This document shows positions 1 through 64,000 of a stretch of 64,000 nt of DNA, one piece after another. The notes under the pieces were generated by a model. It searched no databases, had not been told where the DNA came from, and worked only from the letters and a program-made list of their open reading frames with translations. The stretch spans positions 412,501-476,500 of the forward strand of contig NZ_JAQIIO010000001.1 of the NCBI RefSeq assembly GCF_027891095.1. Direction: 5' to 3'. A program made the position numbers and the translations under genes. The stretch comes from Aliiroseovarius salicola (GTDB lineage: Bacteria; Pseudomonadota; Alphaproteobacteria; Rhodobacterales; Rhodobacteraceae). Positions within the stretch are counted from its first letter, which is position 1. The number at the start of each line of letters is the position of its first letter.

Positions 1-2
1 CC

Positions 3-701
3 GCCCGTTATCTCGAGCGTACCATTGCCTCGGTTCAGGCCCAGAGCTTTGCGGATTGGGAAATCCTTCTTGCTGATGATGCATCGACGGACGGGACATT
101 GGAACTCGCGCATAGCCTCGCCAAAAGCGATCCTCGGATACGGGTATTGGAAGCCATAGAAAACGGTGGGGCGGCGCGCGCGCGTAATAGGGCAATGCAG
201 GCGGCAAGTGGACGCTATCTGGCGTTTCTGGATGCCGATGATTGCTGGCGGCCGGAAAAGCTCGAACACCAGATCGCACATATGCAAGCCACGGGTGCCG
301 CGCTTTCTTATACTGAGTTTGTTCGCCACTTTGATGACGGCGGTTCCCGGCACGTAAAACTTCCGGAAACGGTGAATCGCAACACGCTGCTGCGGGGCAA
401 CCTGATTGCCTGCAGCACAGCCATCTATGATCGCGAACAACTGGGCTTGATTGAGATGCCGGATGTACGGATGCGGCAGGACTTTGGATTGTGGCTGCGC
501 ATTCTAGATCAGGTGCCTATGGCCCACGGCCTTTGTGAACCGCTGACCGATTATACCGTACGCACGGACAGCCTGTCGGCCAACAAGGCCAAAGCACTTG
601 GCGCAACCTGGCGACTTTTTCATGATGTAGAAGGCTTTGGCGCGTTGAAATCTACGTGGCTTTTGGCGCAGGTCATCGCCGGTCGACTGAAGCGCGGTTA
701 G
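3..701 (+). CDS. Family 2 glycosyltransferase, 5' end outside window
   Basis: The frame is already open at base 3 and ends at TAG 699-701, so the N-terminus lies upstream of the window. The visible part carries the end of the GT-A nucleotide-binding fold: SFADWEILLADDASTDGT, a gap, then NGGAARARNRAM and the DxD-like AFLDADDCW. This layout is typical of family 2 glycosyltransferases that extend surface polysaccharide or lipid-linked glycans from a nucleotide-sugar donor. No transmembrane segment is seen in the visible part. The acceptor cannot be inferred, because the rest of any polysaccharide cluster is upstream. Family assignment is firm; substrate is unknown. Confidence 0.88.
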   Translation, partial: ARYLERTIASVQAQSFADWEILLADDASTDGTLELAHSLAKSDPRIRVLEAIENGGAARARNRAMQAASGRYLAFLDADDCWRPEKLEHQIAHMQATGAALSYTEFVRHFDDGGSRHVKLPETVNRNTLLRGNLIACSTAIYDREQLGLIEMPDVRMRQDFGLWLRILDQVPMAHGLCEPLTDYTVRTDSLSANKAKALGATWRLFHDVEGFGALKSTWLLAQVIAGRLKRG

Positions 702-720
702 TCCACCCTCAATTCAAATG

Positions 721-750
721 AAAAGGGCGCCCGGCAGGAGCGCCCTTCCT
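721..750 (-). terminator. Intrinsic terminator between convergent genes
   Basis: Perfect stem AAGGGCGC (723-730) with GCGCCCTT (740-747). Read leftward it is followed by TTTTCATTT, so it best serves the dehydrogenase ending at 769. Read rightward the U-run is weaker (CCTTATG), but it may also stop the glycosyltransferase transcript. Confidence 0.75.
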
Positions 751-768
751 TATGTTCAACCGACCTGT

Positions 769-3222
769 TCAGACCTTTACACGTTCCGACTTGGGGTCAT
801 ACATCGGCTTGAGCGAGGCTTCGGCTTTCACCTTCACACCGCAGACATCGATCTCATAGGTCGAGGCCAGCACATCGGCTGGTTTCTCTCCTTCGCACGG
901 CACGTAGCCCAGTCCAATTGCAGCACCCAGCGTGTGGCCGTAGTTGCCCGACGACAGGTAGCCCACATACTCGCCATCCCGAATGATCGGTTCATTGTGG
1001 AACAAGAGCGGTTCGGGATCGGTCAGCTTGAACTGCACCAGACGCATCTTCGGCCCGCTCTCCTTGCGTTCGATCACTGCTTCGCGGCCAATAAAGTCAC
1101 TGCCCTTATCGGTCTTCACCGCAAAGCCCAGTCCTGCATCCACTACGTGATCCTCGCAGGTGATGTCATGGCCGAAGTGGCGATAGCCCTTCTCGATCCG
1201 GCAACTGTCCATCATGTGCATGCCGCAAAGCTTCAAGCCCAAGTCCTGCCCAGCGTCCCATAGGGTTTCGAACATATGGCCTGCCATGTCGGATGAAGCG
1301 TAGAGTTCCCAGCCCAATTCACCCACATAGGTCACACGATGTGCACGGGCGAGGCCCATGCCGATCTCGATCTCCTGCGCGGTGCCAAACGGGTTGGTGG
1401 CGTTGGAGAAGTCAGCTGGCGAGACCTTTTCAAGCAGCTTGCGCGCATTCGGCCCCATGATGGCCAGCACGCCCTCACCGGCGGTCACATCAGTGATCAC
1501 CACGTTGAAATCGCCCTTGTGACGCTCCATCCAAGTTTGGTCGGCCAGACGTGTGGCGGCAGGTGTGACCACCAGATAGGCGTTTTCCGTCAAGCGCGTC
1601 ACGGTCACGTCAGCCTCGATTCCGCCGGTGCGGTTCAGGAACTGAGTATAGACGATCTTGCCATTGGGCACGGAATAGTCACCGCCCCCGATATAGTTCA
1701 GAAAGCGTTCAGCATCCGGGCCTTCGACGCGGATCTTGCCGAAGGATGACATGTCGTACATGCCGACATTCTCGCGCACGGCACGGTGTTCAGCCGCCGC
1801 GTTTTCAAACCAGTTCTGGCGCTTCCACGAATAGTGATATTCGCGCTCTTGCCCCTCATTCGCAAACCAGTTGGCACGTTCCCACCCGGCCAGCTCACCA
1901 AAGACCGCCCCCTGCTCTTTCAAATGGTGATGGAATGGTGTTCGGCGCACGCCGCGCGCGGTGACCTTCTGGCGATAAGGGTAGTGATCGGCGTAGAGCA
2001 GGCCCAGTGTTTCCTTGGAACGTTCGAACAGGTATTTTTTGTTGCCCTGAAACGGCTGCATCCGGCTGATGTCCACGTCGCCCAGATCAAACGGTTTCTC
2101 GCCGCTGTCCATCCACTCGGCCAGAGCCATACCCGCACCGCCTGCGGATTGAATGCCAATCGAATTGAAACCCGCGGCCACCCAAACGTTATCCATCTCG
2201 GGTGCGAGACCGAGGTGATAGGCATCGTCCGGCGTAAACGATTCAGGGCCATTGAAGAAGGTATGGATCCCGGCCTCGGCCAGCATCGGCATCCGATTGC
2301 AGGCGTCTTCGAGGATCGGTTCGAAGTGGTCGAAATCCTCTTGCAGCTGGTCGAACTCAAACGTGTCCGGGATGCCGTTCATCGCCCAAGGCTTGGCGTT
2401 GGGTTCAAACGCACCCAAAAGCATCTTGCCCGCATCTTCCTTGTAATAGGCGCATTCGTCCGGCACACGCAGAACCGGCAGCTGGGTCAGCCCCTTGATC
2501 GCTTCGGTCACGATATAGAAGTGCTCACAGGCATGAAGCGGCACATTGGCACCGGTCATCTTGCCGACCTCATGACCCCACATGCCGGCACAGTTCACCA
2601 CCATGTCACATTCGATATGACCGCTGCCCGAGCCGTCATCCGACACCCAGTCCACCCCGGTCACACGGCGGCCGTCCTTGGTTACATCGGTGACCTTGAT
2701 ACGCTCCTTGACGATACCGCCGCGTTGGCGCGCACCCTTGGCCAGTGCCAGCGCAATGTTTGCCGGATCACCCTGCCCGTCTTTGGGCAGGTATACGGCA
2801 CCTTTCACATCCTCGACATTCAGATGCGGATACATCTCTTTCACGCGCTCGGCGGATATCTCCTCGACCTCTACCCCAAAAGCCCGCGCCATAGCCGCCT
2901 GGCGATAGATCTCTTCCTTGCGTTCCTCGGTCAGCGCCACGGTGATCGAGCCACAGCGTTTGAACCCCGTCGCCACACCAGTCTCTTTTTCGAGCGAGCC
3001 GTAAAGTTCCTGCGAATATTTCGCGAGCTTGGTCATGTTGGCCGTGGCGCGCAGCTGGGCAATCAGACCGGCGGCATGCCAGGTGGTGCCGGACGTCAGT
3101 TGCTTGCGTTCGAGCAGAACAACGTCATCCCAACCTTTCTTGGTCAAATGATAGGCCACCGAACAGCCGATCACACCGCCGCCAATGATTACGACACGGG
3201 CCTTTTGGGGCAGATTGCTCAT
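769..3222 (-). CDS. FAD-dependent dimethylglycine/sarcosine dehydrogenase-like, GcvT fusion
   Basis: Protein of 817 aa with an N-terminal DAO-type FAD oxidoreductase domain (Rossmann motif VVIIGGGVIGC, residues 10-20) and a C-terminal GcvT/aminomethyltransferase domain that binds tetrahydrofolate. His49 in TWHAAG corresponds to the histidine that carries covalent FAD in mitochondrial dimethylglycine and sarcosine dehydrogenases. The family oxidatively demethylates N-methyl glycines and passes the one-carbon unit to folate. Start chosen at MSNLPQKAR. It has a full-length paralogue at 4404-6854, with a GlxA/GbdR-type regulator between them, which suggests glycine-betaine or sarcosine catabolism. 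The exact substrate (dimethylglycine, sarcosine or another methylated amine) is not decidable from sequence. Confidence 0.85.
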   Translation of the reverse strand: MSNLPQKARVVIIGGGVIGCSVAYHLTKKGWDDVVLLERKQLTSGTTWHAAGLIAQLRATANMTKLAKYSQELYGSLEKETGVATGFKRCGSITVALTEERKEEIYRQAAMARAFGVEVEEISAERVKEMYPHLNVEDVKGAVYLPKDGQGDPANIALALAKGARQRGGIVKERIKVTDVTKDGRRVTGVDWVSDDGSGSGHIECDMVVNCAGMWGHEVGKMTGANVPLHACEHFYIVTEAIKGLTQLPVLRVPDECAYYKEDAGKMLLGAFEPNAKPWAMNGIPDTFEFDQLQEDFDHFEPILEDACNRMPMLAEAGIHTFFNGPESFTPDDAYHLGLAPEMDNVWVAAGFNSIGIQSAGGAGMALAEWMDSGEKPFDLGDVDISRMQPFQGNKKYLFERSKETLGLLYADHYPYRQKVTARGVRRTPFHHHLKEQGAVFGELAGWERANWFANEGQEREYHYSWKRQNWFENAAAEHRAVRENVGMYDMSSFGKIRVEGPDAERFLNYIGGGDYSVPNGKIVYTQFLNRTGGIEADVTVTRLTENAYLVVTPAATRLADQTWMERHKGDFNVVITDVTAGEGVLAIMGPNARKLLEKVSPADFSNATNPFGTAQEIEIGMGLARAHRVTYVGELGWELYASSDMAGHMFETLWDAGQDLGLKLCGMHMMDSCRIEKGYRHFGHDITCEDHVVDAGLGFAVKTDKGSDFIGREAVIERKESGPKMRLVQFKLTDPEPLLFHNEPIIRDGEYVGYLSSGNYGHTLGAAIGLGYVPCEGEKPADVLASTYEIDVCGVKVKAEASLKPMYDPKSERVKV

Positions 3223-3332
3223 GTCTTTCCTCCAGATCGAAATTAATTACAGGATCTCGCTTTGCGTTGCCCGGCGAGATTGGCACGGGAATCGCACCAC
3301 GATTATCTCATATCCGCCAGATTTGTCGGGTA

Positions 3333-4304
3333 TCAGCTAAAACTCCGCATTCCATCGCCCTGTTTGCGCCATGCGGTTGGGGTCACACCGAAATGACGAT
3401 GGAAGAGCGAGGAAAAGCCGTTCGGGAAGCCGCAAGCCAGTCCCACGTCACGCACACACATGCGGGTGTTGATCAAAAGCGTGTTGGCGTGATTGAGCCG
3501 CAGCTCGCGGTAGTAGGCATTGGGTGTGATGTTGAAATGGGCCTTGAAATGACGCTCAAGGGAGCGTTCTGAAATGCCCAGCAACCCAACCAACTCGGAA
3601 ATACGCAGTGGTTCATCCAGATTGGCCTGCATCAACTCGATACATTGATCGAGTGCCCTATTCCCGGTGACAGACAGCTCCTTGCCACCGAACGGTTGCA
3701 GGCTGGACATGGCGCGGATGTTTTCATGCAGCAGGATGTCCGACACGGTGGTTACGGCGGCGGCGGACACGTGGCGCCCGATCAGCGATAGGATCAGGTC
3801 ATAAGTGGCCGCCATGCCCGCGCTGGTGATCAGCCTTCCGTCATCGGCAGCCAGCGCATAAGAGCCTTGTCCCGGCGTGCCGCGTTCGTTCAATACCGCA
3901 CGGTTTTCCCAATGGGTCGTGTGTCCTTTTCCCTGTTCACCGGTTTCGGCGATATATCGGCTGGCCGCTTCGGCCAAGAGCACCACCCGCGCGCCTTGCC
4001 ACATGTAGGATTTGATCACCGGCTGTACCGACAGGCCCGGGTGATCTGCATTTGAATTGCCCAATACGAACAGGTAATCCGCAGCGGGGCGATCAGGTAT
4101 CAGGTCTGCGGTGATGCTCGCCTGAGCCCGGCAGCTCACTTGCCCCGGAATACGAGAACGGTAGGTCCAGTCGAATATGTTGCTGGCGGTGACCCTGTTG
4201 GCAAGCCGTAGCACCTCGACCACAGCGGTCATTTCCGTCAGCACAAAATCTTCCGAAACGAGGATATCGACATGCACGGTCTTGCTATTCGCGGGATCGG
4301 TCAT
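3333..4304 (-). CDS. GlxA-family AraC transcriptional regulator (GbdR-like)
   Basis: Protein of 323 aa with an N-terminal DJ-1/PfpI-like amidotransferase-fold sensor domain (about residues 10-185) and a C-terminal AraC HTH pair (about 215-315). The second helix-turn-helix ends in the family signature CGFPNGFSSLFHRHFGVTPT. The architecture is that of GlxA/GbdR/CdhR regulators, several of which sense glycine betaine, dimethylglycine or carnitine and activate the catabolic operon. It sits between two dimethylglycine-dehydrogenase-like genes in the same orientation, which supports that role. The nucleophile expected in active DJ-1 enzymes is not evident, as is usual in the regulators. Specificity is inferred from context. 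Confidence 0.85.
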   Translation of the reverse strand: MTDPANSKTVHVDILVSEDFVLTEMTAVVEVLRLANRVTASNIFDWTYRSRIPGQVSCRAQASITADLIPDRPAADYLFVLGNSNADHPGLSVQPVIKSYMWQGARVVLLAEAASRYIAETGEQGKGHTTHWENRAVLNERGTPGQGSYALAADDGRLITSAGMAATYDLILSLIGRHVSAAAVTTVSDILLHENIRAMSSLQPFGGKELSVTGNRALDQCIELMQANLDEPLRISELVGLLGISERSLERHFKAHFNITPNAYYRELRLNHANTLLINTRMCVRDVGLACGFPNGFSSLFHRHFGVTPTAWRKQGDGMRSFS

Positions 4305-4322
4305 GTGGGTCCTCCTGCTTTT

Positions 4323-4378
4323 TGGGGCTCTGCCCCCGGGCTGCGCCCTCCCCCGGGATATTTCTGGTCAGAAGAAAT
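4323..4378 (+). repeat. Dispersed intergenic element, copy a (divergent)
   Basis: Contains the GGGGCTCTGCCCC hairpin head and a tail CCCCCGGGATATTTCTGGTCAG similar to the common tail of the family. It lies between the glxA-type start and the 3' end of the next dehydrogenase, with its A-rich tail toward the stop at 4404. It is the most diverged of the clear copies (CGGGATATTT instead of CGAGGTATTT). Confidence 0.7.
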
Positions 4379-4403
4379 AGGGAGGGCGCATTAAGGTGGC
4401 TGA

Positions 4404-6854
4404 TCAGGCGCGAATACGCGCGTTTTCCGGATCCCAGAGCGGCTGATCTTCCTGCACGGTGGCGCGGAATTTCTCGCCGTAGATCTCCACCTCAAGTTCG
4501 GTGCCGGGGGCGGCAAGCTCCGGGCGGACCATGCCGTAGGCGATCGACTTGTTCACACGATAGCCCCAGCCACCCGAAGTGGTTTCACCAACAATCTCAT
4601 TCCCGGACCAGACGCAAGACATGTAAGGAGCGTCGCAGTCGCCGGCCTCAACTGTCATGGTAACAAAGCGCTTTTTGCTGCCTTGTTGCTTCTCGGTCAG
4701 AAGAGCCGCTTTGCCTGGGAAGTCCTGCGGTTTGTCGAGTTTGACAAAACGATCCAGCCCACCTTCGAACATCGAGTAATCGGTCGACAGATCACCTTTC
4801 CAGGTGCGGTAGCCCTTTTCAAGACGCATGCTGTCGAGCGCATACATGCCGAAGGGTTTGGCCCCTGCAGCAATGATCGCGCCATAGATGGCAGGCTGGT
4901 TGTCATTGGTACAATGCACCTCCCAACCCAACTCGCCCGCGAAGGACACGCGGACCAGACGGCAGGGGGTGCCTGCCACGGTGGCGTCCTGATGGGTGAG
5001 CCAACCGGTGGTCAGATCCGCCTCGGTGCCCAGCGCCTCAAACAGCTCGCGCGATTTTGGACCGGATACGATCATGGTGCCAAATTCTGTGGAATGGTCG
5101 GTCAGAGAGATGCCAGCGGGCAAGCCCTTGGCCAGCACTTCGCGGTCGTGCCACTGCGCCGAGGCCGCTGTGATCATGGTGAAGTGATCTTCGCCGTGAC
5201 GCATGCAGGACATCTCGGTCAGGATCCGGCCACGGTCATCGGCGAAGTACACAAGGTTCATGCGGCCTGCTTTTGGTAGCGCCCCTGTGATACGGCCGCG
5301 CAAGAACTCGGCCGCGCCTTCACCTTCGAGATTGAAGCGCGAGAAACCGGGGAGGTCGAGCACACCGGCGCGATCGCGTACTGCTTCGCATTCCTCCTTC
5401 ACGCGAACCTCCCATGGGCCGGTGCGGCCCCAGGTGTGGGTGGCTTCGAGCGAAGTGTCGTCACCCTCTTGCGCAAACCAGTTGGCGCGTTCCCAACCGT
5501 TATAGGCGCCCATCACACCGCCGAGCTCTTTGACCTTCGTGTGCACCGGAGACAGTTTCTTGTCGCGGGCGGCAGGCCATTCGTGATGCGGGAAATGCAT
5601 GGCGTATTCGTTGCCGTAAACTTCCATGCCCTTTTGGTTGCAGTAATCCTGATCGGTGTAATCAGTATAGCGGCGCGGATCGACGGCCCACATGTCCCAT
5701 TCGGTTGCGCCATCGACGATCCATTCCGCCATGACCTTACCGGCACCACCACCCTGCGCGATCCCGAAGGTGAAGACGCAGGCTTCAAACGCGTTTTCCA
5801 CACCCGGCATCGGCCCCATCAGCGGCAGGCCATCGGGGGCGTATGGGATCGGGCCGTTGATCACGCTGGACACGCCGGAGGTTTCCATCAACGGCACGCG
5901 GGCCATGGCGTCGACCACGATGTCCTCGATCCGGTCCAGATCTTCCTGCCACAGCTGGAAACTGAAATCTTCCGGCATGGCATCATTGGCATCAACCCAA
6001 TGCGCCTTACAGTTTGGCTCATAGGGGCCGAGGTTATAGCCGTGCTTTTCCTGACGCAGGTAGTAAGACACATCCACGTCGCGGATCAGCGGCAGCTTGC
6101 CTCCGTGTTCTTTCGACCAGGCTTCGATCTCGGGGATTTGTTCGGTCAGCAGGTACTGGTGCTCCATCACCATCATCGGCACGGTGCGCCCGCCATAAGG
6201 CTTGAACCATTCGCCGACGCGCTGCGCGTAATACCCGGCTGCATTCACCACATAGTCACACTCAATGTCGCCCTTTTCAGTTTGCACGATCCAGGTCTTG
6301 TCTTCCTGCTGGGTGACGCCCGTAGCAGGCGTAAATCGCAGGATTTTCTGGCCCATGTCGCGCGCGCCCTTGGCCATCGCTTGCGTGACCTGCGCCGGAT
6401 CGATATCCCCATCGCTCGGATCCCAGAGAACCCCCATCAAGTCGTGGGTTTCAAGGAAGGGGTAGCGTTCTTTCGCCTGCTCAGGTGTCCAGATCTCCAT
6501 CTCGATGCCCTGATAGCGACCCATCGAACAGGCGCGTTCGAACTCCTGCATCCGTTCCTTGGTATGCGCCAGCCGGATCGACCCGGTCTGGTGGTAGTTC
6601 ATCGGATAGTCGACCTCTTCGCCCAGACGGGAGTAAAGCTCGGTCGAATAGCGCTGCATGTTCATGATTGCCCAGCTGGTCGAGAAGGTCGGCACGTTAC
6701 CAGCAGCATGCCAGGTTGACCCGGCGGTCAGCTCGTTCTTTTCGAGCAGGACGCAGTCGGTCCAGCCCTTCAGCCCTAGGTGATAAAGCGTCGAGGCGCC
6801 GACAACACCGCCACCGATAATGACGACGCGGGCTTTTGTAGGAAATTCAGACAT
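4404..6854 (-). CDS. FAD-dependent dimethylglycine dehydrogenase-like, GcvT fusion (paralogue 2)
   Basis: Protein of 816 aa with the same architecture as the 769-3222 gene: DAO-type FAD domain (VVIIGGGVVGAS near residues 10-21) followed by GcvT folate-binding domains. His49 of STWHAAG is the expected covalent-flavin histidine. The C-terminal part has the GcvT-type GELGWEVH and MRLEKGYR motifs. The two proteins differ through the substrate domain, so they probably act on different methylated amines or at successive demethylation steps. It lies 32 bp downstream of the LysE exporter gene and may be cotranscribed with it. ATG preceded by GGGAG in CACAGGGAGACTTCC. Family firm, substrate inferred. 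Confidence 0.85.
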   Translation of the reverse strand: MSEFPTKARVVIIGGGVVGASTLYHLGLKGWTDCVLLEKNELTAGSTWHAAGNVPTFSTSWAIMNMQRYSTELYSRLGEEVDYPMNYHQTGSIRLAHTKERMQEFERACSMGRYQGIEMEIWTPEQAKERYPFLETHDLMGVLWDPSDGDIDPAQVTQAMAKGARDMGQKILRFTPATGVTQQEDKTWIVQTEKGDIECDYVVNAAGYYAQRVGEWFKPYGGRTVPMMVMEHQYLLTEQIPEIEAWSKEHGGKLPLIRDVDVSYYLRQEKHGYNLGPYEPNCKAHWVDANDAMPEDFSFQLWQEDLDRIEDIVVDAMARVPLMETSGVSSVINGPIPYAPDGLPLMGPMPGVENAFEACVFTFGIAQGGGAGKVMAEWIVDGATEWDMWAVDPRRYTDYTDQDYCNQKGMEVYGNEYAMHFPHHEWPAARDKKLSPVHTKVKELGGVMGAYNGWERANWFAQEGDDTSLEATHTWGRTGPWEVRVKEECEAVRDRAGVLDLPGFSRFNLEGEGAAEFLRGRITGALPKAGRMNLVYFADDRGRILTEMSCMRHGEDHFTMITAASAQWHDREVLAKGLPAGISLTDHSTEFGTMIVSGPKSRELFEALGTEADLTTGWLTHQDATVAGTPCRLVRVSFAGELGWEVHCTNDNQPAIYGAIIAAGAKPFGMYALDSMRLEKGYRTWKGDLSTDYSMFEGGLDRFVKLDKPQDFPGKAALLTEKQQGSKKRFVTMTVEAGDCDAPYMSCVWSGNEIVGETTSGGWGYRVNKSIAYGMVRPELAAPGTELEVEIYGEKFRATVQEDQPLWDPENARIRA

Positions 6855-6886
6855 GGAAGTCTCCCTGTGATCCGAGTGTTCTTTGT

Positions 6887-7510
6887 TCAGTTGAGAGCCA
6901 GACGGGCGGCGAGCGCACCGAAAATGACGGCCGAAATGCGGTTCATGAGGCGGGTTGAGCGGCGGATCCGGTCAGCGGCGAGACCGGCAAAAACACCGAT
7001 CAGCGCGTCGGCGATAAATCCGCCAATGGCCAGGATCACACCAAGAATCACGATCTGCTGCCATTCCGGCCCCACTTCCGGACGGATGAATTGCGGCAGG
7101 AAGGCGAGAATGAACAGGATCACCTTCACATTGAGGATATTGGTCACGAAGCCACGCCGAAACGCACGCCATAAGTCTGCACGACCTTCACGATCAGACG
7201 CAGCTTCAACCGAACACCAGCTGGTCCATGCCAGCCAAGCCAGATAGGCGGCACCCACATAGCGGATCAGATCCAGCGCCAGCGGGGATGCTGCGAGCAA
7301 CACCGCAAGCCCTCCGGCCGCCAGAGCCACATGACAGAGCAGTCCAAGAATGATCCCGGAGGTCGCCATGACACCGGCCCGCGCGCCCCCTTTGATCGAA
7401 GACGCGATGATGAACATCATGTCCGGCCCCGGAGTCAGGTAGAGGATGATCGACGCACCGACAAAGGTCGCAATCACCCAGGGATCCATAGCGAGTAAAG
7501 TGGTCAGCAT
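6887..7510 (-). CDS. LysE/RhtB-family amino-acid exporter
   Basis: Protein of 207 aa starting at MLTTLLAMDPW; a longer frame would overlap the upstream gene. The N-terminus has the family signature SIILYLTPGPDMMFI, followed by a glycine-rich helix, and about six hydrophobic segments are visible. LysE/RhtB transporters export amino acids or their derivatives across the inner membrane. The upstream stop and this start form TGACATG, a one-base gap, so the two are very probably translationally coupled. Its place upstream of a dimethylglycine dehydrogenase-like gene could mean overflow export of a glycine-family product, but that is only context. Confidence 0.85.
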   Translation of the reverse strand: MLTTLLAMDPWVIATFVGASIILYLTPGPDMMFIIASSIKGGARAGVMATSGIILGLLCHVALAAGGLAVLLAASPLALDLIRYVGAAYLAWLAWTSWCSVEAASDREGRADLWRAFRRGFVTNILNVKVILFILAFLPQFIRPEVGPEWQQIVILGVILAIGGFIADALIGVFAGLAADRIRRSTRLMNRISAVIFGALAARLALN

Positions 7511-7511
7511 G

Positions 7512-7886
7512 TCATTGAGCCTCCTGCGGCAGGCCATCAGCGATCTGGTAGTAGTCGCCTTTGTCCGCAACAAAGATGTGCTTTTCGAGCGTCACGCCGG
7601 TCGGGCCATCCACGGCGCCAAGGGCAAAACTGATGTGATCCTCTCCGGTGCCCTGCCAGAACAGGAAGGAACCGCAGACGGGGCAGGACCCGCGCTTGGC
7701 ATTGGGGCTGGCCGCATACCAACTAACCGGACCCGAGATGGTCAGGGCATCAACGGGAACGTGGGCAGAGGACCAGATCCCCCCGGATTGTTTGCGGCAT
7801 TGAGAGCAATGGCACATGGACGCCCCTTTTGGCTGGGCATCAGTTTTAAACGTGATTGCGCCGCAGAGGCAGGAACCTTCGATCAT
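7512..7886 (-). CDS. GFA-family zinc protein (Mss4-like fold)
   Basis: Protein of 124 aa with the Gfa/Mss4-like zinc pattern: CLCG (Cys6, Cys8), MCHCSQCRK (Cys25, Cys27, Cys30) and CPVCG. Gfa from Paracoccus was described as accelerating S-hydroxymethylglutathione formation, but most members of this small family have no proven activity. A formaldehyde link would be sensible here because dimethylglycine and sarcosine oxidation release one-carbon units, yet this is inference from neighbourhood. It is followed one base later by the LysE-type gene and preceded 24 bp upstream by the XRE-cupin regulator, so the three look like one operon. Confidence 0.82.
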   Translation of the reverse strand: MIEGSCLCGAITFKTDAQPKGASMCHCSQCRKQSGGIWSSAHVPVDALTISGPVSWYAASPNAKRGSCPVCGSFLFWQGTGEDHISFALGAVDGPTGVTLEKHIFVADKGDYYQIADGLPQEAQ

Positions 7887-7910
7887 TGTCTTCTCCTCAG
7901 TTGACCGCCC

Positions 7911-8483
7911 TTAATAGACAGGTGGGGCGATGACCCAGATCGCTACCGCAGGCTCGTCATAGGGATTGGCCCACTCATAGGGTTCATGTTTGATGCGAAA
8001 GCTGTCGCCCGGGCCGACCGTGAACTGCCGCCCGCCGATCACCAGGTCGAGCTGGCCAGAGATCATATATCCGACCTCTTGTGTGGGGCGATTGGCCGGG
8101 GTCTGCATCCGCGAATTCGGAGCAAAGGTGGAATGCACCATTTCAAAATCGTCGGTAAGGTCAGGAGACAGCAATTCCTCTTGCAGCCCCTCTTCACCCG
8201 ACCCCATCGGTCGGCGCGCGCCGCTGCGCACCACATATCCTTTTTCCTCAGCCGGTGCGGAGGAGTGGGCAAACAAGAGCGACATTGGAACGCCCAGCGC
8301 TTCTGCAATCGAGCGCAAGTCCGAGATCGAGGGGTCGGACAAATCGCGTTCCACCTGACTGAGCCAGCCCACCGAGCGCCCTAGCCGATCCGCCAGATCA
8401 GTCAGCGTCAGCCCGCGTTGTTTACGAAGCGCGCGCAGGTCAGCCCCAAGGCTTTGTGGTTTTGTCAGATCCGATTGCAGCAC
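7911..8483 (-). CDS. XRE-cupin transcriptional regulator (PuuR/SutR type)
   Basis: Protein of 190 aa. The N-terminal HTH_3 domain spans about residues 13-70 (ALRKQRGLTLTDLADRLGRS followed by WLSQVERDLSDPSI). The C-terminal cupin_2 barrel spans about 110-185 and includes TQEVGYMISGQLDLVIG and VGPGDSFRI. These regulators typically sense a small metabolite such as a polyamine or amino-acid derivative and repress adjacent catabolic genes. It heads the leftward run GFA, LysE, dehydrogenase. Two overlapping inverted repeats based on TTTCA/TGAAA lie just upstream (8509-8543), consistent with autoregulation. The ligand is unknown. Confidence 0.87.
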   Translation of the reverse strand: MLQSDLTKPQSLGADLRALRKQRGLTLTDLADRLGRSVGWLSQVERDLSDPSISDLRSIAEALGVPMSLLFAHSSAPAEEKGYVVRSGARRPMGSGEEGLQEELLSPDLTDDFEMVHSTFAPNSRMQTPANRPTQEVGYMISGQLDLVIGGRQFTVGPGDSFRIKHEPYEWANPYDEPAVAIWVIAPPVY

Positions 8484-8508
8484 GCGGCGATCTCCTGCGT
8501 CAGTCTAT

Positions 8509-8543
8509 TTTCACATCATGAAATGAATCGTGATATTTTCATG
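8509..8543. promoter_or_regulatory. Candidate operator of the XRE-cupin regulator
   Basis: TTTCA-CATCA-TGAAA (8509-8523) overlaps a second perfect repeat CATGAAA (8517-8523) / TTTCATG (8537-8543). Both use the same TGAAA half-site, and the block is 26-60 bp upstream of the start at 8483. The repeats are seen directly; that the regulator binds them is inferred. Confidence 0.5.
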
Positions 8544-8667
8544 CTTTTTTTCATAATGTGGCGAAATCACGCCCTTCGCAAACAAAATCGCGACATTCGA
8601 ATGGTCGGATTCAGATCATCTGAGGCGCTCCCGCGCCTTTTCACCCTTCGGTCGACAGGCTTGGGCA

Positions 8668-8745
8668 TGGCCTCGCTTCGCTCGGCTAGGGGCGCCGCCC
8701 CTCGGCTAAAAGCCTCACCCCGAGGTATTTTCCGCAAGAAAAAAG
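8668..8745 (+). repeat. Dispersed intergenic element, copy b
   Basis: Head AGGGGCGCCGCCCCT, inner arm CGGCTAAAAGCCTC, tail CACCCCGAGGTATTTTCC then GCAAGAAAAAA. The tail ends directly against the stop codon of the methionine sulfoxide reductase gene (TTA complement at 8747-8749). A further hairpin-prone CTCGCTTCGCTCGGC precedes the head. Confidence 0.85.
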
Positions 8746-8746
8746 A

Positions 8747-9202
8747 TTAGCGCCGAAACGTGTCGTCGAGGATTTTTGCAAACTGAGTTGCATCCTCTTC
8801 CGTAAAGGCATTCGCCTGATTGCTATCGAGATCAAAGACCGCGATGATCTCGTCGTTTGCATTGCGCACGGGCAATACCAGCTCGGAACGGGTGGAGCTG
8901 GCGCAGGCGATATGACCCGGAAACGCATCCACATCCGGAACCAGCTGTACGTCTCCGGTGCGGGCAGCTGCCCCACAGACGCCACGCTCGAACGGGATCT
9001 TCAGGCAGCCATGACCGCCCTGATAGGGTCCGATTTTCAGAAGGCCCGGTTCGGTCACGCGGTAAAAACCGGTCCAGTCAAACCGATCATCAGAATGATG
9101 AACTTCGCAGACAACCGTTGCCATCAATGCCACTTCATCTGTTTCACCCTCGGTGAGTGAGGTGATGATCTGGGACAGCTCGTTATAGTCAACGCGCGAC
9201 AT
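8747..9202 (-). CDS. msrC: Free methionine-(R)-sulfoxide reductase (GAF type)
   Basis: Protein of 151 aa: a single GAF domain of the fRMsr/YebR family, which reduces free methionine-R-sulfoxide with thioredoxin. The three family cysteines are present at Cys66 (GGHGCLKIP), Cys76 (GRGVCG-like ERGVCGAA) and Cys100 (FPGHIAC). Their spacing (10 and 24) equals Cys84/Cys94/Cys118 of the E. coli enzyme. Start chosen at MSRVDYNEL because GGAGGT lies four bases upstream; a longer frame to 9274 would run through the thiolase terminator. Single-gene unit. Confidence 0.9.
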   Translation of the reverse strand: MSRVDYNELSQIITSLTEGETDEVALMATVVCEVHHSDDRFDWTGFYRVTEPGLLKIGPYQGGHGCLKIPFERGVCGAAARTGDVQLVPDVDAFPGHIACASSTRSELVLPVRNANDEIIAVFDLDSNQANAFTEEDATQFAKILDDTFRR

Positions 9203-9214
9203 GGGACCTCCAAT

Positions 9215-9241
9215 CAAAAAGGGCGCGGACATCCCGCGCCC
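9215..9241 (-). terminator. Intrinsic terminator of the thiolase gene
   Basis: Stem GGGCGCGG (9221-9228) and CCGCGCCC (9234-9241) with a five-base loop. Read leftward it is followed by TTTTTGATTGG. It separates the thiolase stop from the ribosome-binding site of the next leftward gene. Confidence 0.85.
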
Positions 9242-9270
9242 TCTGTCTATAGATGTCCAATCCGCAGCGA

Positions 9271-10449
9271 TCAATCGCGCTCGATGGCAATTGCAGTGCC
9301 TTCACCACCGCCAATGCAAATCGCCGCCACGCCCTTTTTCAGACCGCGCTTTTCCATTGCATTCAAGAGCGTGACGATAATGCGGGCGCCGGAAGCCCCA
9401 ATCGGGTGGCCCAGCGCACAAGCCCCACCGTTCACGTTCACCTTGTCGCGCGAGATGCCCATCTCATGCATGAAAGCCATCGGAACAACGGCAAAAGCTT
9501 CATTCACCTCCCACAGGTCCACATCATCAACTGCCCAACCAAGGCGGTCGAGCAGTTTCCGTGCGGCGGGGACAGGAGCCGTGGTGAACCAGCCGGGCTC
9601 TTGCGCATGGCTGGTGTGGCCCATGATGCGGGCGCGGATGTTCAACCCCGCTGCCTTTGCGGCCTCTTCCGATGCCACCACCAATGCTGCCGCACCATCT
9701 GAGATCGAAGAGGCGTTGGCCGGGGTCACTGTGCCGTCTTTCTTGAAAGCCGGCTTCAGGGTCGGAATCTTGTCGGGGCGGGCATTGCCTGGCTGTTCGT
9801 CTTCGCCGACCACCACATCACCCTTGCGCGTCCTGATTGTGACCGGGGCGATTTCGCCTTCGAACGCGCCGGTTTTCTGTGCGTCCAGCGCATTCGACAG
9901 GGATTTCAGCGCATATTCATCCTGCGCTTCGCGAGTGAACTGGAATTTCTCGGCGCAATCCTCGGCAAAAGTGCCCATCAGGCGACCTTTGTCATAAGCA
10001 TCTTCAAGGCCATCGAGGAACATGTGGTCCACCACAGCACCATGGCCGATCCGTGCACCGCCCCGCATTTTCGGCAGGATATAGGGTGCTTCTGTCATGC
10101 TCTCCATACCGCCAGCGACCATTATATCGGTGCTGCCCAGTGCAACCTGGTCATACGCGGACATGGTCGTTTTCATACCGGACCCACACATCTTGTTCAA
10201 CGTGGTGGCGGGAACCCCTTTCCCCAAACCAGCCGCGAAACCTGCCTGTCGTGCGGGGGCCTGCCCTTGCCCGGCAGGCAGAACACAGCCCATCAATAGT
10301 TCTTCAATCTGCTCTGGCTTTGCACCTGCATCCTCAAGGGCAGCCTTGATTGCAGCCCCCCCGAGCTCTGAAGCTGTCACCCCGGAGAAAGCCCCTTGAA
10401 AACCCCCCATCGGCGTGCGCGCGGCACCGGCAATCACCACATTTTTCAT
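9271..10449 (-). CDS. Acetyl-CoA acetyltransferase (biosynthetic thiolase)
   Basis: Protein of 392 aa, standard length for type II thiolases that condense or cleave acetoacetyl-CoA. The acylated cysteine is Cys88 in TTLNKMCGSGMK. The C-terminal catalytic His and Cys are in GHPIGASGAR and CIGGGEG. It could be PhaA (polyhydroxybutyrate synthesis), AtoB or a beta-ketothiolase of the ethylmalonyl-CoA pathway; phaB is not next to it, so no symbol is given. ATG 10449 is preceded by GGAGAAAGTC; the TTG four codons upstream sits inside that ribosome-binding site and was rejected. Overlapping palindromes at 10479-10499 probably regulate it. Confidence 0.92.
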   Translation of the reverse strand: MKNVVIAGAARTPMGGFQGAFSGVTASELGGAAIKAALEDAGAKPEQIEELLMGCVLPAGQGQAPARQAGFAAGLGKGVPATTLNKMCGSGMKTTMSAYDQVALGSTDIMVAGGMESMTEAPYILPKMRGGARIGHGAVVDHMFLDGLEDAYDKGRLMGTFAEDCAEKFQFTREAQDEYALKSLSNALDAQKTGAFEGEIAPVTIRTRKGDVVVGEDEQPGNARPDKIPTLKPAFKKDGTVTPANASSISDGAAALVVASEEAAKAAGLNIRARIMGHTSHAQEPGWFTTAPVPAARKLLDRLGWAVDDVDLWEVNEAFAVVPMAFMHEMGISRDKVNVNGGACALGHPIGASGARIIVTLLNAMEKRGLKKGVAAICIGGGEGTAIAIERD

Positions 10450-10478
10450 GACTTTCTCCAATTCCCTGACATTCCTGC

Positions 10479-10499
10479 CATTCGCTTACCGAATGGTAA
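10479..10499. promoter_or_regulatory. Overlapping palindromes upstream of the thiolase
   Basis: Perfect inverted repeat CATTCG-CTTAC-CGAATG (10479-10495) interlocks with TTACC-GAAT-GGTAA (10486-10499). They lie 30-50 bp upstream of the thiolase ATG. The second has the size and form of a TetR-family operator. No tetR gene is in the window, so the binding protein would be encoded elsewhere. Confidence 0.5.
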
Positions 10500-10606
10500 C
10501 GTTCCACGTCTAGCCTCATTCGAAAGTGACCCGCCGTAACAACACGATCTGCGTTGTTTTCAACGGAGGGTTTACCCGAATGCTCAGCTGTCCGAGGAGA
10601 ACAATC

Positions 10607-10954
10607 GTGCAACTCACCTATCAAGATACCAACAACACCCGTATCATCACAGTTGGTGAAAACCGGATTGATGCTGCCATCGCGATCAGTTTCAAAGACA
10701 AGATGCGCGAAATTACAGACACAGGACCAAAACGGATCATTTTGGATATGGAGCAAGTTGACTTCATTGATTCCAGCGGTCTTGGCGCAGTTGTCGCGTC
10801 TATGAAACAGGTCGACGCAGACACCAAACTTGAACTTGCCGGGTTATCAAAGACTGTGGCCAAGGTATTTCGCCTGACACGAATGGACACGGTGTTTACA
10901 ATTCATCCCGATATTCAATCCGCCCTCGGTGGTGGTCTGGCAAATGCATCTTGA
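10607..10954 (+). CDS. STAS-domain anti-anti-sigma factor
   Basis: Protein of 115 aa from GTG 10607, which has AGGAG eight bases upstream; an in-frame ATG at 10580 is a possible alternative. It is a single STAS domain of the SpoIIAA/RsbV type with the phospho-acceptor loop VDFIDSSGLGAVV (Ser56/Ser57). In the known partner switch, the kinase RsbW phosphorylates this serine, and the unphosphorylated form sequesters RsbW to free its target. The downstream gene encodes an RsbW-type ATPase whose start overlaps this stop. No PP2C phosphatase or sigma factor is adjacent, so the output is unknown. Confidence 0.88.
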   Translation: MQLTYQDTNNTRIITVGENRIDAAIAISFKDKMREITDTGPKRIILDMEQVDFIDSSGLGAVVASMKQVDADTKLELAGLSKTVAKVFRLTRMDTVFTIHPDIQSALGGGLANAS

Positions 10955-11441
10955 AAGCCTGCCATTCATGGGTCATGCGCGTGATATATCCAACCAAACA
11001 CCACCCGCGGCATGTTGCGGTATCAACTTGGTTTTTCCAGGGGACAGCCTGGCCGTGCGAAAGGCTCTACTGACGGTCCAAGATGGGCTCAAAGGAATGG
11101 GTGTTGGGGATGACACCCGATCAATCGCCGAAATTGTTCTCGCTGAAGTCCTGAACAACATCGTCGAACATGCTTATGCCGGGCAAGATAATGGTGTCGT
11201 TGAGCTACATATTCATAAGCACGACAAAAAACTGAAGATGGCCATCGTCGACGATGGCCTGCCAATGCCCGACAACCGCTTACCAAATTGGACCGCACAT
11301 GAGCTGGACGTCAGGCGCGATGATCTTCCTGAAGGGGGATTCGGTTGGTCTTTGATCCGAGATTTATCCAGTGATCTCACCTACGCCCGCCGAAACTCAC
11401 AAAACAGACTTTCGTTTTCCATCCAGATGAACGCCCAGTGA
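10944..11441 (+). CDS. RsbW/SpoIIAB-type anti-sigma kinase (HATPase_c)
   Basis: Protein of 165 aa with one GHKL ATPase domain. The N-box is AEVLNNIVEHAY, the G1 box IVDDGLPMP, and the G2-like lid EGGFGWSLI. Such proteins phosphorylate an STAS partner and bind a sigma factor or other target. ATG 10944 overlaps the STAS stop at 10952-10954, which indicates translational coupling; ATG 10968 is an alternative. The region N-terminal to the ATPase (about 40 aa, with a CC pair in PPAACCGINL) has no recognised domain. About 235 bp to the next gene contain no clear terminator. Confidence 0.85.
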   Translation: MHLESLPFMGHARDISNQTPPAACCGINLVFPGDSLAVRKALLTVQDGLKGMGVGDDTRSIAEIVLAEVLNNIVEHAYAGQDNGVVELHIHKHDKKLKMAIVDDGLPMPDNRLPNWTAHELDVRRDDLPEGGFGWSLIRDLSSDLTYARRNSQNRLSFSIQMNAQ

Positions 11442-11676
11442 ATTGCCTCCAAAATGCCGTGTTTCCTCCCTGAACTGGACAGAATGGAACTTCAATTTAA
11501 TCCCATAGCGTAAAGCTTGCCCCGGTGCCGCATTCCACAGCCCCCACCCAGTTCGCGGCGCCGGGGAACCTCACTTCCAGAGAATTAGAAATCAAATATT
11601 CGTCTCGCGACGATTGCCGGTTAATTCTGGATGCCATACTCTTTTCTTTATCTAAAAGAAGAGCGGAGCTTGTCTA

Positions 11677-13263
11677 TTGCGCGACTTTCATTTGCCCGGC
11701 CGATCTGCAGTATTTGCCACGAATGGCATGTGTGCATCCTCCCACCCAATTGCATCACAGGTTGCAATCGAGATCTTAAAGTCCGGAGGCAACGCCGTAG
11801 ACGCCGCTGTGGGTGCCGGATTTCTGCTGGGCATTTGCGAACCCCAGATGACCGGTATAGGAGGCGACTGCTTTGTCCTTCTCTCCCCGGCTGACGGTAA
11901 AGACGTTGTCGCTCTGAATGGCTCCGGAAAAGCACCGGCCAAATTAGATCCTGACAGGCTGCGGGCGTCTGGCTTGAACGCGATGCCGGTGCGCGATGTT
12001 CAGTCGATCACCATACCCGGCGCAGTCGATGCGTTCTGCCGCCTCTCCAATGATTGGGGAAAGATCGGGCTTGCGCGCTCATTGGCTCCCGCAATCCACT
12101 ATGCCGAACAAGGCATGCCCGTTGCACCCCGCGTTGCATTTGATTGGAATATCGCGGCACGCGACAATCTTTTGTCAGGGTGCGCCAGAAATCATTACCT
12201 AATGGACGAGCGCGCTCCGGTGATAGGAGATCTTTTCCGCGCCCCCAAACAAGCCGAGGTGTTACGCCGGATCGCACGAAATGGAAGAGATGGTTTCTAT
12301 CTCGGAGAGGTCGCCGAGGATATGGTGAACAGCCTAAGAGCACTCGGTGGCGTTCATACTCTGGATGATTTTGCAAAAACGGCATGCACCTACACCCAAC
12401 CAATTTCAGGCCATTACAAAAGTGCCGAACTGCTTGAACATCCCCCAAATGGTCAGGGTGCCACAGCAATTCTCATGGCGAATATGCTGAAATCTTTCGA
12501 CCTTCCAGACCTGCCACCGGAAGGCGCCGAGCGCATTCATATTGAAGCTGAAGTTGCCAAACTGGCCTATGACGCGCGAAATCGCTATCTGGCAGATCCC
12601 GACACGACCACACATCTTGATCGCATGTTATCAAGGGAAACCGCGGATAAGTTGGCATCACGTATCAATCCAGCACAGGCAATGGACATGCCGGCCATCG
12701 TTTCTGAAAGCATCCATAAGGACACGGTTTACCTGACGGTGGTCGACCGGGACCGGATGTCGGTGTCACTGATCTATTCGATCTATCATTCCTTTGGTTC
12801 TGGCATTGCCTCTGACAACTTCGGCATCTTGTTTCACAATCGCGGGGCAGGTTTCAATCTGACTTCCGGGCACCCAAATGAAGCAGGCGGTGGCAAACGC
12901 CCGATGCATACGATCATTCCAGGCATGATTCGTGAAAATGGTCGGGTCATCTTGCCATTTGGTGTGATGGGCGGCGCCTATCAACCCACTGGACACGCTC
13001 GTTTTCTGACCAACATGGTGGACTATGAGATGGATATTCAGTCGGCAATCGACGCCCCACGAGCATTTGCCGATGGCGGAGTGTTGAAGCTTGAGCGCGG
13101 TTATCCAGCAGATATCGCAGCCCGCCTGTCAGAGATGGGGCACAGGATCGACATTCCCGAGGCTCCGATCGGCGGGGCGCAAGGCATTTACATTGATGAC
13201 AAACGCGGTGTCTTAACGGGTGCATCTGACCATCGAAAAGATGGATGCGCCTTGGGTTACTGA
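11677..13263 (+). CDS. Gamma-glutamyltransferase family hydrolase
   Basis: Protein of 528 aa. The family N-terminus is ATNGMCASSHPIASQVA followed by GGNAVDAAVGAGFLLG. The autoprocessing nucleophile aligns with Thr350 in KDTVYLTVVDRD, and the glycine motif GGAYQPTGHARF is present near the C-terminus. The family cleaves gamma-glutamyl bonds of glutathione or related amides after self-cleavage into two subunits. No signal peptide is seen, so this is a cytoplasmic-type member (YwrD-like) and need not act on glutathione. The TTG start has GGAG eight bases upstream. It converges on hspQ with only 20 bp between stops. Confidence 0.87.
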   Translation: MRDFHLPGRSAVFATNGMCASSHPIASQVAIEILKSGGNAVDAAVGAGFLLGICEPQMTGIGGDCFVLLSPADGKDVVALNGSGKAPAKLDPDRLRASGLNAMPVRDVQSITIPGAVDAFCRLSNDWGKIGLARSLAPAIHYAEQGMPVAPRVAFDWNIAARDNLLSGCARNHYLMDERAPVIGDLFRAPKQAEVLRRIARNGRDGFYLGEVAEDMVNSLRALGGVHTLDDFAKTACTYTQPISGHYKSAELLEHPPNGQGATAILMANMLKSFDLPDLPPEGAERIHIEAEVAKLAYDARNRYLADPDTTTHLDRMLSRETADKLASRINPAQAMDMPAIVSESIHKDTVYLTVVDRDRMSVSLIYSIYHSFGSGIASDNFGILFHNRGAGFNLTSGHPNEAGGGKRPMHTIIPGMIRENGRVILPFGVMGGAYQPTGHARFLTNMVDYEMDIQSAIDAPRAFADGGVLKLERGYPADIAARLSEMGHRIDIPEAPIGGAQGIYIDDKRGVLTGASDHRKDGCALGY

Positions 13264-13283
13264 CTGTATTTAAAGGATTTTTC

Positions 13284-13610
13284 TTAGTTCAGTTGAAAAT
13301 GGAGCGGGTATTGACCGTCTTCAAATTCACCAAAGAGATCCGGCAAATCAGGGTGGCTGACAGGTTCACCCGAATAATCCGCGATCAGGTTCTGCTCGGA
13401 CACATAGGCCACATAGTAACTTTGGTCGTTTTCAGCCAACAGGTGGTAAAACGGCTGATCTTTTGAGGGGCGGCTATCCTCGGGAATCGCATCATACCAT
13501 TCCTCGGTGTTGGAAAACATTGCATCCACGTCAAAAACCACACCGCGAAACGGATGTTTGCGATGGCGTACGATTTGTCCCAAATGATATTTGGCGTGAG
13601 TCTTTAACAT
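13284..13610 (-). CDS. hspQ: Heat shock protein HspQ (hemimethylated-DNA-binding YccV fold)
   Basis: Protein of 108 aa spanning the whole YccV/HspQ domain: KYHLGQIVRHRKHPFRGVVF at the N-terminus and the conserved QPFYHLLAE then YVAYVSEQNL. HspQ in enterobacteria binds hemimethylated DNA in vitro and acts as a specificity-enhancing factor of the Lon protease. It is a single-gene unit converging on the gamma-glutamyltransferase. ATG preceded by GAGGGG in the leader. Assignment firm at family level. Confidence 0.88.
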   Translation of the reverse strand: MLKTHAKYHLGQIVRHRKHPFRGVVFDVDAMFSNTEEWYDAIPEDSRPSKDQPFYHLLAENDQSYYVAYVSEQNLIADYSGEPVSHPDLPDLFGEFEDGQYPLHFQLN

Positions 13611-13790
13611 TTAATAGCCCCTCGTCCTTTTTCTACCGCGTTCCGTTGCGGGCGTCCATGGAACGGGGCCAGAATTGTAGGAAACAAATTGTCAACTTTC
13701 CGCGCATCGAAGCCACGAACCTACAAATTGTGATCACCCAAATCGTTTTCAATAGGTTGAAAATCCTGTATACTGCTGGGAAACGAACAT

Positions 13791-14396
13791 ATGCGAGTGA
13801 GGCAAATGAGCAGGTTTCTTCGCAACGCGTTGATTGGTGGTCTTATTGTGGGCTTTGTTGCGTCTTGCGGGGGCGGAAGCTCCAAGGCGCCGCGCAATCT
13901 CGACAACGCGTGCAGCATTATCAAGCAACGGCCCAAGATCCATCGGGCCATGAAAAAAACCCAACGAAAATGGGGGGTTCCGGTGCATGTGCAGATGGCT
14001 GTCATTCATCAGGAATCGAAGTTCATTCCAGATGCACGGACCCCGGTAAAATATGTCCTAGGCGTGCTTCCCATGGGGCGCGCGAGCTCGGCTTATGGCT
14101 ATGCTCAGGCGTTAGATGCGACGTGGAAAGAATATCAAAGGGCCGAAGGTGGGCGCGGTGCCGAGCGCACCGACATACGTGACGCGACTGATTTCATGGG
14201 GTGGTACATGACCGAAACCCGTGAGGTGACGGGCCTCCCGTTGTCCGATGCGCGTGGGCAATATCTGGCGTATCACGAGGGGCGCACTGGATATTTGCGT
14301 GGCAGCTACCGCAATAAATCCTGGCTTATGCGTGTGGCGGGGGACGTAGAACAACGCTCATACCGCTATCGTGTCCAACTACAAAATTGTCGATAA
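13791..14396 (+). CDS. SLT-domain (lytic transglycosylase-like) lipoprotein
   Basis: Protein of 201 aa with a lipoprotein signal: basic N-terminus, hydrophobic stretch and lipobox VASC (Cys26, or Cys21 if translation starts at ATG 13806). The mature part has a lysozyme-like core: VQMAVIHQESKF contains the catalytic Glu, followed by a variant of the glycine motif (SSAYGYAQAL) and YLAYHEGRTGY. It likely cleaves peptidoglycan glycan strands at the outer-membrane inner face, or is a relative with weak activity. It stands alone, facing lolA. A small hairpin (14407-14423, GCTCGC/GCGAGC) follows the stop without a good U-run. Confidence 0.8.
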   Translation: MRVRQMSRFLRNALIGGLIVGFVASCGGGSSKAPRNLDNACSIIKQRPKIHRAMKKTQRKWGVPVHVQMAVIHQESKFIPDARTPVKYVLGVLPMGRASSAYGYAQALDATWKEYQRAEGGRGAERTDIRDATDFMGWYMTETREVTGLPLSDARGQYLAYHEGRTGYLRGSYRNKSWLMRVAGDVEQRSYRYRVQLQNCR

Positions 14397-14439
14397 ACGA
14401 TCTGCTGCTCGCAAGTTGCGAGCGGCTAATCCTTTGTAA

Positions 14440-15039
14440 TTAACGGCGCTTTTGTGTTTCCAGATGGATCGAGAACAAGGAAGATCCCAGCGTGCCGCCG
14501 GTCTTCAACTCGCCTAGAATCATCGTAACTTCCGATCCGGCATTATCGGTGATCACCCATTGACGCAGCTGGGTCGGATTTGCGGTGAACATCAGTTTGA
14601 TACTGCCGTATTCGGGGTTGTCGGGGTCCTGTGCCGTGACAACCGTAGACGTTCCATCAAAACCGTGCCCCGTCACCATTTTAGCGCGACCCAGGTTGAC
14701 ATTCTTGGCCAAGACAACGGAGAGGGGCGTTTGCTTCAACGGGTACTGAGACGGGCCAGAGTTGGATTTTCCATCAAAAACAGCAACTTGCGAGCTTCCG
14801 ACCACAACCAGAGCATCCATTGGCGGATTATACTCAAACCGCGCCCGGCCGGGGCGTTTGATATAGATGGTCCCGGTCGAGATCGTGCCATCATCATTTA
14901 GCTGCGTGAATTCAGCTTCTGCTGTCTTCAGGCCATTGAGATAGGCCGAGATGTCACCCAGTGATAGCTTCTCGGCCAAAGCCGGAACGGAACTGATCAT
15001 CAGGGCGCCTGCGGCGATCATCATGCGAAGTGCGGTCAT
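14440..15039 (-). CDS. lolA: Outer-membrane lipoprotein carrier protein
   Basis: Protein of 199 aa starting at MTALRMMIAAG, with AGGTAGG in the leader; an upstream in-frame extension to 15165 would lack a signal peptide at its start and crosses the promoter region. The Sec signal ends at about VPALA-E (residues 1-23). The mature LolA fold shows the hallmark AEFTQLNDDGT then GTIYIKRPGRARFEY. LolA shuttles triacylated lipoproteins through the periplasm from LolCDE to the outer membrane. Three 32-bp-spaced AT-rich repeats occur 131-207 bp upstream. FtsK, two genes away, is a common neighbour in this family. Confidence 0.9.
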   Translation of the reverse strand: MTALRMMIAAGALMISSVPALAEKLSLGDISAYLNGLKTAEAEFTQLNDDGTISTGTIYIKRPGRARFEYNPPMDALVVVGSSQVAVFDGKSNSGPSQYPLKQTPLSVVLAKNVNLGRAKMVTGHGFDGTSTVVTAQDPDNPEYGSIKLMFTANPTQLRQWVITDNAGSEVTMILGELKTGGTLGSSLFSIHLETQKRR

Positions 15040-15164
15040 ACATCCTACCTCTTTATTCGGGTCCAGTTTGCCCGGTTTGTGAGAAGGATTTAACCCCGAA
15101 CCCAACGTGATAGGCGATAACATGCGCGTGTCATGGAAAATCGCCCGACATTTCGGGATCCGCA

Positions 15165-15249
15165 CAAAACTTTAAACTCTTCAAACACCGGACCCGGCAA
15201 AGTTTAAAATCTTTAACAGGCTGAAATCCAAAACTTTAAATTCTTTAAT
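15165..15249. repeat. Three 12-bp direct repeats with 32-bp period upstream of lolA
   Basis: CTTTAAACTCTT (15170), GTTTAAAATCTT (15202) and CTTTAAATTCTT (15234) begin exactly 32 bp apart, close to three helical turns. Flanking bases are also similar (CAAA before, CAA or TAA after). They lie between the ridA stop and the lolA start. The regular phasing suggests a binding array on one face of the helix; the factor is unknown. Confidence 0.7.
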
Positions 15250-15298
15250 GGGGCTGCGAATTTGACGGCGGCACACATCGGGCCACCGCCAATTCGCG

Positions 15299-15646
15299 TC
15301 ATTCGTCGTAAGCGGCTGTGATGATCACTTCGACCTTCAGCTCGGGGCTGGCGAGATGGGCCGACCCACAGGCACGCGCCGGGGCATGGCCTCTGGGCAC
15401 CCAATTGTCCCAGACCGCATTCATTTCGTCGAAGTCTTTCATGTCATCAAGCCAGATTATGGCCTGCAGCATTTGCGATGACGAAGAGCCAGCCTCTTCG
15501 AGAAGCGCCTCAATCCGGGCCAGACATTCGCGGGTCTGGTCCGCCACGCTGTCACCCCGGATACCAACCTGGCCACAGAGATAAACCACACCCTTGTGTT
15601 TGACGATCTTGCTCATGCGATCGCTGGTATAACGTCGTTGGATCAT
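15299..15646 (-). CDS. RidA/YjgF-family protein
   Basis: Protein of 115 aa covering one RidA domain: GVVYLCGQVGIRGDSVADQ, then LDDMKDFDEMNAVWDNWV and the arginine-containing APARACGSAHLASPELKVEV. RidA enzymes deaminate reactive enamine/imine intermediates from PLP enzymes; Arg in the ARACG segment corresponds to the catalytic arginine position. It sits 79 bp downstream of ftsK in the same direction, and a PLP aminotransferase lies just upstream of ftsK, so a protective role is plausible. Family firm; subgroup not determined. Confidence 0.87.
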   Translation of the reverse strand: MIQRRYTSDRMSKIVKHKGVVYLCGQVGIRGDSVADQTRECLARIEALLEEAGSSSSQMLQAIIWLDDMKDFDEMNAVWDNWVPRGHAPARACGSAHLASPELKVEVIITAAYDE

Positions 15647-15725
15647 TTTCTGCCTCGGTTTTTGCGCATTTTACGGCGTGGGGTCGTTACCTCCACGCTC
15701 TGCGCTTTTGGTTAATTATTCGTTA

Positions 15726-18700
15726 TTATTGCTGTTCAGGGACCAGAATCTCACGCTTGCCAACGTGGTTGGATGCCGACACCAGGCCCTGATCCTCCAT
15801 CTGCTCCACCAGACGCGCGGCTTTGTTGTATCCGATGGCCAGTTTGCGCTGGATGTACGAGGTGGAGCATTTGCGATCCTTGATCACAATCGCCACCGCC
15901 TGATCATAAAGCGCATCTTCGCCATTGGTGTTGCCACCTGTGTTCAGCCCAAGAACCGCGTCGATATTGTCGGCCTTGTCATCAGACGGTCCTTCAACCA
16001 CACCACCGATATATTCGGGAGGGCCATAGGATTTCAGATAGGTCACGATTTCCTCGACCTCTTCATCTGACACAAACGGGCCGTGAACGCGGGTGATGCG
16101 TGCGCCACCTGCCATGTAAAGCATGTCGCCCATGCCCAGAAGCTGTTCGGCGCCCTGTTCACCCAAAATGGTTCGGCTGTCGATTTTCGAGGTGACCTGG
16201 AACGAAATCCGGGTCGGGAAGTTGGCCTTGATGGTGCCGGTGATCACATCGACAGAGGGGCGCTGCGTGGCCATGATCAGGTGAATACCTGAGGCACGCG
16301 CCATCTGCGCAAGACGTTGAATACAGGCTTCAATCTCTTTGCCGGCCACCATCATCAAGTCGGCCATCTCGTCAACCACCACCACAATGAACGGCAGTTT
16401 TTCGGGCGCGAACTCTTCGGTCTCAAAGATCGGCTCGCCGGTGTCCTCGTCAAATCCGGTCTGAACAGTGCGCTCAAACATCTCGCCTTTGGCCAGCGTG
16501 TCAGCGACGCGCGAGTTGTAGCCTTCGATGTTCCGCACGCCCATCTTGGACATTTTGCGATAACGGTCTTCCATCTCGCCCACGACCCATTTCAGCGCCA
16601 CAACCGCCTTTTTCGGGTCGGTCACAACGGGTGAAAGCAGGTGCGGGATACCGTCATAGACGCTGAGTTCCAGCATCTTCGGGTCGATCATGATCATCCG
16701 GCAATCTTCCGGTGTCAGACGATAGAGAAGCGACATGATCATCGTGTTGATGGCCACGGATTTACCAGAACCGGTGGTCCCGGCGATCAACAGGTGGGGC
16801 ATTTTGGCAAGGTTGGCGACGATCGGATCACCGCCGATATCCTTGCCAAGCGCCAGCGGCAGACCGTGGTTGCCGTCACCAAAATCACGGGTCGAGAGGA
16901 TTTCGCGGAACGAGACCATCTCGCGTTTTTCATTTGGCAGTTCGATACCAATCACGCTACGGCCGGGCACGGTCGACACCCGTGCCGACAGGGCCGACAT
17001 GGACCGTGCAATATCATCCGCCAAACCAATCACGCGGCTGGCCTTGAGACCCGGGGCGGGTTCAAGTTCATACATGGTGACAACGGGGCCGGGGCGGACC
17101 GAGACGATCTCGCCTTTCACGCCGTAGTCATCCAGCACGGTTTCCAGCATCCGCGCGTTTTCTTCCAGCGCTTCGTCCGACAGGTGGTGACGTTCGATGG
17201 TCACAGGGTCCATCAACAGGCCAAGCGGCGGCAGTTCAAATGCGGGTCTTTTGTCTTCGAACTTCAGGCTGGGCTGGGCTTCCGCTTTTGCCTGAGTGGA
17301 CGGTTGAACTGGCTTACGCACCTGATGCTGCACCACTTTCTTCGGACTTTGGGTAAAGCTTGCGGTCGGAGGAGTGTAGACTCGCGGGCTGGGATCCGGG
17401 GCGTTCATCAGGTCTTCAACCACCAGATCGTCATCCGCTTCGGCCCGGTCGGGCATGTCGTAAGGCAGGGGCGCCACATGCATCGGGTCATCCAGCAGCG
17501 GGGCTTCTATCATCGGCGCCTCGGGCGTTGTATCCAGGATCATCGGATCAGGCTTGCGGCGATGCCGAGCCACGGCGCGCTCCAGCGGGGGTTCATCCCG
17601 CAGGGCACCCGGGGCATGCGGGATCGGTGCGATCCGGGCACGGTTCTTCAGCGCATTGGCAACTTTGGCTTTGATCCGGTCTTCGCCACCAAGGCCTTCG
17701 GGGATCTCGCCCTCAAAAACAGGTTGCTCCACAAGCTCCGGTTCTGGTGTTTGCTGAACGCGACGAATGAGCGATGTGAGCAACCCCGGCTTGGGAGCGG
17801 GTTCTGGGGCGGGGGCCGCCATCAGAAGATCCGGATCATATGATGCGGCATGTGCCTGATGTGCGGTCAGCGGTGGCTCGGCCACCAATTCAGGGCGCAT
17901 GACTCTGGCCGTGCGCAGCGGAGGCGGGGCCGCAAAATCTTCATCATCGATCAGGTCTTCATCTGCCTCGGCGGCCAAACGGCGCTCTTCAGCACGCGCA
18001 TCTTTTCGCGCAAGATGGCGGGCATAAAGCCCTTTGGCCGTTACACTGGCACCTGTTGCTGCACCCTTGGCTGCCCCTTTGGCACCGCGCCCGATCAGGG
18101 TCATCAGGCCAACATAGGTCATCACCAGACCAAACAGAAGGAAATGCCCGATGCGCTTAAGCTCTGCCAGGTTCAGGCCCAGCGCATAGCCGAGAACAAT
18201 CAATGTCAGCACGGCGGACACAACGGACATGAGTTTCAGACCAAAGCCGGTCCCGAACGGCAGGGCTGCAAGGAACGCCCCCAACACGGTGTCACCAAAC
18301 AGGCCACCCAGACCAAAGCTATGCGTCCAAGCCGGGCCTGGCACCAAGGTTGAGGCGTATACTGCGGCCATCGCCACAGCGATCGGTGCAAAGATCACGC
18401 GGGAAATGGCGCGTTCCCCACCCATGTGAAAAGTGAACCGCACGCCCCAGATGACAAAAACAAGCGACAAGACCCATGAACCGAGACCAGAAATCACCGA
18501 AAGAGGCGAGGCGATAAACGCACCAAACCGTCCAAGTGTATTCTGTGCGGGCGCATCCGTGGCAGACATCCAGCCGGGATCTTCAGGCGAGTAACTCCCA
18601 AGGATCAGGGCCACGATGATGCCCAGAACCATCAGCCCGATGCCAATAAGTTCCTTGCCACGTTTTTCAATCACCGCTTGGGTGGTGCTGTCAAAGATCG

Positions 18701-18728
18701 GATCCCGTTGTTTCGTCTGAAACGCCAT
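15726..18728 (-). CDS. ftsK: DNA translocase FtsK
   Basis: Protein of 1000 aa starting at [10 protein letters not shown] with GAGGTAGC upstream. The N-terminal ~210 residues contain four to five membrane segments. A Pro/Glu-rich linker follows, then the motor with Walker A GTTGSGKS (about residue 650) and Walker [13 protein letters not shown] (about 780). The gamma DNA-reading domain at the C-terminus includes [16 protein letters not shown]. FtsK anchors at the septum and pumps chromosomal DNA toward dif/KOPS sites during division. The upstream aminotransferase stop (18742) is 13 bp before this start, so they are probably cotranscribed. Confidence 0.95.
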
Positions 18729-18741
18729 TGCTACCTCGTCC

Positions 18742-19926
18742 TCACTTATAGAGACAGTCACGGAGCTTGATCAGCCCGCGCTGCATTTCTTGTTTTGGGG
18801 CCACCATGGCAGCCCGAATATAACCTTTGCCCGGATTAAATCCGTCCACGTCGCGCGACAGGTAAGCGCCGGGCAATACCCGCACGCCGGTTTCCTGCCA
18901 AAGCTTCAATGTCGCGGCCTCACCATCCTCGACCGGCAGCCAGAGAAAGAACCCAGCTTCGGGTGACACATAGCCCGGCACGTCGGCGAAAATCTTATCG
19001 GCGATGGCAAATTTTTCCTGATAAAGCGCGCGGTTTTCGGCGACATGCACGTCATCCGACCACGCTTTCTCCGACACGCGCTGCAGCGGCATCGGAACCG
19101 GAGAGCCCGCGTAATTGCGCAGCCGACGAATGCGCGCGATGCTTTCAGGGCCGGTCGCCACAAAGCCAGACCGCAATCCCGGAAGGCTAGAACGCTTTGA
19201 AAGAGAATGGAAAATTGTCACTCGTTCGGGGTCCGCGCCACCTTCTTGCGCCACTTCCAGCGCGCCTACAGGAGGGGTGTCACGGTAGATCTCGGAATAG
19301 CACTCATCGGCGAAAATCTTGAAATCAAACTTCTCTGCCAATTGAATCAGGTTCGCCCAGTAATCGCGATCCGCCACCGCGCCCTGCGGGTTGGCGGGCG
19401 AGCAGATATAGGCCACTTCCACCCGGTTCAGCACATCCGCCGGTAGGCTGGTGTAATCGGGCAAATGTCCGGTTTCAGCGGTGGCATGCACAAACATCGG
19501 TTCCGCCCCAATGGTGCGGGCGGCCACGGCATAGACCTGATAAAACGGGTTTGGCGTTAACACGATCGGCTGCTGCCCGCGCGAGGTTTCCTCGGGACAG
19601 AGCGCCAAAAGCGCATTGTGCAACCCTTCGCGCGTGCCGTTAAGGGCCATGATCTGCGCCTCGGGCATATCCACGCCATAACGGCGCTTGAGAAAGCCGG
19701 AAATGGCGGAAAGCAGTTCGGGCGTGCCCTCGTTCACCGGGTAGCGGCCAAATTCATGCGCATATTCGCTGATGATGCCCATCACCCAGTCGGGGAAGGC
19801 ATGTTTGGGCTCGCCAATGGACATATGCACAACATCACCGCCCGGATCATGGTGATCCAGAAGCGCGCGCAAACGCGGAAATGCATAGGCTGGCAAGCCG
19901 GAATACCGCTCGGGGAACGTCATCAT
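18742..19926 (-). CDS. Class I/II PLP aminotransferase (DapC/PatA-like)
   Basis: Protein of 394 aa of fold-type I. Visible motifs are the N-terminal [13 protein letters not shown], the [14 protein letters not shown] segment, [10 protein letters not shown] and the PLP lysine in [17 protein letters not shown]. It resembles the N-succinyldiaminopimelate or related amino-acid aminotransferases often found beside ftsK in alphaproteobacteria, so a lysine/diaminopimelate role is possible; similar proteins act on other amino acids. It is first in a leftward run with ftsK. Family certain, substrate uncertain. Confidence 0.87.
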
Positions 19927-20089
19927 AAACGTCTTTTTTCTGCCTCAGATATCGGGATCATTTCGCCCCGTTTTGTCCCACATTACGCCGCATTTTCGAC
20001 CCGGTCCAGAAAAACCCCGCAATTTTCATGCGTTGCAAGGGAGGGGTGTGGTTTTTTGGTCAGTGGGGGGGCGCAGGGTCTTCTTTGAT

Positions 20090-20404
20090 CTAGCCAAAAA
20101 ACATTCGGCCCCCTATACGCGCGATCGATTGGTCCGGCGGCAAACGTGTATTTGGCTCGAACCACTCATCAATCTCCAATAATTTAGCGCCCTCACTCTC
20201 TAATCCCTTTGAGATCATAATAGTCGCATCTTGCCGATCTGCTGCGCTCACAGCAAACGAGCAATAGAATTTCCCGTCCTGTTGATCTTCTGCCAGCGCG
20301 ACTGCGCAATGTGACGCCATGCCCCAACCGCGTAATCGCCTTAGAACATTCTGATACCAGCCATGTGCCAGAACTAATACTTCGCTCACCCCATCTTCAC
20401 GCAT
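20090..20404 (-). CDS. Hypothetical protein, 104 aa
   Basis: Start chosen at MREDGVSEV, 13 bp after the amidase stop; no good ribosome-binding site precedes it, so it may be translated by coupling. I recognise no family. The protein begins with a possible alpha/beta element (EVLVLAHGWYQNVLRRL) and has no signal or membrane segment. Two cysteines occur (SHCAVAL and FYCSFAV). Codon choice is less GC-biased than in neighbouring genes, suggesting recent acquisition or a non-genuine gene. A longer frame to 20485 overlaps the amidase and is unlikely. Confidence 0.45.
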   Translation of the reverse strand: MREDGVSEVLVLAHGWYQNVLRRLRGWGMASHCAVALAEDQQDGKFYCSFAVSAADRQDATIMISKGLESEGAKLLEIDEWFEPNTRLPPDQSIARIGGRMFFG

Positions 20405-20417
20405 TAGTAATCTAGCT

Positions 20418-21746
20418 CTACCCCAACGCCTCCTCAGCCGCTGCCCCCAACCGCAACAACCGCTCTTCCGCCATCGGTTCCCCAAGGAACATGATGCCCG
20501 TCGAGGGCAAGCCGGTGGGGAGCGTCAGTCCGCTTGATCCCATCAGGTTGCCGATCCGCGTGTTGCGAAGGGCCCAGAGGTTTTCCTCGACGTAATACGC
20601 ACTATCGGTCAGCAGGCGTTCCACATTGGGGGGCATAATGGTTGAGGTCGGCAGGACCACCGCGTCAAACCCTGCGGTCTGGGCGTGGAACTCCGCCCGC
20701 ATCCGTTCAAGCGCTTGCCACGCCCGGACAAACTCGACCCCGGTGAAGCGCTTGCCTGACTGGAAGCGTTCAAGGATTTCCGGGAACATCAGTCCCGGCT
20801 GCGCTTCGATCTCATCCTGCCATGTGGCATAGGCTTCGGTGGTGAACAGCACGCCGGACAGGGCCAGCGCCTCCTCGACCACCGGAAGATGGGCGCGAGT
20901 GATTTGGGCCCCATTGTCCATGAGCCGCCCAATCGCGCTTTCAAACCCGGCGCGGGGTTCATTTCGGGCGGGTTCAACCCCGTCTTCCAAGACCAGAAGA
21001 CGGGTTCCCTTGAGGGTCGCGCCTTTTAGATCAACAGGCGTGCCCCCCTCCAACGCGGCCAGCATCAGGGCAGCATCCTCAACCGTGCGACAGAGCGGGC
21101 CCACTGTGTCGAAGCTCTTGACCAACGGCACCACGCCCTTGAGCGACACCCGGCCAGACGTGGTTTTCAGCCCAACCAGATCGTTCCAGGCGGACGGGAT
21201 ACGCACCGACCCGCCCGTGTCCGAGCCGATCCCGCAGGGGGCAAGATCAAAGGCCACTGAGGTGGCGGCACCGGAACTTGATCCGCCCGACACGGCGTCA
21301 TGATCGTTTACACAGGGCGATGTGGCGGTAATGGGGTTCAGTCCTAACCCCGAGAAGGCAAGCTCGCTCATATGGGTTTTGCCCAGGCAGACCATGCCCT
21401 GCGCCGTGGCGTTCTTCAGTACCTGCGCGTCTTCGGTCGGAACGCGCCCTTTCAAAAGCGCCGACCCCGATTCCGTGGCCACCCCGGCGGTATCAAATAG
21501 GTCTTTCCATGAGATCGGCACCCCATCGACCAGCCCCAACCGCAGCCCGGCCTTCGCCCGTGCGCGCGCCGCTTCGGCCTCGGCAAGGGCGCGTTTTTCC
21601 GTAAGCCGTGCATAGATCCGGTCGGCAAACGGATGGGTGCGGATCGCATCATAGTAGGTCACGACCAGCTCCACCGGGTCGATCTCGCCCGCACCGATCC
21701 CGCGCCCAAGGTCACCCACACTCATCTTCAACCAAGCTGTGCTCAT
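20418..21746 (-). CDS. Amidase signature family enzyme
   Basis: Protein of 442 aa with the amidase signature Ser-cisSer-Lys machinery: SWKDLFDTAG carries the catalytic Lys, GGSSSGAATSVAF the structural serine loop, and IGSDTGGSVRIP the nucleophile region. Family members hydrolyse amides such as allophanate, aryl-acylamides or Glu-tRNA amide donors; gatB/gatC are absent, so this is not the tRNA amidotransferase. It is divergent from the UbiH-type gene, with 84 bp between starts. Substrate unknown. Confidence 0.88.
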   Translation of the reverse strand: MSTAWLKMSVGDLGRGIGAGEIDPVELVVTYYDAIRTHPFADRIYARLTEKRALAEAEAARARAKAGLRLGLVDGVPISWKDLFDTAGVATESGSALLKGRVPTEDAQVLKNATAQGMVCLGKTHMSELAFSGLGLNPITATSPCVNDHDAVSGGSSSGAATSVAFDLAPCGIGSDTGGSVRIPSAWNDLVGLKTTSGRVSLKGVVPLVKSFDTVGPLCRTVEDAALMLAALEGGTPVDLKGATLKGTRLLVLEDGVEPARNEPRAGFESAIGRLMDNGAQITRAHLPVVEEALALSGVLFTTEAYATWQDEIEAQPGLMFPEILERFQSGKRFTGVEFVRAWQALERMRAEFHAQTAGFDAVVLPTSTIMPPNVERLLTDSAYYVEENLWALRNTRIGNLMGSSGLTLPTGLPSTGIMFLGEPMAEERLLRLGAAAEEALG

Positions 21747-21829
21747 CGCCGCCTCCTATGACCGTCAAGAAGGACGGTAGCGGCAGGATCGCACATGGAC
21801 AATCCCCCCCCACTGCGCGAGAAAGGGGC

Positions 21830-23056
21830 ATGGAACTGGATGCTGATATTCTGATTGTCGGGGGGGGGCTGAACGGCCCGGCGCTCGGACTGGCGCTTGG
21901 GGATTGCGGGTTTGACGTGACCATCGTGGACGCCATGCCCAAAGGCGCGCGTGGTGCGGATGATTTCGACGGGCGCGGTTATGCGCTGGCGCTGGCCTCG
22001 CAACGCCTGCTGACCGCGATAGGCGTGTGGCCGAAAGTGGCCCCCCATGCGCAACCTCTGCTGGATATCCGCATTTCCGATGGCCGCGCCGGAGAAGGCC
22101 CCGGCCCCTTTGTGCTGGAGTTCGACCATGCCGAGATCGACGAAGGCCCGATGGGATATATGGTCGAAGACCGTTTCCTGTCCCGCGCCTTCCTTGAGGC
22201 CGTCGAGACACACCCCAAAGTCACGCTGATTGATCAGGACAGTGTAGTGTCGCAAGAGGTCGGCCCGGCCTCGGTCACGTTGACGCTTGGCTCGGGCAAA
22301 ACGCTGACCGGACAGATTGTGGTTGGCTGTGACGGGCGCAAATCCGGCACCTGCGAGCGCGCTGGGATCAAACGCTGGGGTCATGACTACGGACAAACCT
22401 CGCTGGTCTGCGCGGTGGATCACGAATTGCCGCACAATGGCGCGGCCCATCAGTTCTTCATGCCCCCCGGCCCGCTGGCCATCCTGCCGCTGCCGGGCAA
22501 TCAAAGTTCGATCGTCTGGACCGAAAGCCACGAAGAAGCGGCCCGCATTCAGGGGCTGGATGACGAGGGCTATCTGGAAGAGCTGCGCCCGCGCTTCGGA
22601 TCTTTCCTTGGTGAAATCGGTCTGGCTGGCAAACGCTTTACCTACCCGCTGAACCTGACCGTGGCCGAGAGCTTTGTCTCGGACCGTCTGGCGCTGGTTG
22701 GTGATGCCGCCCACGGGATACACCCCATCGCGGGTCAAGGCCTGAACGCAGGGCTGAAAGATGTGGCGACGCTCGCTGAAGTACTGGCGCTGGCCCGCCG
22801 TCGCGGTGAGGATATTGGCCGCATCGACGTTCTGGAGCGCTATCAGCAATGGCGACGCTGGGATGTGATGCAGATGGTGGGGGCCACCGAGGTCACCAAC
22901 CGGCTGTTTTCAAACGACAACCCGATCCTGCGCGCGACCCGCGACATCGGTCTAGGAGTGGTCAACGCCTTCCCCGGCCTGAGACGCAGCTTTATCCGCG
23001 AGGCAGCGGGATTGACGGGGGATCTGCCGAAGCTGTTACAGGGACGGCAGATTTGA
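21830..23056 (+). CDS. UbiH/UbiF/VisC-family FAD-dependent hydroxylase
   Basis: Protein of 408 aa starting at MELDADILIVGGGLNGPALG (GXGXXG FAD fold, residues 6-20), preceded by GAAAGGGGC. The second family motif GDAAHGIHPIAGQGLN binds the flavin pyrophosphate, and the middle VGCDGRKSGTCERAGI is the DG motif. These monooxygenases hydroxylate the aromatic ring in ubiquinone biosynthesis; which carbon cannot be read from sequence, since alphaproteobacteria use different enzyme sets (UbiL, UbiM, UbiH). The upstream in-frame extension covers the divergent promoter and was rejected. Confidence 0.88.
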   Translation: MELDADILIVGGGLNGPALGLALGDCGFDVTIVDAMPKGARGADDFDGRGYALALASQRLLTAIGVWPKVAPHAQPLLDIRISDGRAGEGPGPFVLEFDHAEIDEGPMGYMVEDRFLSRAFLEAVETHPKVTLIDQDSVVSQEVGPASVTLTLGSGKTLTGQIVVGCDGRKSGTCERAGIKRWGHDYGQTSLVCAVDHELPHNGAAHQFFMPPGPLAILPLPGNQSSIVWTESHEEAARIQGLDDEGYLEELRPRFGSFLGEIGLAGKRFTYPLNLTVAESFVSDRLALVGDAAHGIHPIAGQGLNAGLKDVATLAEVLALARRRGEDIGRIDVLERYQQWRRWDVMQMVGATEVTNRLFSNDNPILRATRDIGLGVVNAFPGLRRSFIREAAGLTGDLPKLLQGRQI

Positions 23057-23075
23057 AGCCGAGACACCAATCCGT

Positions 23076-23963
23076 TCAGGCCATTACCTCCTTGAGAAAA
23101 TCGATGAAAACGCGGATACGGGCGGACATCAAGGTTCGGTGTGCGTAGAGCGCATAGATGTCCTGTTCAACAGTCTGGCAATCAGGTAGCAGGCGTACAA
23201 GCCGCCCGGCTTCCAGCTCTTGTTTAGCCACATAGTCGTGCATGAGTGCGCAACTGTCACTGTTTAAAACCCCCCAAATCTGCGCCCTGTAAGAATCGAC
23301 AACATACTGATTGGGAATAGAATAATCGATCTCGCCCTCAGGAGCGGTGAGCCGTTGGACATGGCCCCAACTACCGATAGCGAGTTTGACGATTGGACGC
23401 CCAACCAGATCATCGAGCACCCCGGGGAAACCATAGCGTTCGATGTGGCTGGGGGTGGCGACAAATATCATCCGGAAGCCGCAGACGCGTATCGCTGTGA
23501 GGGAAGAATCGGGCAATGGACCGGATCCGACTCTGAGCGCGACATCCACGTGTTCTTCAATGAGGTCGACCGGCCGATTGCCAAGGCGTAAATCAATGGA
23601 AACCTGCGGATAACGCCGTAAGAACTCGGGCAATATCGGTGCCAGCATTTCGTTTCCAAAGGTGACAGCACTTGTGACAACCAGCTTTCCACTGGGATTT
23701 GTATGCTGTTCCTTGGTGACATCTCGAAGCGCCTCGATTTCTTGCAAAACGACTTCGCTTCGTCGAAGGAAGTTTTCACCTTCAGGTGTAAGCGCAAGAC
23801 TTCTAGTACTCCGATTGAAGAGCCGAACACCGAGGTCGGCCTCCAGCTCTGCAACGATGCGCGTGATGGACGGAGCCGAAAGATTCATTGCCCGCGCCGC
23901 TTGCGCGAAACTTCCGTGGTACGAAATCTCGGCGATGACCCGCATCGCTTTTAGCATGTCCAT
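23076..23963 (-). CDS. LysR-family transcriptional regulator
   Basis: Protein of 295 aa. The winged HTH (about residues 1-60) has MRVIAEISYHGSFAQAARAM then LSAPSITRIVAELEADLGV, and a LysR substrate-binding domain fills the rest (about 90-290). It resembles the large group of LTTRs with an N-terminal MDMLKAM start that regulate a divergent target. The divergent target here would be the small gene at 24079. A perfect inverted repeat CTATTCC-N7-GGAATAG lies only 9-29 bp upstream of its start, fitting autoregulation. Convergent with the UbiH-type gene, 19 bp between stops. Confidence 0.88.
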   Translation of the reverse strand: MDMLKAMRVIAEISYHGSFAQAARAMNLSAPSITRIVAELEADLGVRLFNRSTRSLALTPEGENFLRRSEVVLQEIEALRDVTKEQHTNPSGKLVVTSAVTFGNEMLAPILPEFLRRYPQVSIDLRLGNRPVDLIEEHVDVALRVGSGPLPDSSLTAIRVCGFRMIFVATPSHIERYGFPGVLDDLVGRPIVKLAIGSWGHVQRLTAPEGEIDYSIPNQYVVDSYRAQIWGVLNSDSCALMHDYVAKQELEAGRLVRLLPDCQTVEQDIYALYAHRTLMSARIRVFIDFLKEVMA

Positions 23964-23971
23964 ACTTCTTG

Positions 23972-24040
23972 CTATTCCAAATTATGGAATAGTCAATGTT
24001 GTTATCAATTATTCTTCAACTATTAGAAATGGAGAATAAT
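23972..24040. promoter_or_regulatory. Two inverted repeats between LysR gene and divergent small gene
   Basis: Repeat 1: CTATTCC (23972-23978) and GGAATAG (23986-23992) with a 7-bp AT spacer, containing a LysR-type ATTCC-N7-GGAAT core. Repeat 2: ATTATTCT (24008-24015) and AGAATAAT (24033-24040), 17-bp spacer. The region is markedly AT-rich relative to its surroundings. Binding by the LysR protein is inferred. Confidence 0.6.
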
Positions 24041-24078
24041 GTCTCTAGAGCCCAAAAACAAAATTGGAGGAGCCCAAA

Positions 24079-24348
24079 ATGTTGCACGATATTCAGCTCG
24101 ATCAATTTTCATCTAATCACCCTAGACAGGCGTATCTTAGACCCGACCTGATGCGACAGGAATATGTGAACCTCCTGCGCCTTCGCGACGCCCAAAGACG
24201 AGCAGGTCACTGGTGGTCCATCAGGCAAGGCATCGTGCAGTTTTCCGAACGCTGCGCCGCCCGTATTGGCACCACACTTCTACACTGGGTCGAGGTACGA
24301 AAGCTGCAACGTGCTGCAAACCACAACTTGGCGGAATCAAATTCGTGA
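24079..24348 (+). CDS. Hypothetical small protein divergent from LysR gene
   Basis: Protein of 89 aa with a strong GGAGGAG eight bases before ATG 24079, so translation is credible. The sequence is rich in Arg, Gln, His and Trp (LRLRDAQRRAGHWWSIRQG) with an amphipathic helical C-terminal half. It has no signal peptide or clear membrane segment and I recognise no family; it is only vaguely reminiscent of small basic DUF1127-type proteins. Its position opposite a LysR gene with palindromes between suggests it is the regulated target. Confidence 0.6.
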   Translation: MLHDIQLDQFSSNHPRQAYLRPDLMRQEYVNLLRLRDAQRRAGHWWSIRQGIVQFSERCAARIGTTLLHWVEVRKLQRAANHNLAESNS

Positions 24349-24454
24349 TGAATTGAACAGACTGCTCAAAGCTCAAAACTCCACTTGGAGATCAGCTTTA
24401 TACACTTGCCAAACTCGGCCAAGATCAGCCGTGCAATAACACCGCCAAATGCGC

Positions 24455-24664
24455 TTACTCCTCGAGCTTGCGCGCCTCATCCACCAGCATGATCGGAATG
24501 CCGCCGCGCACCGGGAAGGCGATTTTGGCGGCTTTGGAGACAAGTTCCTGCTTCTCCGCATCGTAACTCAGCGTGGTCTGGGTAACCGGGCAAACCAGCG
24601 CTTCGATCATGTGGCGGTCGACTTGCGGCCCCTCATCTTTCCGGCTTTCTTTGGCGTCAGTCAT
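24455..24664 (-). CDS. Trm112-family small zinc-ribbon-like protein
   Basis: Protein of 69 aa matching the bacterial Trm112/YcaR family: [20 protein letters not shown], then [20 protein letters not shown]. Bacterial members keep the CP-T pattern but often lack the other zinc ligands; eukaryotic and archaeal Trm112 activates methyltransferases. Its start overlaps the Lon-N gene stop by four bases (24661-24664), so the two are coupled. Role in this organism is not established. Confidence 0.88.
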
Positions 24665-25293
24665 TGCAGTTTCTCATCTCCTTCCCCGCTTCGCAGGGCA
24701 AATTCCATCAGGGTGACCAATGTTTCCCGCCGGGTCGTCAGCGACGGAGCTTCCAGCAGCGCCTGTTTGTCCTCGGAATCAAACGGGCACAGCGTGGACA
24801 GCGCATTGATCAACAGCTCATCCTCTGCCTCTTTCAGGCTTTTCCAATCGGACTGCAACTCTTCGGTGGCAAAATAACGAGACAGAAGATCAAGGAATTG
24901 GTCCCGGTCAAACGCCCGGTCATGTTCCGCCACCCCAAGATCACGCGAAAAACTGGCCCAATCCACATGGGCGCGCTTGTAAGGGGTAAAGCCCTCCTGC
25001 ACCTCGCCCAGTCGAAACCGAGACACACCCGTCAGCGTGACCATATAGCGCCCGTCTTCCGTTTCCGTGAACGACGTGATCCGTCCGGCACATCCAATCG
25101 CATACAGGCGTTCGCTGTCGCCAATTGGTTGGATCATGCCAATCACGCGCCCCGACGTCTTGAGCACATCATCCACCATCGCCAGATAGCGCGGTTCAAA
25201 CACATGCAGGGGCAGTCGACCGCGGGGCAGCAAAAGCGCCCCGGCAAGAGGGAATAGCGGGATCGTATCAGGCAGGTCCGCAGGAGTGATCAT
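24661..25293 (-). CDS. LON N-terminal substrate-binding domain protein
   Basis: Protein of 210 aa consisting of the LON_substr_bdg (PUA-like) domain only: [20 protein letters not shown] followed by [11 protein letters not shown] and [17 protein letters not shown]. The ATPase and protease domains of Lon are absent. Such stand-alone N-domains are common in alphaproteobacteria next to a thioredoxin-like gene and Trm112, and function is unproven. It is in a leftward run xthA, cnoX-like, this gene, trm112. Confidence 0.88.
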
Positions 25294-25332
25294 ATCTCAC
25301 CCTAGCGCGACCTTTCCGTTTGACCAAGCGGT

Positions 25333-26238
25333 TCAGACCAGAATCATCGAGGCCAGTTTGCGGCGGCCATTCAGCGCTACTGCGTCATTGGGGGCAAGCG
25401 CGTCGAAAATGGTGAACAGTTGCGCCTTGGCAGCCCCGTCATTCCATTCACGATCACGGCGGAAAAGCTCCAAAAGTTCGGCAACCGCCGCTTCTGCGTC
25501 GCCAGCCGCATTTAATGCAACCGCAAGATCAAATCGGGCCTGATGGTCATCTGAATTGGCCTCAACCGCCGCGCGCAACTCGCCCACTGGTCCGGCATCT
25601 TCTGCCTGACGCGCCAGCTCGATCTGGGCGCGGGCGGCTTCCAGTTCCGCCGCTTCGGAAATCTCAGCAGGCGCTCCGTTCAAAACGGCCTCGGCCTGAT
25701 CCAGATCGCCCATGGCAATGGTGGCACGTGCCAATCCACCAAAGGCTGCGGCAGAATTGGGATCTTCTTCCAAAATCGCGGCGTAGGTCTGCGCGGCATC
25801 CGCTGCCTCGCCAGCCTCAAGCATCTCATCCGCCGCCGCAATGGCATCCGCCAGACCGCCATCCCCACCCAGATCAGCCACGCGGTTTACAAAGGCGGTA
25901 ATCTCGCTGGGCGGCAATGCTCCCTGAAACCCGTCCGCTGGCTGCCCTTTCCAGAAGGCATACACCGTTGGAATCGACTGCACGCGCAGCTGGCCTGCGA
26001 TCATCTGGTTCTCGTCCACATTGACCTTGACCATGCGCACGCGGCCCTTGGCCTCGGTCACTGCCGCCTCCAGCGCCGGTCCCAACTGCTTGCACGGCCC
26101 ACACCATGGCGCCCAAAAGTCGACAATCACCGGCACCTCGTTCGAGGCTTCGATCACGTCCTGCATAAAGGTGGCCTCAGAGCTATCCTTGATCAGATCA
26201 GCGGCGGGTGCTGCGGCTTGGCCCAGGTCGAGTTCCAT
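25333..26238 (-). CDS. Thioredoxin-TPR protein (CnoX/YbbN family)
   Basis: Protein of 301 aa. An N-terminal thioredoxin domain (about 20-120) contains WAPWCGPC, with active-site Cys46 and Cys49, and a C-terminal TPR-like region (about 130-300) has alanine-rich helices. The E. coli relative CnoX is a chaperedoxin that protects substrates under bleach stress and cooperates with GroEL. E. coli CnoX lacks the full CXXC, whereas this protein has an intact one, so it may be redox-active. It lies between xthA and the Lon-N gene. Confidence 0.87.
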   Translation of the reverse strand: MELDLGQAAAPAADLIKDSSEATFMQDVIEASNEVPVIVDFWAPWCGPCKQLGPALEAAVTEAKGRVRMVKVNVDENQMIAGQLRVQSIPTVYAFWKGQPADGFQGALPPSEITAFVNRVADLGGDGGLADAIAAADEMLEAGEAADAAQTYAAILEEDPNSAAAFGGLARATIAMGDLDQAEAVLNGAPAEISEAAELEAARAQIELARQAEDAGPVGELRAAVEANSDDHQARFDLAVALNAAGDAEAAVAELLELFRRDREWNDGAAKAQLFTIFDALAPNDAVALNGRRKLASMILV

Positions 26239-26320
26239 GGCAATGCGTCCTTGTTATCTAGCGTTGTCCCTTAGATGGAGTATGCCCGCCGCCCATGCAA
26301 GGCCACCGCGCCTGCTTCGC

Positions 26321-26382
26321 CTTTTTTCTTGCCAGAAATACCTTGGGGTGAGCAGCGCAGCTGCGAGGGGCAAAGCCCCTGA
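26321..26382 (-). repeat. Dispersed intergenic element, copy c
   Basis: Read leftward: GGGGCTTTGCCCCTCGC then CAGCTGCGCTGCTCACCCCA and AGGTATTTCTGGCAAGAAAA. The head begins three bases after the xthA stop codon (TGA, complement at 26383-26385), so the element forms the immediate 3' end of that gene. Confidence 0.85.
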
Positions 26383-27171
26383 TCAGAGATCAAAACTCGC
26401 AAACACCGGTGCATGATCCGAAGGCTTTTCCCAGCCCCGCGCATCGCGCAAAACCCGCGACCCATGTGCGGCATTGGAAATATCCGGCGTGGCCCAGACG
26501 TGATCCAGCCGGCGCCCTTTGTCCGCAGCGTCCCAATCTTTCGCACGATAGCTCCACCAGCTGTAAAGCTGGCCCTCTGGAATATCCTGCCGGGTCACAT
26601 CCACCCAACCAGCTGAATCCTGCACCTGCGCCAGTGCCTCCACTTCGACCGGCGTATGGCTGACCACTTTCAACAGTTTCTTATGCGACCAGACGTCATC
26701 TTCACGCGGGGCAATATTCAGATCCCCCACCAGAATGGATTTTCCCGGCTTTTGCTTGAAGAAATGGTCCCGCATCTCGGTGAGGTAATCGAGCTTTTGG
26801 CCAAATTTCTCATTCACCTCGCGATCCGGCACGTCGCCGCCTGCGGGCACATAGAAATTATGAACCGTCACCCCGTTTTCCAACTGCCCGGCAATATGGC
26901 GGGCATGGCCGAGATCAGCAAAGTCATGACTGTCTGCTTCAACCATCGGAATGCGCGACAGGATGGCCACGCCGTTGTAACCCTTCTGTCCACGGGCCAC
27001 CATGTGTTCGTATCCCAGCGCGCGAAACCCCTCGAGCGGGATCTTTTCAACCGGGCTTTTGCATTCCTGCAGGCAAAGCACATCCGGCGCCTCATCTTCC
27101 AGAAGTTTCAGCACAATCGGTTCCCGCAGCCGAACAGAATTGATGTTCCAGGTGGCAAGGGTGAAGCTCAT
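26383..27171 (-). CDS. xthA: Exodeoxyribonuclease III
   Basis: Protein of 262 aa of the endonuclease/exonuclease/phosphatase fold. Start set at MSFTLATWNINSVRLR with GGAGGATATC upstream; the longer frame passes through the VOC terminator. Motifs: LCLQECKSP (metal-binding Glu), VHNFYVPAGGD, LVGDLNIAPREDDVW and the catalytic ending HVWAT...SDHAPV. The enzyme repairs AP sites and removes 3' blocking groups. First gene of the leftward run followed by the CnoX-like gene. Confidence 0.92.
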   Translation of the reverse strand: MSFTLATWNINSVRLREPIVLKLLEDEAPDVLCLQECKSPVEKIPLEGFRALGYEHMVARGQKGYNGVAILSRIPMVEADSHDFADLGHARHIAGQLENGVTVHNFYVPAGGDVPDREVNEKFGQKLDYLTEMRDHFFKQKPGKSILVGDLNIAPREDDVWSHKKLLKVVSHTPVEVEALAQVQDSAGWVDVTRQDIPEGQLYSWWSYRAKDWDAADKGRRLDHVWATPDISNAAHGSRVLRDARGWEKPSDHAPVFASFDL

Positions 27172-27219
27172 GATATCCTCCGGTGAACGCACGTTTGCGG
27201 CGACCATAAAGGACGGATT

Positions 27220-27260
27220 AAAAAGTAAACAGGGGCGAGTTCCCCCTCGCCCCTGTTTAC
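27220..27260 (-). terminator. Intrinsic terminator of the VOC gene
   Basis: Long perfect stem GTAAACAGGGGCGAG (27225-27239) with CTCGCCCCTGTTTAC (27246-27260). Read leftward it is followed by TTTTTAATCC. It directly abuts the VOC gene stop at 27261. Confidence 0.9.
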
Positions 27261-27638
27261 TCAATCATACGAGATGACTTCCCACTCCACCCCATCATGG
27301 TCATCGAAATAGAACCGCTTTCCCGGTTCGTAATCGGCGTGGTTGTGCGGGGTGAAACCGGCCGCCGCGACCCGTTTCTCAGTGGCCTCTATGTCATCCA
27401 CCAGCACCCCCACATGGTTAAGCCCCGCGCGTGTGGTGTAGGAATGCTGCGGTTTATTCATATCCTGATTGGGGGTGTAGAGCGCCACATAGCTGGTCTC
27501 GTCGCCCACATGAGCCGTATATCCACCCGACATGGCGTCCCCTTCCCAACGAACTTTCCAGTCAAATACCGCGCCCAACCAGACAGCGGTGGCTTTTGGG
27601 TCGCTTACGGTGACATTCACATGTTCCAGTACTGCCAT
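27261..27638 (-). CDS. VOC-family protein (glyoxalase/bleomycin-resistance fold)
   Basis: Protein of 125 aa, one vicinal-oxygen-chelate module: LEHVNVTVSDPKATAVWLG at the start, GLNHVGVLVDDIE in the middle and YFDDHDGVEWEVIS at the end. His, His and Glu in these positions could be metal ligands, as in lactoylglutathione lyase. The promoter facing it contains a near-consensus SoxR box in a 19-bp spacer, so it is probably induced by redox-cycling compounds. That fits detoxification of a reactive or quinone-like compound. Substrate is unknown. Confidence 0.85.
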   Translation of the reverse strand: MAVLEHVNVTVSDPKATAVWLGAVFDWKVRWEGDAMSGGYTAHVGDETSYVALYTPNQDMNKPQHSYTTRAGLNHVGVLVDDIEATEKRVAAAGFTPHNHADYEPGKRFYFDDHDGVEWEVISYD

Positions 27639-27667
27639 TTCGGCCTCCTTGATTTGTTGCGACTCAC

Positions 27668-27698
27668 TTGATAATTCCTAAAGCTAACTTTAGCTCAA
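27668..27698 (-). promoter_or_regulatory. SoxR box within 19-bp-spacer promoter for the VOC gene
   Basis: Box 27677-27694 CCTAAAGCTAACTTTAGC matches 14 of 18 bases of the E. coli soxS operator CCTCAAGTTAACTTGAGG. On the leftward strand, TTGAGC (27693-27698) and TATCAA (27668-27673) are separated by exactly 19 bp. That is the over-long spacer typical of MerR/SoxR-activated promoters. The box starts 83 bp... from the soxR coding side it lies 27-44 bp upstream of the soxR ATG. Confidence 0.82.
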
Positions 27699-27720
27699 GT
27701 TATTTCTTCAGGAGGTCTGG

Positions 27721-28185
27721 ATGGAACGCCGAAACGAGATTTCCATTGGCACATTGGCCAATCGCACCGGGTTGGCGGTATCCGCAATCCGATACTACGA
27801 GACGCAGGGTCTGGTGGCCCCGGAGCGCAATGCGGGCGGACAGCGGCGGTTTCTGCGCTCTGATATTCGCAGGTTGAGCTTCGTCATGATCGCGCAGAAA
27901 TTTGGGTTTACACTGGACCGCATCCGCGAAGTGCTGGGGCGACTGCCGGAAAAGCGCACACCGAATGCCAATGATTGGAGCGAGATTTCAAAGGATTTCC
28001 GCGCTGAACTGGACGAACAGATCGCCGCTCTCACCCGGCTGCGCGACAAGCTTGATGGCTGCATCGGCTGCGGCTGCCTCTCGCTTGACCGCTGTGCGCT
28101 TTACAACCCGGATGATGTGGCCGCCGAAAAAGGCTCCGGACCGCGCTATCTGTTGGGGGATGAGGCGGTTCGGCCGGAAGATTGA
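27721..28185 (+). CDS. soxR: Redox-sensitive transcriptional activator SoxR
   Basis: Protein of 154 aa: MerR HTH (about 7-75; ISIGTLANRTGLAVSAIRYY), dimerisation helix, and the [2Fe-2S] ligand set CIGCGCLSLDRC with Cys114, Cys117, Cys119 and Cys125. Its CX2CXCX5C spacing is identical to E. coli SoxR. Oxidation of the cluster by redox-cycling drugs switches on target promoters. The gene is divergent from the VOC gene, with the SoxR box between, and no soxS is present; this direct-regulation arrangement is common outside enterobacteria. ATG preceded by AGGAGG. Confidence 0.94.
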   Translation: MERRNEISIGTLANRTGLAVSAIRYYETQGLVAPERNAGGQRRFLRSDIRRLSFVMIAQKFGFTLDRIREVLGRLPEKRTPNANDWSEISKDFRAELDEQIAALTRLRDKLDGCIGCGCLSLDRCALYNPDDVAAEKGSGPRYLLGDEAVRPED

Positions 28186-28267
28186 AACAGCACTAAAGCC
28201 ACTACATTGATCTGCCTTAAGGTATCCCCGCAAACGCATCTCCAGACTGAGCACACGGAGGCCCGCA

Positions 28268-28978
28268 ATGTCCGATCATGGCCACAGCACACAAGAAATT
28301 GCCGCGCGCATTGGCGCGCCACCGGGGAAAGGTGTTCTGCGCGATGCGGTTTATGGCGCGATTGACGGGTCGGTGACGACCTTTGCCATCGTGGCAGGCG
28401 TGGCAGGCGCGGGGCTGTCCCCCTTTATCATCGTCGTTCTGGGGTTGGCCAATGTGCTGGCCGACGGGTTTTCGATGGCCGCCGCGGCCTATTCGGGCAC
28501 CAAAGCGGATCAGGACAACTACCGCCGTATTCGCAAGATTGAAGAGCAGCATATTCAGTCCAACCCGCAAGGGGAATGGCGCGAAGTGCGGGAAATTCTG
28601 TCTCAGAAAGGGTTGTCTGACCGCATATTGGATGAGGCGACCGATGCAGTCACGAAAGACAAGGAACGCTGGATCAACCTGATGATGGAGGGCGAATACG
28701 GGCTTGGGGGTATTGATCCCAATCCGATGCGTGCCGCGCTGACGACGTTCCTGTCATTCCTTGTTGCCGGGATGATCCCCCTGCTGCCTTTCATTCTGAA
28801 ACTCGAAGGCGCGTTCACCATTTCTGCCTGGATGACCATGGCCAGCTTCTTTGCCATCGGGGCGTTAAAAAGCCACTGGTCGCTGAGCCCATGGTGGCGA
28901 TCTGCGATCGAAACATTGTTGATCGGCGGCTGCGCGGCTGGGTTGGCCTATGGTGTGGGGACACTTTTCAACATTTGA
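28268..28978 (+). CDS. VIT1/CCC1-family iron/manganese transporter
   Basis: Protein of 236 aa with the CCC1/VIT signature: RDAVYGAIDGSVTTFAIVAG near residues 25-44 (transmembrane 1) and VLADGFSMAAAAY (transmembrane 2). A soluble linker with Glu-rich metal-binding helices (EEQH, then MMEGEYG) comes next, then three hydrophobic C-terminal segments. Relatives move ferrous iron or manganese into vacuoles or out of the cytoplasm. Preceded by GGAG in CACACGGAGGCCC. It follows soxR by 82 bp and may read through from it. Confidence 0.87.
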   Translation: MSDHGHSTQEIAARIGAPPGKGVLRDAVYGAIDGSVTTFAIVAGVAGAGLSPFIIVVLGLANVLADGFSMAAAAYSGTKADQDNYRRIRKIEEQHIQSNPQGEWREVREILSQKGLSDRILDEATDAVTKDKERWINLMMEGEYGLGGIDPNPMRAALTTFLSFLVAGMIPLLPFILKLEGAFTISAWMTMASFFAIGALKSHWSLSPWWRSAIETLLIGGCAAGLAYGVGTLFNI

Positions 28979-29106
28979 AGCCTCAAACATCTTGTATTCC
29001 ACATCATCCAAACCCTCCGACCGCATGGAGGGATCTCGGTGAAGTGGCGGGCAGAGAACCGATGAAGCATGATACCTGATGCGGAGGCAGACTGGCTATT
29101 GGACGA

Positions 29107-29310
29107 CTAGTCTGACCAGCTTGCTCTCAGGCCGAGCAGCTGGCGGATCACCACCCAGGTGATCCAAACCGCAACCCCTGCAACCAATCCATCCACCGCA
29201 TAATGCCATGCCAGATGGACCGAGGCGATCCAGATGATCACCCCGTAGATTGCCGTTGCCAGACCGATCCAGAATCCAAAGTGGAAAGCAGCAAGACCTG
29301 TTCGGCACTG
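29107..29310 (-). pseudogene. C-terminal remnant of a PAP2/Aur1-like phosphatase
   Basis: Read leftward, the frame from 29310 to TAG 29107-29109 has no start codon but encodes FHFGFWIGLATAIYG then IIWIASVHLAWHYAVDGLV. It contains the PAP2 phosphatase motif S-x5-H-x3-D (SVHLAWHYAVD) and two hydrophobic segments, as at the end of an Aur1/PAP2 family protein. The N-terminal two-thirds are missing: upstream is an in-frame stop and then the GNAT gene. I interpret it as a decayed gene fragment. The rest of 28979-29106 shows nothing else. Confidence 0.65.
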
Positions 29311-29343
29311 TCAATTCTCAAGGTCATTGACTGGCCCAACGCG

Positions 29344-29856
29344 TTATCTTAACTCCAACTTCATATGAAGGACCCGTTCATCATCGCCGCCAAAGGCCTC
29401 GGGGTCGGTGAAATATTCAAAGTCCAGGCTTTCATAAAGCGGCAGAGCCTCAACGTGGCGATACAGCGCATCAAGCCACACGGCCCCGAGTCCCTGCCGA
29501 CGGGCTTCATCCACCAGTGCCTGCCCCAGCTTGCGACCAATCCCATGACCCCGCGCGGCATCCCGCACATACATGCGGTTCATCTCGGCATCATTTTCGC
29601 CATGAGGTTTCATCATCACAAGCCCAACTGGCTGATCATTAAGTCGCGCCAGAAAACACTCGCCATGTGGCGGAAGAAAGAACCGCTCAAACGCCGCAAG
29701 TTCGCCCGCAACATCCTGTTCGACAAGGTAATTGTCGATCGTTTCAAGCATCTCGGGATAGCGGACACGCAGAAAGTCGAAGAACTCCCACACCAAGGTA
29801 CGGACATCATCGATGTCTTCGGACGAGCGGACGGGTGACACCTGTACAGACATCAT
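29344..29856 (-). CDS. GNAT-family N-acetyltransferase
   Basis: Protein of 170 aa with one GNAT domain. The acetyl-CoA-binding loop is MYVRDAARGHGIGRKLG (Arg/Gln-x-x-Gly-x-Gly/Ala), followed by VWLDALYRHVEALPLYESLDF. It is most like the small acetyltransferases of the PhnO/RimI-like fold acting on small molecules; substrate unknown. Its start overlaps the cupin gene stop (29853-29856), so the two form an operon. Confidence 0.85.
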   Translation of the reverse strand: MMSVQVSPVRSSEDIDDVRTLVWEFFDFLRVRYPEMLETIDNYLVEQDVAGELAAFERFFLPPHGECFLARLNDQPVGLVMMKPHGENDAEMNRMYVRDAARGHGIGRKLGQALVDEARRQGLGAVWLDALYRHVEALPLYESLDFEYFTDPEAFGGDDERVLHMKLELR

Positions 29857-30188
29857 CCTTTGACCGGATAGCGGTCTGGTTCTTCGAAGACGTCAATGAC
29901 CCGGCTGCCAGCTTTGATCTTGCCACCATGCTCAACCCCGGATGGGATCGAATAGCTGTCCCCAGGGCCATAGACACGCGTTTCCCCGCCAATTGTCTGC
30001 TCTACCTCGCCTTCGAGCACAGTGCCCCATTGGGCTTTGTGTGAATGGAGCGGTAGCACGAAATCTTGCGGAAATGAGAAGAACACCACCAACCCCGCGT
30101 CAGACCGGATTGCCTTTGTCTGCACTTCTTCTTCGGGGAAGGGCACATCAAGCGCAGGGAAGTTTTCAATAAAGTCAGGAAAATCCAT
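29853..30188 (-). CDS. Single-domain cupin protein
   Basis: Protein of 111 aa starting at MDFPDFIENF (AGGTCC upstream; the longer frame lacks a ribosome-binding site). The conserved cupin_2 barrel is visible in LPLHSHKAQWGTVLEGEVEQ (metal-binding HxH with Glu) and YGPGDSYSIPSGVEHGG (second histidine). Stand-alone cupins include dioxygenases, isomerases and ligand sensors, so no activity is assigned. Cotranscribed with the GNAT gene. Confidence 0.83.
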   Translation of the reverse strand: MDFPDFIENFPALDVPFPEEEVQTKAIRSDAGLVVFFSFPQDFVLPLHSHKAQWGTVLEGEVEQTIGGETRVYGPGDSYSIPSGVEHGGKIKAGSRVIDVFEEPDRYPVKG

Positions 30189-30324
30189 GGAATGAGGACC
30201 TTTCGATTTGATCAATATGACATGTCAGAATTCAGATATACCAGCTTCGTTTCTCGAAATATGGGCTTCTAAACTAACATAGTTACCGGCAAATACCTAA
30301 CGTCGACAGGATGCATCCATCGAC

Positions 30325-30353
30325 AAAAAAAGCCCGGGCATGAAAGCCCGGGC
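30325..30353 (-). terminator. Intrinsic terminator of the CenR-type gene
   Basis: Stem GCCCGGGC (30332-30339) with its perfect match at 30346-30353 and loop ATGAAA. Read leftward it is followed by TTTTTTT. It lies 80 bp past the response-regulator stop. Confidence 0.9.
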
Positions 30354-30432
30354 CAGTCTGACAGGGAGGATGTGCCATAACCCTGGCACGTGGGATTTCT
30401 TGCGCCTGATCCCCGGCGCTAAAGGTCTTTGG

Positions 30433-31119
30433 TCAACCGTTCAGGCGATAGCCGCCGCTCTCGGTCACCAGAATGCGCGCATTTGAGGGATCAGGTTCGA
30501 TCTTCTGGCGCAGACGGTAGATATGTGTCTCCAGCGTGTGGGTGGTCACACCCGCATTGTAGCCCCAGACTTCGTGCAACAGCACATCCCGGGCCACCAC
30601 TCCATCTGTGGCGCGATAGAGAAATTTCAAGATGTTCGTTTCTTTTTCCGTCAAACGGATCTTGCGGTCATCCTCGGTGATCAGCATTTTCATCGCCGGT
30701 TTGAACGTATACGGCCCAAGCTGGAACACCGCATCTTCGGATTGTTCATGCTGGCGCAGCTGGGCGCGAATGCGTGCCAAAAGCACAGGGAATTTGAACG
30801 GCTTGGTCACGTAATCATTGGCGCCCGCATCCAGCCCAAGAATGGTGTCAGAATCGGTGTCATGGCCGGTCAGCATCACCACAGGGCATTTCACGCCCTG
30901 TTTGCGCATCACACGGCACAGCTCACGCCCATCGGTGTCTGGCAGGCCCACGTCCAGAATCACCAGATCGTAAATCGCTTCTTTCGACTTTACGATCGCC
31001 TCGGCGCCATTTCCGGCCTCAAACACGTCGAACTCTTCGGTCATCAGAAGCTGCTCGGCCAATGCCTCACGCAGATCTTCATCGTCATCCACCAACAGGA
31101 TCTTCTTCAAATTCGACAT
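30433..31119 (-). CDS. cenR: OmpR-type response regulator, CenR family
   Basis: Protein of 228 aa. The receiver domain (5-120) has acidic DDDED (11-15) and phospho-acceptor Asp56 in LVILDVGLPD. The winged-helix DNA-binding domain (130-228) ends in GVTTHTLETHIYRLRQKIE and ILVTESGGYRL, a signature of CenR in Caulobacter and Rhodobacterales. CenR with the CenK kinase controls cell-envelope genes and is essential in those models. No histidine kinase is adjacent, as is usual for this gene. Family assignment is from sequence recall and was not tested by alignment. Confidence 0.8.
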   Translation of the reverse strand: MSNLKKILLVDDDEDLREALAEQLLMTEEFDVFEAGNGAEAIVKSKEAIYDLVILDVGLPDTDGRELCRVMRKQGVKCPVVMLTGHDTDSDTILGLDAGANDYVTKPFKFPVLLARIRAQLRQHEQSEDAVFQLGPYTFKPAMKMLITEDDRKIRLTEKETNILKFLYRATDGVVARDVLLHEVWGYNAGVTTHTLETHIYRLRQKIEPDPSNARILVTESGGYRLNG

Positions 31120-31366
31120 TTATCTCTCCCTTCCTATAAGCGGATCGGTGTGGCGATCACTTCCCGTTTTTCAAGACATGTGGCGGGGACAGCACTTTGA
31201 CAAGCTTTGCAACAATCCCCTCACGTCCTCGTGTGCTTATGCTCAGCAAATTGTGGGAATTGTTTCAGAATTTTACCAGAATTGCCGTGAACATCCCCAA
31301 TCTCACCGTCCTTTTCCATTCCCCTTGCCGGTCAGGCACACTAGATATGAGAGCAAGGAGAGCACC

Positions 31367-32458
31367 ATGACCCGATTTGCGGACCTGATCCCGGATCTGA
31401 ATGAACTGATTGCCCGCGCCCGTGCCGATTTGCGCATGGGAGTGCCGGTGGTGCTGGTCCGGAACGGGCGTGCCGTGATCGCAGCTGCAGTGGAAACGCT
31501 GACAGCTGCGCGGTTGCGTGAACTCCGGGGGTTGGGGGATCCGGTGCTTGCGATCACCACCCGCCGGGCGGAGACACTCAAGGCCCGCGCCTATTCCGAC
31601 AAAGTAGCCCGCGTGATCCTGCCGGATGACGCCGACACGCGCTGGATTGCGGCGATTGCTGATCCGGCGGACGATCTGACCCACCCGATGAAAGGGCCAC
31701 TTTCCACCTGCCGCGGCGGTGAAGACGCGCTTGAGGCACAGGCTGTGGCACTCACCAAATCCGCCCAGCTTCTGCCCGCTGTGTTGGTGGTTGAAATCGA
31801 GAATGCCGAGGAACTTGCACGTACCCACCTGCTCACCGTGCTGCACCTGACCGATGACCATGTGGCCGCGCTGAACCTTGTGCCCATTGTGCATGCCCGT
31901 CTGCCCATGGCTGCATCCGAAGCCGGACGCCTGCACATTTTCCGACCGGCTGACGGGCGCGAGGAACATTACGCAATTGAGGTCGGCCGCCCACCGCGTG
32001 ACAAACCCGTGCTCGCCCGCCTGCATTCCGCCTGCTTCACCGGCGACGTGTTGGGCAGCCTGAAATGTGACTGTGGTCCACAGCTCAATACTGCACTGCG
32101 CAGAATGGGAGAGGCCGGGGCCGGTGTGCTGCTTTATCTCAATCAGGAAGGGCGCGGCATTGGTCTGGCCAACAAGATGCGCGCCTATTCCCTTCAGGAT
32201 CAGGGTTTCGATACGGTCGAGGCCAACCACCGTCTGGGGTTTGAAGATGACGAGCGAAATTTCGGCATCGGGTCCGAGATCCTCAAGACCATGGGCTTTT
32301 CGGCTGTGCGCCTGATGACCAACAACCCGCGCAAAGTGGAGATGATGCAGGCCACCGGCATTGATGTGGTGGAACGCGTCCCCCTGAAAGTCGGAGAAGG
32401 GGCGCACAATACCGAATATCTGGCCACCAAGGCGCGGAAATCGGGGCATCTGCTGTGA
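31367..32458 (+). CDS. ribA: GTP cyclohydrolase II with degenerate N-terminal domain
   Basis: Protein of 363 aa from ATG 31367 (AAGGAG upstream). The C-terminal ~200 residues are GTP cyclohydrolase II: zinc cysteines in SACFTGDVLGSLKCDCG and the catalytic region NQEGRGIGLANKMRAY. It opens the GTP ring in the first step of riboflavin synthesis. The N-terminal ~150 residues occupy the place of the RibB domain in RibBA fusions, but the DHBP-synthase motifs are not recognisable, so a separate RibB is presumably encoded elsewhere. Its stop overlaps the start of the L,D-transpeptidase gene (GTGA). Confidence 0.9.
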   Translation: MTRFADLIPDLNELIARARADLRMGVPVVLVRNGRAVIAAAVETLTAARLRELRGLGDPVLAITTRRAETLKARAYSDKVARVILPDDADTRWIAAIADPADDLTHPMKGPLSTCRGGEDALEAQAVALTKSAQLLPAVLVVEIENAEELARTHLLTVLHLTDDHVAALNLVPIVHARLPMAASEAGRLHIFRPADGREEHYAIEVGRPPRDKPVLARLHSACFTGDVLGSLKCDCGPQLNTALRRMGEAGAGVLLYLNQEGRGIGLANKMRAYSLQDQGFDTVEANHRLGFEDDERNFGIGSEILKTMGFSAVRLMTNNPRKVEMMQATGIDVVERVPLKVGEGAHNTEYLATKARKSGHLL

Positions 32459-32997
32459 CGCTTCTGCGCCGCGCCATTCCACACCGATCCGTTCCACACC
32501 GTCACGACATGATCGTGACCCGCTGGGGTGCACGTTTCATGGGGCGGCAGATCCCATGTGCCATTGGGCGTGGCGGGATGACGGATGACAAACGCGAAGG
32601 CGATGGCGCCACACCGCGCGGGGTCTGGCTGCTTGCGGCGGGCATGTATCGCGCCGACCGCAGGACTGCCCCGGCCTCTGCCCTGCCTCTCCGCCCGATC
32701 GGTCCTCAGGATCGATGGTCAGATGACATTGAAGATCCCAACTATAACCATCTGGTCCGCGCGCACCGTTATGCGCCCAGTCACGAGAACCTGCGGATGG
32801 GGCCACCGCTGTATGATCTGTTGCTGATTTCTGATTGGAATTGGCCAGTCGCCAAACCGGGCAAAGGCTCTGCCCTATTTGTGCATAACTGGCGCCGCCC
32901 CAGATATCCCACCGCGGGCTGCATTGCCTTCGCGCCACGCGATCTCACCTGGATCCTCACCCAATGGCAGATAGACAGCCGAATCCACGTGCGCTGA
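32455..32997 (+). CDS. L,D-transpeptidase family protein (YkuD fold)
   Basis: Protein of 180 aa from GTG 32455, overlapping the ribA stop by four bases. The YkuD catalytic region is FVHNWRRPRYPTAGCIAF, with His and Cys of the H-x-n-TAGC active site. The family forms 3-3 cross-links or attaches lipoproteins in peptidoglycan. There is no signal peptide in the chosen start, so it may act unconventionally or the true start lies elsewhere. The ribA coupling is found in several Rhodobacteraceae, as far as I recall. Confidence 0.8.
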   Translation: MTLLRRAIPHRSVPHRHDMIVTRWGARFMGRQIPCAIGRGGMTDDKREGDGATPRGVWLLAAGMYRADRRTAPASALPLRPIGPQDRWSDDIEDPNYNHLVRAHRYAPSHENLRMGPPLYDLLLISDWNWPVAKPGKGSALFVHNWRRPRYPTAGCIAFAPRDLTWILTQWQIDSRIHVR

Positions 32998-33000
32998 TCC

Positions 33001-33060
33001 TTATTTTCTGGTCATAAATATCCCCGCCGGAGGCACAGGCTCACGCAGTGAGCCTCGCCC
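33001..33060 (-). repeat. Dispersed intergenic element, copy d1 (left half of composite)
   Basis: Read leftward: a GGCTCAC-TGC-GTGAGCC hairpin, then CCTCCGGCGGGGATATTTATG and ACCAGAAAATAA, a diverged version of the family tail. The tail faces the L,D-transpeptidase stop at 32997. It is the inverted partner of d2. Confidence 0.55.
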
Positions 33061-33145
33061 AAGTCGGTCGACCAGAGGGAGAAAAGGTGCGGGAGTACAT
33101 CCGGTATCGAGGGCACCCTCGCTTACGCTCTGGGCGCGCTGCCGG

Positions 33146-33224
33146 TGGCTCACTTCGTGAGCCTGTTAGGGGCGTTGCACCTCGCGCTACGCGCTCACCC
33201 CAGGATATTTGAACCCAGGAAAGG
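33146..33224 (+). repeat. Dispersed intergenic element, copy d2 (right half of composite)
   Basis: GGCTCACTTCGTGAGCC hairpin (33147-33163), AGGGGCGTTGCACCT head, CTACGCGCTCACCCCAGGAT then ATTTGAACCCAGGAAAGG tail. The tail faces the yggS stop at 33238. Together with d1 it gives two inverted copies pointing outward, each tail toward one of two convergent genes. The middle (33061-33145) matches neither copy well. Confidence 0.6.
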
Positions 33225-33237
33225 AGGGGGTTGGGTG

Positions 33238-33891
33238 TCACCCGTAGTCGCGTGCTCCAAAGATGGCGGAGCCAACGCGGACATAGGTCGCCCCTTGGCC
33301 AATCGCACGCTCGAAATCGCTGCTCATACCCATCGACAATTCGGGGAGGTTGTTGCGCTTGGCGATTTTGGCGAGCAGGGCGAAATGCAAACTGGGTTCT
33401 TCATCCGCAGGCGGGATACACATGAGCCCCTCGATGGGCAGGCTGAGCGCGCGACATTCGGCGATGAACGCATCCGCGTCCGCGGGCAGCACCCCGGCTT
33501 TTTGTTCTTCTTCGCCGGTGTTCACCTGAATCATCAGCCGCGGGCAATGCCCCTCTTCGTTGGCAATGCGGGCAATGGCTTTGGCGAGTTTCGGGCGATC
33601 AACGGAATGAATCACGTCAAACAGACCCATGGCCTGTCGGGTCTTGTTGGTTTGCAATGGGCCGATCAGGTGCAGTTCCACCCCATCAAACTGCGCTTTC
33701 AGGTCTGGCCATTTGCCCACTGCTTCCTGAACCTTGTTCTCACCAAAGATCCGGTGACCTTCTTCAAGAACCGCGATCACACGATCAAGCGGCTGGACCT
33801 TTGATACGGCGATGAGCTTGGTTGAACCGGGAGCACGACCCAGACGGGTCTCTTCCTTGGTGATACGGGCCTGAATGTCGGCAAGGGGCAT
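33238..33891 (-). CDS. yggS: YggS/PROSC-family PLP homeostasis protein
   Basis: Protein of 217 aa, a single TIM-barrel like alanine racemase N-domain. The PLP lysine is Lys31 in KLIAVSKVQPLDRV. Other motifs are FGENKVQEAVGKW, HLIGPLQTNK and LSMGMSSDFERAIGQGATYVRVGSAIFG (quoted in parts: LSMGMSSDFERAI and VRVGSAIFG). YggS binds PLP and buffers its level; no racemase activity is expected. Start at MPLADIQARI with GAGAGGTG upstream. Single gene, convergent with the L,D-transpeptidase gene. Confidence 0.92.
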   Translation of the reverse strand: MPLADIQARITKEETRLGRAPGSTKLIAVSKVQPLDRVIAVLEEGHRIFGENKVQEAVGKWPDLKAQFDGVELHLIGPLQTNKTRQAMGLFDVIHSVDRPKLAKAIARIANEEGHCPRLMIQVNTGEEEQKAGVLPADADAFIAECRALSLPIEGLMCIPPADEEPSLHFALLAKIAKRNNLPELSMGMSSDFERAIGQGATYVRVGSAIFGARDYG

Positions 33892-33942
33892 GGGGCACCT
33901 CTCAAAGGGTCTTGATGCGAATCTGTCCAACCAGATGTCCCA

Positions 33943-33971
33943 AAAGAAAAGAGCGGGCACAAGGCCCGCTC
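33943..33971 (-). terminator. Intrinsic terminator of the porin gene
   Basis: Stem GAGCGGGC (33951-33958) with GCCCGCTC (33964-33971). Read leftward it is followed by TTTTCTTTTGG, 25 bp past the porin stop. Confidence 0.85.
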
Positions 33972-33995
33972 TTCCCTCGTAATAATCCGGATGGA

Positions 33996-34856
33996 TTAGA
34001 ACGACATGGTGATGCCGAGATCAGCAACGGTGTTACCAGCAACTTCGCCGATAGCGCCTTTAACTGCAGCGCCGCCGCCCAGGTCGTAAGCAACGCCGAT
34101 GCCGTAGCCTTCAGTAGTGGTGGTCACTGCTGCGGTGGTCGACTCGGTTTGCGAGTAAGCAGCGGTCACGGTGGTTGCACCCATGGTGTAACCGGCGGTG
34201 ATGCCGAATGCGGTTACATCGGTAGCAACGGTGCCGGTGGTGGTCGAGTACAGAGCTGCGAGAGCTACGTCACCAACATTGGCGTTACCTTGAACGTGGA
34301 TGGCGTTGATGCCAGCGGCTTCGTCGTATGCAACTGCGATCGAGTAGTCACCCATCGCGTATTTTGCACCAACAGCGAAGTCGTCGCTGTGAGCAAGTGT
34401 GTTCGAGGTCGACAGGCCAGCCGAAGCTGCAACCGAGAAGTCACCAAACGAGCCGGTGTACAGCAGCGAAGCAGCCGAGTCGCCGCGCAGGGTTTCAGCA
34501 ATGTTGTCGGTGCCGATGCCGTCGAAGCCCAGGTCGCCCAGACCGGTTACAGCTTCTACAGCGTTGTCAACGTTACCAGCCGACAGTTTGCCGAAGCCGC
34601 CTTCGATGTACACAACAACGTCACCAACGCCACCAGCGGTGATGGTCATGTCTGCGCCGAAGCCCAGGCCGCCATCGGTTTCACCGGTCATGGCAACGGT
34701 CAGGGTGATTTCGTTGTGCAGGATCAGGTCTTCAGCATTAGCAACGTTGTCGTTGTATTTCAGACCCATGTTTGCGCCACCCGACAGGTTTACGTCAGCA
34801 GCAGCGATACCAGCCGAAGCAACCAGTGCGGTCGAAGCGAAGAGAACTTTTTTCAT
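33996..34856 (-). CDS. Rhodobacteraceae-type outer-membrane porin
   Basis: Protein of 286 aa starting at MKKVLFASTALVASAGIA, a Sec signal peptide cleaved near AAA-DVN. The mature part has alternating hydrophobic/polar residues of a beta-barrel (GGANMGLKYNDN, SVAASAGLSTSN) and the terminal aromatic residue F in TVADLGITMSF, required for outer-membrane insertion. The composition is Gly/Thr/Ala-rich with few charged residues. It is smaller than classical 16-strand porins but fits the short porin family common in Roseobacters. Probably highly expressed: strong terminator and a 300-bp upstream region. Confidence 0.83.
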   Translation of the reverse strand: MKKVLFASTALVASAGIAAADVNLSGGANMGLKYNDNVANAEDLILHNEITLTVAMTGETDGGLGFGADMTITAGGVGDVVVYIEGGFGKLSAGNVDNAVEAVTGLGDLGFDGIGTDNIAETLRGDSAASLLYTGSFGDFSVAASAGLSTSNTLAHSDDFAVGAKYAMGDYSIAVAYDEAAGINAIHVQGNANVGDVALAALYSTTTGTVATDVTAFGITAGYTMGATTVTAAYSQTESTTAAVTTTTEGYGIGVAYDLGGGAAVKGAIGEVAGNTVADLGITMSF

Positions 34857-35157
34857 TTCGTTTTCCCTCATGAATTTTAAGAGTTCACCTCAAGTCGGGG
34901 AATCCGAATTGAGTATGGGGGTGTTTTTCCTCTTCCCGCCGCTGTTTGCAAGCGCAGTGAGGCCCTGAAATTAGTTTGTGGAGGATATTGGTGCTTCTTT
35001 GCCACAGTTTGTTCACGCACCCGGCGGGGAGTCTGAAACAAAGCGAAATATTGCAACTTTCGCGCGCGATTTTCCGCTTGCCCATCGTTTTGCTCTTGCA
35101 GGGAAAATACTTGCCCGCGTTGGGGGGCTTATATACTAACAAAGTGATTTAGAAAAA
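34857..35157. other. 301-bp intergenic region, divergent porin and DUF3576 genes
   Basis: Holds the porin leader (leftward) and the lipoprotein promoter (rightward). A possible rightward -10 TATACT (35132-35137) with TTGCCC (35111-35116) 15 bp upstream is weak because of its short spacer. No ORF, palindrome or repeat-family copy was found here. Confidence 0.4.
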
Positions 35158-35682
35158 ATGGGGCGTTACTTGATGGGCAGTTTGCGAAAATCAACTCTTG
35201 GCCTTTTGATGATTGCAGGTGTTGCCCTGTCGGCCTGTGGTGGTGGCTCAATTGGTTCGGGAAACCTGTTTGGTGGGTCGAAAAGCAATGACACACAGCA
35301 ATCTGGTGTAAGGCACACCCCCGCAGCGGAAGAACAGCGCGAAACGATCTGGGATCTGTTTGCGAATGTGGATGATCCCAACACCACTGTGGAAGTAAAC
35401 AAGTACATCTGGAACGCTGCGTTGGATGTTCTGGATTTCATGCCGGTTAAAGCGGCTGACCCTTTCACCGGTATAATTGTCTTTGACTATGGTCGCCCGC
35501 CTGGCAGCGGCGCGAGCTACAAGGCTACGGTTTATGTTAAAGACCCGGCGCTGGATGCGCGATCGCTGACGGTTGCGCTTTACACCCGGTCAGGTCCGGC
35601 CAGCGCAAGCGCCGTGCGTCAGATCGAAGATGCGATTCTGACACGGGCCCGCCAGTTGCGGATCGGCGACGGCAAGCTCTGA
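35158..35682 (+). CDS. DUF3576-family lipoprotein
   Basis: Protein of 174 aa with signal peptide and lipobox LSAC (Cys27 of the chosen frame, Cys22 from ATG 35173). The remainder matches the conserved alphaproteobacterial family DUF3576: NKYIWNAALDVLDFMPV, ADPFTGIIVFDYGRPPGS and YKATVYVKDPALDARSL. Function is not established; the conservation across alphaproteobacteria suggests an envelope role, possibly with LeuS-LptE, which are often its neighbours. No clear ribosome-binding site precedes either start. Confidence 0.85.
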   Translation: MGRYLMGSLRKSTLGLLMIAGVALSACGGGSIGSGNLFGGSKSNDTQQSGVRHTPAAEEQRETIWDLFANVDDPNTTVEVNKYIWNAALDVLDFMPVKAADPFTGIIVFDYGRPPGSGASYKATVYVKDPALDARSLTVALYTRSGPASASAVRQIEDAILTRARQLRIGDGKL

Positions 35683-35703
35683 GAAACGCGAAGATCCGTT
35701 TTG

Positions 35704-35737
35704 AAAGCGCGTCCCATCCGGGGCGCGTTTTTTATTT
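35704..35737 (+). terminator. Intrinsic terminator of the DUF3576 gene
   Basis: Imperfect G-U containing stem AAGCGCGTCCC / GGGGCGCGTTT (35705-35730) followed by TTTTTTATTT. It directly precedes repeat copy e. Confidence 0.85.
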
Positions 35738-35746
35738 GACCGCGGC

Positions 35747-35805
35747 AAGGGCTCTGCCCCTCAGCACTGCGGGCCTCACCCCGAGGTATTTCTGGCAAGA
35801 AAAAG
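35747..35805 (+). repeat. Dispersed intergenic element, copy e
   Basis: AAGGGCTCTGCCCCTC head, short inner arm, then GCCTCACCCCGAGGTATTTC and TGGCAAGAAAAAG tail. It sits just after the DUF3576 terminator, with the tail toward the stop of the convergent GT4 gene (35833). Confidence 0.85.
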
Positions 35806-35832
35806 ACCAAGGGGTAACACGTGATGGCGGGG

Positions 35833-37086
35833 CTAGCGCGCAACATGCCTGGGTGGAGAGGGCGGTAAATCGTGCAGGGATTGCACCCAGTCGACAAGGC
35901 GCGGTTTACATATGGTTTGCAGGTCGTAGTTCTGAATGACATGTGCACGAGCTGCAGCGCCAAGGCGTTGACGTTCTTCCGGGTCATTCAGAAGGGCCAC
36001 GACATTGTCCGTCAGCGCCTCGGGATCATGGAAATCAAACAGGCGCGCGGCTTGGCCATCGGTCAGCACTTCTTCCACCGGATCTGTTCGGCTGGCGACA
36101 ATGGCGGCCTCGCAGGACATCGCTTCGAGCAGGGACCAGCTGAGTACAAAGGGATAGGTCAGATAGACATGCACCCGGCTGACCTGCAGCATTTTGGTGA
36201 ATTGGTCATAGGGAATGCGACCAAGGAAATGCACCCGCGCCCAATCCTGATCTGGGATCTGATCGCGCACCTCATCTATATAGATCTGTTTCCAGCTCTG
36301 CCCCTTGGGCGGCGGCGCGCCGTAAGATGTTTCGTCCCCACCGGTGATCAAAACCTGCGCATTAGGTCGTTCGCGCAGAAGGCGCGGCAGGGCGCGCATA
36401 AAGATGTGATAGCCGCGATAGGGTTCGAGGTTGCGATTGACGAAGGTGATCACCTCGTCATTGCGGGTGAGTGTGGGCACGCCTTCGGCTTCGAACAGGA
36501 CATTTTCGTTCCGTAAGAGCAAGTCTGTGCGAATCCCGTCGTGAACCACGCTGATCTTGTCGTGGAAGGCATCGGGGAAACTATCGGCCTGAAACCGGGT
36601 GGGCGACAGGCCCGCGTCGCCGATGGCGAAATGTAGGTGATTGGTGATGTTTTTCATGCGAAGGCGCAGGATATCTTCCGGCGTCACCTCCCCTTCAAAT
36701 GCCGCTTGCTCCGGGCCATTGTAGAACTCGCAAAAAAGCCCAAGCCGCGCATTTGGCCAGACATCCTTCACAAACAGCGATTCCCCCCAACCGGGATGGG
36801 CGACAATCACATCCGGGGTAAACCCCTGATCCCGCAACGCGCAGGCGGCTTTGAAAAAGGAATGCGCCCGGATCAGGTGCGTGTTGGTGTTGGTCAGCCA
36901 TGGATGCGGATGGGTCGCGTCTTTTGGAATGTCGAGCGTATAGGGCAGCACCTTCACCCCGTTCCATAAGGTCGGTTCCTTCACCCGAAGCGTGAGCGCC
37001 ACACATTCATGCCCCTGCGCCGCCAGTTCGGGGGCGAGATGCAGGAATTGCCCAGGGAAATTCTGATGGATGAAGAGAAGCTTCAT
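35833..37086 (-). CDS. Family 4 glycosyltransferase
   Basis: Protein of 417 aa of the GT-B fold starting at MKLLFIHQNFPGQF (the longer frame has no ribosome-binding site). The N-terminal Rossmann half has HPGWGESLFVKDVWPNARLG. The C-terminal donor-binding half has FVNRNLEPYRGYHIFMRALP, the HFLGRIPYDQFTKMLQ segment and the donor-Glu region PFVLSWSLLEAMSCEAAIVAS. GT4 enzymes of this type transfer a sugar to polysaccharide or glycolipid acceptors. No other sugar genes adjoin it; the target is unknown. Confidence 0.87.
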   Translation of the reverse strand: MKLLFIHQNFPGQFLHLAPELAAQGHECVALTLRVKEPTLWNGVKVLPYTLDIPKDATHPHPWLTNTNTHLIRAHSFFKAACALRDQGFTPDVIVAHPGWGESLFVKDVWPNARLGLFCEFYNGPEQAAFEGEVTPEDILRLRMKNITNHLHFAIGDAGLSPTRFQADSFPDAFHDKISVVHDGIRTDLLLRNENVLFEAEGVPTLTRNDEVITFVNRNLEPYRGYHIFMRALPRLLRERPNAQVLITGGDETSYGAPPPKGQSWKQIYIDEVRDQIPDQDWARVHFLGRIPYDQFTKMLQVSRVHVYLTYPFVLSWSLLEAMSCEAAIVASRTDPVEEVLTDGQAARLFDFHDPEALTDNVVALLNDPEERQRLGAAARAHVIQNYDLQTICKPRLVDWVQSLHDLPPSPPRHVAR

Positions 37087-37287
37087 GATGCCTGCCGATG
37101 AATAACACGTCTGCCAATATGAGATCACCCTAGCCCGTGACGGTTAATCAGGGAACAACATCCCTGCCGGAAAGCGGATTTTCCGTGCGCAACCCCTCTG
37201 GATATGGGCAAGAAGGCTGGACGCCGCAGCCCGCGCCCCTTATCACCGGTGCGAATTTGCGCGAAATGAATGCGAAAGGTCATCTGG

Positions 37288-39858
37288 ATGAGCCGCTATA
37301 CCGCCGCCGACATCGAACCGAAATGGCAAACGGCCTGGGACGAAGCCGGGATTTTCACCGCCCAGCGGGATCCGAACCGTCCGAAATATTACGTGCTTGA
37401 GATGTTCCCCTACCCCAGCGGTCGCATCCATATGGGTCACGTGCGCAACTACACCATGGGTGACGTGATCGCGCGGTACAAATCGAGCTGCGGTTTCTCG
37501 GTGCTGCACCCGATGGGCTGGGATGCGTTTGGCATGCCGGCTGAAAACGCGGCGATGGCGCAGGGTGGCCACCCCGGCACCTGGACCTATGACAATATCA
37601 AGACCATGAAAGGCCAGATGCGCCCGCTGGGCCTGTCGATCGACTGGTCGCGCGAATTTGCCACCTGTGATCCGGAGTATTACGGCCAGCAGCAGGCAAT
37701 GTTCATCGACTTCATGGAGCGTGGTCTTGTTTACCGCAAGAACGCCACCGTGAACTGGGACCCGGTCGACATGACCGTTCTGGCCAACGAGCAGGTGATT
37801 GACGGCTGCGGCTGGCGTTCAGGTGCGCCGGTGGAACGTCGTGACCTGACGCAATGGTTCTTCAAGATCTCGGATTACTCGGGCGAACTGCTGGACGCAC
37901 TGGATGGCTTGGACAACTGGCCCGAGAAGGTGCGCACGATGCAGGCCAACTGGATTGGCCGCTCGCAAGGTCTGCAATTCTCGTTCGAACGCACCGATGG
38001 CGGTGAGTCGATTGAGGTTTACACCACCCGCCCCGACACGCTGTTGGGGGCATCCTTTGTGGGCATCTCGCCCGACCACCCGATCTCCAAGGCGCTGGAA
38101 GCGGACAACCCCGAAGTTGCTGCCAAGATCGCCGAAATGCGCAAGGGTGGCACCACCGAGGAAGCCATCGAGACCGCAGAGAAGCTCGGCTATGACACCG
38201 GCATTCGGGTGAAACACCCGCTGGATCCGAACTGGGAGCTGCCGGTCTGGATCGCCAACTTCATCCTGATGGATTACGGGACCGGCGCGATCTTCGCCTG
38301 CCCGGCGCATGACCAGCGCGACCTTGATTTCTGCCGCAAATACGACCTTCCGGTGAAAGACACCTTCCTGTCTCTGGACGATCCGAAACCGGTTGAAAAC
38401 GAAGCCTTTGTGCCGCCGAAAACCGAAAAGGTGAAATGGCTGGACCACTTCGCGGGGCTGGATGAAGCCACCGGCGAAGAGGCTGTTGAAGCCACGGTGA
38501 AATTCGCCGAGGACGCGGATTGGGGCACGGGCGTCGAGAAATTCCGCCTGCGCGACTGGGGCCTGTCCCGTCAACGCTACTGGGGTTGCCCGATCCCGGT
38601 GGTGCATTGCGACGATTGCGGCGTGGTGCCTGAGAAGAAAGAGAACCTGCCGGTCAAACTGCCCTTTGACGAAGGCGGCAATCCGATTGATTTCTCGATC
38701 CCCGGCAACCCGCTGGACCGCAACCCGGACTGGCGCGCCTGTGATTGCCCATCCTGTGGCAAACCGGCCCAGCGCGAGACCGACACGATGGACACCTTTG
38801 TCGATTCGAGCTGGTATTACGCGCGCTTCACCTCGCCGGGGGCGACCACGCCCACCGATGCGGAAGAGGCGGCCTATTGGATGAATGTCGACCAGTATAT
38901 CGGCGGCATTGAACACGCGATCCTTCACCTGCTCTATTCACGCTTCTTCGCCCGCGCGATGAACATCTGTGGCCATCTTCCCGAGAAGGCGCGCGAGCCG
39001 TTTAATGCACTGTTCACGCAAGGCATGGTGACCCACGCGATCTATAAGAACGCCGAGCGCACCGACGAAAACGGTCGCGCGATCTACCACTACCCCGAGG
39101 ATGTGGAAGAGCGTGACGGGGTGATGGTGGTGAAAGAGACCGGCGAGAAGGTCAAGGTGATCCCCTCGGCCAAGATGTCGAAGTCGAAAAACAACGTGGT
39201 CGACCCGGTGAACATCATCGACGCCTTTGGCGCTGACACCGCGCGCTGGTTTGTTCTGAGCGATTCGCCCCCCGAACGTGACGTGGAATGGACTGCCTCC
39301 GGTGCAGAAGCCGCCGCCAAGCACCTGAGCCGCGTTTATGCCACAGCCGCCAAGATTGCCGAGATGGATGATGCAGACGGGAACGACGAAGACCTGATCC
39401 GCGCCACGCACAAGGCCATCCATGACGTGACCATGGGCATTGAAAGCTTCGGCTTCAACGCGGCCATCGCCAAGCTCTACGCTTTCCAGAACGCCATTTC
39501 GAAGTCAAAAGCGGGCGGGAAAGCGCAGAAAGAGGCCATGCGTGTGATGGCGCAACTGATGTCACCGATGACCCCGCACCTCTCGGAAGAGATCTGGTCG
39601 ATGCTGGGCGGTGCTGGTCTGGTGGCACAAGCCGATTGGCCCAAAGCGGATGAGGCGATGCTGGCCGAAGACAGCGTGACCCTGCCAATCCAGATCAACG
39701 GCAAACGCCGTGCGGAAATCAGCGTGCCGAAAGATATGGACAAAGCCGAGGTTGAAAAACTTGCGCTGGCCGAGGATGCTGTGATCAGGGCGCTGGATGG
39801 CAAAGCGCCGAAAAAGGTCATTGTTGTTCCGGGACGTATCGTAAATGTGGTTGTCTGA
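37288..39858 (+). CDS. leuS: Leucyl-tRNA synthetase
   Basis: Protein of 856 aa, usual bacterial length. Start at [14 protein letters not shown]. The HIGH motif is HMGH (residues 48-51) in [18 protein letters not shown], the CP1 editing domain is in the middle (conserved Thr-rich and [12 protein letters not shown]), and KMSKS lies at about 629-633 in [14 protein letters not shown]. It is the first of a tight operon: its last 14 bases overlap lptE, which is followed by holA and a GST gene with 4-bp overlaps. Confidence 0.96.
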
Positions 39859-40339
39859 TCGCCGCTCATTTCTTGCACTTCTGCTCGCAGGCGGGCTTTC
39901 TGCCTGCGGCTTCACGCCGGTCTATGCGCCGGGCGGCAGTGGCGAGGGGCTGCAAGGCTCGGTCACCATTGCCGAACCTGACACGCGCGAAGGGTTTGAG
40001 CTGGTCAAAGCGCTTGAGGCGCGGCTGGGGCGCAATCTTTCCGCCCGATACGATCTGAATTATACAATCACCACCCGCACGCAGGGTCTTGGTGTGACGG
40101 CCGCACAGGAAATCACCCGCACGCAGGTGATGGGTGAAGTGGGTTACGAGGTGGTAGAACGCGACACCGATCAAGTCGTGCACAAGGGCACCGTGTCAAA
40201 CTTCACCTCATACTCCTCGGAAGGGTCCACCGTATCGACCGCCGCCGTGGAACGTGACGCCTATCGCCGCCTTATGGTGTCGATGGCCGACCTGATCACC
40301 ACCCGCTTGATGGCAACCTATTCGGGCTGGGGGTCATGA
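39845..40339 (+). CDS. lptE: LPS-assembly lipoprotein LptE
   Basis: Protein of 164 aa with a lipoprotein signal: [20 protein letters not shown], lipobox LSAC, Cys21. The mature part has the LptE-like [11 protein letters not shown] then a beta-rich region ([20 protein letters not shown]). LptE plugs LptD and helps place LPS in the outer membrane. The position between leuS and holA is conserved in proteobacteria and decides the assignment, since LptE sequences diverge strongly. It overlaps leuS by 14 bp. Confidence 0.88.
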
Positions 40340-41361
40340 AACTCAGCACCCGCGACGCGGCGCGCTATTTTGCCAAACCGGAACCGCAGCGCACGGGCGT
40401 GCTGATTTTCGGCACCGACCCAATGCGCGTGGCACTGAAACGGCAAGAGTTGATTGCCGCCCTCATTGGCCCGCAGGGCGAAGAGGAAATGCGCCTGACC
40501 CGCATTCCAGCGAGTGAGCTGCGCAAGGATCCCGCAATGCTGTCGGACGCGATTAAAGCGCAGAGCTTTTTCCCCGGCCCCCGCGTGGCTTTTGTCGAAG
40601 ACGCCACCGAACTGGTGGGCGATATCGTCACCAAGGCGCTTGAGGACTGGCAAGAGGGTGACGCGCAGGTGGTGATCACCGCTGGTTCGCTGAAGCCCAA
40701 GGGCAAGCTGCGTAAACTCTTTGAAACCCACCCCAATGCTTATGCCGCCGGGATCTATGACGACCCGCCCACGCGAGAAGAAATCGAAGCCGACTTCAAA
40801 CGGGCCGGTCTGGGCGAGGTGGACCGCGAAGCAATGAATGACCTGATGGGTCTGTCGCGCGATCTGGATCCGGGGGACTTCCGCCAGACCATCGAAAAGC
40901 TCGCGCTTTACAAGCTGTCCGATCCAACACCAGTCATCCCGGACGATGTGCTCGCTGTGGCACCGGCATCAACCGAGGCAGAGCTGGATACGCTCCTGCA
41001 TATCGTTGCCGAAGGGCGCAGCAATGAAATCGGCCCGGTCCTGTCGAAACTGCAGGCACAAGGCACGCAGGCCGTGGCGCTTTGCATCGGCGCCACCCGC
41101 CATTTCCGCGCACTTCACGCCGCAAGCTCAGACCCCAACGGCCCCGGCCAAGGCATCAACCGCCTGCGCCCGCCGGTGCATTTCAAAAATCGCGACCGGA
41201 TGGTGCGTCAAGCCCAGAACTGGGGCACATATCGCCTTGAAAAAGCACTGGAAACCCTGATCGAAACCGACCTCACTTTGAGATCTGCACAAAAAGCACC
41301 ACAATTGGCGCTGATGGAGCGGACCCTGATCCGCCTTGCTATGCTGGGAGGCAAACGATGA
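40336..41361 (+). CDS. holA: DNA polymerase III subunit delta
   Basis: Protein of 341 aa of the HolA clamp-loader family. Domain I shows VLIFGTDPMRVALKRQELIA, VAFVEDATEL and VVITAGSLKPKGKLRKLFE, and the C-terminal collar has LDTLLHIVAEGRSNEIGPVL. It opens the beta sliding clamp together with gamma/tau and delta-prime. Start overlaps the lptE stop (ATGA), and the end overlaps the next gene by four bases. The gene order leuS-lptE-holA is classical. Confidence 0.92.
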   Translation: MKLSTRDAARYFAKPEPQRTGVLIFGTDPMRVALKRQELIAALIGPQGEEEMRLTRIPASELRKDPAMLSDAIKAQSFFPGPRVAFVEDATELVGDIVTKALEDWQEGDAQVVITAGSLKPKGKLRKLFETHPNAYAAGIYDDPPTREEIEADFKRAGLGEVDREAMNDLMGLSRDLDPGDFRQTIEKLALYKLSDPTPVIPDDVLAVAPASTEAELDTLLHIVAEGRSNEIGPVLSKLQAQGTQAVALCIGATRHFRALHAASSDPNGPGQGINRLRPPVHFKNRDRMVRQAQNWGTYRLEKALETLIETDLTLRSAQKAPQLALMERTLIRLAMLGGKR

Positions 41362-41945
41362 GTGTCACCGTGATCGGCCCGGTTCCCTCACGCACATTCC
41401 GCGTACTTTGGGCGCTTGAGGAATTGGGGTTGGAGTACACCCATCACCCGCATATGCCACAGTCGGATGATGTGCGCACCCATAACCCTGCTGGCAAGGT
41501 GCCAGTGCTGATCGAAGACGGGGTCACACTCACCGATTCGACCGCGATCCTCACCTATCTGGCGGACAAACACGGCCGCCTGACATATCCCGCTGGCACC
41601 ATTGAACGCGCCCATCAGGACGGGTTCACCGGCTTCCTGCTCGACGAGTTCGATGCCTGTCTCTGGACCGCCGCGCGCCACAGTTTCATCCTGCCGGAGG
41701 AACGCCGTGTGCCAGAGGTGAAAGACACCTTGAAATGGGAGCTTGCCCGTTCGGTTGATGAGCTCATGCGCCGTAAACGCCCCGGTCCCTTCTTGATGGG
41801 CGAGAATATGACCATCGCCGATATCATCGCAGGTCATTGCGGCACTTGGGCAGAGAACGCCCGGTTTGACGTGCAGAACGAAGAGTTTCGGACCTATCTG
41901 AAATCGCTCACAACCCGCGACGCCTATAAACGCGCACGCCAGTGA
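41358..41945 (+). CDS. Glutathione S-transferase family protein
   Basis: Protein of 195 aa. The N-terminal thioredoxin-fold GST domain has SRTFRVLWALEELGLEYTHH, the cis-Pro KVPVLIEDGVTLTDSTAIL and then the ...TYLADKHG segment; an all-alpha C-terminal domain follows. It conjugates glutathione to electrophiles or has peroxidase-like activity; the substrate cannot be read. Starts inside the holA stop (ATGA overlap) and ends the operon. Confidence 0.87.
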   Translation: MSVTVIGPVPSRTFRVLWALEELGLEYTHHPHMPQSDDVRTHNPAGKVPVLIEDGVTLTDSTAILTYLADKHGRLTYPAGTIERAHQDGFTGFLLDEFDACLWTAARHSFILPEERRVPEVKDTLKWELARSVDELMRRKRPGPFLMGENMTIADIIAGHCGTWAENARFDVQNEEFRTYLKSLTTRDAYKRARQ

Positions 41946-42001
41946 TGTCAGAGAACTCAAAAGCCCTCTGCGTAGGTCCTTTCAACGATTAAAGACAACG
42001 C

Positions 42002-42065
42002 TCTTTTTTCTTGCCAAAAATACCTCGGGGTGGGCGAGCTTGCCTCGCGAGGGGCAGAGCCCCTA
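42002..42065 (-). repeat. Dispersed intergenic element, copy f
   Basis: Read leftward: the TAG stop of the flavoprotein gene is itself part of the head TAGGGGCTCTGCCCCTCGCG; then AGGCAAGCTCGCCCACCCCG and AGGTATTTTTGGCAAGAAAA. The tail points at the end of the convergent GST gene. This copy and copy g are the clearest examples of the full element. Confidence 0.92.
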
Positions 42066-43238
42066 CCCTTCGAGAAACCGCACCGCCGCACGACCCGCAT
42101 GGCGCCCAGTGGCAAAACAGGCCGTGAGCAGATACCCCCCCGTGGGCGCATCCCAATCCAACATCTCACCACAGGCAAACACGCCGGGCAGCGTGCGGAT
42201 CATCAGCCCGCCGTCCAGATCGTCAAACCGCAGCCCTCCGGCCACGGAAATTGCTTCATCAATTGGCCGCAGCCCATCATGACGGATTGGCAACGCCTTG
42301 ATGACGGCGGCCAGCGCCTGTGAATCCTGCGGCAGGGGCCGGGCAAATTCCTGCAACAGCGCGATTTGCGCCGGGCCGAGTTTCAATTGTTTGCGCAGGT
42401 GATTGGCCAACGATGTCTTGCCGCGCGATTTACTCAGGCGTGCCGCCACATCAACCACATCGCGGTCCGGCACGAGATCAACACACAGCTCGGCCCCGTC
42501 CCGAACTGGTTTCGACATCGCATAGATCGCACTGCCCTCCAGCCCGCGTTGTGAGATCACAAATTCACCCCGGACTGAGTGTGCCCCGGCGGTCAGGCGC
42601 GCGGGTTTGATCGGGCTGCCGAAATGCCGTTCCATATGCGTCGACCAATTGACCAAAAGCCCGGCATTGCTGGCTTGAAACGGAGCGATATCCACGCTTT
42701 TTTCTGCCAGCCACGGTACCCAGGCGGCATCTGATCCGAGCCGCGCCCAGCTGGCTCCGCCAAGCGCAAGAATGGTCACATCGGGCGTCTCAAACTTACG
42801 TCCGTCCGGTGTATCAAAGATCAAACGATCCCCATCCCAGCCAGCCCACCGCCAGCGAGTCTTCAAGGTCACGCCCAATTCATCCAGCTCCGCCAACCAG
42901 GCGCGCAAGAGCGGTGAGGCTTTCATCACCAAGGGAAAGACGCGGCCCGACGACCCCGTGAACACCTCCTGCCCCAGACCCCTCGTCCAGTCGGCAACCT
43001 GTTCCGGTCCGAATTCCGCGGTGATATCGCGAATACGGGGACTACCGGAATAATTGCCCAAGAACACCTCAAGAGGCTCGCCCTTGGTCAGGTTCAACCC
43101 GGACTTCCCGGCCATCAGGAATTTGCGTGCGGGTGAAGGCTTGGCCTCGGCCACGACTACCTTAATCCCTGCGCGTGCCAATTCTCCCGCAGCCATCAGC
43201 CCGGCAGGGCCGGCCCCGATGACCATTGCGGTTTTCAT
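42063..43238 (-). CDS. TIGR03862/HI0933-family flavoprotein
   Basis: Protein of 391 aa. N-terminal FAD fold AMVIGAGPAGLMAAGELARA, then KPSPARKFLMAGKSGLNLTK, a hallmark of the HI0933-type family. C-terminal GGLRFDDLDGGLMIRTLPGV, then FACGEMLDWDAPTGGYLL, closes the dinucleotide-binding domain. The family (also called aminoacetone-oxidase-like or NAD(P)/FAD oxidoreductase, TIGR03862) has no agreed physiological role. Its start overlaps the MscS gene stop by four bases (43235-43238), so both are coexpressed. Confidence 0.88.
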   Translation of the reverse strand: MKTAMVIGAGPAGLMAAGELARAGIKVVVAEAKPSPARKFLMAGKSGLNLTKGEPLEVFLGNYSGSPRIRDITAEFGPEQVADWTRGLGQEVFTGSSGRVFPLVMKASPLLRAWLAELDELGVTLKTRWRWAGWDGDRLIFDTPDGRKFETPDVTILALGGASWARLGSDAAWVPWLAEKSVDIAPFQASNAGLLVNWSTHMERHFGSPIKPARLTAGAHSVRGEFVISQRGLEGSAIYAMSKPVRDGAELCVDLVPDRDVVDVAARLSKSRGKTSLANHLRKQLKLGPAQIALLQEFARPLPQDSQALAAVIKALPIRHDGLRPIDEAISVAGGLRFDDLDGGLMIRTLPGVFACGEMLDWDAPTGGYLLTACFATGRHAGRAAVRFLEG

Positions 43239-44560
43239 GCTGGCAGCGTCCCGTTCTTCATTTCGACCACGCGGTGCGGATAGGGGATTTCGATATTGTT
43301 TTCCTTAAGCGTTTTCCAGATCTGCACCATCACACGCGGGGTGAACTTGTTGCGCCCGTCATCGATGCCTTCAACCCAAAATTCGAGCGCAAAATCGATA
43401 CCGCTTTCGCCAAAGGCACGCAACTCGCAATCGGGCATGTGTTCGGGGGTGTCGGTCAGCACAAAATCAAGCTCACTCACAGCTTTTTCGACCAATTCCG
43501 CCACCTCTTCCACATCGCTGTCATAGCTGACCGAAAACGGGGCCTCATAGCGGTTGGCGCTGCCTGCATCGGAGTAATTCACCACGCGGGTGGTGATGAA
43601 ATGTTCATTCGGCACCACAATCCAGCGCCCATCAAAGGTTTCGAGGATCGCAGCGCGGGCGGTCATTTTCACGATGGTTCCGGCCTCGCCCCCATCCAGT
43701 TCGACGTAATCGCCAACGGTCGCCTGCCCTTCAAGCAGCAGGATCACGCCGGAGATGAAATTGGACGCAATCTGTTGCAGACCAAAGCCCAACCCCACAC
43801 CAATCGCACCACCCAAGACGGCAAGCGAGGTGAGATTCACGCCCATGATGTTCATCAAGACCAGGAAAGCCGCGCCAAAGATGCCGATCTCAGCCGCTTT
43901 GGCGGCAAGTTCCCGCGTGGCGGGGCGCATATCTTCTTGTTGTTTGATCAGCTGCGCTGATTGGTCGTTGGACCAGCGGCCAAACCAGAAGATAATCCCA
44001 CCCACCACGGCAAAGCGAATGGCGAAGAGCAGCGAAAAGCTCATATTGCCAAGCGGCACCACCGCATTGTCCAGCCAAGTCATCGCTGGGTCCAGCAAGC
44101 CGATCGTATAAAGGGCGGCGACTGGAATAAGGACATATTTTCCCAGCAGCTTCAGGAAGGGGTCCGCGAGGATTTCCTTGGCAAAGGCCCGCACCGCGAG
44201 GAATAAAAATACGCGCTTTCCGAATGCAATCACCGCGCCGGAGCCGAAGATCGAGCGCGTGACCGCCTCGCCAATGCCGGTAAAGGCAAAGGCCAGAAGG
44301 GGCAGCATCAATGGCAGAAACAGGAGCGAAAAATTCATGATTTTCGCGAAAATGTCACCACGGCTTTTCTTGGGAGTGAGGTATTTCTGGATCAGCGGGG
44401 TGAGCTTGCCATTGGCGTAGCGCGCCGCCAGAAAGGCCACCACAAGAAGCGCAAATTGCGACCATGCAGCAGGGGAGAGAAGCCAGCTTTGCGCCAGTTC
44501 CCAGGCCGGTTCAACATAGGACCAGATTTTTTGCACGATTTCCGGTTGCTCTTCCATCAT
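43235..44560 (-). CDS. MscS-family mechanosensitive ion channel
   Basis: Protein of 441 aa with an N-terminal membrane part of about five hydrophobic segments (residues 15-230). The MscS core TM3 is glycine/alanine-rich: AVLGGAIGVGLGFGLQQIASNF, the pore-lining helix, here quoted in parts (AVLGGAIGVGLG and FGLQQIASNF). It is followed by the beta domain GVILLLEGQATVGDYVE and WIVVPNEHFITTRVVNYS. It likely opens on hypo-osmotic shock. Cotranscribed with the HI0933-type flavoprotein downstream. Confidence 0.9.
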   Translation of the reverse strand: MMEEQPEIVQKIWSYVEPAWELAQSWLLSPAAWSQFALLVVAFLAARYANGKLTPLIQKYLTPKKSRGDIFAKIMNFSLLFLPLMLPLLAFAFTGIGEAVTRSIFGSGAVIAFGKRVFLFLAVRAFAKEILADPFLKLLGKYVLIPVAALYTIGLLDPAMTWLDNAVVPLGNMSFSLLFAIRFAVVGGIIFWFGRWSNDQSAQLIKQQEDMRPATRELAAKAAEIGIFGAAFLVLMNIMGVNLTSLAVLGGAIGVGLGFGLQQIASNFISGVILLLEGQATVGDYVELDGGEAGTIVKMTARAAILETFDGRWIVVPNEHFITTRVVNYSDAGSANRYEAPFSVSYDSDVEEVAELVEKAVSELDFVLTDTPEHMPDCELRAFGESGIDFALEFWVEGIDDGRNKFTPRVMVQIWKTLKENNIEIPYPHRVVEMKNGTLPA

Positions 44561-44620
44561 TTACCCCTTCAGCTCATACTTGGCACAATCTGCATCGAAA
44601 CTGCAGGAGTTGATAGTGTC

Positions 44621-44929
44621 TTGACCCTAAAGCGCAAGAGCCTTGATCCGATTTGCCCATTGTGTGGCCGGCATATCCCGACTGACGTCAGGCAAAGCCG
44701 ACACCATCTGGTGCCGCGGCTGCGCGGTGGCAAAGGGGGGGAAACCGTACTGCTTCATCAGATCTGCCACAATCAGATCCACCTGGTGGCAAGCGAAACC
44801 GAGCTTGCGCGGGAGTACGCCACGATTGATGCGCTGCGCGCGCATCCTGAATTGGCGAAGTTCATCCGTTGGATCGCCAAGCGCCCGCCGGATTATTATG
44901 CGGTGACGAAAGGGCCGCGGCGGCGGTAG
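44621..44929 (+). CDS. HNH endonuclease
   Basis: Protein of 102 aa from TTG 44621, with AGGAG at 44605-44609 (11-bp spacing, unusually long). HNH fold: Cys pair CPLCGR, then HHLVPRLRGGK and the second half LLHQICHNQIHLV. The pattern HH...(N)...H with the LHQICHNQIH helix is that of McrA-like HNH nucleases. No methylase or restriction partner is nearby, so a role in DNA repair, an orphan nuclease or mobile-element remnant are equally possible. The stop TAG runs into repeat copy g. Confidence 0.82.
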   Translation: MTLKRKSLDPICPLCGRHIPTDVRQSRHHLVPRLRGGKGGETVLLHQICHNQIHLVASETELAREYATIDALRAHPELAKFIRWIAKRPPDYYAVTKGPRRR

Positions 44930-44930
44930 A

Positions 44931-44992
44931 AGGGGCGCTGCCCCTCGCGAGACAAGCTCGCTCACCCCGAGGTATTTTCGGCAAGAAAAAAG
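44931..44992 (+). repeat. Dispersed intergenic element, copy g
   Basis: Starts one base after the HNH stop: AGGGGCGCTGCCCCTCGCGA, GACAAGCTCGCTCACCCCGA and GGTATTTTCGGCAAGAAAAA. Inner hairpin TCGCGAGACAAGCTCGC. The tail faces the convergent enoyl-CoA hydratase gene (stop at 45084). Confidence 0.92.
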
Positions 44993-45083
44993 AGCCCGAC
45001 CACCGGATGATTTTTTACGTTAGGATATCGCCCGTTATCCCTCGGGTGTATCTAGGGGGTGCAGGCAGCCCTGGTTTGCGGGT

Positions 45084-45698
45084 TCAGGCGGGCAGCATCG
45101 CTTTCATCGCCGCCACATGGTCAGGGCTTTGGCCGCGGGCGTGATCTGCGAGATCGAGCGCAGAGGTTATCAGCGCATCCGCATCGACAATCCGATCTAT
45201 CAATCCCCAGGACAGCGCCTCTTCTGCGAGGATTTTCTGCCCGGCCATCAGGATCATTTTGCTTCGGGCGGGTCCGATCAGGGCTGCCATGCGCGACGGA
45301 TCGGAGGGTTGTGGCAGAAATCCCAGTTTCATCACCGGATAGAAAAACTTGGCCGTGGGCACCGCAATGCGGATGTCACAGGCCAAGGCCATGCCCATCG
45401 CGCCACCCGCCAGCGTGCCATTGAGGGCGGCGATCGTCAGGCAGGGCGCGCGGGCGATTGCGCCCGAGAGGCGCTCCCACACGTCGTCCGTGGCGAGCCC
45501 GGCACGGGCTTCATCAAGGTCGGCGCCGGCAGAAAACACCTTACCTTCGCCGGTCAGGATCAGAACGCGCGCGTCCCCTGCTGCGCCTTGCGCGATCTGC
45601 GCCAGCTCTTCCAACATCGCTTTGGTCAGCGAGTTGGCCTTGTCCGGGCGGTTGATTGTCACCGTCCAGACCCCGTCATCCTTGATCAGATTGATCAT
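45084..45698 (-). CDS. Enoyl-CoA hydratase/isomerase family protein
   Basis: Protein of 204 aa, shorter than typical crotonases (about 260 aa), with the oxyanion hole segment VLILTGEGKVFSAGADLDEA and the second loop ALNGTLAGGAMGMALACDIRI (in parts: ALNGTLAGGAMG and MALACDIRI). The C-terminal trimerisation helix is abbreviated. It may act on a CoA thioester of an unknown acid. The start overlaps the SDR gene stop (ATGA, 45695-45698), so both probably serve one pathway. Confidence 0.85.
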   Translation of the reverse strand: MINLIKDDGVWTVTINRPDKANSLTKAMLEELAQIAQGAAGDARVLILTGEGKVFSAGADLDEARAGLATDDVWERLSGAIARAPCLTIAALNGTLAGGAMGMALACDIRIAVPTAKFFYPVMKLGFLPQPSDPSRMAALIGPARSKMILMAGQKILAEEALSWGLIDRIVDADALITSALDLADHARGQSPDHVAAMKAMLPA

Positions 45699-46453
45699 CC
45701 AAAAACCTCGGCCCGTTGGCGTATTGTCACATCACGAAGCGAGATTTCCTCACCCAGAAACTCATCCGCGTCCTCGGAACACATCCAGACAAGCGCGCGG
45801 GCCACCCATTCGGGCGGAATATGTTCTTCCCAATTGAGTTGCGCCACGGCGTTGATTCCCGATGTCTTGATTTCGCGCTGCATCTGGGTGGCGACGGTGC
45901 CGGGCGACAGGCCGATGGCACGAATTCCCTTGCCCGCGCCTTCCTTGTGGAGTGCCTTGGTCATCATATGCACCCCGGCCTTTGAGGCGCAGTAATGGGC
46001 CCAGCCTTCGAGCGCATTATGCGCCGCACCCGAGCTGATGGTCAGGACCGACCCACCGCCTTGCGCCGCCATGATCGGCATCACGGCGCGGATACCGTAG
46101 TAGACACCTTTGAGGTTTACGTCGATCACATGGCCCCATTCCTCGGGATCGCTGTTGATTATCGGGCCGATGGGATCAATCACACCTGCATTGTTGATCA
46201 ACACATCGATGCGGCCAAACTTCTTCATGCCCGCGTCCACAGCCGCTTTTACATCCGCCCAGCGCGACACGTCACAGGGCACGGCAAGTGCACGGTCCTC
46301 GCCAATCGCCCTAGCGATCGCATTGATCTGCGCTGTGCCACGCGCAGTCAGCACCACGTTGGCCCCGGCAGCAGCAAATATATGGGCACTTGCCTCGCCA
46401 ATCCCACGGCTCGCGCCGGTGATCAGCACTGTTTTTCCGGTCATATCCAACAT
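45695..46453 (-). CDS. Short-chain dehydrogenase/reductase
   Basis: Protein of 252 aa, classical SDR. The cofactor loop is VLITGASRGIGEASA, then LINNAGV, the Ser in VLTISSGAAHN, and the catalytic YCASK (Tyr-x-x-x-Lys). It oxidises or reduces a hydroxyl/keto group with NAD(P)H; the substrate is unknown. It is first in a two-gene leftward unit with the short enoyl-CoA hydratase. The divergent pmbA starts 140 bp away. Confidence 0.88.
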   Translation of the reverse strand: MLDMTGKTVLITGASRGIGEASAHIFAAAGANVVLTARGTAQINAIARAIGEDRALAVPCDVSRWADVKAAVDAGMKKFGRIDVLINNAGVIDPIGPIINSDPEEWGHVIDVNLKGVYYGIRAVMPIMAAQGGGSVLTISSGAAHNALEGWAHYCASKAGVHMMTKALHKEGAGKGIRAIGLSPGTVATQMQREIKTSGINAVAQLNWEEHIPPEWVARALVWMCSEDADEFLGEEISLRDVTIRQRAEVFG

Positions 46454-46592
46454 GTTGGGTCCCTCCTGCCTCTAAGCCTAACGGATGCGTTCGGGCGTGA
46501 CCAGCACCGACGTTGCGTGCTGACAGCACTGTGACCCTTGCGAGAGGCCCGCCCACGGTTTACCTGAAAGAGACACAATCGAAGGAACGCCC

Positions 46593-47936
46593 ATGACCCG
46601 GCTTGAAACCCTGACCGAACAACTTCTGAGCGCCGCAAACCGTGCGGGCGCCGATCAGGCGGACGCATTGGCGGTGGACGGCACCTCTGTGTCGATCGAT
46701 GTGCTGGGCGGCAAGCTTGAACATGCGGAGCGATCCGAAGGGGTGGATATCGGACTGCGCGTGCTGATTGGACAGCGACAGGCGATTGTCTCGGCGTCAG
46801 ACACGTCACAAGCAACGATTGACGCGATGGCAGAGCGTGCAGTTGCGATGGCCAAGGAAGCACCAGAAGATCCGCATATCCGGCTGGCTCGCGCTGACGA
46901 ACTGGCCACATCTTGGGATCTGGGGCCGCTGGAGCTGGCAGATCCTTCAGCAGAACCCGACCCAGCGGAGTTGGAGCGGGATGCGGCAGAGGCAGAGGCG
47001 GCGGCACTGGCTGTCAAAGGTGTGACACAAGTGTCATCTGCATCGGCTGGCTATGGGCGGCATCAGTTCCACCTGGCGACCTCAAATGGATTTTCCGGCG
47101 GGTATGGTCGCACCAATCGCGGCACCTCTACCGTGGCGATCACCGGCGAAGGCGCATCGATGGAGCGGGATTATGCGGGCGAAATGCGTGTCTTTCAAAC
47201 CGATCTGCCCAGCCCGCAGGAAATTGGCACCAAGGCAGGCGAACGCACTGTGGCCATGGCCGGAGCAAAGAAACCACCCACAGGTGCCTTTCCGGTTCTG
47301 TATGACGAACGGATTTCCGCCTCATTGATCGGGCATCTTCTGTCCGCCTCGAACGGGTCGATGATTGCCCGCGGATCAAGTTGGCTGCGTGATTATCTTG
47401 GCGAAGAGATCCTGCCCAAAGGCATCGACCTGATCGAAGATCCGCTGCGCCCGCGCGTGATGGGATCGCGCCCGTTTGATGGCGAAGGCTTGGCGACACG
47501 CGCCCGGAAAATCATTGACGGTGGCGTGCTGACGGGCTGGACTTTGGATCTGGCCACGGCCGACAAACTGGGCATGGAAAGCACGGCAAACGCCGCACGG
47601 GGCACATCCTCGCCCCCCGGCCCGTCAATTTCCAATGTGGCGCTGACACAAGGCGACAAAAGCCGCGAAGACCTTATGCGAGATATGGGCACCGGGCTGC
47701 TGGTCACCTCGATGATCGGGTCGACCATCAACCCTACAACTGGAGACTATTCGCGCGGGGCGTCCGGGTTCTGGATCGAAAACGGCGAAATTGCCTATCC
47801 GGTGAATGAATGCACCATTGCGGGCAACCTTCTGGCGATGCTCAAGACAATCATCCCGGCCAATGACGCCGAGCCACATCTGAGCCGCCTGGTGCCGAGC
47901 CTTCTGGTCGATGGCATGACCCTTGCGGGTGCATAA
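46593..47936 (+). CDS. pmbA: TldE/PmbA-family protease subunit
   Basis: Protein of 447 aa of the PmbA/TldE family: LSAANRAGADQADALAVDG and SVSIDVLGGKLEHAERSEGV near the N-terminus, and STINPTTGDYSRGASGFWIE near the C-terminus. With TldD it forms a heteromeric protease that processes ribosomally made peptides and matures some RiPPs; PmbA lacks the catalytic metal site. tldD is not in the window. ATG preceded by AAGGAA. It is followed without gap by cysQ. Confidence 0.9.
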   Translation: MTRLETLTEQLLSAANRAGADQADALAVDGTSVSIDVLGGKLEHAERSEGVDIGLRVLIGQRQAIVSASDTSQATIDAMAERAVAMAKEAPEDPHIRLARADELATSWDLGPLELADPSAEPDPAELERDAAEAEAAALAVKGVTQVSSASAGYGRHQFHLATSNGFSGGYGRTNRGTSTVAITGEGASMERDYAGEMRVFQTDLPSPQEIGTKAGERTVAMAGAKKPPTGAFPVLYDERISASLIGHLLSASNGSMIARGSSWLRDYLGEEILPKGIDLIEDPLRPRVMGSRPFDGEGLATRARKIIDGGVLTGWTLDLATADKLGMESTANAARGTSSPPGPSISNVALTQGDKSREDLMRDMGTGLLVTSMIGSTINPTTGDYSRGASGFWIENGEIAYPVNECTIAGNLLAMLKTIIPANDAEPHLSRLVPSLLVDGMTLAGA

Positions 47937-48704
47937 GTGAGCGACCTTGACCTTCTCTTAGATGCGGCCCGTGCGGCGGGTAAGATCTCCATGGGCTATT
48001 TTCAGGACAATCCTGAAATTTGGCACAAAGAAGGGGATCAAGGTCCGGTGACCGAGGCCGATCTGGCCGTGGACAAGATGTTGCACGCTGATCTTCTGGC
48101 CGCGCGCGACTATGCCTGGTTGTCAGAAGAAACCGAAGACAACAAAGACCGGCTTGACGCCGAGAGCGTATTTATCGTCGACCCGATTGACGGCACGCGC
48201 GCCTTTATTGAAGGGGCTTATCATTGGTCCCACTCGCTTGCGGTTGCCACGGGAGGCATCGTGCAGGCGGCAGTGGTTTACCTGCCCGCGGCTGACAAGC
48301 TTTACGCCGCCGAGCGAGGAAAAGGGGCGACGCTGAATGGCGAAACCATCACCGTGTCCGCGCAGAACGAGATAAACGGGGCCACCGTGCTGGCCGCCAA
48401 ACCCAATCTGGATCCGTGGTTCTGGAAAGGGGCCAAAGCGCCACCGGTCACCCGCGCCTTCCGGTCATCTCTCGCCTATCGCCTGTCTCTCGTGGCAGAG
48501 GGGCGGTTTGATGCCATGATGACCCTGCGGGGAACCTGGGAATGGGATGTGGCGGCAGGCGGCCTGATCGTCGAAGAGGCCGGCGGCGATGTCAGCGACC
48601 GCCGTGCCAGGCTGGTGCGCTACAACAATCCGACCCCGATGATCAACGGATTGGTTGCGGGCAATGCACCGGTGCATCACGGGCTGGTGGCCCGCCTTCT
48701 TTGA
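47937..48704 (+). CDS. cysQ: Inositol-monophosphatase superfamily, 3'(2'),5'-bisphosphate nucleotidase
   Basis: Protein of 255 aa with the metal-dependent phosphatase motifs: substrate-binding GPVTEADLAVDKML and the metal motif VDPIDGTRAFIEG (about residues 82-94), plus WEWDVAAGGLIVEEAGG at the end. CysQ removes 3'-phosphate from PAP to relieve inhibition of sulfate assimilation; inositol-1-phosphatase activity is the alternative. The start is GTG immediately after the pmbA TAA, so they are coupled. Family firm, subgroup likely. Confidence 0.83.
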   Translation: MSDLDLLLDAARAAGKISMGYFQDNPEIWHKEGDQGPVTEADLAVDKMLHADLLAARDYAWLSEETEDNKDRLDAESVFIVDPIDGTRAFIEGAYHWSHSLAVATGGIVQAAVVYLPAADKLYAAERGKGATLNGETITVSAQNEINGATVLAAKPNLDPWFWKGAKAPPVTRAFRSSLAYRLSLVAEGRFDAMMTLRGTWEWDVAAGGLIVEEAGGDVSDRRARLVRYNNPTPMINGLVAGNAPVHHGLVARLL

Positions 48705-48735
48705 ACAGAGCTGTCTTCAGGGCCTTGTAAGGTTT

Positions 48736-48749
48736 TGTTAGAACTAACA
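48736..48749. promoter_or_regulatory. LacI-type palindromic operator upstream of the LacI gene
   Basis: TGTTAG-AA-CTAACA, perfect 6-bp arms, shares the TGTTA-N4-TAACA frame of E. coli GntR operators. It is about 78-90 bp upstream of the regulator's start. Autoregulation is inferred from position and from GntR-like sequence. Confidence 0.6.
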
Positions 48750-48826
48750 TTCAATAAAAAATAGGCTTTGCGGATCGGATCTCAGACGCTAACACTATAG
48801 GCACGATTTTGAGAGAGGTGCCCGAA

Positions 48827-49864
48827 TTGCCCGAACAGCCGTCCACTCCCGCCCGCCGTCCCCTGACATTGCGCGATGTATCCGAAGCTTCTGGCGTCAG
48901 TGAGATGACAGTCAGCCGCGTGTTGCGCAATCGAGGAGATGTCAGCCAAGCAACCCGGGAAAAGGTCCTGGCAGCGGCAAAAGATCTTGGCTATGTGCCC
49001 AACAAGATCGCGGGCGCCTTGGCCTCGCAGCGAGTGAACCTTGTGGCGGTGATCATCCCGTCGCTGTCCAATATGGTGTTCCCCGAAGTCATGACCGGCA
49101 TCAACGAGGTGTTGGACGAAACGCCACTTCAGCCCGTTGTGGGTGTGACGCAATACGATCCCGAGCGCGAAGAGAAAGTGCTTTACGAAATGCTCTCGTG
49201 GCGGCCATCCGGGGTCATCATCGCAGGGCTTGAACACAGCGAAAACGCCAAGGCAATGCTGCGTGCAGCAGGCATTCCAGTGGTCGAAATCATGGATACA
49301 GATGGCCCGGCGATTGACGCCTGCGTGGGCATTTCCCACCGCCGCGCGGGCCGCATGATGGCTCAGGCGATCCTCAAGGCGGGATATCGCAATATCGGCT
49401 TTCTTGGCACCAAGATGCCGCTCGACCATCGCGCCCGCAAACGGTTCGAAGGCTTTACCGAGGCGCTGGCCAAAGAGGGCATCGAGATCATGGATCGCGA
49501 GTTCTATAAGGGTGGATCGGCTCTCGCCAAGGGGCGTGAGATGACCGAAGCGATGCTCGAACGCACTCCAGAGATCGATTTCCTCTATTACTCCAACGAC
49601 ATGATCGGGGCCGGCGGGCTGCTGTATTGCCTCGATAAAGGCATCGCCGTACCGGGCCAAGTTGGTCTGGCAGGGTTCAACGGAGTTGAACTGTTAGAAG
49701 GTCTGCCACGGAGATTGGCCACCATGGACGCGTGCCGTCTGGAAATCGGCCGGGCCGCAGCACAGATCATCGCCGACCGCGCCGCCGAAGCAGGACTGGC
49801 CGGAGGGGAGCGGGTCGAACTTGCACCAAAAATCGAAGCGGGTGACACGCTCAAGCGACGCTAG
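48827..49864 (+). CDS. LacI-family transcriptional regulator (GntR-like)
   Basis: Protein of 345 aa from TTG 48827 (GAGG eight bases upstream); TTG 48809 or GTG 48818 would add up to six residues. HTH: LTLRDVSEASGVSEMTVSRVL with hinge NKIAGALASQRVN; the periplasmic-binding-protein-like ligand core follows (from about 60). It belongs to the E. coli GntR/IdnR gluconate-type branch by sequence recall. No sugar-catabolic genes adjoin it, so it may act on distant genes. A palindromic operator lies upstream. Confidence 0.88.
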   Translation: MPEQPSTPARRPLTLRDVSEASGVSEMTVSRVLRNRGDVSQATREKVLAAAKDLGYVPNKIAGALASQRVNLVAVIIPSLSNMVFPEVMTGINEVLDETPLQPVVGVTQYDPEREEKVLYEMLSWRPSGVIIAGLEHSENAKAMLRAAGIPVVEIMDTDGPAIDACVGISHRRAGRMMAQAILKAGYRNIGFLGTKMPLDHRARKRFEGFTEALAKEGIEIMDREFYKGGSALAKGREMTEAMLERTPEIDFLYYSNDMIGAGGLLYCLDKGIAVPGQVGLAGFNGVELLEGLPRRLATMDACRLEIGRAAAQIIADRAAEAGLAGGERVELAPKIEAGDTLKRR

Positions 49865-49905
49865 ACAACGCGGCCTTGTCCAATTAGACGACAGAAAGTC
49901 GATGC

Positions 49906-49982
49906 GGCCCCGTGGCTCAACTGGATAGAGCAGCCCCCTCCTAAGGGGCAGGTTGCAGGTTCGAATCCTGCCGGGGTCGCCA
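49906..49982 (+). tRNA. tRNA-Arg (anticodon CCT)
   Basis: Acceptor GGCCCCG (49906-49912) pairs with CGGGGTC (49972-49978) with one G-U. D-arm GCTC/GAGC; anticodon stem GCCCC/GGGGC enclosing loop CTCCTAA, so the anticodon is CCT (reads AGG). T-arm GCAGG-TTCGAAT-CCTGC. Discriminator G and an encoded CCA follow. It lies 42 bp after the LacI gene. Confidence 0.93.
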
Positions 49983-50059
49983 TATCAAGCAATATCCAAA
50001 TTTTTCACACAGAGACTGGTTCGCCTTTGCAGGCGGAAGATTCGTATTATTATTGAAAA

Positions 50060-50135
50060 TGGTGCCTCAAGAGGGACTCGAACCCCCGACCTTGTCCTTA
50101 CGAAGGACCTGCTCTACCAGCTGAGCTATTGAGGC
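50060..50135 (-). tRNA. tRNA-Thr (anticodon CGT)
   Basis: Read leftward: acceptor GCCTCAA (50129-50135) pairs with TTGAGGC, discriminator A, encoded CCA (50060-50062). Anticodon loop TTCGTAA gives CGT (reads ACG). T-arm GGGGG-TTCGAGT-CCCTC has one G-U pair; the first anticodon-stem pair is a mismatch (G-A). Convergent with the tRNA-Arg gene. Confidence 0.92.
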
Positions 50136-50211
50136 ACTGCTTTATTTGTGCGCGGGTCTTTAGCATCGTCCCGCGCTCATGTGTAGCCCCAAAATCGGCG
50201 CGAATTGAAAA

Positions 50212-51708
50212 TCAGGCTTTTTCTTCGCGAACGTAATCGGATGGGGTGACGATGACTTCGCCTTCCAACGGCGCATCCTGTTTCTGCTCTGGGGCGGTTT
50301 CCTCTTCCACCTTTCCAACTTCAACTGGGGCATCCTCACCCACAATCAATGGCATCATGTCTGCGCCGCCTGTCATCTGCCCTTCCCTCTCTGGGGCTCG
50401 TGTCCAGGACAGCGTATCAAACCCATCGCAATTGTCACAAACCGGTGCCCAGTCGGCATGGATGTGATTGCATTTGTCACAAACCCATTGCGGACCGCGC
50501 GGGGCGGTCACGGCACGGGTCAGAAGGGCGCGTACGGTCTTGTCTTCCGCCCCTTCTCCGCGCTCGATAGCGGCCAGCAATGTCAGCGCCCGCTGCGACG
50601 GCTCGGTATCCGGCAGGGTGCCCAGCGCCTTACGGGCCGCAACATAGTCTGCCGCCGCGATGTTCAGCTCTGCCAGCAGCATCCGGGTTTCCGCATCCCC
50701 TTCACGATGTTTGGTCAGGGTACGGAAGCGATTCAGGCGGGCGTTGGGGGTTTCATCGGGCTCAATCTCGGCAAATGCCGCCGCGATGGACGGGTGCGGT
50801 TGCGCCGTCCAAGCCTTGGTCAGCACACGGGCGGCGTAACGTGGTTTGCCCTGTTCAATATAGGCGCGTGCAGCCATGACCGCCGCAGGGACAAGGTCAG
50901 GCGAGAGGCGATTGGCTTCGATCGCCGCTTCGCGTGCCTCGATAGATTTGCCCTCTTCCAGCACATCTTTGGCCTCAGAAAGCGCCAGAACCGCATCGCG
51001 ACGTTTGTGCACGTCCCGCGGTAGGCCACCATATTTCACCTTGGTCGTCAGCGTTTTACGCGCGCCGGTCCAGTCCCCCTCGCTGGCCTGCATACCCAAA
51101 AGCGTGTCCTGAGTGTCAACATGGCGTGGCTTGAGCGCGAGCGCCTTTTCCGCCAGACGCATGGCGGTTGCGGTATCACCTTCTTCAAGCTTCTGTTTCA
51201 TCAGGCCGCGCACACCAACAAATCTTGTGCGCTCATCATTCAACAGTCTCTTGTAGACCTGAGTGGCCTTGCGCTTGTCCCCGGACATTTCCGCTGCTTG
51301 GGCGGTGATCAGGTTGGTCAGCTCCGGGCGGCGTAGAAACTTCTCGGCCCGATTGGCCTTGGCCATGGCGGTGGATCCTTCGCCAGAGGCAAGCGCCATC
51401 AACCCGTCGGCCAGCGCTTCATAGCCCTTCTTCTCGCGTGAACGGTCGAAATAGCGTGATATCGCCGTTTCATCGCCATTGAGGAACCGCACTACAGCCC
51501 GTAGAAAGCCGAGCAGCACCACAATAAGCCAAACCGCAACGATCAGCACACCCAGCAGGATTACCGCCTGAAGCGGGCCGAGGTTCAGCTCAAGTGTGCC
51601 GATTGCCACCTGAATTCCCCCGTCCAGTTCCAAGAGCGTACCTGCCCCAAGGGTCAGCGCGGCAATTGCCACGACAAAAAGGATAATCTTGAAAAGAGAC
51701 CAAAGCAT
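50212..51708 (-). CDS. HemY-family membrane protein (TPR)
   Basis: Protein of 498 aa with two hydrophobic N-terminal segments (IILFVVAIAALTLGAGTLL; AVILLGVLIVAVWLIVVLLG) and a long TPR-like cytoplasmic part with helical repeats (from about residue 100). It is the 'HemY N-terminal' family of proteobacteria, located next to hemD; despite its name it is not a proven enzyme of haem synthesis. A C-terminal extension contains two CxxC-like pairs (VCDKCNHIHADWAPVCDNCD) resembling a zinc ribbon. It follows the Mic60-like gene by 10 bp. Confidence 0.85.
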   Translation of the reverse strand: MLWSLFKIILFVVAIAALTLGAGTLLELDGGIQVAIGTLELNLGPLQAVILLGVLIVAVWLIVVLLGFLRAVVRFLNGDETAISRYFDRSREKKGYEALADGLMALASGEGSTAMAKANRAEKFLRRPELTNLITAQAAEMSGDKRKATQVYKRLLNDERTRFVGVRGLMKQKLEEGDTATAMRLAEKALALKPRHVDTQDTLLGMQASEGDWTGARKTLTTKVKYGGLPRDVHKRRDAVLALSEAKDVLEEGKSIEAREAAIEANRLSPDLVPAAVMAARAYIEQGKPRYAARVLTKAWTAQPHPSIAAAFAEIEPDETPNARLNRFRTLTKHREGDAETRMLLAELNIAAADYVAARKALGTLPDTEPSQRALTLLAAIERGEGAEDKTVRALLTRAVTAPRGPQWVCDKCNHIHADWAPVCDNCDGFDTLSWTRAPEREGQMTGGADMMPLIVGEDAPVEVGKVEEETAPEQKQDAPLEGEVIVTPSDYVREEKA

Positions 51709-51718
51709 CGAAATATCC

Positions 51719-53125
51719 TTATTTGCTGTTCACGAGCTGGGCGAGTGTTTCGCCTGCGGCAAGGGCGTCTTTACGGGCAGTGGCATCTGCGACCCACGCA
51801 GCAAGCGCGGGCTGACCGGCCTCCGGCATCGTGGCAAGCTCATCCAATGCAGCACCAATTTGGCCAGACTTCAACGCCGCTTCGGCCCGCGATAGGATTG
51901 CATCGGGATCATTCCCTTCTTTCGGAGACAGCGAGCGGGTGCCCAATTGTAGGCGAAGGAAGGCCGAGACACGATCAATCTCACCGGCTTCAACCGCCGA
52001 CCGGATCGACACATCCAACGCAGCGCGGGCGGCTTCGGGGAAGCCTGCCTGAAGATTGGCTAGGGTCGGTACGCCGTTTTCCGCATGGGCCGACAGGGCC
52101 GCAGGGGTTTCGACCTCGGCCTGTTGGGTCAGGTCAAACAGCGCGTCCCCATAGGGTCGCCCTGTATCAAGGGCGGCCAGAACTCGGGCAAGGGCTGCGC
52201 GGGCGCCGGCAGCCTTGGCTGCTTCGGCGGCACTTTCTTCCAAGGTGGCGGCATCTTCTTTGGCCGAGGTGATCTTGGCCAGCTCTGCATCCAGCATCTG
52301 ACGCATCTGCTGTAGCTCGCGTTCATATGCGGACGCTGCGGCGGCTGCTGCTTCCATGCCCGAGCCCTGCGGCAGTTTTTCGACTGTATGCAGGCGGTTT
52401 TCAAGGTCACTCAAGGTGGCGCTCATCGCCTCAAGCTGCGTGCGCAGCTGGGCAAATTCTCCGCTGATTTCGCCGCGTGCCACATTCAGGCTGTCATCAC
52501 TTTCAAGCGCAGCAAGGGCGATTGCATGTTCCTGCCCTGAGGCTTCGATGGCACTCAGGCGTTCTGCTTGGGCGGCCAGTTCAACCGCCATCGGGTCTTC
52601 ACCTGAGCCAAACGGCCATTGATCAGGGTAGCGTGCCGCACCGAACCCAATAGTGGCTGCAATTGCCCCCCCCAACAACAAAGGCAGAAAATTGCTGGAT
52701 TTCGCCGCAGGCGCGGGTGCGGAAGTTGAAGGCTTGGTGGACGGCTTTGCAGTCGCACCATCCGATTTTATTGCAGGGGCATCCTGCGCGGTTTTCTTGG
52801 TGTCAGTCTTGGGAACAGACGACTTCACTTCCACAGGCTTATCGGTTTTCGCTTCTAGTGTCGTGTCGGCTTTCTTCTCGGAACTTCCTTCAGCCGGTGC
52901 CGCTTTTGAAGCTTTTGCCGAAGACGCCTTGGATTTCACGGATTTCGACGCCGCAGTTTTGGAGGTTTTTGGTGCTTTCGTGGGTTTCTCATCCGGCTGT
53001 TTTTTCACCACCGCATCCTCAACCGATGCTTTCACCTGCTTCGATCCGGCTTTAGTCGAGGGCTTTGAGGCGGTTTTTGCAGGGGATTCGGCAGAGGCCT
53101 CAGTGGGTTTCTTTGAATTGGCCAA
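51719..53125 (-). CDS. Mitofilin-like (Mic60 homologue) inner-membrane protein
   Basis: Protein of 468 aa. N-terminal ~150 residues are Lys/Ala/Thr-rich low-complexity, then one hydrophobic segment (LPLLLGGAIAATIGFGAA, about 146-163), a coiled-coil region (about 200-310, LSDLENRLHTVEKLP) and a C-terminal domain with the mitofilin-like AEVETPAALSAHAENG then LQAGFPEAARAALDVSIRSA (quoted in parts). Alphaproteobacterial Mic60 has been reported to lie beside hemD and hemY and to shape intracytoplasmic membranes. The gene order here matches. Function in a strain without visible photosynthetic genes is inferred. Confidence 0.8.
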   Translation of the reverse strand: MANSKKPTEASAESPAKTASKPSTKAGSKQVKASVEDAVVKKQPDEKPTKAPKTSKTAASKSVKSKASSAKASKAAPAEGSSEKKADTTLEAKTDKPVEVKSSVPKTDTKKTAQDAPAIKSDGATAKPSTKPSTSAPAPAAKSSNFLPLLLGGAIAATIGFGAARYPDQWPFGSGEDPMAVELAAQAERLSAIEASGQEHAIALAALESDDSLNVARGEISGEFAQLRTQLEAMSATLSDLENRLHTVEKLPQGSGMEAAAAAASAYERELQQMRQMLDAELAKITSAKEDAATLEESAAEAAKAAGARAALARVLAALDTGRPYGDALFDLTQQAEVETPAALSAHAENGVPTLANLQAGFPEAARAALDVSIRSAVEAGEIDRVSAFLRLQLGTRSLSPKEGNDPDAILSRAEAALKSGQIGAALDELATMPEAGQPALAAWVADATARKDALAAGETLAQLVNSK

Positions 53126-53232
53126 TGTCAGAACCTTTCGAATCTCAAATAAAATCCAACGCCAGGGGCGCTATACAAGACTAGCTCGGGCCTATCCGAC
53201 CCTCAAGCGGGCTTAGCGACATCCTTAGCGCG

Positions 53233-53958
53233 TCACGCGTCACAGAGGGATGCGACAATCCTGCCCACCATCATCACCTGTGTCGGTGCCGGGCATATTT
53301 CAACCAGACCGTGGTCGGGAATGTCCGACCATTCGTCTTGCCAGGCTTGCGCCACCGCGTCGCTCAATGCGATCACGCGCAGCTTCGGCCCCGGGGTTTG
53401 CCCCTGTCCACATATGTCTTTTGCAATCAACCGTGCCGAGCGCGGCGAGAAAAGGGGAAGGAGGGCAGGATCTTCCCCGGTTATCAGCGCGCGGGCATCA
53501 TCGGTCAGGGGGAGCGCACGTTGGTCATAGGTGATGTGCTCGGCACACCCATATTGCGCGGCAAGATCCTGAGACACATGTGCGCCGCGCAAATAAATCA
53601 CCGAACCTTGCAGTTCAGGCTGCTCTTTCATCAAGCTAACCGCATCCATAGCAACCGCCTTGACCTGTGCTTTAGCCCCCCGAGCCGCCTCCGCAGTCCG
53701 GGCACCAACACAATAGGCCAAAAGCCCAGAGAGATCCCCCCAGACCGCGTTGGCAGAGGTAAGAAGAACCGAACGATATGAAGACAGGTCAGGCCAATCA
53801 CCAATCCGCTCAATCTCAAGCACCGGCGAGTCGACGGATGGGATGGCCTCACCAAACTCTGCCTCACAGGCTGCAAGCAACCGCGCATTTCCCTCGTGAG
53901 GGCGGGTCAGCAGCAATTTGGGCAGGATCGGCATTCGATCCGAGGCATGGTGCGACAT
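53233..53958 (-). CDS. hemD: Uroporphyrinogen-III synthase
   Basis: Protein of 241 aa, HemD fold of two alpha/beta domains: LLLTRPHEGNARLLAA near the N-terminus, SVLLTSANAVWG, YCVGARTAEAARGAKAQ and a C-terminal domain with LLPLFSPRSARLIAK and VIALSDAVAQAW. It cyclises hydroxymethylbilane to uroporphyrinogen III. An alternative start is ATG 53934. Sequence similarity within this family is low, so context (Mic60, HemY) supports it. Divergent from tsaD; hemC is not in the window. Confidence 0.85.
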   Translation of the reverse strand: MSHHASDRMPILPKLLLTRPHEGNARLLAACEAEFGEAIPSVDSPVLEIERIGDWPDLSSYRSVLLTSANAVWGDLSGLLAYCVGARTAEAARGAKAQVKAVAMDAVSLMKEQPELQGSVIYLRGAHVSQDLAAQYGCAEHITYDQRALPLTDDARALITGEDPALLPLFSPRSARLIAKDICGQGQTPGPKLRVIALSDAVAQAWQDEWSDIPDHGLVEICPAPTQVMMVGRIVASLCDA

Positions 53959-54034
53959 GGCAGGCCTGTTGTCTCCTCTATCCTAGGGTGTTACCCCGGC
54001 AGAACGTTTACCGCAACAAGGCCTACCATGTATC

Positions 54035-55156
54035 ATGAGCGGGCGGGATAACATCGTGACTGAGAAGAGTTTGATATTTCTAGGGCTGGAAAGCTCGTGC
54101 GACGACACCGCGGCGGCGGTGGTGCGCCATGCACCGGGCACGCCGCCCGAAGTGCTGTCGTCCGTTGTGGCCGGGCAAACCGAGTTGCATGCCGATTTTG
54201 GAGGCGTTGTGCCCGAGATTGCCGCACGCGCGCATACCGAAAAACTTGATATCTGCGTTGAAGAAGCGCTTGAGACGGCTGGAATGTCCTTGACGGATTT
54301 GGATGCGATTGCTGTCACTGCCGGGCCGGGGCTGATCGGCGGTGTGCTGGCAGGGGTTATGTGCGCCAAAGGTCTATCAGCCGGGTCGGGCCTGCCATTG
54401 GTGGGGGTGAACCATCTCGCTGGGCACGCGTTGACACCCCGGCTGACAGATCAGACCGAGTTTCCTTACCTGATGCTTCTGGTCTCAGGCGGGCATTGCC
54501 AGTTCCTGATTGCCAAGGGACCAGAAGAGTTCAGCCGTCTTGGCGGCACCATCGATGACGCTCCGGGCGAAGCCTTTGACAAAACCGCAAAGCTATTGGG
54601 ATTGCCGCAACCCGGCGGGCCATCCGTTGAACGCGAAGCGTTGAAGGGGGATGAAACGCGGTTCCGTTTCCCGCGCCCGCTTTTGGATCGCCCCGGCTGC
54701 GACATGAGTTTCTCTGGCCTCAAGACCGCGCTTTTGCGTGAACGCGATCGGCTAGTGGCGGAACATGGTGGACTGTATCGTCAGGATCGCGCCGACCTTT
54801 GCGCAGGGTTTCAGGCCGCCATTCGTGATGTGCTGGCAGAAAAATCCCGCCGTGCGCTTTCGGAGTATCTTTCCCTGTCCCCCACCACCCCGACCCTCGC
54901 CGTGGCCGGAGGGGTTGCTGCGAACAAGTCCCTGAGAATGGCACTAGAGGCTGTTTGTGAACAATTTAACACTGCATTCCTTGCCCCGCCCCTTGCGCTT
55001 TGCACAGACAATGCGGCGATGATTGCCTGGGCCGGGATCGAACGATTTCGGGCGGGACAGGTGGATGGGATGGATCTGTCGGCCCGCCCCCGTTGGCCGC
55101 TTGACCGCACAGCCCCCGCCATGTTGGGATCTGGGAAAAAAGGAGCCAAAGCATGA
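54035..55156 (+). CDS. tsaD: tRNA N6-adenosine threonylcarbamoyltransferase
   Basis: Protein of 373 aa (about 366 if GTG 54056 is used). ASKHA fold: [16 protein letters not shown], the iron-binding pair in [15 protein letters not shown] and the C-terminal [13 protein letters not shown]. TsaD transfers the threonylcarbamoyl group to A37 of ANN-decoding tRNAs. Its end overlaps gpsA by four bases. Opposite hemD with about 77 bp between starts. Confidence 0.94.
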
Positions 55157-56100
55157 GCATTTCAGTGCTAGGCGCAGGCGCTTTCGGCACCGCGCTTGCG
55201 ATTTCTCTGGCCCGTGATGGCACGCGAGTCACCCTTTGGGCGCGCTCGCCCGGCAACATGCAGGAAAGCCGCGACAATCCTAATCGCCTGCCCGGCTTCT
55301 CGTTTCCCGATCCTCTGGACGTGACCGGTGATCTGAACAGGGCCTGTAAGGCAGATATCCTGCTCTTGGCCACCCCAATGCAACAACTCGCCGGCTTTTT
55401 ACGGGACCATCAGGCGCAGTTTGCCGGGAAAGCTCTGGTCGCCTGCTGTAAGGGCGTTGATCTGGCATCGGGGTTGGGCCCGGCTGAAATCATCCGTACA
55501 ATTGTTCCTGATGCCACCGCCGCGATATTGTCCGGCCCCAGTTTTGCCGTGGACATTGCAGGCGGGCTGCCTACCGCGCTGACCTTGGCCTGTGAGAATG
55601 GTGCAGAGCTTCAAAGCGCACTCTCGACCAGCAACCTGCGCATCTATCGGTCCTCCGACCTGGTGGGTGTTGAGCTGGGCGGCGCATTAAAAAACGTGGT
55701 GGCCATTGCCTGTGGCATCGCCATGGGGGCCGGGCTTGGCGAAAGCGCCCGCGCCGCATTGATGACGCGAGGCTACACTGAAATGCAACGCTTCGCCCTT
55801 GCCAATGGAGCAGAAGCCGAGACATTGGCAGGGCTGTCGGGATTTGGCGATCTGGCTCTGACCTGCGCATCTGAGAAGTCCCGCAACTTTGCCTTCGGAT
55901 TTGCCCTTGGGCGCGGCGAGACCTTGCCAGAAGGCACGACAGTTGAAGGCAAAGCCACGGCCAAGGCAGTCTCAGCTCTGGCCCGGCGCAAAGGGTTGGA
56001 AATGCCAATCGCGGACATGGTGGTTGCCATTCTGGACAAGCACCTAACCATCAATGAGGCCACTGAAGCGCTGCTTGCGCGGCCCTTGAAAGAAGAATGA
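55153..56100 (+). CDS. gpsA: Glycerol-3-phosphate dehydrogenase [NAD(P)+]
   Basis: Protein of 315 aa: N-terminal Rossmann [19 protein letters not shown], the motif LACCKGVD-like [28 protein letters not shown] and the catalytic Lys in [15 protein letters not shown]. It makes sn-glycerol-3-phosphate for phospholipid synthesis. Overlaps tsaD (ATGA) and is followed 15 bp later by the YciI gene. Standard length. Confidence 0.94.
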
Positions 56101-56115
56101 AACAGGAGAGTTGAA

Positions 56116-56382
56116 ATGCTGGTAGCGGTAATTTGCACCGACAAAGACGGCGCGATTGAAACACGTAAAGCCAATCGCGATGCCCATGTGGCCTATTTGA
56201 AAGAAACCGGTGCTGTACAGGCTGGCCCATTTCTGAACGCTGATGGCATGATGTATGGGTCACTGATCGTGCTTGAGGTAGAGGACATGGCCGCCGCCAA
56301 ATCCTGGGCCGCAAATGATCCATATGCAAAGGCGGGTCTCTTTGCAGACGTGCGGCTGGAGCAGTGGAACAAGGTGATCTAA
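56116..56382 (+). CDS. YciI-family protein
   Basis: Protein of 88 aa with the dimeric ferredoxin-like YciI/YCII fold: VAVICTDKDGAIETRKANR, AHVAYLKETGAVQAGPFLN, and DPYAKAGLFADVRLEQW. The His in AHVAYL corresponds to the putative active-site histidine. Family members include muconolactone isomerase relatives but most are unassigned. Preceded by AGGAG; the stop overlaps the next start (TAATG). Confidence 0.87.
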   Translation: MLVAVICTDKDGAIETRKANRDAHVAYLKETGAVQAGPFLNADGMMYGSLIVLEVEDMAAAKSWAANDPYAKAGLFADVRLEQWNKVI

Positions 56383-56801
56383 TGGCTTACTGGCTGTTCA
56401 AATCCGAAGTCTCGACTTGGAGCTGGGATCAGCAGGCGGCCAAGGGTGAGGCAGGCGAAGAGTGGGACGGCGTGCGCAACTATCAGGCACGCAATCACAT
56501 GCGGAACATGACGATCGGTGATCTCGGATTCTTCTACCACTCGCAGAAGGAAAAAGAGATCGTGGGTATTGTCGAGATCTGCGCCGAAGCCCACCCTGAC
56601 AGCACAACCGACGATGAGCGGTGGGAATGCGTGGACATCAAGGCGGTGCGCGCCCTGCCCAACCCGGTGACCCTTGCCATGTGCAAAGAGGATCCGCGCC
56701 TGTCGGATATGGTGCTGGTCAACAATACCCGACTGTCGGTGCAGCCCGTTACCGCTGAAGAATGGGCCATTGTGCTTGAACTTGCCGGAGATCGGGGCTG
56801 A
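56382..56801 (+). CDS. EVE-domain protein
   Basis: Protein of 139 aa, one EVE (PUA-like) domain: AYWLFKSEVSTWSWDQQ, WDGVRNYQARNHMRNM and IGDLGFFYHSQKE. The aromatic cage for modified bases is suggested by WS, YQARN and FFYHS. EVE proteins bind modified cytosines or other modified nucleic acids; bacterial genomes use them with restriction systems or as solo genes. Here it is in a housekeeping run (gpsA, YciI), so a defence role is not indicated. Confidence 0.88.
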   Translation: MAYWLFKSEVSTWSWDQQAAKGEAGEEWDGVRNYQARNHMRNMTIGDLGFFYHSQKEKEIVGIVEICAEAHPDSTTDDERWECVDIKAVRALPNPVTLAMCKEDPRLSDMVLVNNTRLSVQPVTAEEWAIVLELAGDRG

Positions 56802-56845
56802 CGCCATACTCCTTTCCGTAAGCGTAACAGCGGGAAGGAAAGTAT

Positions 56846-57241
56846 ATGGGCATTCTATCCGTTCTGGTTGCGGCAATCGCGGCCTATGCCTTTGGGTCGG
56901 TCTGGTACATGTCGCTGGCAAAACCGTGGATGGCAGCGTCTGGTGTTACCGTCGGAAAAGATGGTCGCCCAATGAACGCTGGCGATCCGAAACCATATAT
57001 TGTGGCGTTCATTATGGCTTTGTTGGTGGCTGGCATGATGCGCCACATCTTCACCATGGCCGGGATCGACAGTGCCGGAAAAGGGTTGATCACCGGGCTT
57101 GGTCTGGGGCTTTTCGTGGCGGCGCCGTGGATTGTGAACAACGTGATGTTCTCTGACCGATCGAAATCCCTGATCTGGATTGACGGCGGCTATGCAGCCG
57201 GTGGATGCGCTGTTGCCGGTCTGGTTCTCGGGCTGTTCTGA
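56846..57241 (+). CDS. DUF1761-family membrane protein
   Basis: Protein of 131 aa with four hydrophobic segments (around 3-20, 50-67, 80-97, 112-130): SVLVAAIAAYAFGSVWYM and FIMALLVAGMMRHIF are typical of DUF1761. Function unknown. Preceded by GGAAGGAAAG. Last rightward gene of the run; the next 320 bp hold terminators and an RNA candidate. Confidence 0.83.
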   Translation: MGILSVLVAAIAAYAFGSVWYMSLAKPWMAASGVTVGKDGRPMNAGDPKPYIVAFIMALLVAGMMRHIFTMAGIDSAGKGLITGLGLGLFVAAPWIVNNVMFSDRSKSLIWIDGGYAAGGCAVAGLVLGLF

Positions 57242-57269
57242 CGGCATTCAATTCCCAAGCACCAGACGT

Positions 57270-57291
57270 AAAAAAACCGGCTCTCGCCGGT
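57270..57291 (-). terminator. Second leftward terminator
   Basis: Stem ACCGGC (57276-57281) and GCCGGT (57286-57291), tetraloop TCTC. Read leftward it is followed by TTTTTTTAC. In the rightward direction there is no U-run. It follows the terminator at 57297-57334, forming a stacked pair. Confidence 0.8.
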
Positions 57292-57296
57292 GCAAT

Positions 57297-57401
57297 AAAA
57301 AAGGAGGGGACCGCGCCCCATCGGACCCCTCCTTCCACCCCACGTGCTCCCTCAGCACCACACGCGTTCAATCTGTAAGAGGTCCGACCATCCTAGTCTT
57401 C
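57297..57401 (-). ncRNA. Candidate small RNA ending in an intrinsic terminator
   Basis: Leftward: -35 TTGATT (57432-57437) and -10 TACATA (57408-57413), 18-bp spacing, would start a transcript near 57401. It would end in stem AAGGAGGGG / CCCCTCCTT (57301-57309, 57326-57334) followed by U-run, after a GTGCT-N5-AGCAC hairpin. No coding frame is convincing. The rightward DUF1761 stop and leftward DUF2853 terminator flank it, so the strong terminators have no other obvious client. Confidence 0.4.
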
Positions 57402-57508
57402 GTGTACTATGTAGCGGGATATCTAAGGGAAAATCAATCTCGTTTCATTTCCAAAATTATTCAAAATCAATATGTTACGCGAAGAATTTGTTAACAGAAA
57501 CCGCAAAG

Positions 57509-57541
57509 AAAAACGCGGCTCCGAATGTTCAGGGCCGCGTT
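57509..57541 (-). terminator. Intrinsic terminator of the DUF2853 gene
   Basis: Stem AACGCGGC (57513-57520) with GCCGCGTT (57535-57542), loop of about 14 bases. Read leftward it is followed by TTTTCTTTG. Confidence 0.75.
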
Positions 57542-57562
57542 AGAAACTGTGACAGTCTGCTC

Positions 57563-57904
57563 TTAGCCGTAGACCGACTCTTTGCCGAAATGCTTGACCA
57601 GCATGTAGTAGACAACCGCGCGATATTTGTTGCGCTCGGAACGGCCATAGGTATCGATCACCGCATTAATCGCATCCATCAGCTGCGGACCATCCGATAG
57701 GCCCAGCTTTTTGATCAGAAAGTTTTCTTTGACGGTGTCCAGTTCGCTATCCTGTGTGGCGGCGACGGTGGACGCATCGTCGTTATAAATCGCCGGACCA
57801 CAACCGATGGTTACTTTGGTCAGCAGATCCATATCCGGCGTCATGCCGCATTTATTCTTCAGATCATCTGCGTATTTCGCAATAAGGTCGTCTCTCTTAC
57901 CCAT
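57563..57904 (-). CDS. DUF2853-family protein
   Basis: Protein of 113 aa starting at MGKRDDLIAKYADDL with GGGAGC upstream. The whole length matches the all-helical DUF2853 family: DDLKNKCGMTPDMDLLTKVT and NKYRAVVYYMLVKHFGK. Function unknown; the family is widespread in alphaproteobacteria. Single-gene leftward unit with its own terminator. Confidence 0.85.
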   Translation of the reverse strand: MGKRDDLIAKYADDLKNKCGMTPDMDLLTKVTIGCGPAIYNDDASTVAATQDSELDTVKENFLIKKLGLSDGPQLMDAINAVIDTYGRSERNKYRAVVYYMLVKHFGKESVYG

Positions 57905-58067
57905 AAGTATGCTCCCAATAGTTGACGAAGGCTTAGCCTTTCCGCTTCGAACTCTATGCGCAAATCGCAACAACACAAAGGAAAACATTGCCCCTGTATT
58001 CCCCCTTAACTTTTCACGGGAATTGGGTCAGGTTGTATGCAATTTCAGTTCACTTCAGGAGGAAAAC

Positions 58068-58484
58068 ATGGGTCTTTGGAGTTTTGTAAAAGGGGCCGGC
58101 AAGGCGCTCTTCGGGGATGACGAGGCGTCAACCGAAGAAACCCTGACCAAGGAAGTGTCCGATCTGGGCATCGACACCTCTGGTTTGGACATCAAGCTGG
58201 ACGGCGAAAAGGTCACCGTATCCGGTGGTGAAAACCTCAGCGCCGAAGAGCGTGAAAAGGTCATTCTGGCTGTGGGCAACGTGGAAGGTGTCGCCGAGGT
58301 CGAAGCCAATGTCGAAAACGAGCCAGTGTTCCACACGGTTCAGAAAGGCGACACGCTTTGGGCAATCGCCGAAAAGACACTCGGCAATGGTGCGCACTAT
58401 CAGAAGATATTCGAAGCAAACCGCCCGATGCTGTCGGATCCTGACAAGATTTATCCGGGGCAAAACCTGCGCATTCCGCAGTAA
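58068..58484 (+). CDS. BON-LysM protein (Kbp/YgaU-like)
   Basis: Protein of 138 aa: N-terminal MGLWSFVKGAGKALFG, BON domain (about 30-85) and a C-terminal LysM module (about 90-138) with TVQKGDTLWAIAEKTLG and YPGQNLRIPQ. Same architecture as E. coli Kbp (YgaU), a potassium-binding cytoplasmic protein; no signal peptide. ATG preceded by AGGAGG. Cytoplasmic location and potassium binding are inferred from the homologue. Confidence 0.88.
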   Translation: MGLWSFVKGAGKALFGDDEASTEETLTKEVSDLGIDTSGLDIKLDGEKVTVSGGENLSAEEREKVILAVGNVEGVAEVEANVENEPVFHTVQKGDTLWAIAEKTLGNGAHYQKIFEANRPMLSDPDKIYPGQNLRIPQ

Positions 58485-58503
58485 GCTCATCGCAAATTTC
58501 GGA

Positions 58504-58536
58504 AAATGCGGCCGGATCTTCTGGCCGCATTTCTTA
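58504..58536 (+). terminator. Intrinsic terminator of the BON-LysM gene
   Basis: Stem AAATGCGGCC (58504-58513) with GGCCGCATTT (58523-58532), then CTTATT. A leftward U-run (TTTTCC) is also present. Confidence 0.75.
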
Positions 58537-58663
58537 TTCGAAGGCTAATAAAATTACTTAACGCATTAAGATATCGTAATTTTAACTTGAGCCCATCGCC
58601 GTTTCCCTGTCTGATCCCCTCGAATGACCGCAATGATCGAATTTTGACAGGAGACGCTGACGC

Positions 58664-59869
58664 ATGGGCTACCTCAAATCCACCCCGACCCGCGATGGTT
58701 ACTTTGGCGAATACGGGGGGGCCATGCTGCCGCCGCCGCTGGAACCGCATTTCAAAGAAATCCGCGAGGCCTACGACCGGATCGCCAAGTCGGCAGACTT
58801 CATCGCCGAGCTGCGTCACATCCGTAAACATTTCCAAGGGCGTCCAACCCCTGTCTCCTATCTGAAAAACCTGTCTGACATGTGCGGCGGCGCGCGTATC
58901 TACGCCAAACGCGAAGACTTGAACCACACCGGCGCGCACAAGCTCAATCACTGCATGGGCGAAGGGCTGCTGGCCAAGTTTATGGGCAAGACCAAGCTGA
59001 TGGCCGAAACCGGCGCCGGTCAGCACGGCGTGGCCCTCGCCACTGCCGCGGCCTATTTCGGGCTGGAATGTGAGATCCACATGGGTGAGATCGACATCGA
59101 GAAAGAAGCCCCCAACGTGACCCGCATGAAGCTGCTGGGGGCTAAAGTGGTTCCCGTTGGTTTTGGTGGTCGTTCGCTGAAAGAAGCGGTCGACAGCTGT
59201 TTCAACGCCTATGTGCCCCAGGCCGACACGGCCCTTTTCGCCATCGGTTCTGTCGTAGGCCCACACCCGTTCCCACTGATCGTACGTGATTTCCAGCATG
59301 TCGTCGGTGTTGAAGCGCGCGAACAGTTTCTCGAAATGACCGGCGAGTTGCCCGATATGGTTGCCGCCTGCGTGGGTGGCGGCTCAAACGCCATGGGTCT
59401 CTTCTCCGGCTTCATCGATGAAGAAGACGTGTCGCTGCACGGAGTTGAACCCATGGGCACCTCCTCAAAACTGGGCGAGCACGCCGCCACCATCACCTTC
59501 GGTGAAGACGGTGAGATTCACGGCTTCCGCACCATGGTCCTGAAAGACGAAAACGGCGAGCCGGCTCCGGTGCACACCGTGGCATCGGGTCTTGATTATC
59601 CCGGCGTTGGACCAGAACACGCTCACCTTCATCGCATCGGCAAAGCAAACTACACCGCCGCTGATGACAAAGAAGCGCTGGCGGCCTTCTACGCTCTCTC
59701 ACGTCACGAAGGTATCATCCCCGCTTTGGAAAGCGCGCACGCGGTCGCTTTCGCCATGCGTGAAGCGCCAAAGAACCCGGGCAAATCGATCCTGATCAAC
59801 CTGTCGGGCCGCGGTGACAAAGACATCGACTACGTCACCGAAACCTTTGGTTTTGGTGAGGACCAATAA
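58664..59869 (+). CDS. Tryptophan synthase beta-like protein without trpA neighbour
   Basis: Protein of 401 aa, PLP fold II. The PLP lysine is Lys93 in [13 protein letters not shown] and the catalytic Glu115 in ETGAGQHG; the spacing of 22 residues matches E. coli Lys87/Glu109. Phosphate-binding VGGGSNAMG is present. The N-terminus ([19 protein letters not shown]) diverges from standard TrpB, and no trpA or trpF is near, unlike the usual trpFBA order. It may be a second TrpB, or an enzyme of another beta-replacement. Located convergent with ahcY. Confidence 0.85.
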
Positions 59870-59883
59870 GCGAAAACCCCTGC

Positions 59884-59942
59884 GTTTTTCTTGCTGCAAA
59901 TACCTTGGGGTGAGCGGCGCAGCCGCGAGGGGCAAAGCCCCT
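59884..59942 (-). repeat. Dispersed intergenic element, copy h
   Basis: Read leftward: AGGGGCTTTGCCCCTCGCGG, CTGCGCCGCTCACCCCAAGG and TATTTGCAGCAAGAAAAACG. It lies between the bidirectional terminator at 59957-59988 and the trpB-like stop (59869), with the tail 14 bp from that stop. Confidence 0.88.
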
Positions 59943-59952
59943 CCCCACCCAC

Positions 59953-59990
59953 AAAAAAGCAAAGCGCCGCCCGAAAGGGCGGCGCTTTTC
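59953..59990. terminator. Bidirectional terminator between trpB-like and ahcY
   Basis: Stem AAAGCGCCGCCC (59961-59972) with GGGCGGCGCTTT (59977-59988), GAAA tetraloop. Leftward it is followed by GCTTTTTTG, rightward by TCCATG. Strong for ahcY; repeat copy h follows it. Confidence 0.9.
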
Positions 59991-60010
59991 CATGTCATAA
60001 CAGCCGTTGA

Positions 60011-61396
60011 TCAGTAGCGGTAATGCTCTGGCTTGAACGGGCCGTCCACGGTCACGCCAATATAATCCGCCTGCTCTTTCGTGAGTTGCGACAGCTTCAC
60101 ACCAATCCGGTCAAGATGCAGCTTGGCCACTTTCTCATCCAGATGCTTGGGCAGGATATAGACGTCGTTGTTATACTCGTCACCCTTGGTCCACAGCTCG
60201 ATCTGCGCCAACACCTGGTTGGTGAAGCTGGCCGACATCACAAAGCTTGGGTGGCCGGTGGCATTGCCGAGGTTCAACAGACGCCCCTCGGACAGAAGAA
60301 TGATGCGGTTGCCCGAGGGCATCTCGATCATATCCACCTGTTCCTTAATGTTGGTCCATTTGTGGTTTTTCAGCGCAGCAACCTGAATTTCATTGTCGAA
60401 GTGACCAATGTTGCCAACAATCGCCATATCCTTCATCGCACGCATATGCTCGATACGGATAATGTCCTTGTTGCCGGTGGTGGTGATGAACACATCAGCG
60501 CTCGACACCGCGTCTTCCAGCGTCACAACCTCGAACCCGTCCATGGCGGCCTGAAGCGCACAGATCGGGTCGATCTCGGTCACCTTCACACGCGCGCCGG
60601 CGCCGCGCAGAGATGCCGCAGACCCTTTGCCCACGTCACCATAACCACAAACCACAGCCACTTTACCGGCCATCATCGTGTCGGTGGCGCGGCGGATACC
60701 GTCCACCAGCGATTCCTTGCAGCCGTATTTGTTATCAAACTTCGACTTGGTGACACTGTCATTCACATTGATCGCCGGGAAAGGCAGTTCACCCTTTTTC
60801 ACTAGGTCATAGAGGCGATGCACACCGGTGGTGGTCTCTTCCGACACGCCTTGGATGGCGTCACGGGTCTTGGTAAACCAACCCGGCGTTTCGGCCATGC
60901 GCTTGGCAATCTGCTTGTGGATCACCTCTTCTTCTTCCGAGGTCGGAACGCCAAGATCTTCGCCAGCTTCGGCGCGGGCACCCAAGAGAACGTAGAGGGT
61001 CGCATCCCCACCATCATCGAGGATCATGTTTGGACCTTCCGGGAACAGGAAGGATTTGTCGAGGTAATCCCAATGCTCTTCCAGCGACTGGCCCTTGATG
61101 GCAAACACCGGAACACCCGCAGCAGCAATCGCAGCAGCAGCGTGGTCTTGGGTCGAGAAAATATTGCACGACGCCCAGCGCACATCCGCACCCAGCGCCA
61201 CCAGCGTTTCAATCAGAACCGCGGTTTGAATGGTCATGTGAAGCGAACCGACGATGCGCGAACCTGCAAGCGGTTTCGTGTCGCCGTATTCTTCGCGCAG
61301 GGCCATCAGCCCCGGCATTTCGGTTTCGGCAATATCGAGTTCTTTACGGCCGAAATCTGCCAGATTGATATCTTTGACGATGTAATCCTGGGTCAC
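60011..61396 (-). CDS. ahcY: Adenosylhomocysteinase
   Basis: Protein of 461 aa. Start at GTG 61396 (GGAGGT four bases before; ATG 61408 forms part of that site). Motifs: [15 protein letters not shown], the NAD loop [27 protein letters not shown] and the C-terminal [11 protein letters not shown] followed by DHYRY-like PEHYRY. It splits S-adenosylhomocysteine to adenosine and homocysteine, keeping methylation going. No SAM/SAH riboswitch was recognised in the 60-bp leader. Confidence 0.95.
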
Positions 61397-61468
61397 CGGG
61401 ACCTCCATAACGATCTTGTTTCAGAGGCTCCGTATCACTCTCGACGTTCTTTCGCAATGTAACCTGTC

Positions 61469-61789
61469 TTATCCGGCAATATCCGGAGTTTTTCGAACAT
61501 CTGGCATCTTGCCGTGCCAGTTTTTGCCGGCTGCCACAATACAGCTAACGCCATTTGCATTGGTAACGAGAATGGTAAAGCTGCCGGTTTCCGGTGAAGA
61601 CCAGACTTCAAGCAATTCCTTCTGGCTTTGCAACCCGCCGCCAACAAGACCCTCGCTATATTGGGCTGAAAGTTTCTCAACCAAATCAATGCGTGGGGCG
61701 CAGCTTGGCATGGCGTGAGCGGCTGGAACGGGCGGGGCCAGCGACGCGGCGCCGAAGATGAGTGCGGATGATACGAGACGTTTGAACAT
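61469..61789 (-). CDS. Small secreted protein
   Basis: Protein of 106 aa starting at MFKRLVSSALIFGAASL with AAGGAAA upstream; Sec signal peptide ending near AHA-MPS. The mature part has two cysteines (PSCAPR and VSCIVAAG) that could form a disulfide, and a conserved-looking WHGKMPDVR near the end. I do not recognise a named family; similar short periplasmic proteins are found in Roseobacters. Leftward, upstream of ahcY by 72 bp. Confidence 0.7.
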   Translation of the reverse strand: MFKRLVSSALIFGAASLAPPVPAAHAMPSCAPRIDLVEKLSAQYSEGLVGGGLQSQKELLEVWSSPETGSFTILVTNANGVSCIVAAGKNWHGKMPDVRKTPDIAG

Positions 61790-61977
61790 GGTGGTTTCCT
61801 TTCCGTATGAAACGGACAAGCTGCCATGTTTATTTGTTTGTTTTTTTCGCCTCTTGGGCAGCCTGCCCAGATGTGCTTACTGTCTTCTAATTATATGGTG
61901 ACTGTGCCAAAAAGATGCACATCAAGCCCTGACACAGTTGCGTGTATCCATCACCATCCTTCGGAGTATAGCAAAAA

Positions 61978-62571
61978 ATGGCTTCAAAACCAAGAGCTTG
62001 GCAGAGAATGCTTTCGGGGCGCCGTCTGGACTTGCTTGATCCGACCCCTATGGACATCGAAATCGAAGACATTGCGCATGGTTTGGCATTTGTCGCACGC
62101 TGGAATGGGCAGACTTTCGGTGACTTCCCGTATTCGGTGGCGGAGCATTCACTATTGGTCGAACAGATCTATGGTCGTCTTTATCCCAAGGCACCGGTGA
62201 AATGGCGCCTTGCTGCCCTTCTGCACGACGCACCGGAATATGTGATTGGCGACATGATCTCACCTGTGAAAAACGCCGTTGGCTCCGGATATGGCGAGTT
62301 GGACGAGCGATTGACCACGGCCATCCACGTGCGGTTCGGCCTGCCTGCCAAAACACCAGTGACGGTCAAAAAGGCGATCAAACGGGCGGATAAGATTTCT
62401 GCCTGGCTTGAAGCCACTCAAATCGCAGGGTTTTCGGTGGAAGAGGCGAACAAACTTTTCGGGCGCGCAAACCCCGAATACACCCGAGGACTGGATATCC
62501 ACTTGCGCGCGCCCCGCATTGTGCGCGAAGCGTTTACCGAGCGCCACAATGCGTTGTTGGCAGAATTATGA
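61978..62571 (+). CDS. HD-domain hydrolase (YfbR-like)
   Basis: Protein of 197 aa. The metal-binding HD pattern is in SVAEHSLLVEQ, LLHDAPEYVIGD (HD pair), and later KRADKISAWLEATQ. E. coli YfbR is a 5'-deoxynucleotidase of the same fold; the protein here is likely a nucleotidase or phosphohydrolase, with substrate unknown. ATG 61978 lacks a strong ribosome-binding site (GAG in CGGAGTA). Confidence 0.85.
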   Translation: MASKPRAWQRMLSGRRLDLLDPTPMDIEIEDIAHGLAFVARWNGQTFGDFPYSVAEHSLLVEQIYGRLYPKAPVKWRLAALLHDAPEYVIGDMISPVKNAVGSGYGELDERLTTAIHVRFGLPAKTPVTVKKAIKRADKISAWLEATQIAGFSVEEANKLFGRANPEYTRGLDIHLRAPRIVREAFTERHNALLAEL

Positions 62572-62832
62572 TCACACCACTTTGGGTCCCCAACCGGTTC
62601 TCAGGACATATGTGACTTGATCACCCTGATTGTCAAAAGCTGGGCCGGTGATCGGGTTTCAACCCCTTATCAAGCCGAGTTCAGACAATCCCTGCAATAC
62701 GCCTGCGGGCTGACGAATAATCCACACTTGTGATGCCCATGATGTGGGACGCAGCTGGATCGGAGTTGCTTTGTTCACCGCAAGTGTTCAAGCCGCGATT
62801 TCTGCTGAAATAGAGAATACCTAACACTCAGA
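62572..62832. other. Intergenic, no feature found
   Basis: 261 bp between the HD gene and the convergent LysR gene. No ORF of coding character, repeat copy, terminator with a good U-run or tRNA was seen. Confidence 0.5.
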
Positions 62833-63702
62833 TCATTCAATGGATTTCAGCCAGCGAATAAATGTCCTGGCGTGGTCCGACGGCCGACCATTTGGTGTGA
62901 CAATGTAATACCCAAGATCGGTGGCGGGCAGTTCGCGAAGCGCAACCAACTCTCCCGCCGCCAGATCGGCCTCGACCATGGGCCGTTTCAATACGGATAC
63001 TCCCAAGCCAGAACGCACGGCCGCAAGGGTCATGGGATAGGTTGCAAATTTGGTGATTTTTGCTTGGTCTGCCGTGACCCCAAGCTCTTCCATATACAGA
63101 TTTTGCTCTGGCCACCCCTCATCAATCAACCAGGGAAGTGCGCAGAGTTCCGCATCATCCTTCGGAGAAACCCCGCACAACAGTTCTGGACGCCCGACAA
63201 TTACGAAAGCAGCGGGCACCAGCAGTTCAGATCGAGTATTTGGCCAATTCCCGCGCCCATAGCGCAACGCTAGATCAAATCCCTGAAGGCGGAGGTCAAC
63301 ACTTTCCTGGGCCGGGACAAGAACCAAGGGGATATCGGGATGCGTGGCCCAGAACCCACCCAGACGGGGCATGATCCAGTTTTCAGCGAATGCGTGGGTA
63401 AGTGTGACACGAAGCGGGCGGCTGTCACCTGCCTTTCGCATCTGCCTTACTCCGTTGGCAATGCTTGCAAACCCCTCGCCCAGCGCTTGAGCTAACACCT
63501 GCCCTGCATCGGTCAGCTCCATTCCGACACCCGCCCGAAACACCAGATCCTGTCCAAACTCCGCCTCCAGTGCACGAACATGCTGTGCGATGGCGGCATG
63601 TGTTACGTTCAACTCTCGTGCAGCAGCGGAAAATGATCCATGTCGCGCAGTGGCCTCAAATGCACGCAGGGCTGAAAGCGAGGGGATATCACGCCAATCC
63701 AT
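62833..63702 (-). CDS. LysR-family transcriptional regulator (GcvA-like)
   Basis: Protein of 289 aa. HTH near the N-terminus: ALRAFEATARHGSFSAAARE then LNVTHAAIAQHVRALEAEFG. The GcvA-type subgroup hallmark IAQHVRALEAEFG is present, with the effector domain after residue 95. GcvA regulates glycine cleavage in E. coli, but many members of this subgroup control unrelated divergent genes. Here a small ORF starts 97 bp away in the opposite direction. Confidence 0.88.
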   Translation of the reverse strand: MDWRDIPSLSALRAFEATARHGSFSAAARELNVTHAAIAQHVRALEAEFGQDLVFRAGVGMELTDAGQVLAQALGEGFASIANGVRQMRKAGDSRPLRVTLTHAFAENWIMPRLGGFWATHPDIPLVLVPAQESVDLRLQGFDLALRYGRGNWPNTRSELLVPAAFVIVGRPELLCGVSPKDDAELCALPWLIDEGWPEQNLYMEELGVTADQAKITKFATYPMTLAAVRSGLGVSVLKRPMVEADLAAGELVALRELPATDLGYYIVTPNGRPSDHARTFIRWLKSIE

Positions 63703-63798
63703 ATGTTAGCTCACCTATCATCTAAGAAATCATCCTGATTGGAAATATGTTACAAAGCAAGCCTATGCTGACTCACAAGCTAAAAGGAGACTGACACC

Positions 63799-63987
63799 AT
63801 GTTAAATATACTTGCAGATAGCTTTGGCGTTGCAACGCGGATGGGTGCATCCACAAAGCGGCCAGAGCACATGGGCTGTCCCCACCCGAAGCCAGCACCT
63901 GACAGTCGCCGAGATCAGGTCAGGATGCGCAGGTCAAACCCTGTGACCGCGCGCCCTTGCGCCAGCCAACGAACCTCTCAGGTGTGA
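63799..63987 (+). CDS. Hypothetical small ORF divergent from LysR gene
   Basis: 62 aa from ATG 63799 with AAGGAG ten bases upstream. The first 15 residues look coding, but the rest (RRDQVRMRRSNPVTARPCAS) is basic and low in hydrophobics. It could be real, or the 5' end of a longer gene broken near 63860. The end of the window prevents a check. Low confidence. Confidence 0.35.
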   Translation: MLNILADSFGVATRMGASTKRPEHMGCPHPKPAPDSRRDQVRMRRSNPVTARPCASQRTSQV

Positions 63988-64000
63988 AACTGAGCACAAG

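Follow-up and report, generated by a model that had tools for sequence, protein, structure and literature searches.

What recognizes the three evenly spaced AT-rich repeats that lie between ridA and lolA in Aliiroseovarius salicola, and is lolA their target? Within the window (the whole stretch of 64,000 nucleotides that was analysed), the three copies are real, with the sequence and coordinates given by an earlier sequence-only reading, and they follow one another at a step of exactly 32 bp. That reading took the repeat to be 12 bp long; the natural unit, however, is a 15-bp paired palindrome, TTTAAA-N3-TTTAAA, which is present here with 1-2 mismatches and which, together with 17-bp spacers, gives the 32-bp register (Table 1). 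The units have a GC content of 13%, compared with 56% for the spacers and 57.5% for the window as a whole. The distance from the first repeat to the lolA ATG, 131-132 bp, is also as originally claimed.

Table 1. Features of the lolA array, its surroundings, and the candidate partner gene (window positions unless a contig is named)
Feature	Position	Strand	Remarks
Array unit nearest lolA	15171..15185	- (strand of array-model match)	TTTAAA-N3-TTTAAA, 1 mismatch
First 17-bp spacer	15186..15202		GC-richer; unconserved in orthologs
Middle array unit	15203..15217	-	32 bp from first unit
Second 17-bp spacer	15218..15234		Unconserved in orthologs
Third array unit	15235..15249	-	32 bp from second unit
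Complete array by model R1	15166..15252 = G000:C1:427666-427752	-	E 1e-18
Stretch between array and lolA	15107..15128		Counterparts can be identified in array-less congeners; probably the promoter region of lolA
lolA (PF03548)	14440..15039	-	Neighbour of the array; candidate target at most
ridA-type gene (PF01042, Endoribonuclease L-PSP)	15299..15646 (start approximate)	-	Stop 49 bp from array
Candidate Phd/YefM gene, G000	C1:18129-18605		On the contig of the lolA array, outside the window

A ladder of paired palindromes

A search for two units in the 32-bp register, allowing up to 3 mismatches, finds no place in the window other than the lolA array, which it matches as 2 overlapping pairs; in 100 dinucleotide shuffles of the window it finds nothing. 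Likewise, when a pattern for the unit is derived from the three lolA sites, it has 3 matches where 0.05 would be expected. TTTAAA by itself is about as frequent in the window as composition predicts (6 copies versus 5.9 expected); the unusual feature is the ladder arrangement, rather than single units or TTTAAA alone.

The same ladder recurs throughout the A. salicola genome (G000, 3.58 Mb). A sequence model, R1, was made from 18 of the arrays of this genome, which consequently match it by construction; of the 20 arrays that it detects, 19 are strong (E no higher than 5.7e-13) and one is weaker (1.6e-6). If units are counted singly, with 2 mismatches at most, the excess is modest, 80 matches versus 63 for a reversed control pattern, and many of the 80 are rungs of ladders with 32-bp steps. 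Within the 18 model arrays, 29 of 36 gaps are 32 bp, 6 are 31 bp, and 1 is 33 bp, as tallied by a procedure that permitted these three values only. A strict automatic chain places three units in 16 of the 20 arrays and one unit in the other 4; by weight matrix, these 4 also contain three units, which are weaker or differently oriented.

Two regulators of alphaproteobacteria, CtrA and CenR, also have repeat-type sites, but their motifs differ from the array unit. The CtrA site is TTAA-N7-TTAA. In the consensus obtained from 54 units the TTAA elements are 5 bp apart (N5 rather than N7), so a CtrA regulon is rejected, in agreement with the sequence-only reading. The CenR site is TGA-N8-TGA, and the main text of the paper that reports it makes no mention of lolA (PMC9275681); a CenR regulon is rejected as well, since the 54-unit consensus does not have this repeat.

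Conservation of the ladders in Rhodobacteraceae

When R1 is run against 61 genomes at E 0.001, six are matched. Besides G000 itself, these are three congeners with strong arrays, G013 (Aliiroseovarius lamellibrachiae DSM 104669), G019 (A. crassostreae CV919-312), and G007 (UBA2553, by match positions); G033, which belongs to another genus; and G015, with one weak match (E 2.2e-5). Against 394 genomes of the family at E 1e-5, seven are matched: G000, G033, G342 (Paenihalocynthiibacter styelae MYP1-1), G285 (A. subalbicans N1Y82), G396, G080, and G077, the last by a single match at E 9.5e-6. (This survey scored 11 candidates per genome, and its array counts are lower bounds.) In eight such genomes the two-unit pattern is present at 1 to 35 forward places each, and the reversed control is present at none. 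The exact two-unit pattern identifies 24 stretches in named genomes, 14 in Rhodobacteraceae and 10 elsewhere; the 5 of these 10 that were inspected consist of four simple repeats and one isolated pair. Two-unit arrays are also seen in Thalassobius sp. I31.1.

The number of units per array is typical of each genome. G013 arrays (n=19) have four units in 12 cases, three in 5, two in 1, and five in 1, and G019 arrays (n=18) have three units in 13, two in 2, and one in 3. Among the arrays fetched from other genera, all 4 in G033 have two units, while in G342 two units are found in 9 of 11 and three in the other 2.

The loci themselves are largely shared. Flanking DNA is common to the 20 G000 array loci and the fetched loci in 17 of 20 cases for G013 (19 fetched) and in 18 of 20 for G019 (18 fetched), and in 10 aligned sets of orthologs the units and their phase are mostly kept as the spacers diverge. 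The sequence-only reading had proposed precisely this comparison for the lolA locus, and there, in both A. lamellibrachiae and A. crassostreae, the phase of the repeats is indeed retained while the sequence between them varies. Between ridA and lolA, G000 and G019 have 260 bp and G013 has 244 bp; 15 of 17 array-less congeners have 104-105 bp there, with no unit (at the other two loci ridA is not matched). The gap before serA shows a similar difference, with 136-149 bp in four array genomes versus 66-70 bp in 15 of the 17 array-less congeners; the remaining two have gaps of 96 and 144 bp with no visible array. (The upstream neighbour of serA lacks a Pfam match, and its designation as serC is our own reading.) Because arrays also adjoin serA in G033 and G080, and because an array between convergent SDR and GTPase genes is also present in G396, some arrays predate the genus and have probably disappeared from the array-less clade, a polarity that we infer.

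The presence of about 20 copies in one genome, and the greater length of the gaps that hold an array (244-260 versus 104-105 bp at lolA, 136-149 versus mostly 66-70 bp at serA), would also be expected if the arrays were dispersed copies of a mobile repeat of the MITE or REP kind. This origin is very unlikely, given that only the units are alike, with no conserved ends outside them and with spacers that differ among copies, and given that the arrays occupy orthologous positions across species (G013, G019) and add a length that varies by site. In addition, searches of plasmids (2 queries), phages (1 query), and viral contigs yield no array match.

An orphan Phd/YefM protein accompanies the ladders

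The sole divergent array of G000, together with its counterparts in G013 and G019, adjoins the gene for a protein of 146-183 aa with a Phd/YefM domain; the array ends about 10 bp ahead of the start codon of this gene. A profile built from the G000, G013, and G019 proteins, and thus from three of the nine array-bearing genomes, was used to search 48 genomes. All 9 array-bearing genomes contain a homolog, as do 2 of the 22 other genomes (G025 and G027); none of the 17 array-less congeners does. The co-occurrence of array and homolog has a Fisher P of 3e-8 by genome and 7e-5 by genus, values that ignore kinship and that count G015 and G077 (one weak array match each, no homolog) as array-less; otherwise the score for array-bearing genomes becomes 9 of 11. 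An array immediately precedes the homolog in G000, G013, G019, G007, G033, G342, G080, G396, and G285, and in all of these except G396 its nearest unit begins 22-26 bp ahead of the homolog's start codon. In G285 the frame of the homolog is broken and only one array is detected elsewhere at E 1e-5 or better, with the pattern search returning the same single place; decay fits this combination, and an assembly error could too. The related Phd protein of G027 is without the signature shared by the others, and the 230 bp upstream of its gene contain no such array.

The fold assignment is based on several comparisons. Relative to the PF02604 cut-off of 29.8 bits, the homologs score 36.7 (G000), 33.2 (G013), 40.6 (G019), 35.6 (G007), 36.6 (G025), 33.1 (G396), 42.1 (G080), and 31.8 (G342); that of G033, at 24.5 bits, falls below it. 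The NCBI prevent-host-death antitoxin model matches 7 of 7 homologs tested, two of them just under its cut-off, and the best solved relative is antitoxin RelB chain 9g12 (E 4.7e-5). All nine intact homologs have an N-terminal Phd/YefM domain followed by an invariant G..(N/D)P.TG motif. In 7 of the 9, the last 20 residues include 2-4 Trp and 4-8 Arg/Lys; the exceptions are G080, with no Trp, and G033, with one, so that neither tail is Trp-rich.

In a type II toxin-antitoxin module, the toxin gene is next to that of the antitoxin. Here gene calls show no common neighbour directly downstream of the homolog, and six small downstream ORFs have no match to a toxin family in Pfam, linked genes being covered. 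On plasmids, the candidate proteins match nothing beyond two short Streptomyces Phd/YefM sequences, and the four that were tested with PADLOC have no match there. Searches of the open-licence PMC literature yield no report of these arrays, nor of any orphan Phd protein that has many sites on the chromosome.

Taken together, these comparisons argue that the roughly 20 chromosomal ladders, the lolA array included, are very probably paired with this orphan Phd/YefM-fold protein and are probably its binding sites. The original suggestion that equal spacing at three helical turns points to a DNA-binding protein is supported. Dimers of the protein would sit on each paired palindrome, and the recurrence of 2-4 units at three helical turns would align adjacent dimers along a single helix face, where the ladder could be filled cooperatively. 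By occupying the ladder just ahead of its start codon the protein would act as an autorepressor, and at the remaining ladders it may have a chromosome-wide role. The distribution of the protein also bears on the absence of the repeats from close relatives, which the sequence-only reading had regarded as grounds for abandoning its interpretation. The lolA repeats are in fact missing in the 15 array-less congeners in which the locus can be measured. However, because all 17 array-less congeners are also without the candidate protein, this absence fits the loss of a whole system rather than repeats that arose by chance.

YefM and Axe each recognize paired TGTACA palindromes, spaced 12 bp apart, ahead of the genes that encode them (PMC4803016, PMC7730913), and theirs is the closest design among known operators. 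The system described here resembles YefM-YoeB and Axe-Txe in having a Phd/YefM DNA-binding domain and paired 6-bp palindromes upstream of the protein's own gene. In contrast to these operators, whose TGTACA centres are 12 bp apart, the cores are mostly TTTAAA with 9 bp between centres; in addition, no toxin gene was found in the searches above, the pairs are repeated 2-4 times in a 32-bp register, and there are about 20 further arrays along the chromosome. Toxin-less antitoxin genes are usually taken as leftovers; here one is paired with multi-unit sites across a chromosome, a pairing that rests on co-occurrence and on a prediction tested in a second genome.

A changed core at constant spacing

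That prediction concerns G025, where the TTTAAA model R1 has no match even though a homolog is present. Two copies of CCGTTTTGTAC lie upstream of the homolog exactly 32 bp apart, the second of them 25 bp before the ATG. The core of this ladder is GTTTTGTAC, which is unlike TTTAAA, and the 32-bp step is the same. (This core is the only one to contain TGTAC, close to the TGTACA of YefM and Axe, PMC4803016 and PMC7730913.) In a 400-kb sample of the genome, the G025 core recurs at a step of 32 bp in 9 pairs and, weakly, at 31 bp in one more, compared with 0, 0, 1, and 0 pairs at four control spacing sets. The pairs make up 8 loci of 2-3 units, of which 2 are convergent, 1 is divergent, 1 is intragenic, and 4 are tandem. 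(At 8 loci per 400 kb, the 5.1-Mb G025 genome would hold roughly 100 arrays, several times the Aliiroseovarius number.)

The spacing can also be seen when no motif is specified. In a motif-free spectrum of 90 spacings, 32 bp takes first place in G025 at every k used (8, 9, and 10). In G013 it is first at k = 8 and 10 and fifth at k = 9, whereas G008, a genome that lacks the homolog, puts it 43rd, 29th, and 38th. (The spectrum leaves out multiples of three; a version with all spacings is swamped by codon periodicity.) The G025 pairs and these ranks indicate that the core and the protein have changed while the 32-bp geometry has remained constant, and this combination of fixed spacing and changing core is a clear case of coevolution between a protein and its site.

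The joint change of core and Phd-like protein in G025 is left unexplained if the ladders belong to some other binder and the Phd-like gene is merely one of its targets. An octamer of the Lrp/AsnC type would be an example of such a binder, as operators of the Ss-LrpB type comprise several palindromes of about 15 bp at intervals of about three helical turns, a spacing and symmetry that the arrays resemble. A survey of the stronger matches gives 11-18 AsnC-domain matches per genome. Their co-occurrence with the arrays, however, does not support this family: the one group among these listed matches that seems specific in five genomes has close orthologs (73-88% identity) in 9 array-less congeners and is absent from array-bearing G007 and G033. 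The arrays differ from Ss-LrpB operators as well in the number of their sites over the whole chromosome, and a binder of this kind is considered improbable. (An AsnC-family gene does adjoin an array in G019, on C10, and lies about 7.5 kb from one in G000, on C32; its distribution does not track that of the arrays.)

Placement and possible function of the ladders

If the orphan Phd/YefM protein occupies the ladders, their placement may indicate its role. In G000, 8 arrays lie between convergent genes, 10 between tandem genes, 1 between divergent genes, and 1 within a gene. (An automatic table had left four of these open and had called the intragenic array convergent; they were settled from further gene context and orthologs.) The intragenic array is in an rlmL-like methyltransferase gene (C23:117669-117755) and is present in G019 also. 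Compared with the intergenic regions in 400 kb of G013 and in 400 kb of G008, the 8 convergent arrays among 19 intergenic ones are an excess (P 0.002-0.008), and the single divergent array is a deficit (P 0.001-0.02). A cruder background, taken from the window only, gives P 0.04-0.41 for convergent and P 0.02-0.06 for divergent arrays; it was replaced because its gene calls were incomplete (77.7% coding; ridA was not called). The genes next to the arrays are functionally mixed. The occurrence of one ladder at about 20 such places, including convergent and intragenic ones, speaks against a regulator specific to lolA, which had been the initial interpretation.

Many arrays come shortly after stop codons and their units are self-complementary, as would be the case for RNA elements that form hairpins or terminators at gene ends. 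Yet the complementarity between spacer halves is no better than that of recombined halves in five genomes (P 0.097, 1.0, 0.18, 0.80, and 0.79), the best full dyad, in G342, reaches only P 0.050, and arrays are found in both gene orientations as well as inside a gene, which makes a function in RNA hardly credible.

On any one contig, consecutive arrays are at least 45 kb apart in G000, G013, and G019 (P 0.036, 0.035, and 0.005), although these genomes are related and the three tests are not independent; mean log gap gives a weaker result (P 0.09, 0.14, and 0.04). Such evenness is absent in G342, which has one 4-kb gap, and in G033, which gives no signal. The orientation of arrays appears uniform on some contigs and could not be tied to replication.

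The same protein and ladders could constitute an ordinary global transcription regulator, with ladders at start codons blocking or tuning transcription and convergent ladders acting on read-through or antisense transcripts. This is a distinct possibility, though not the favoured one. A ladder directly precedes the protein's own gene; in G000, G033, and G080 one stands close upstream of serA, and in G013 and G285 one stands close upstream of a glutathione S-transferase gene; and Phd/YefM proteins are autorepressors (PMC4803016). Regulation of neighbouring genes is less easily reconciled with the 8 convergent and 1 divergent positions among the 19 intergenic arrays of G000, with intragenic arrays in G000/G019 and G025, or with the mixed functions of the neighbouring genes.

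For the ladders other than that at the protein's own gene, chromosome anchoring or structuring is favoured over such regulation because of the placement of the arrays and the Trp/Arg-rich tails, although its likelihood is put slightly short of even; titration and other roles account for the rest. SlmA, Noc, and MatP each have tens of short specific sites on the chromosome that are not confined to promoters. The ladders are similar in being specific sites that number in the tens over the chromosome and extend outside promoters, as seen in the convergent excess, the divergent deficit, and the intragenic cases. They differ from the sites of SlmA, Noc, and MatP in their multi-unit form and in the fold of the protein, and they are not known to influence division or folding. 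Hints of an architectural function come from the tails of 7 of 9 intact homologs and from array distances that stay at 45 kb or more in the related G000, G013, and G019. A tentative picture, and one that may well need revision, is that a toxin-less protein of antitoxin fold has become a chromosome anchor that fastens onto tens of ladders, most of which lie at gene ends; the Trp/Arg-rich tail may tie these to the membrane or to each other, with a species-typical number of rungs (2, 3, or 4) and with site and protein evolving together. With a candidate gene named, the ladders and their proposed protein could represent a new system of chromosome organisation or global regulation in Rhodobacteraceae.

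Elsewhere in the window there is a match to Rfam SorX, a singlet oxygen resistance sRNA, at 30326-30396 on the minus strand (63.2 bits), and two tRNA genes lie on opposite strands 83 bp apart, at 49906-49979 (+) and 50063-50135 (-).
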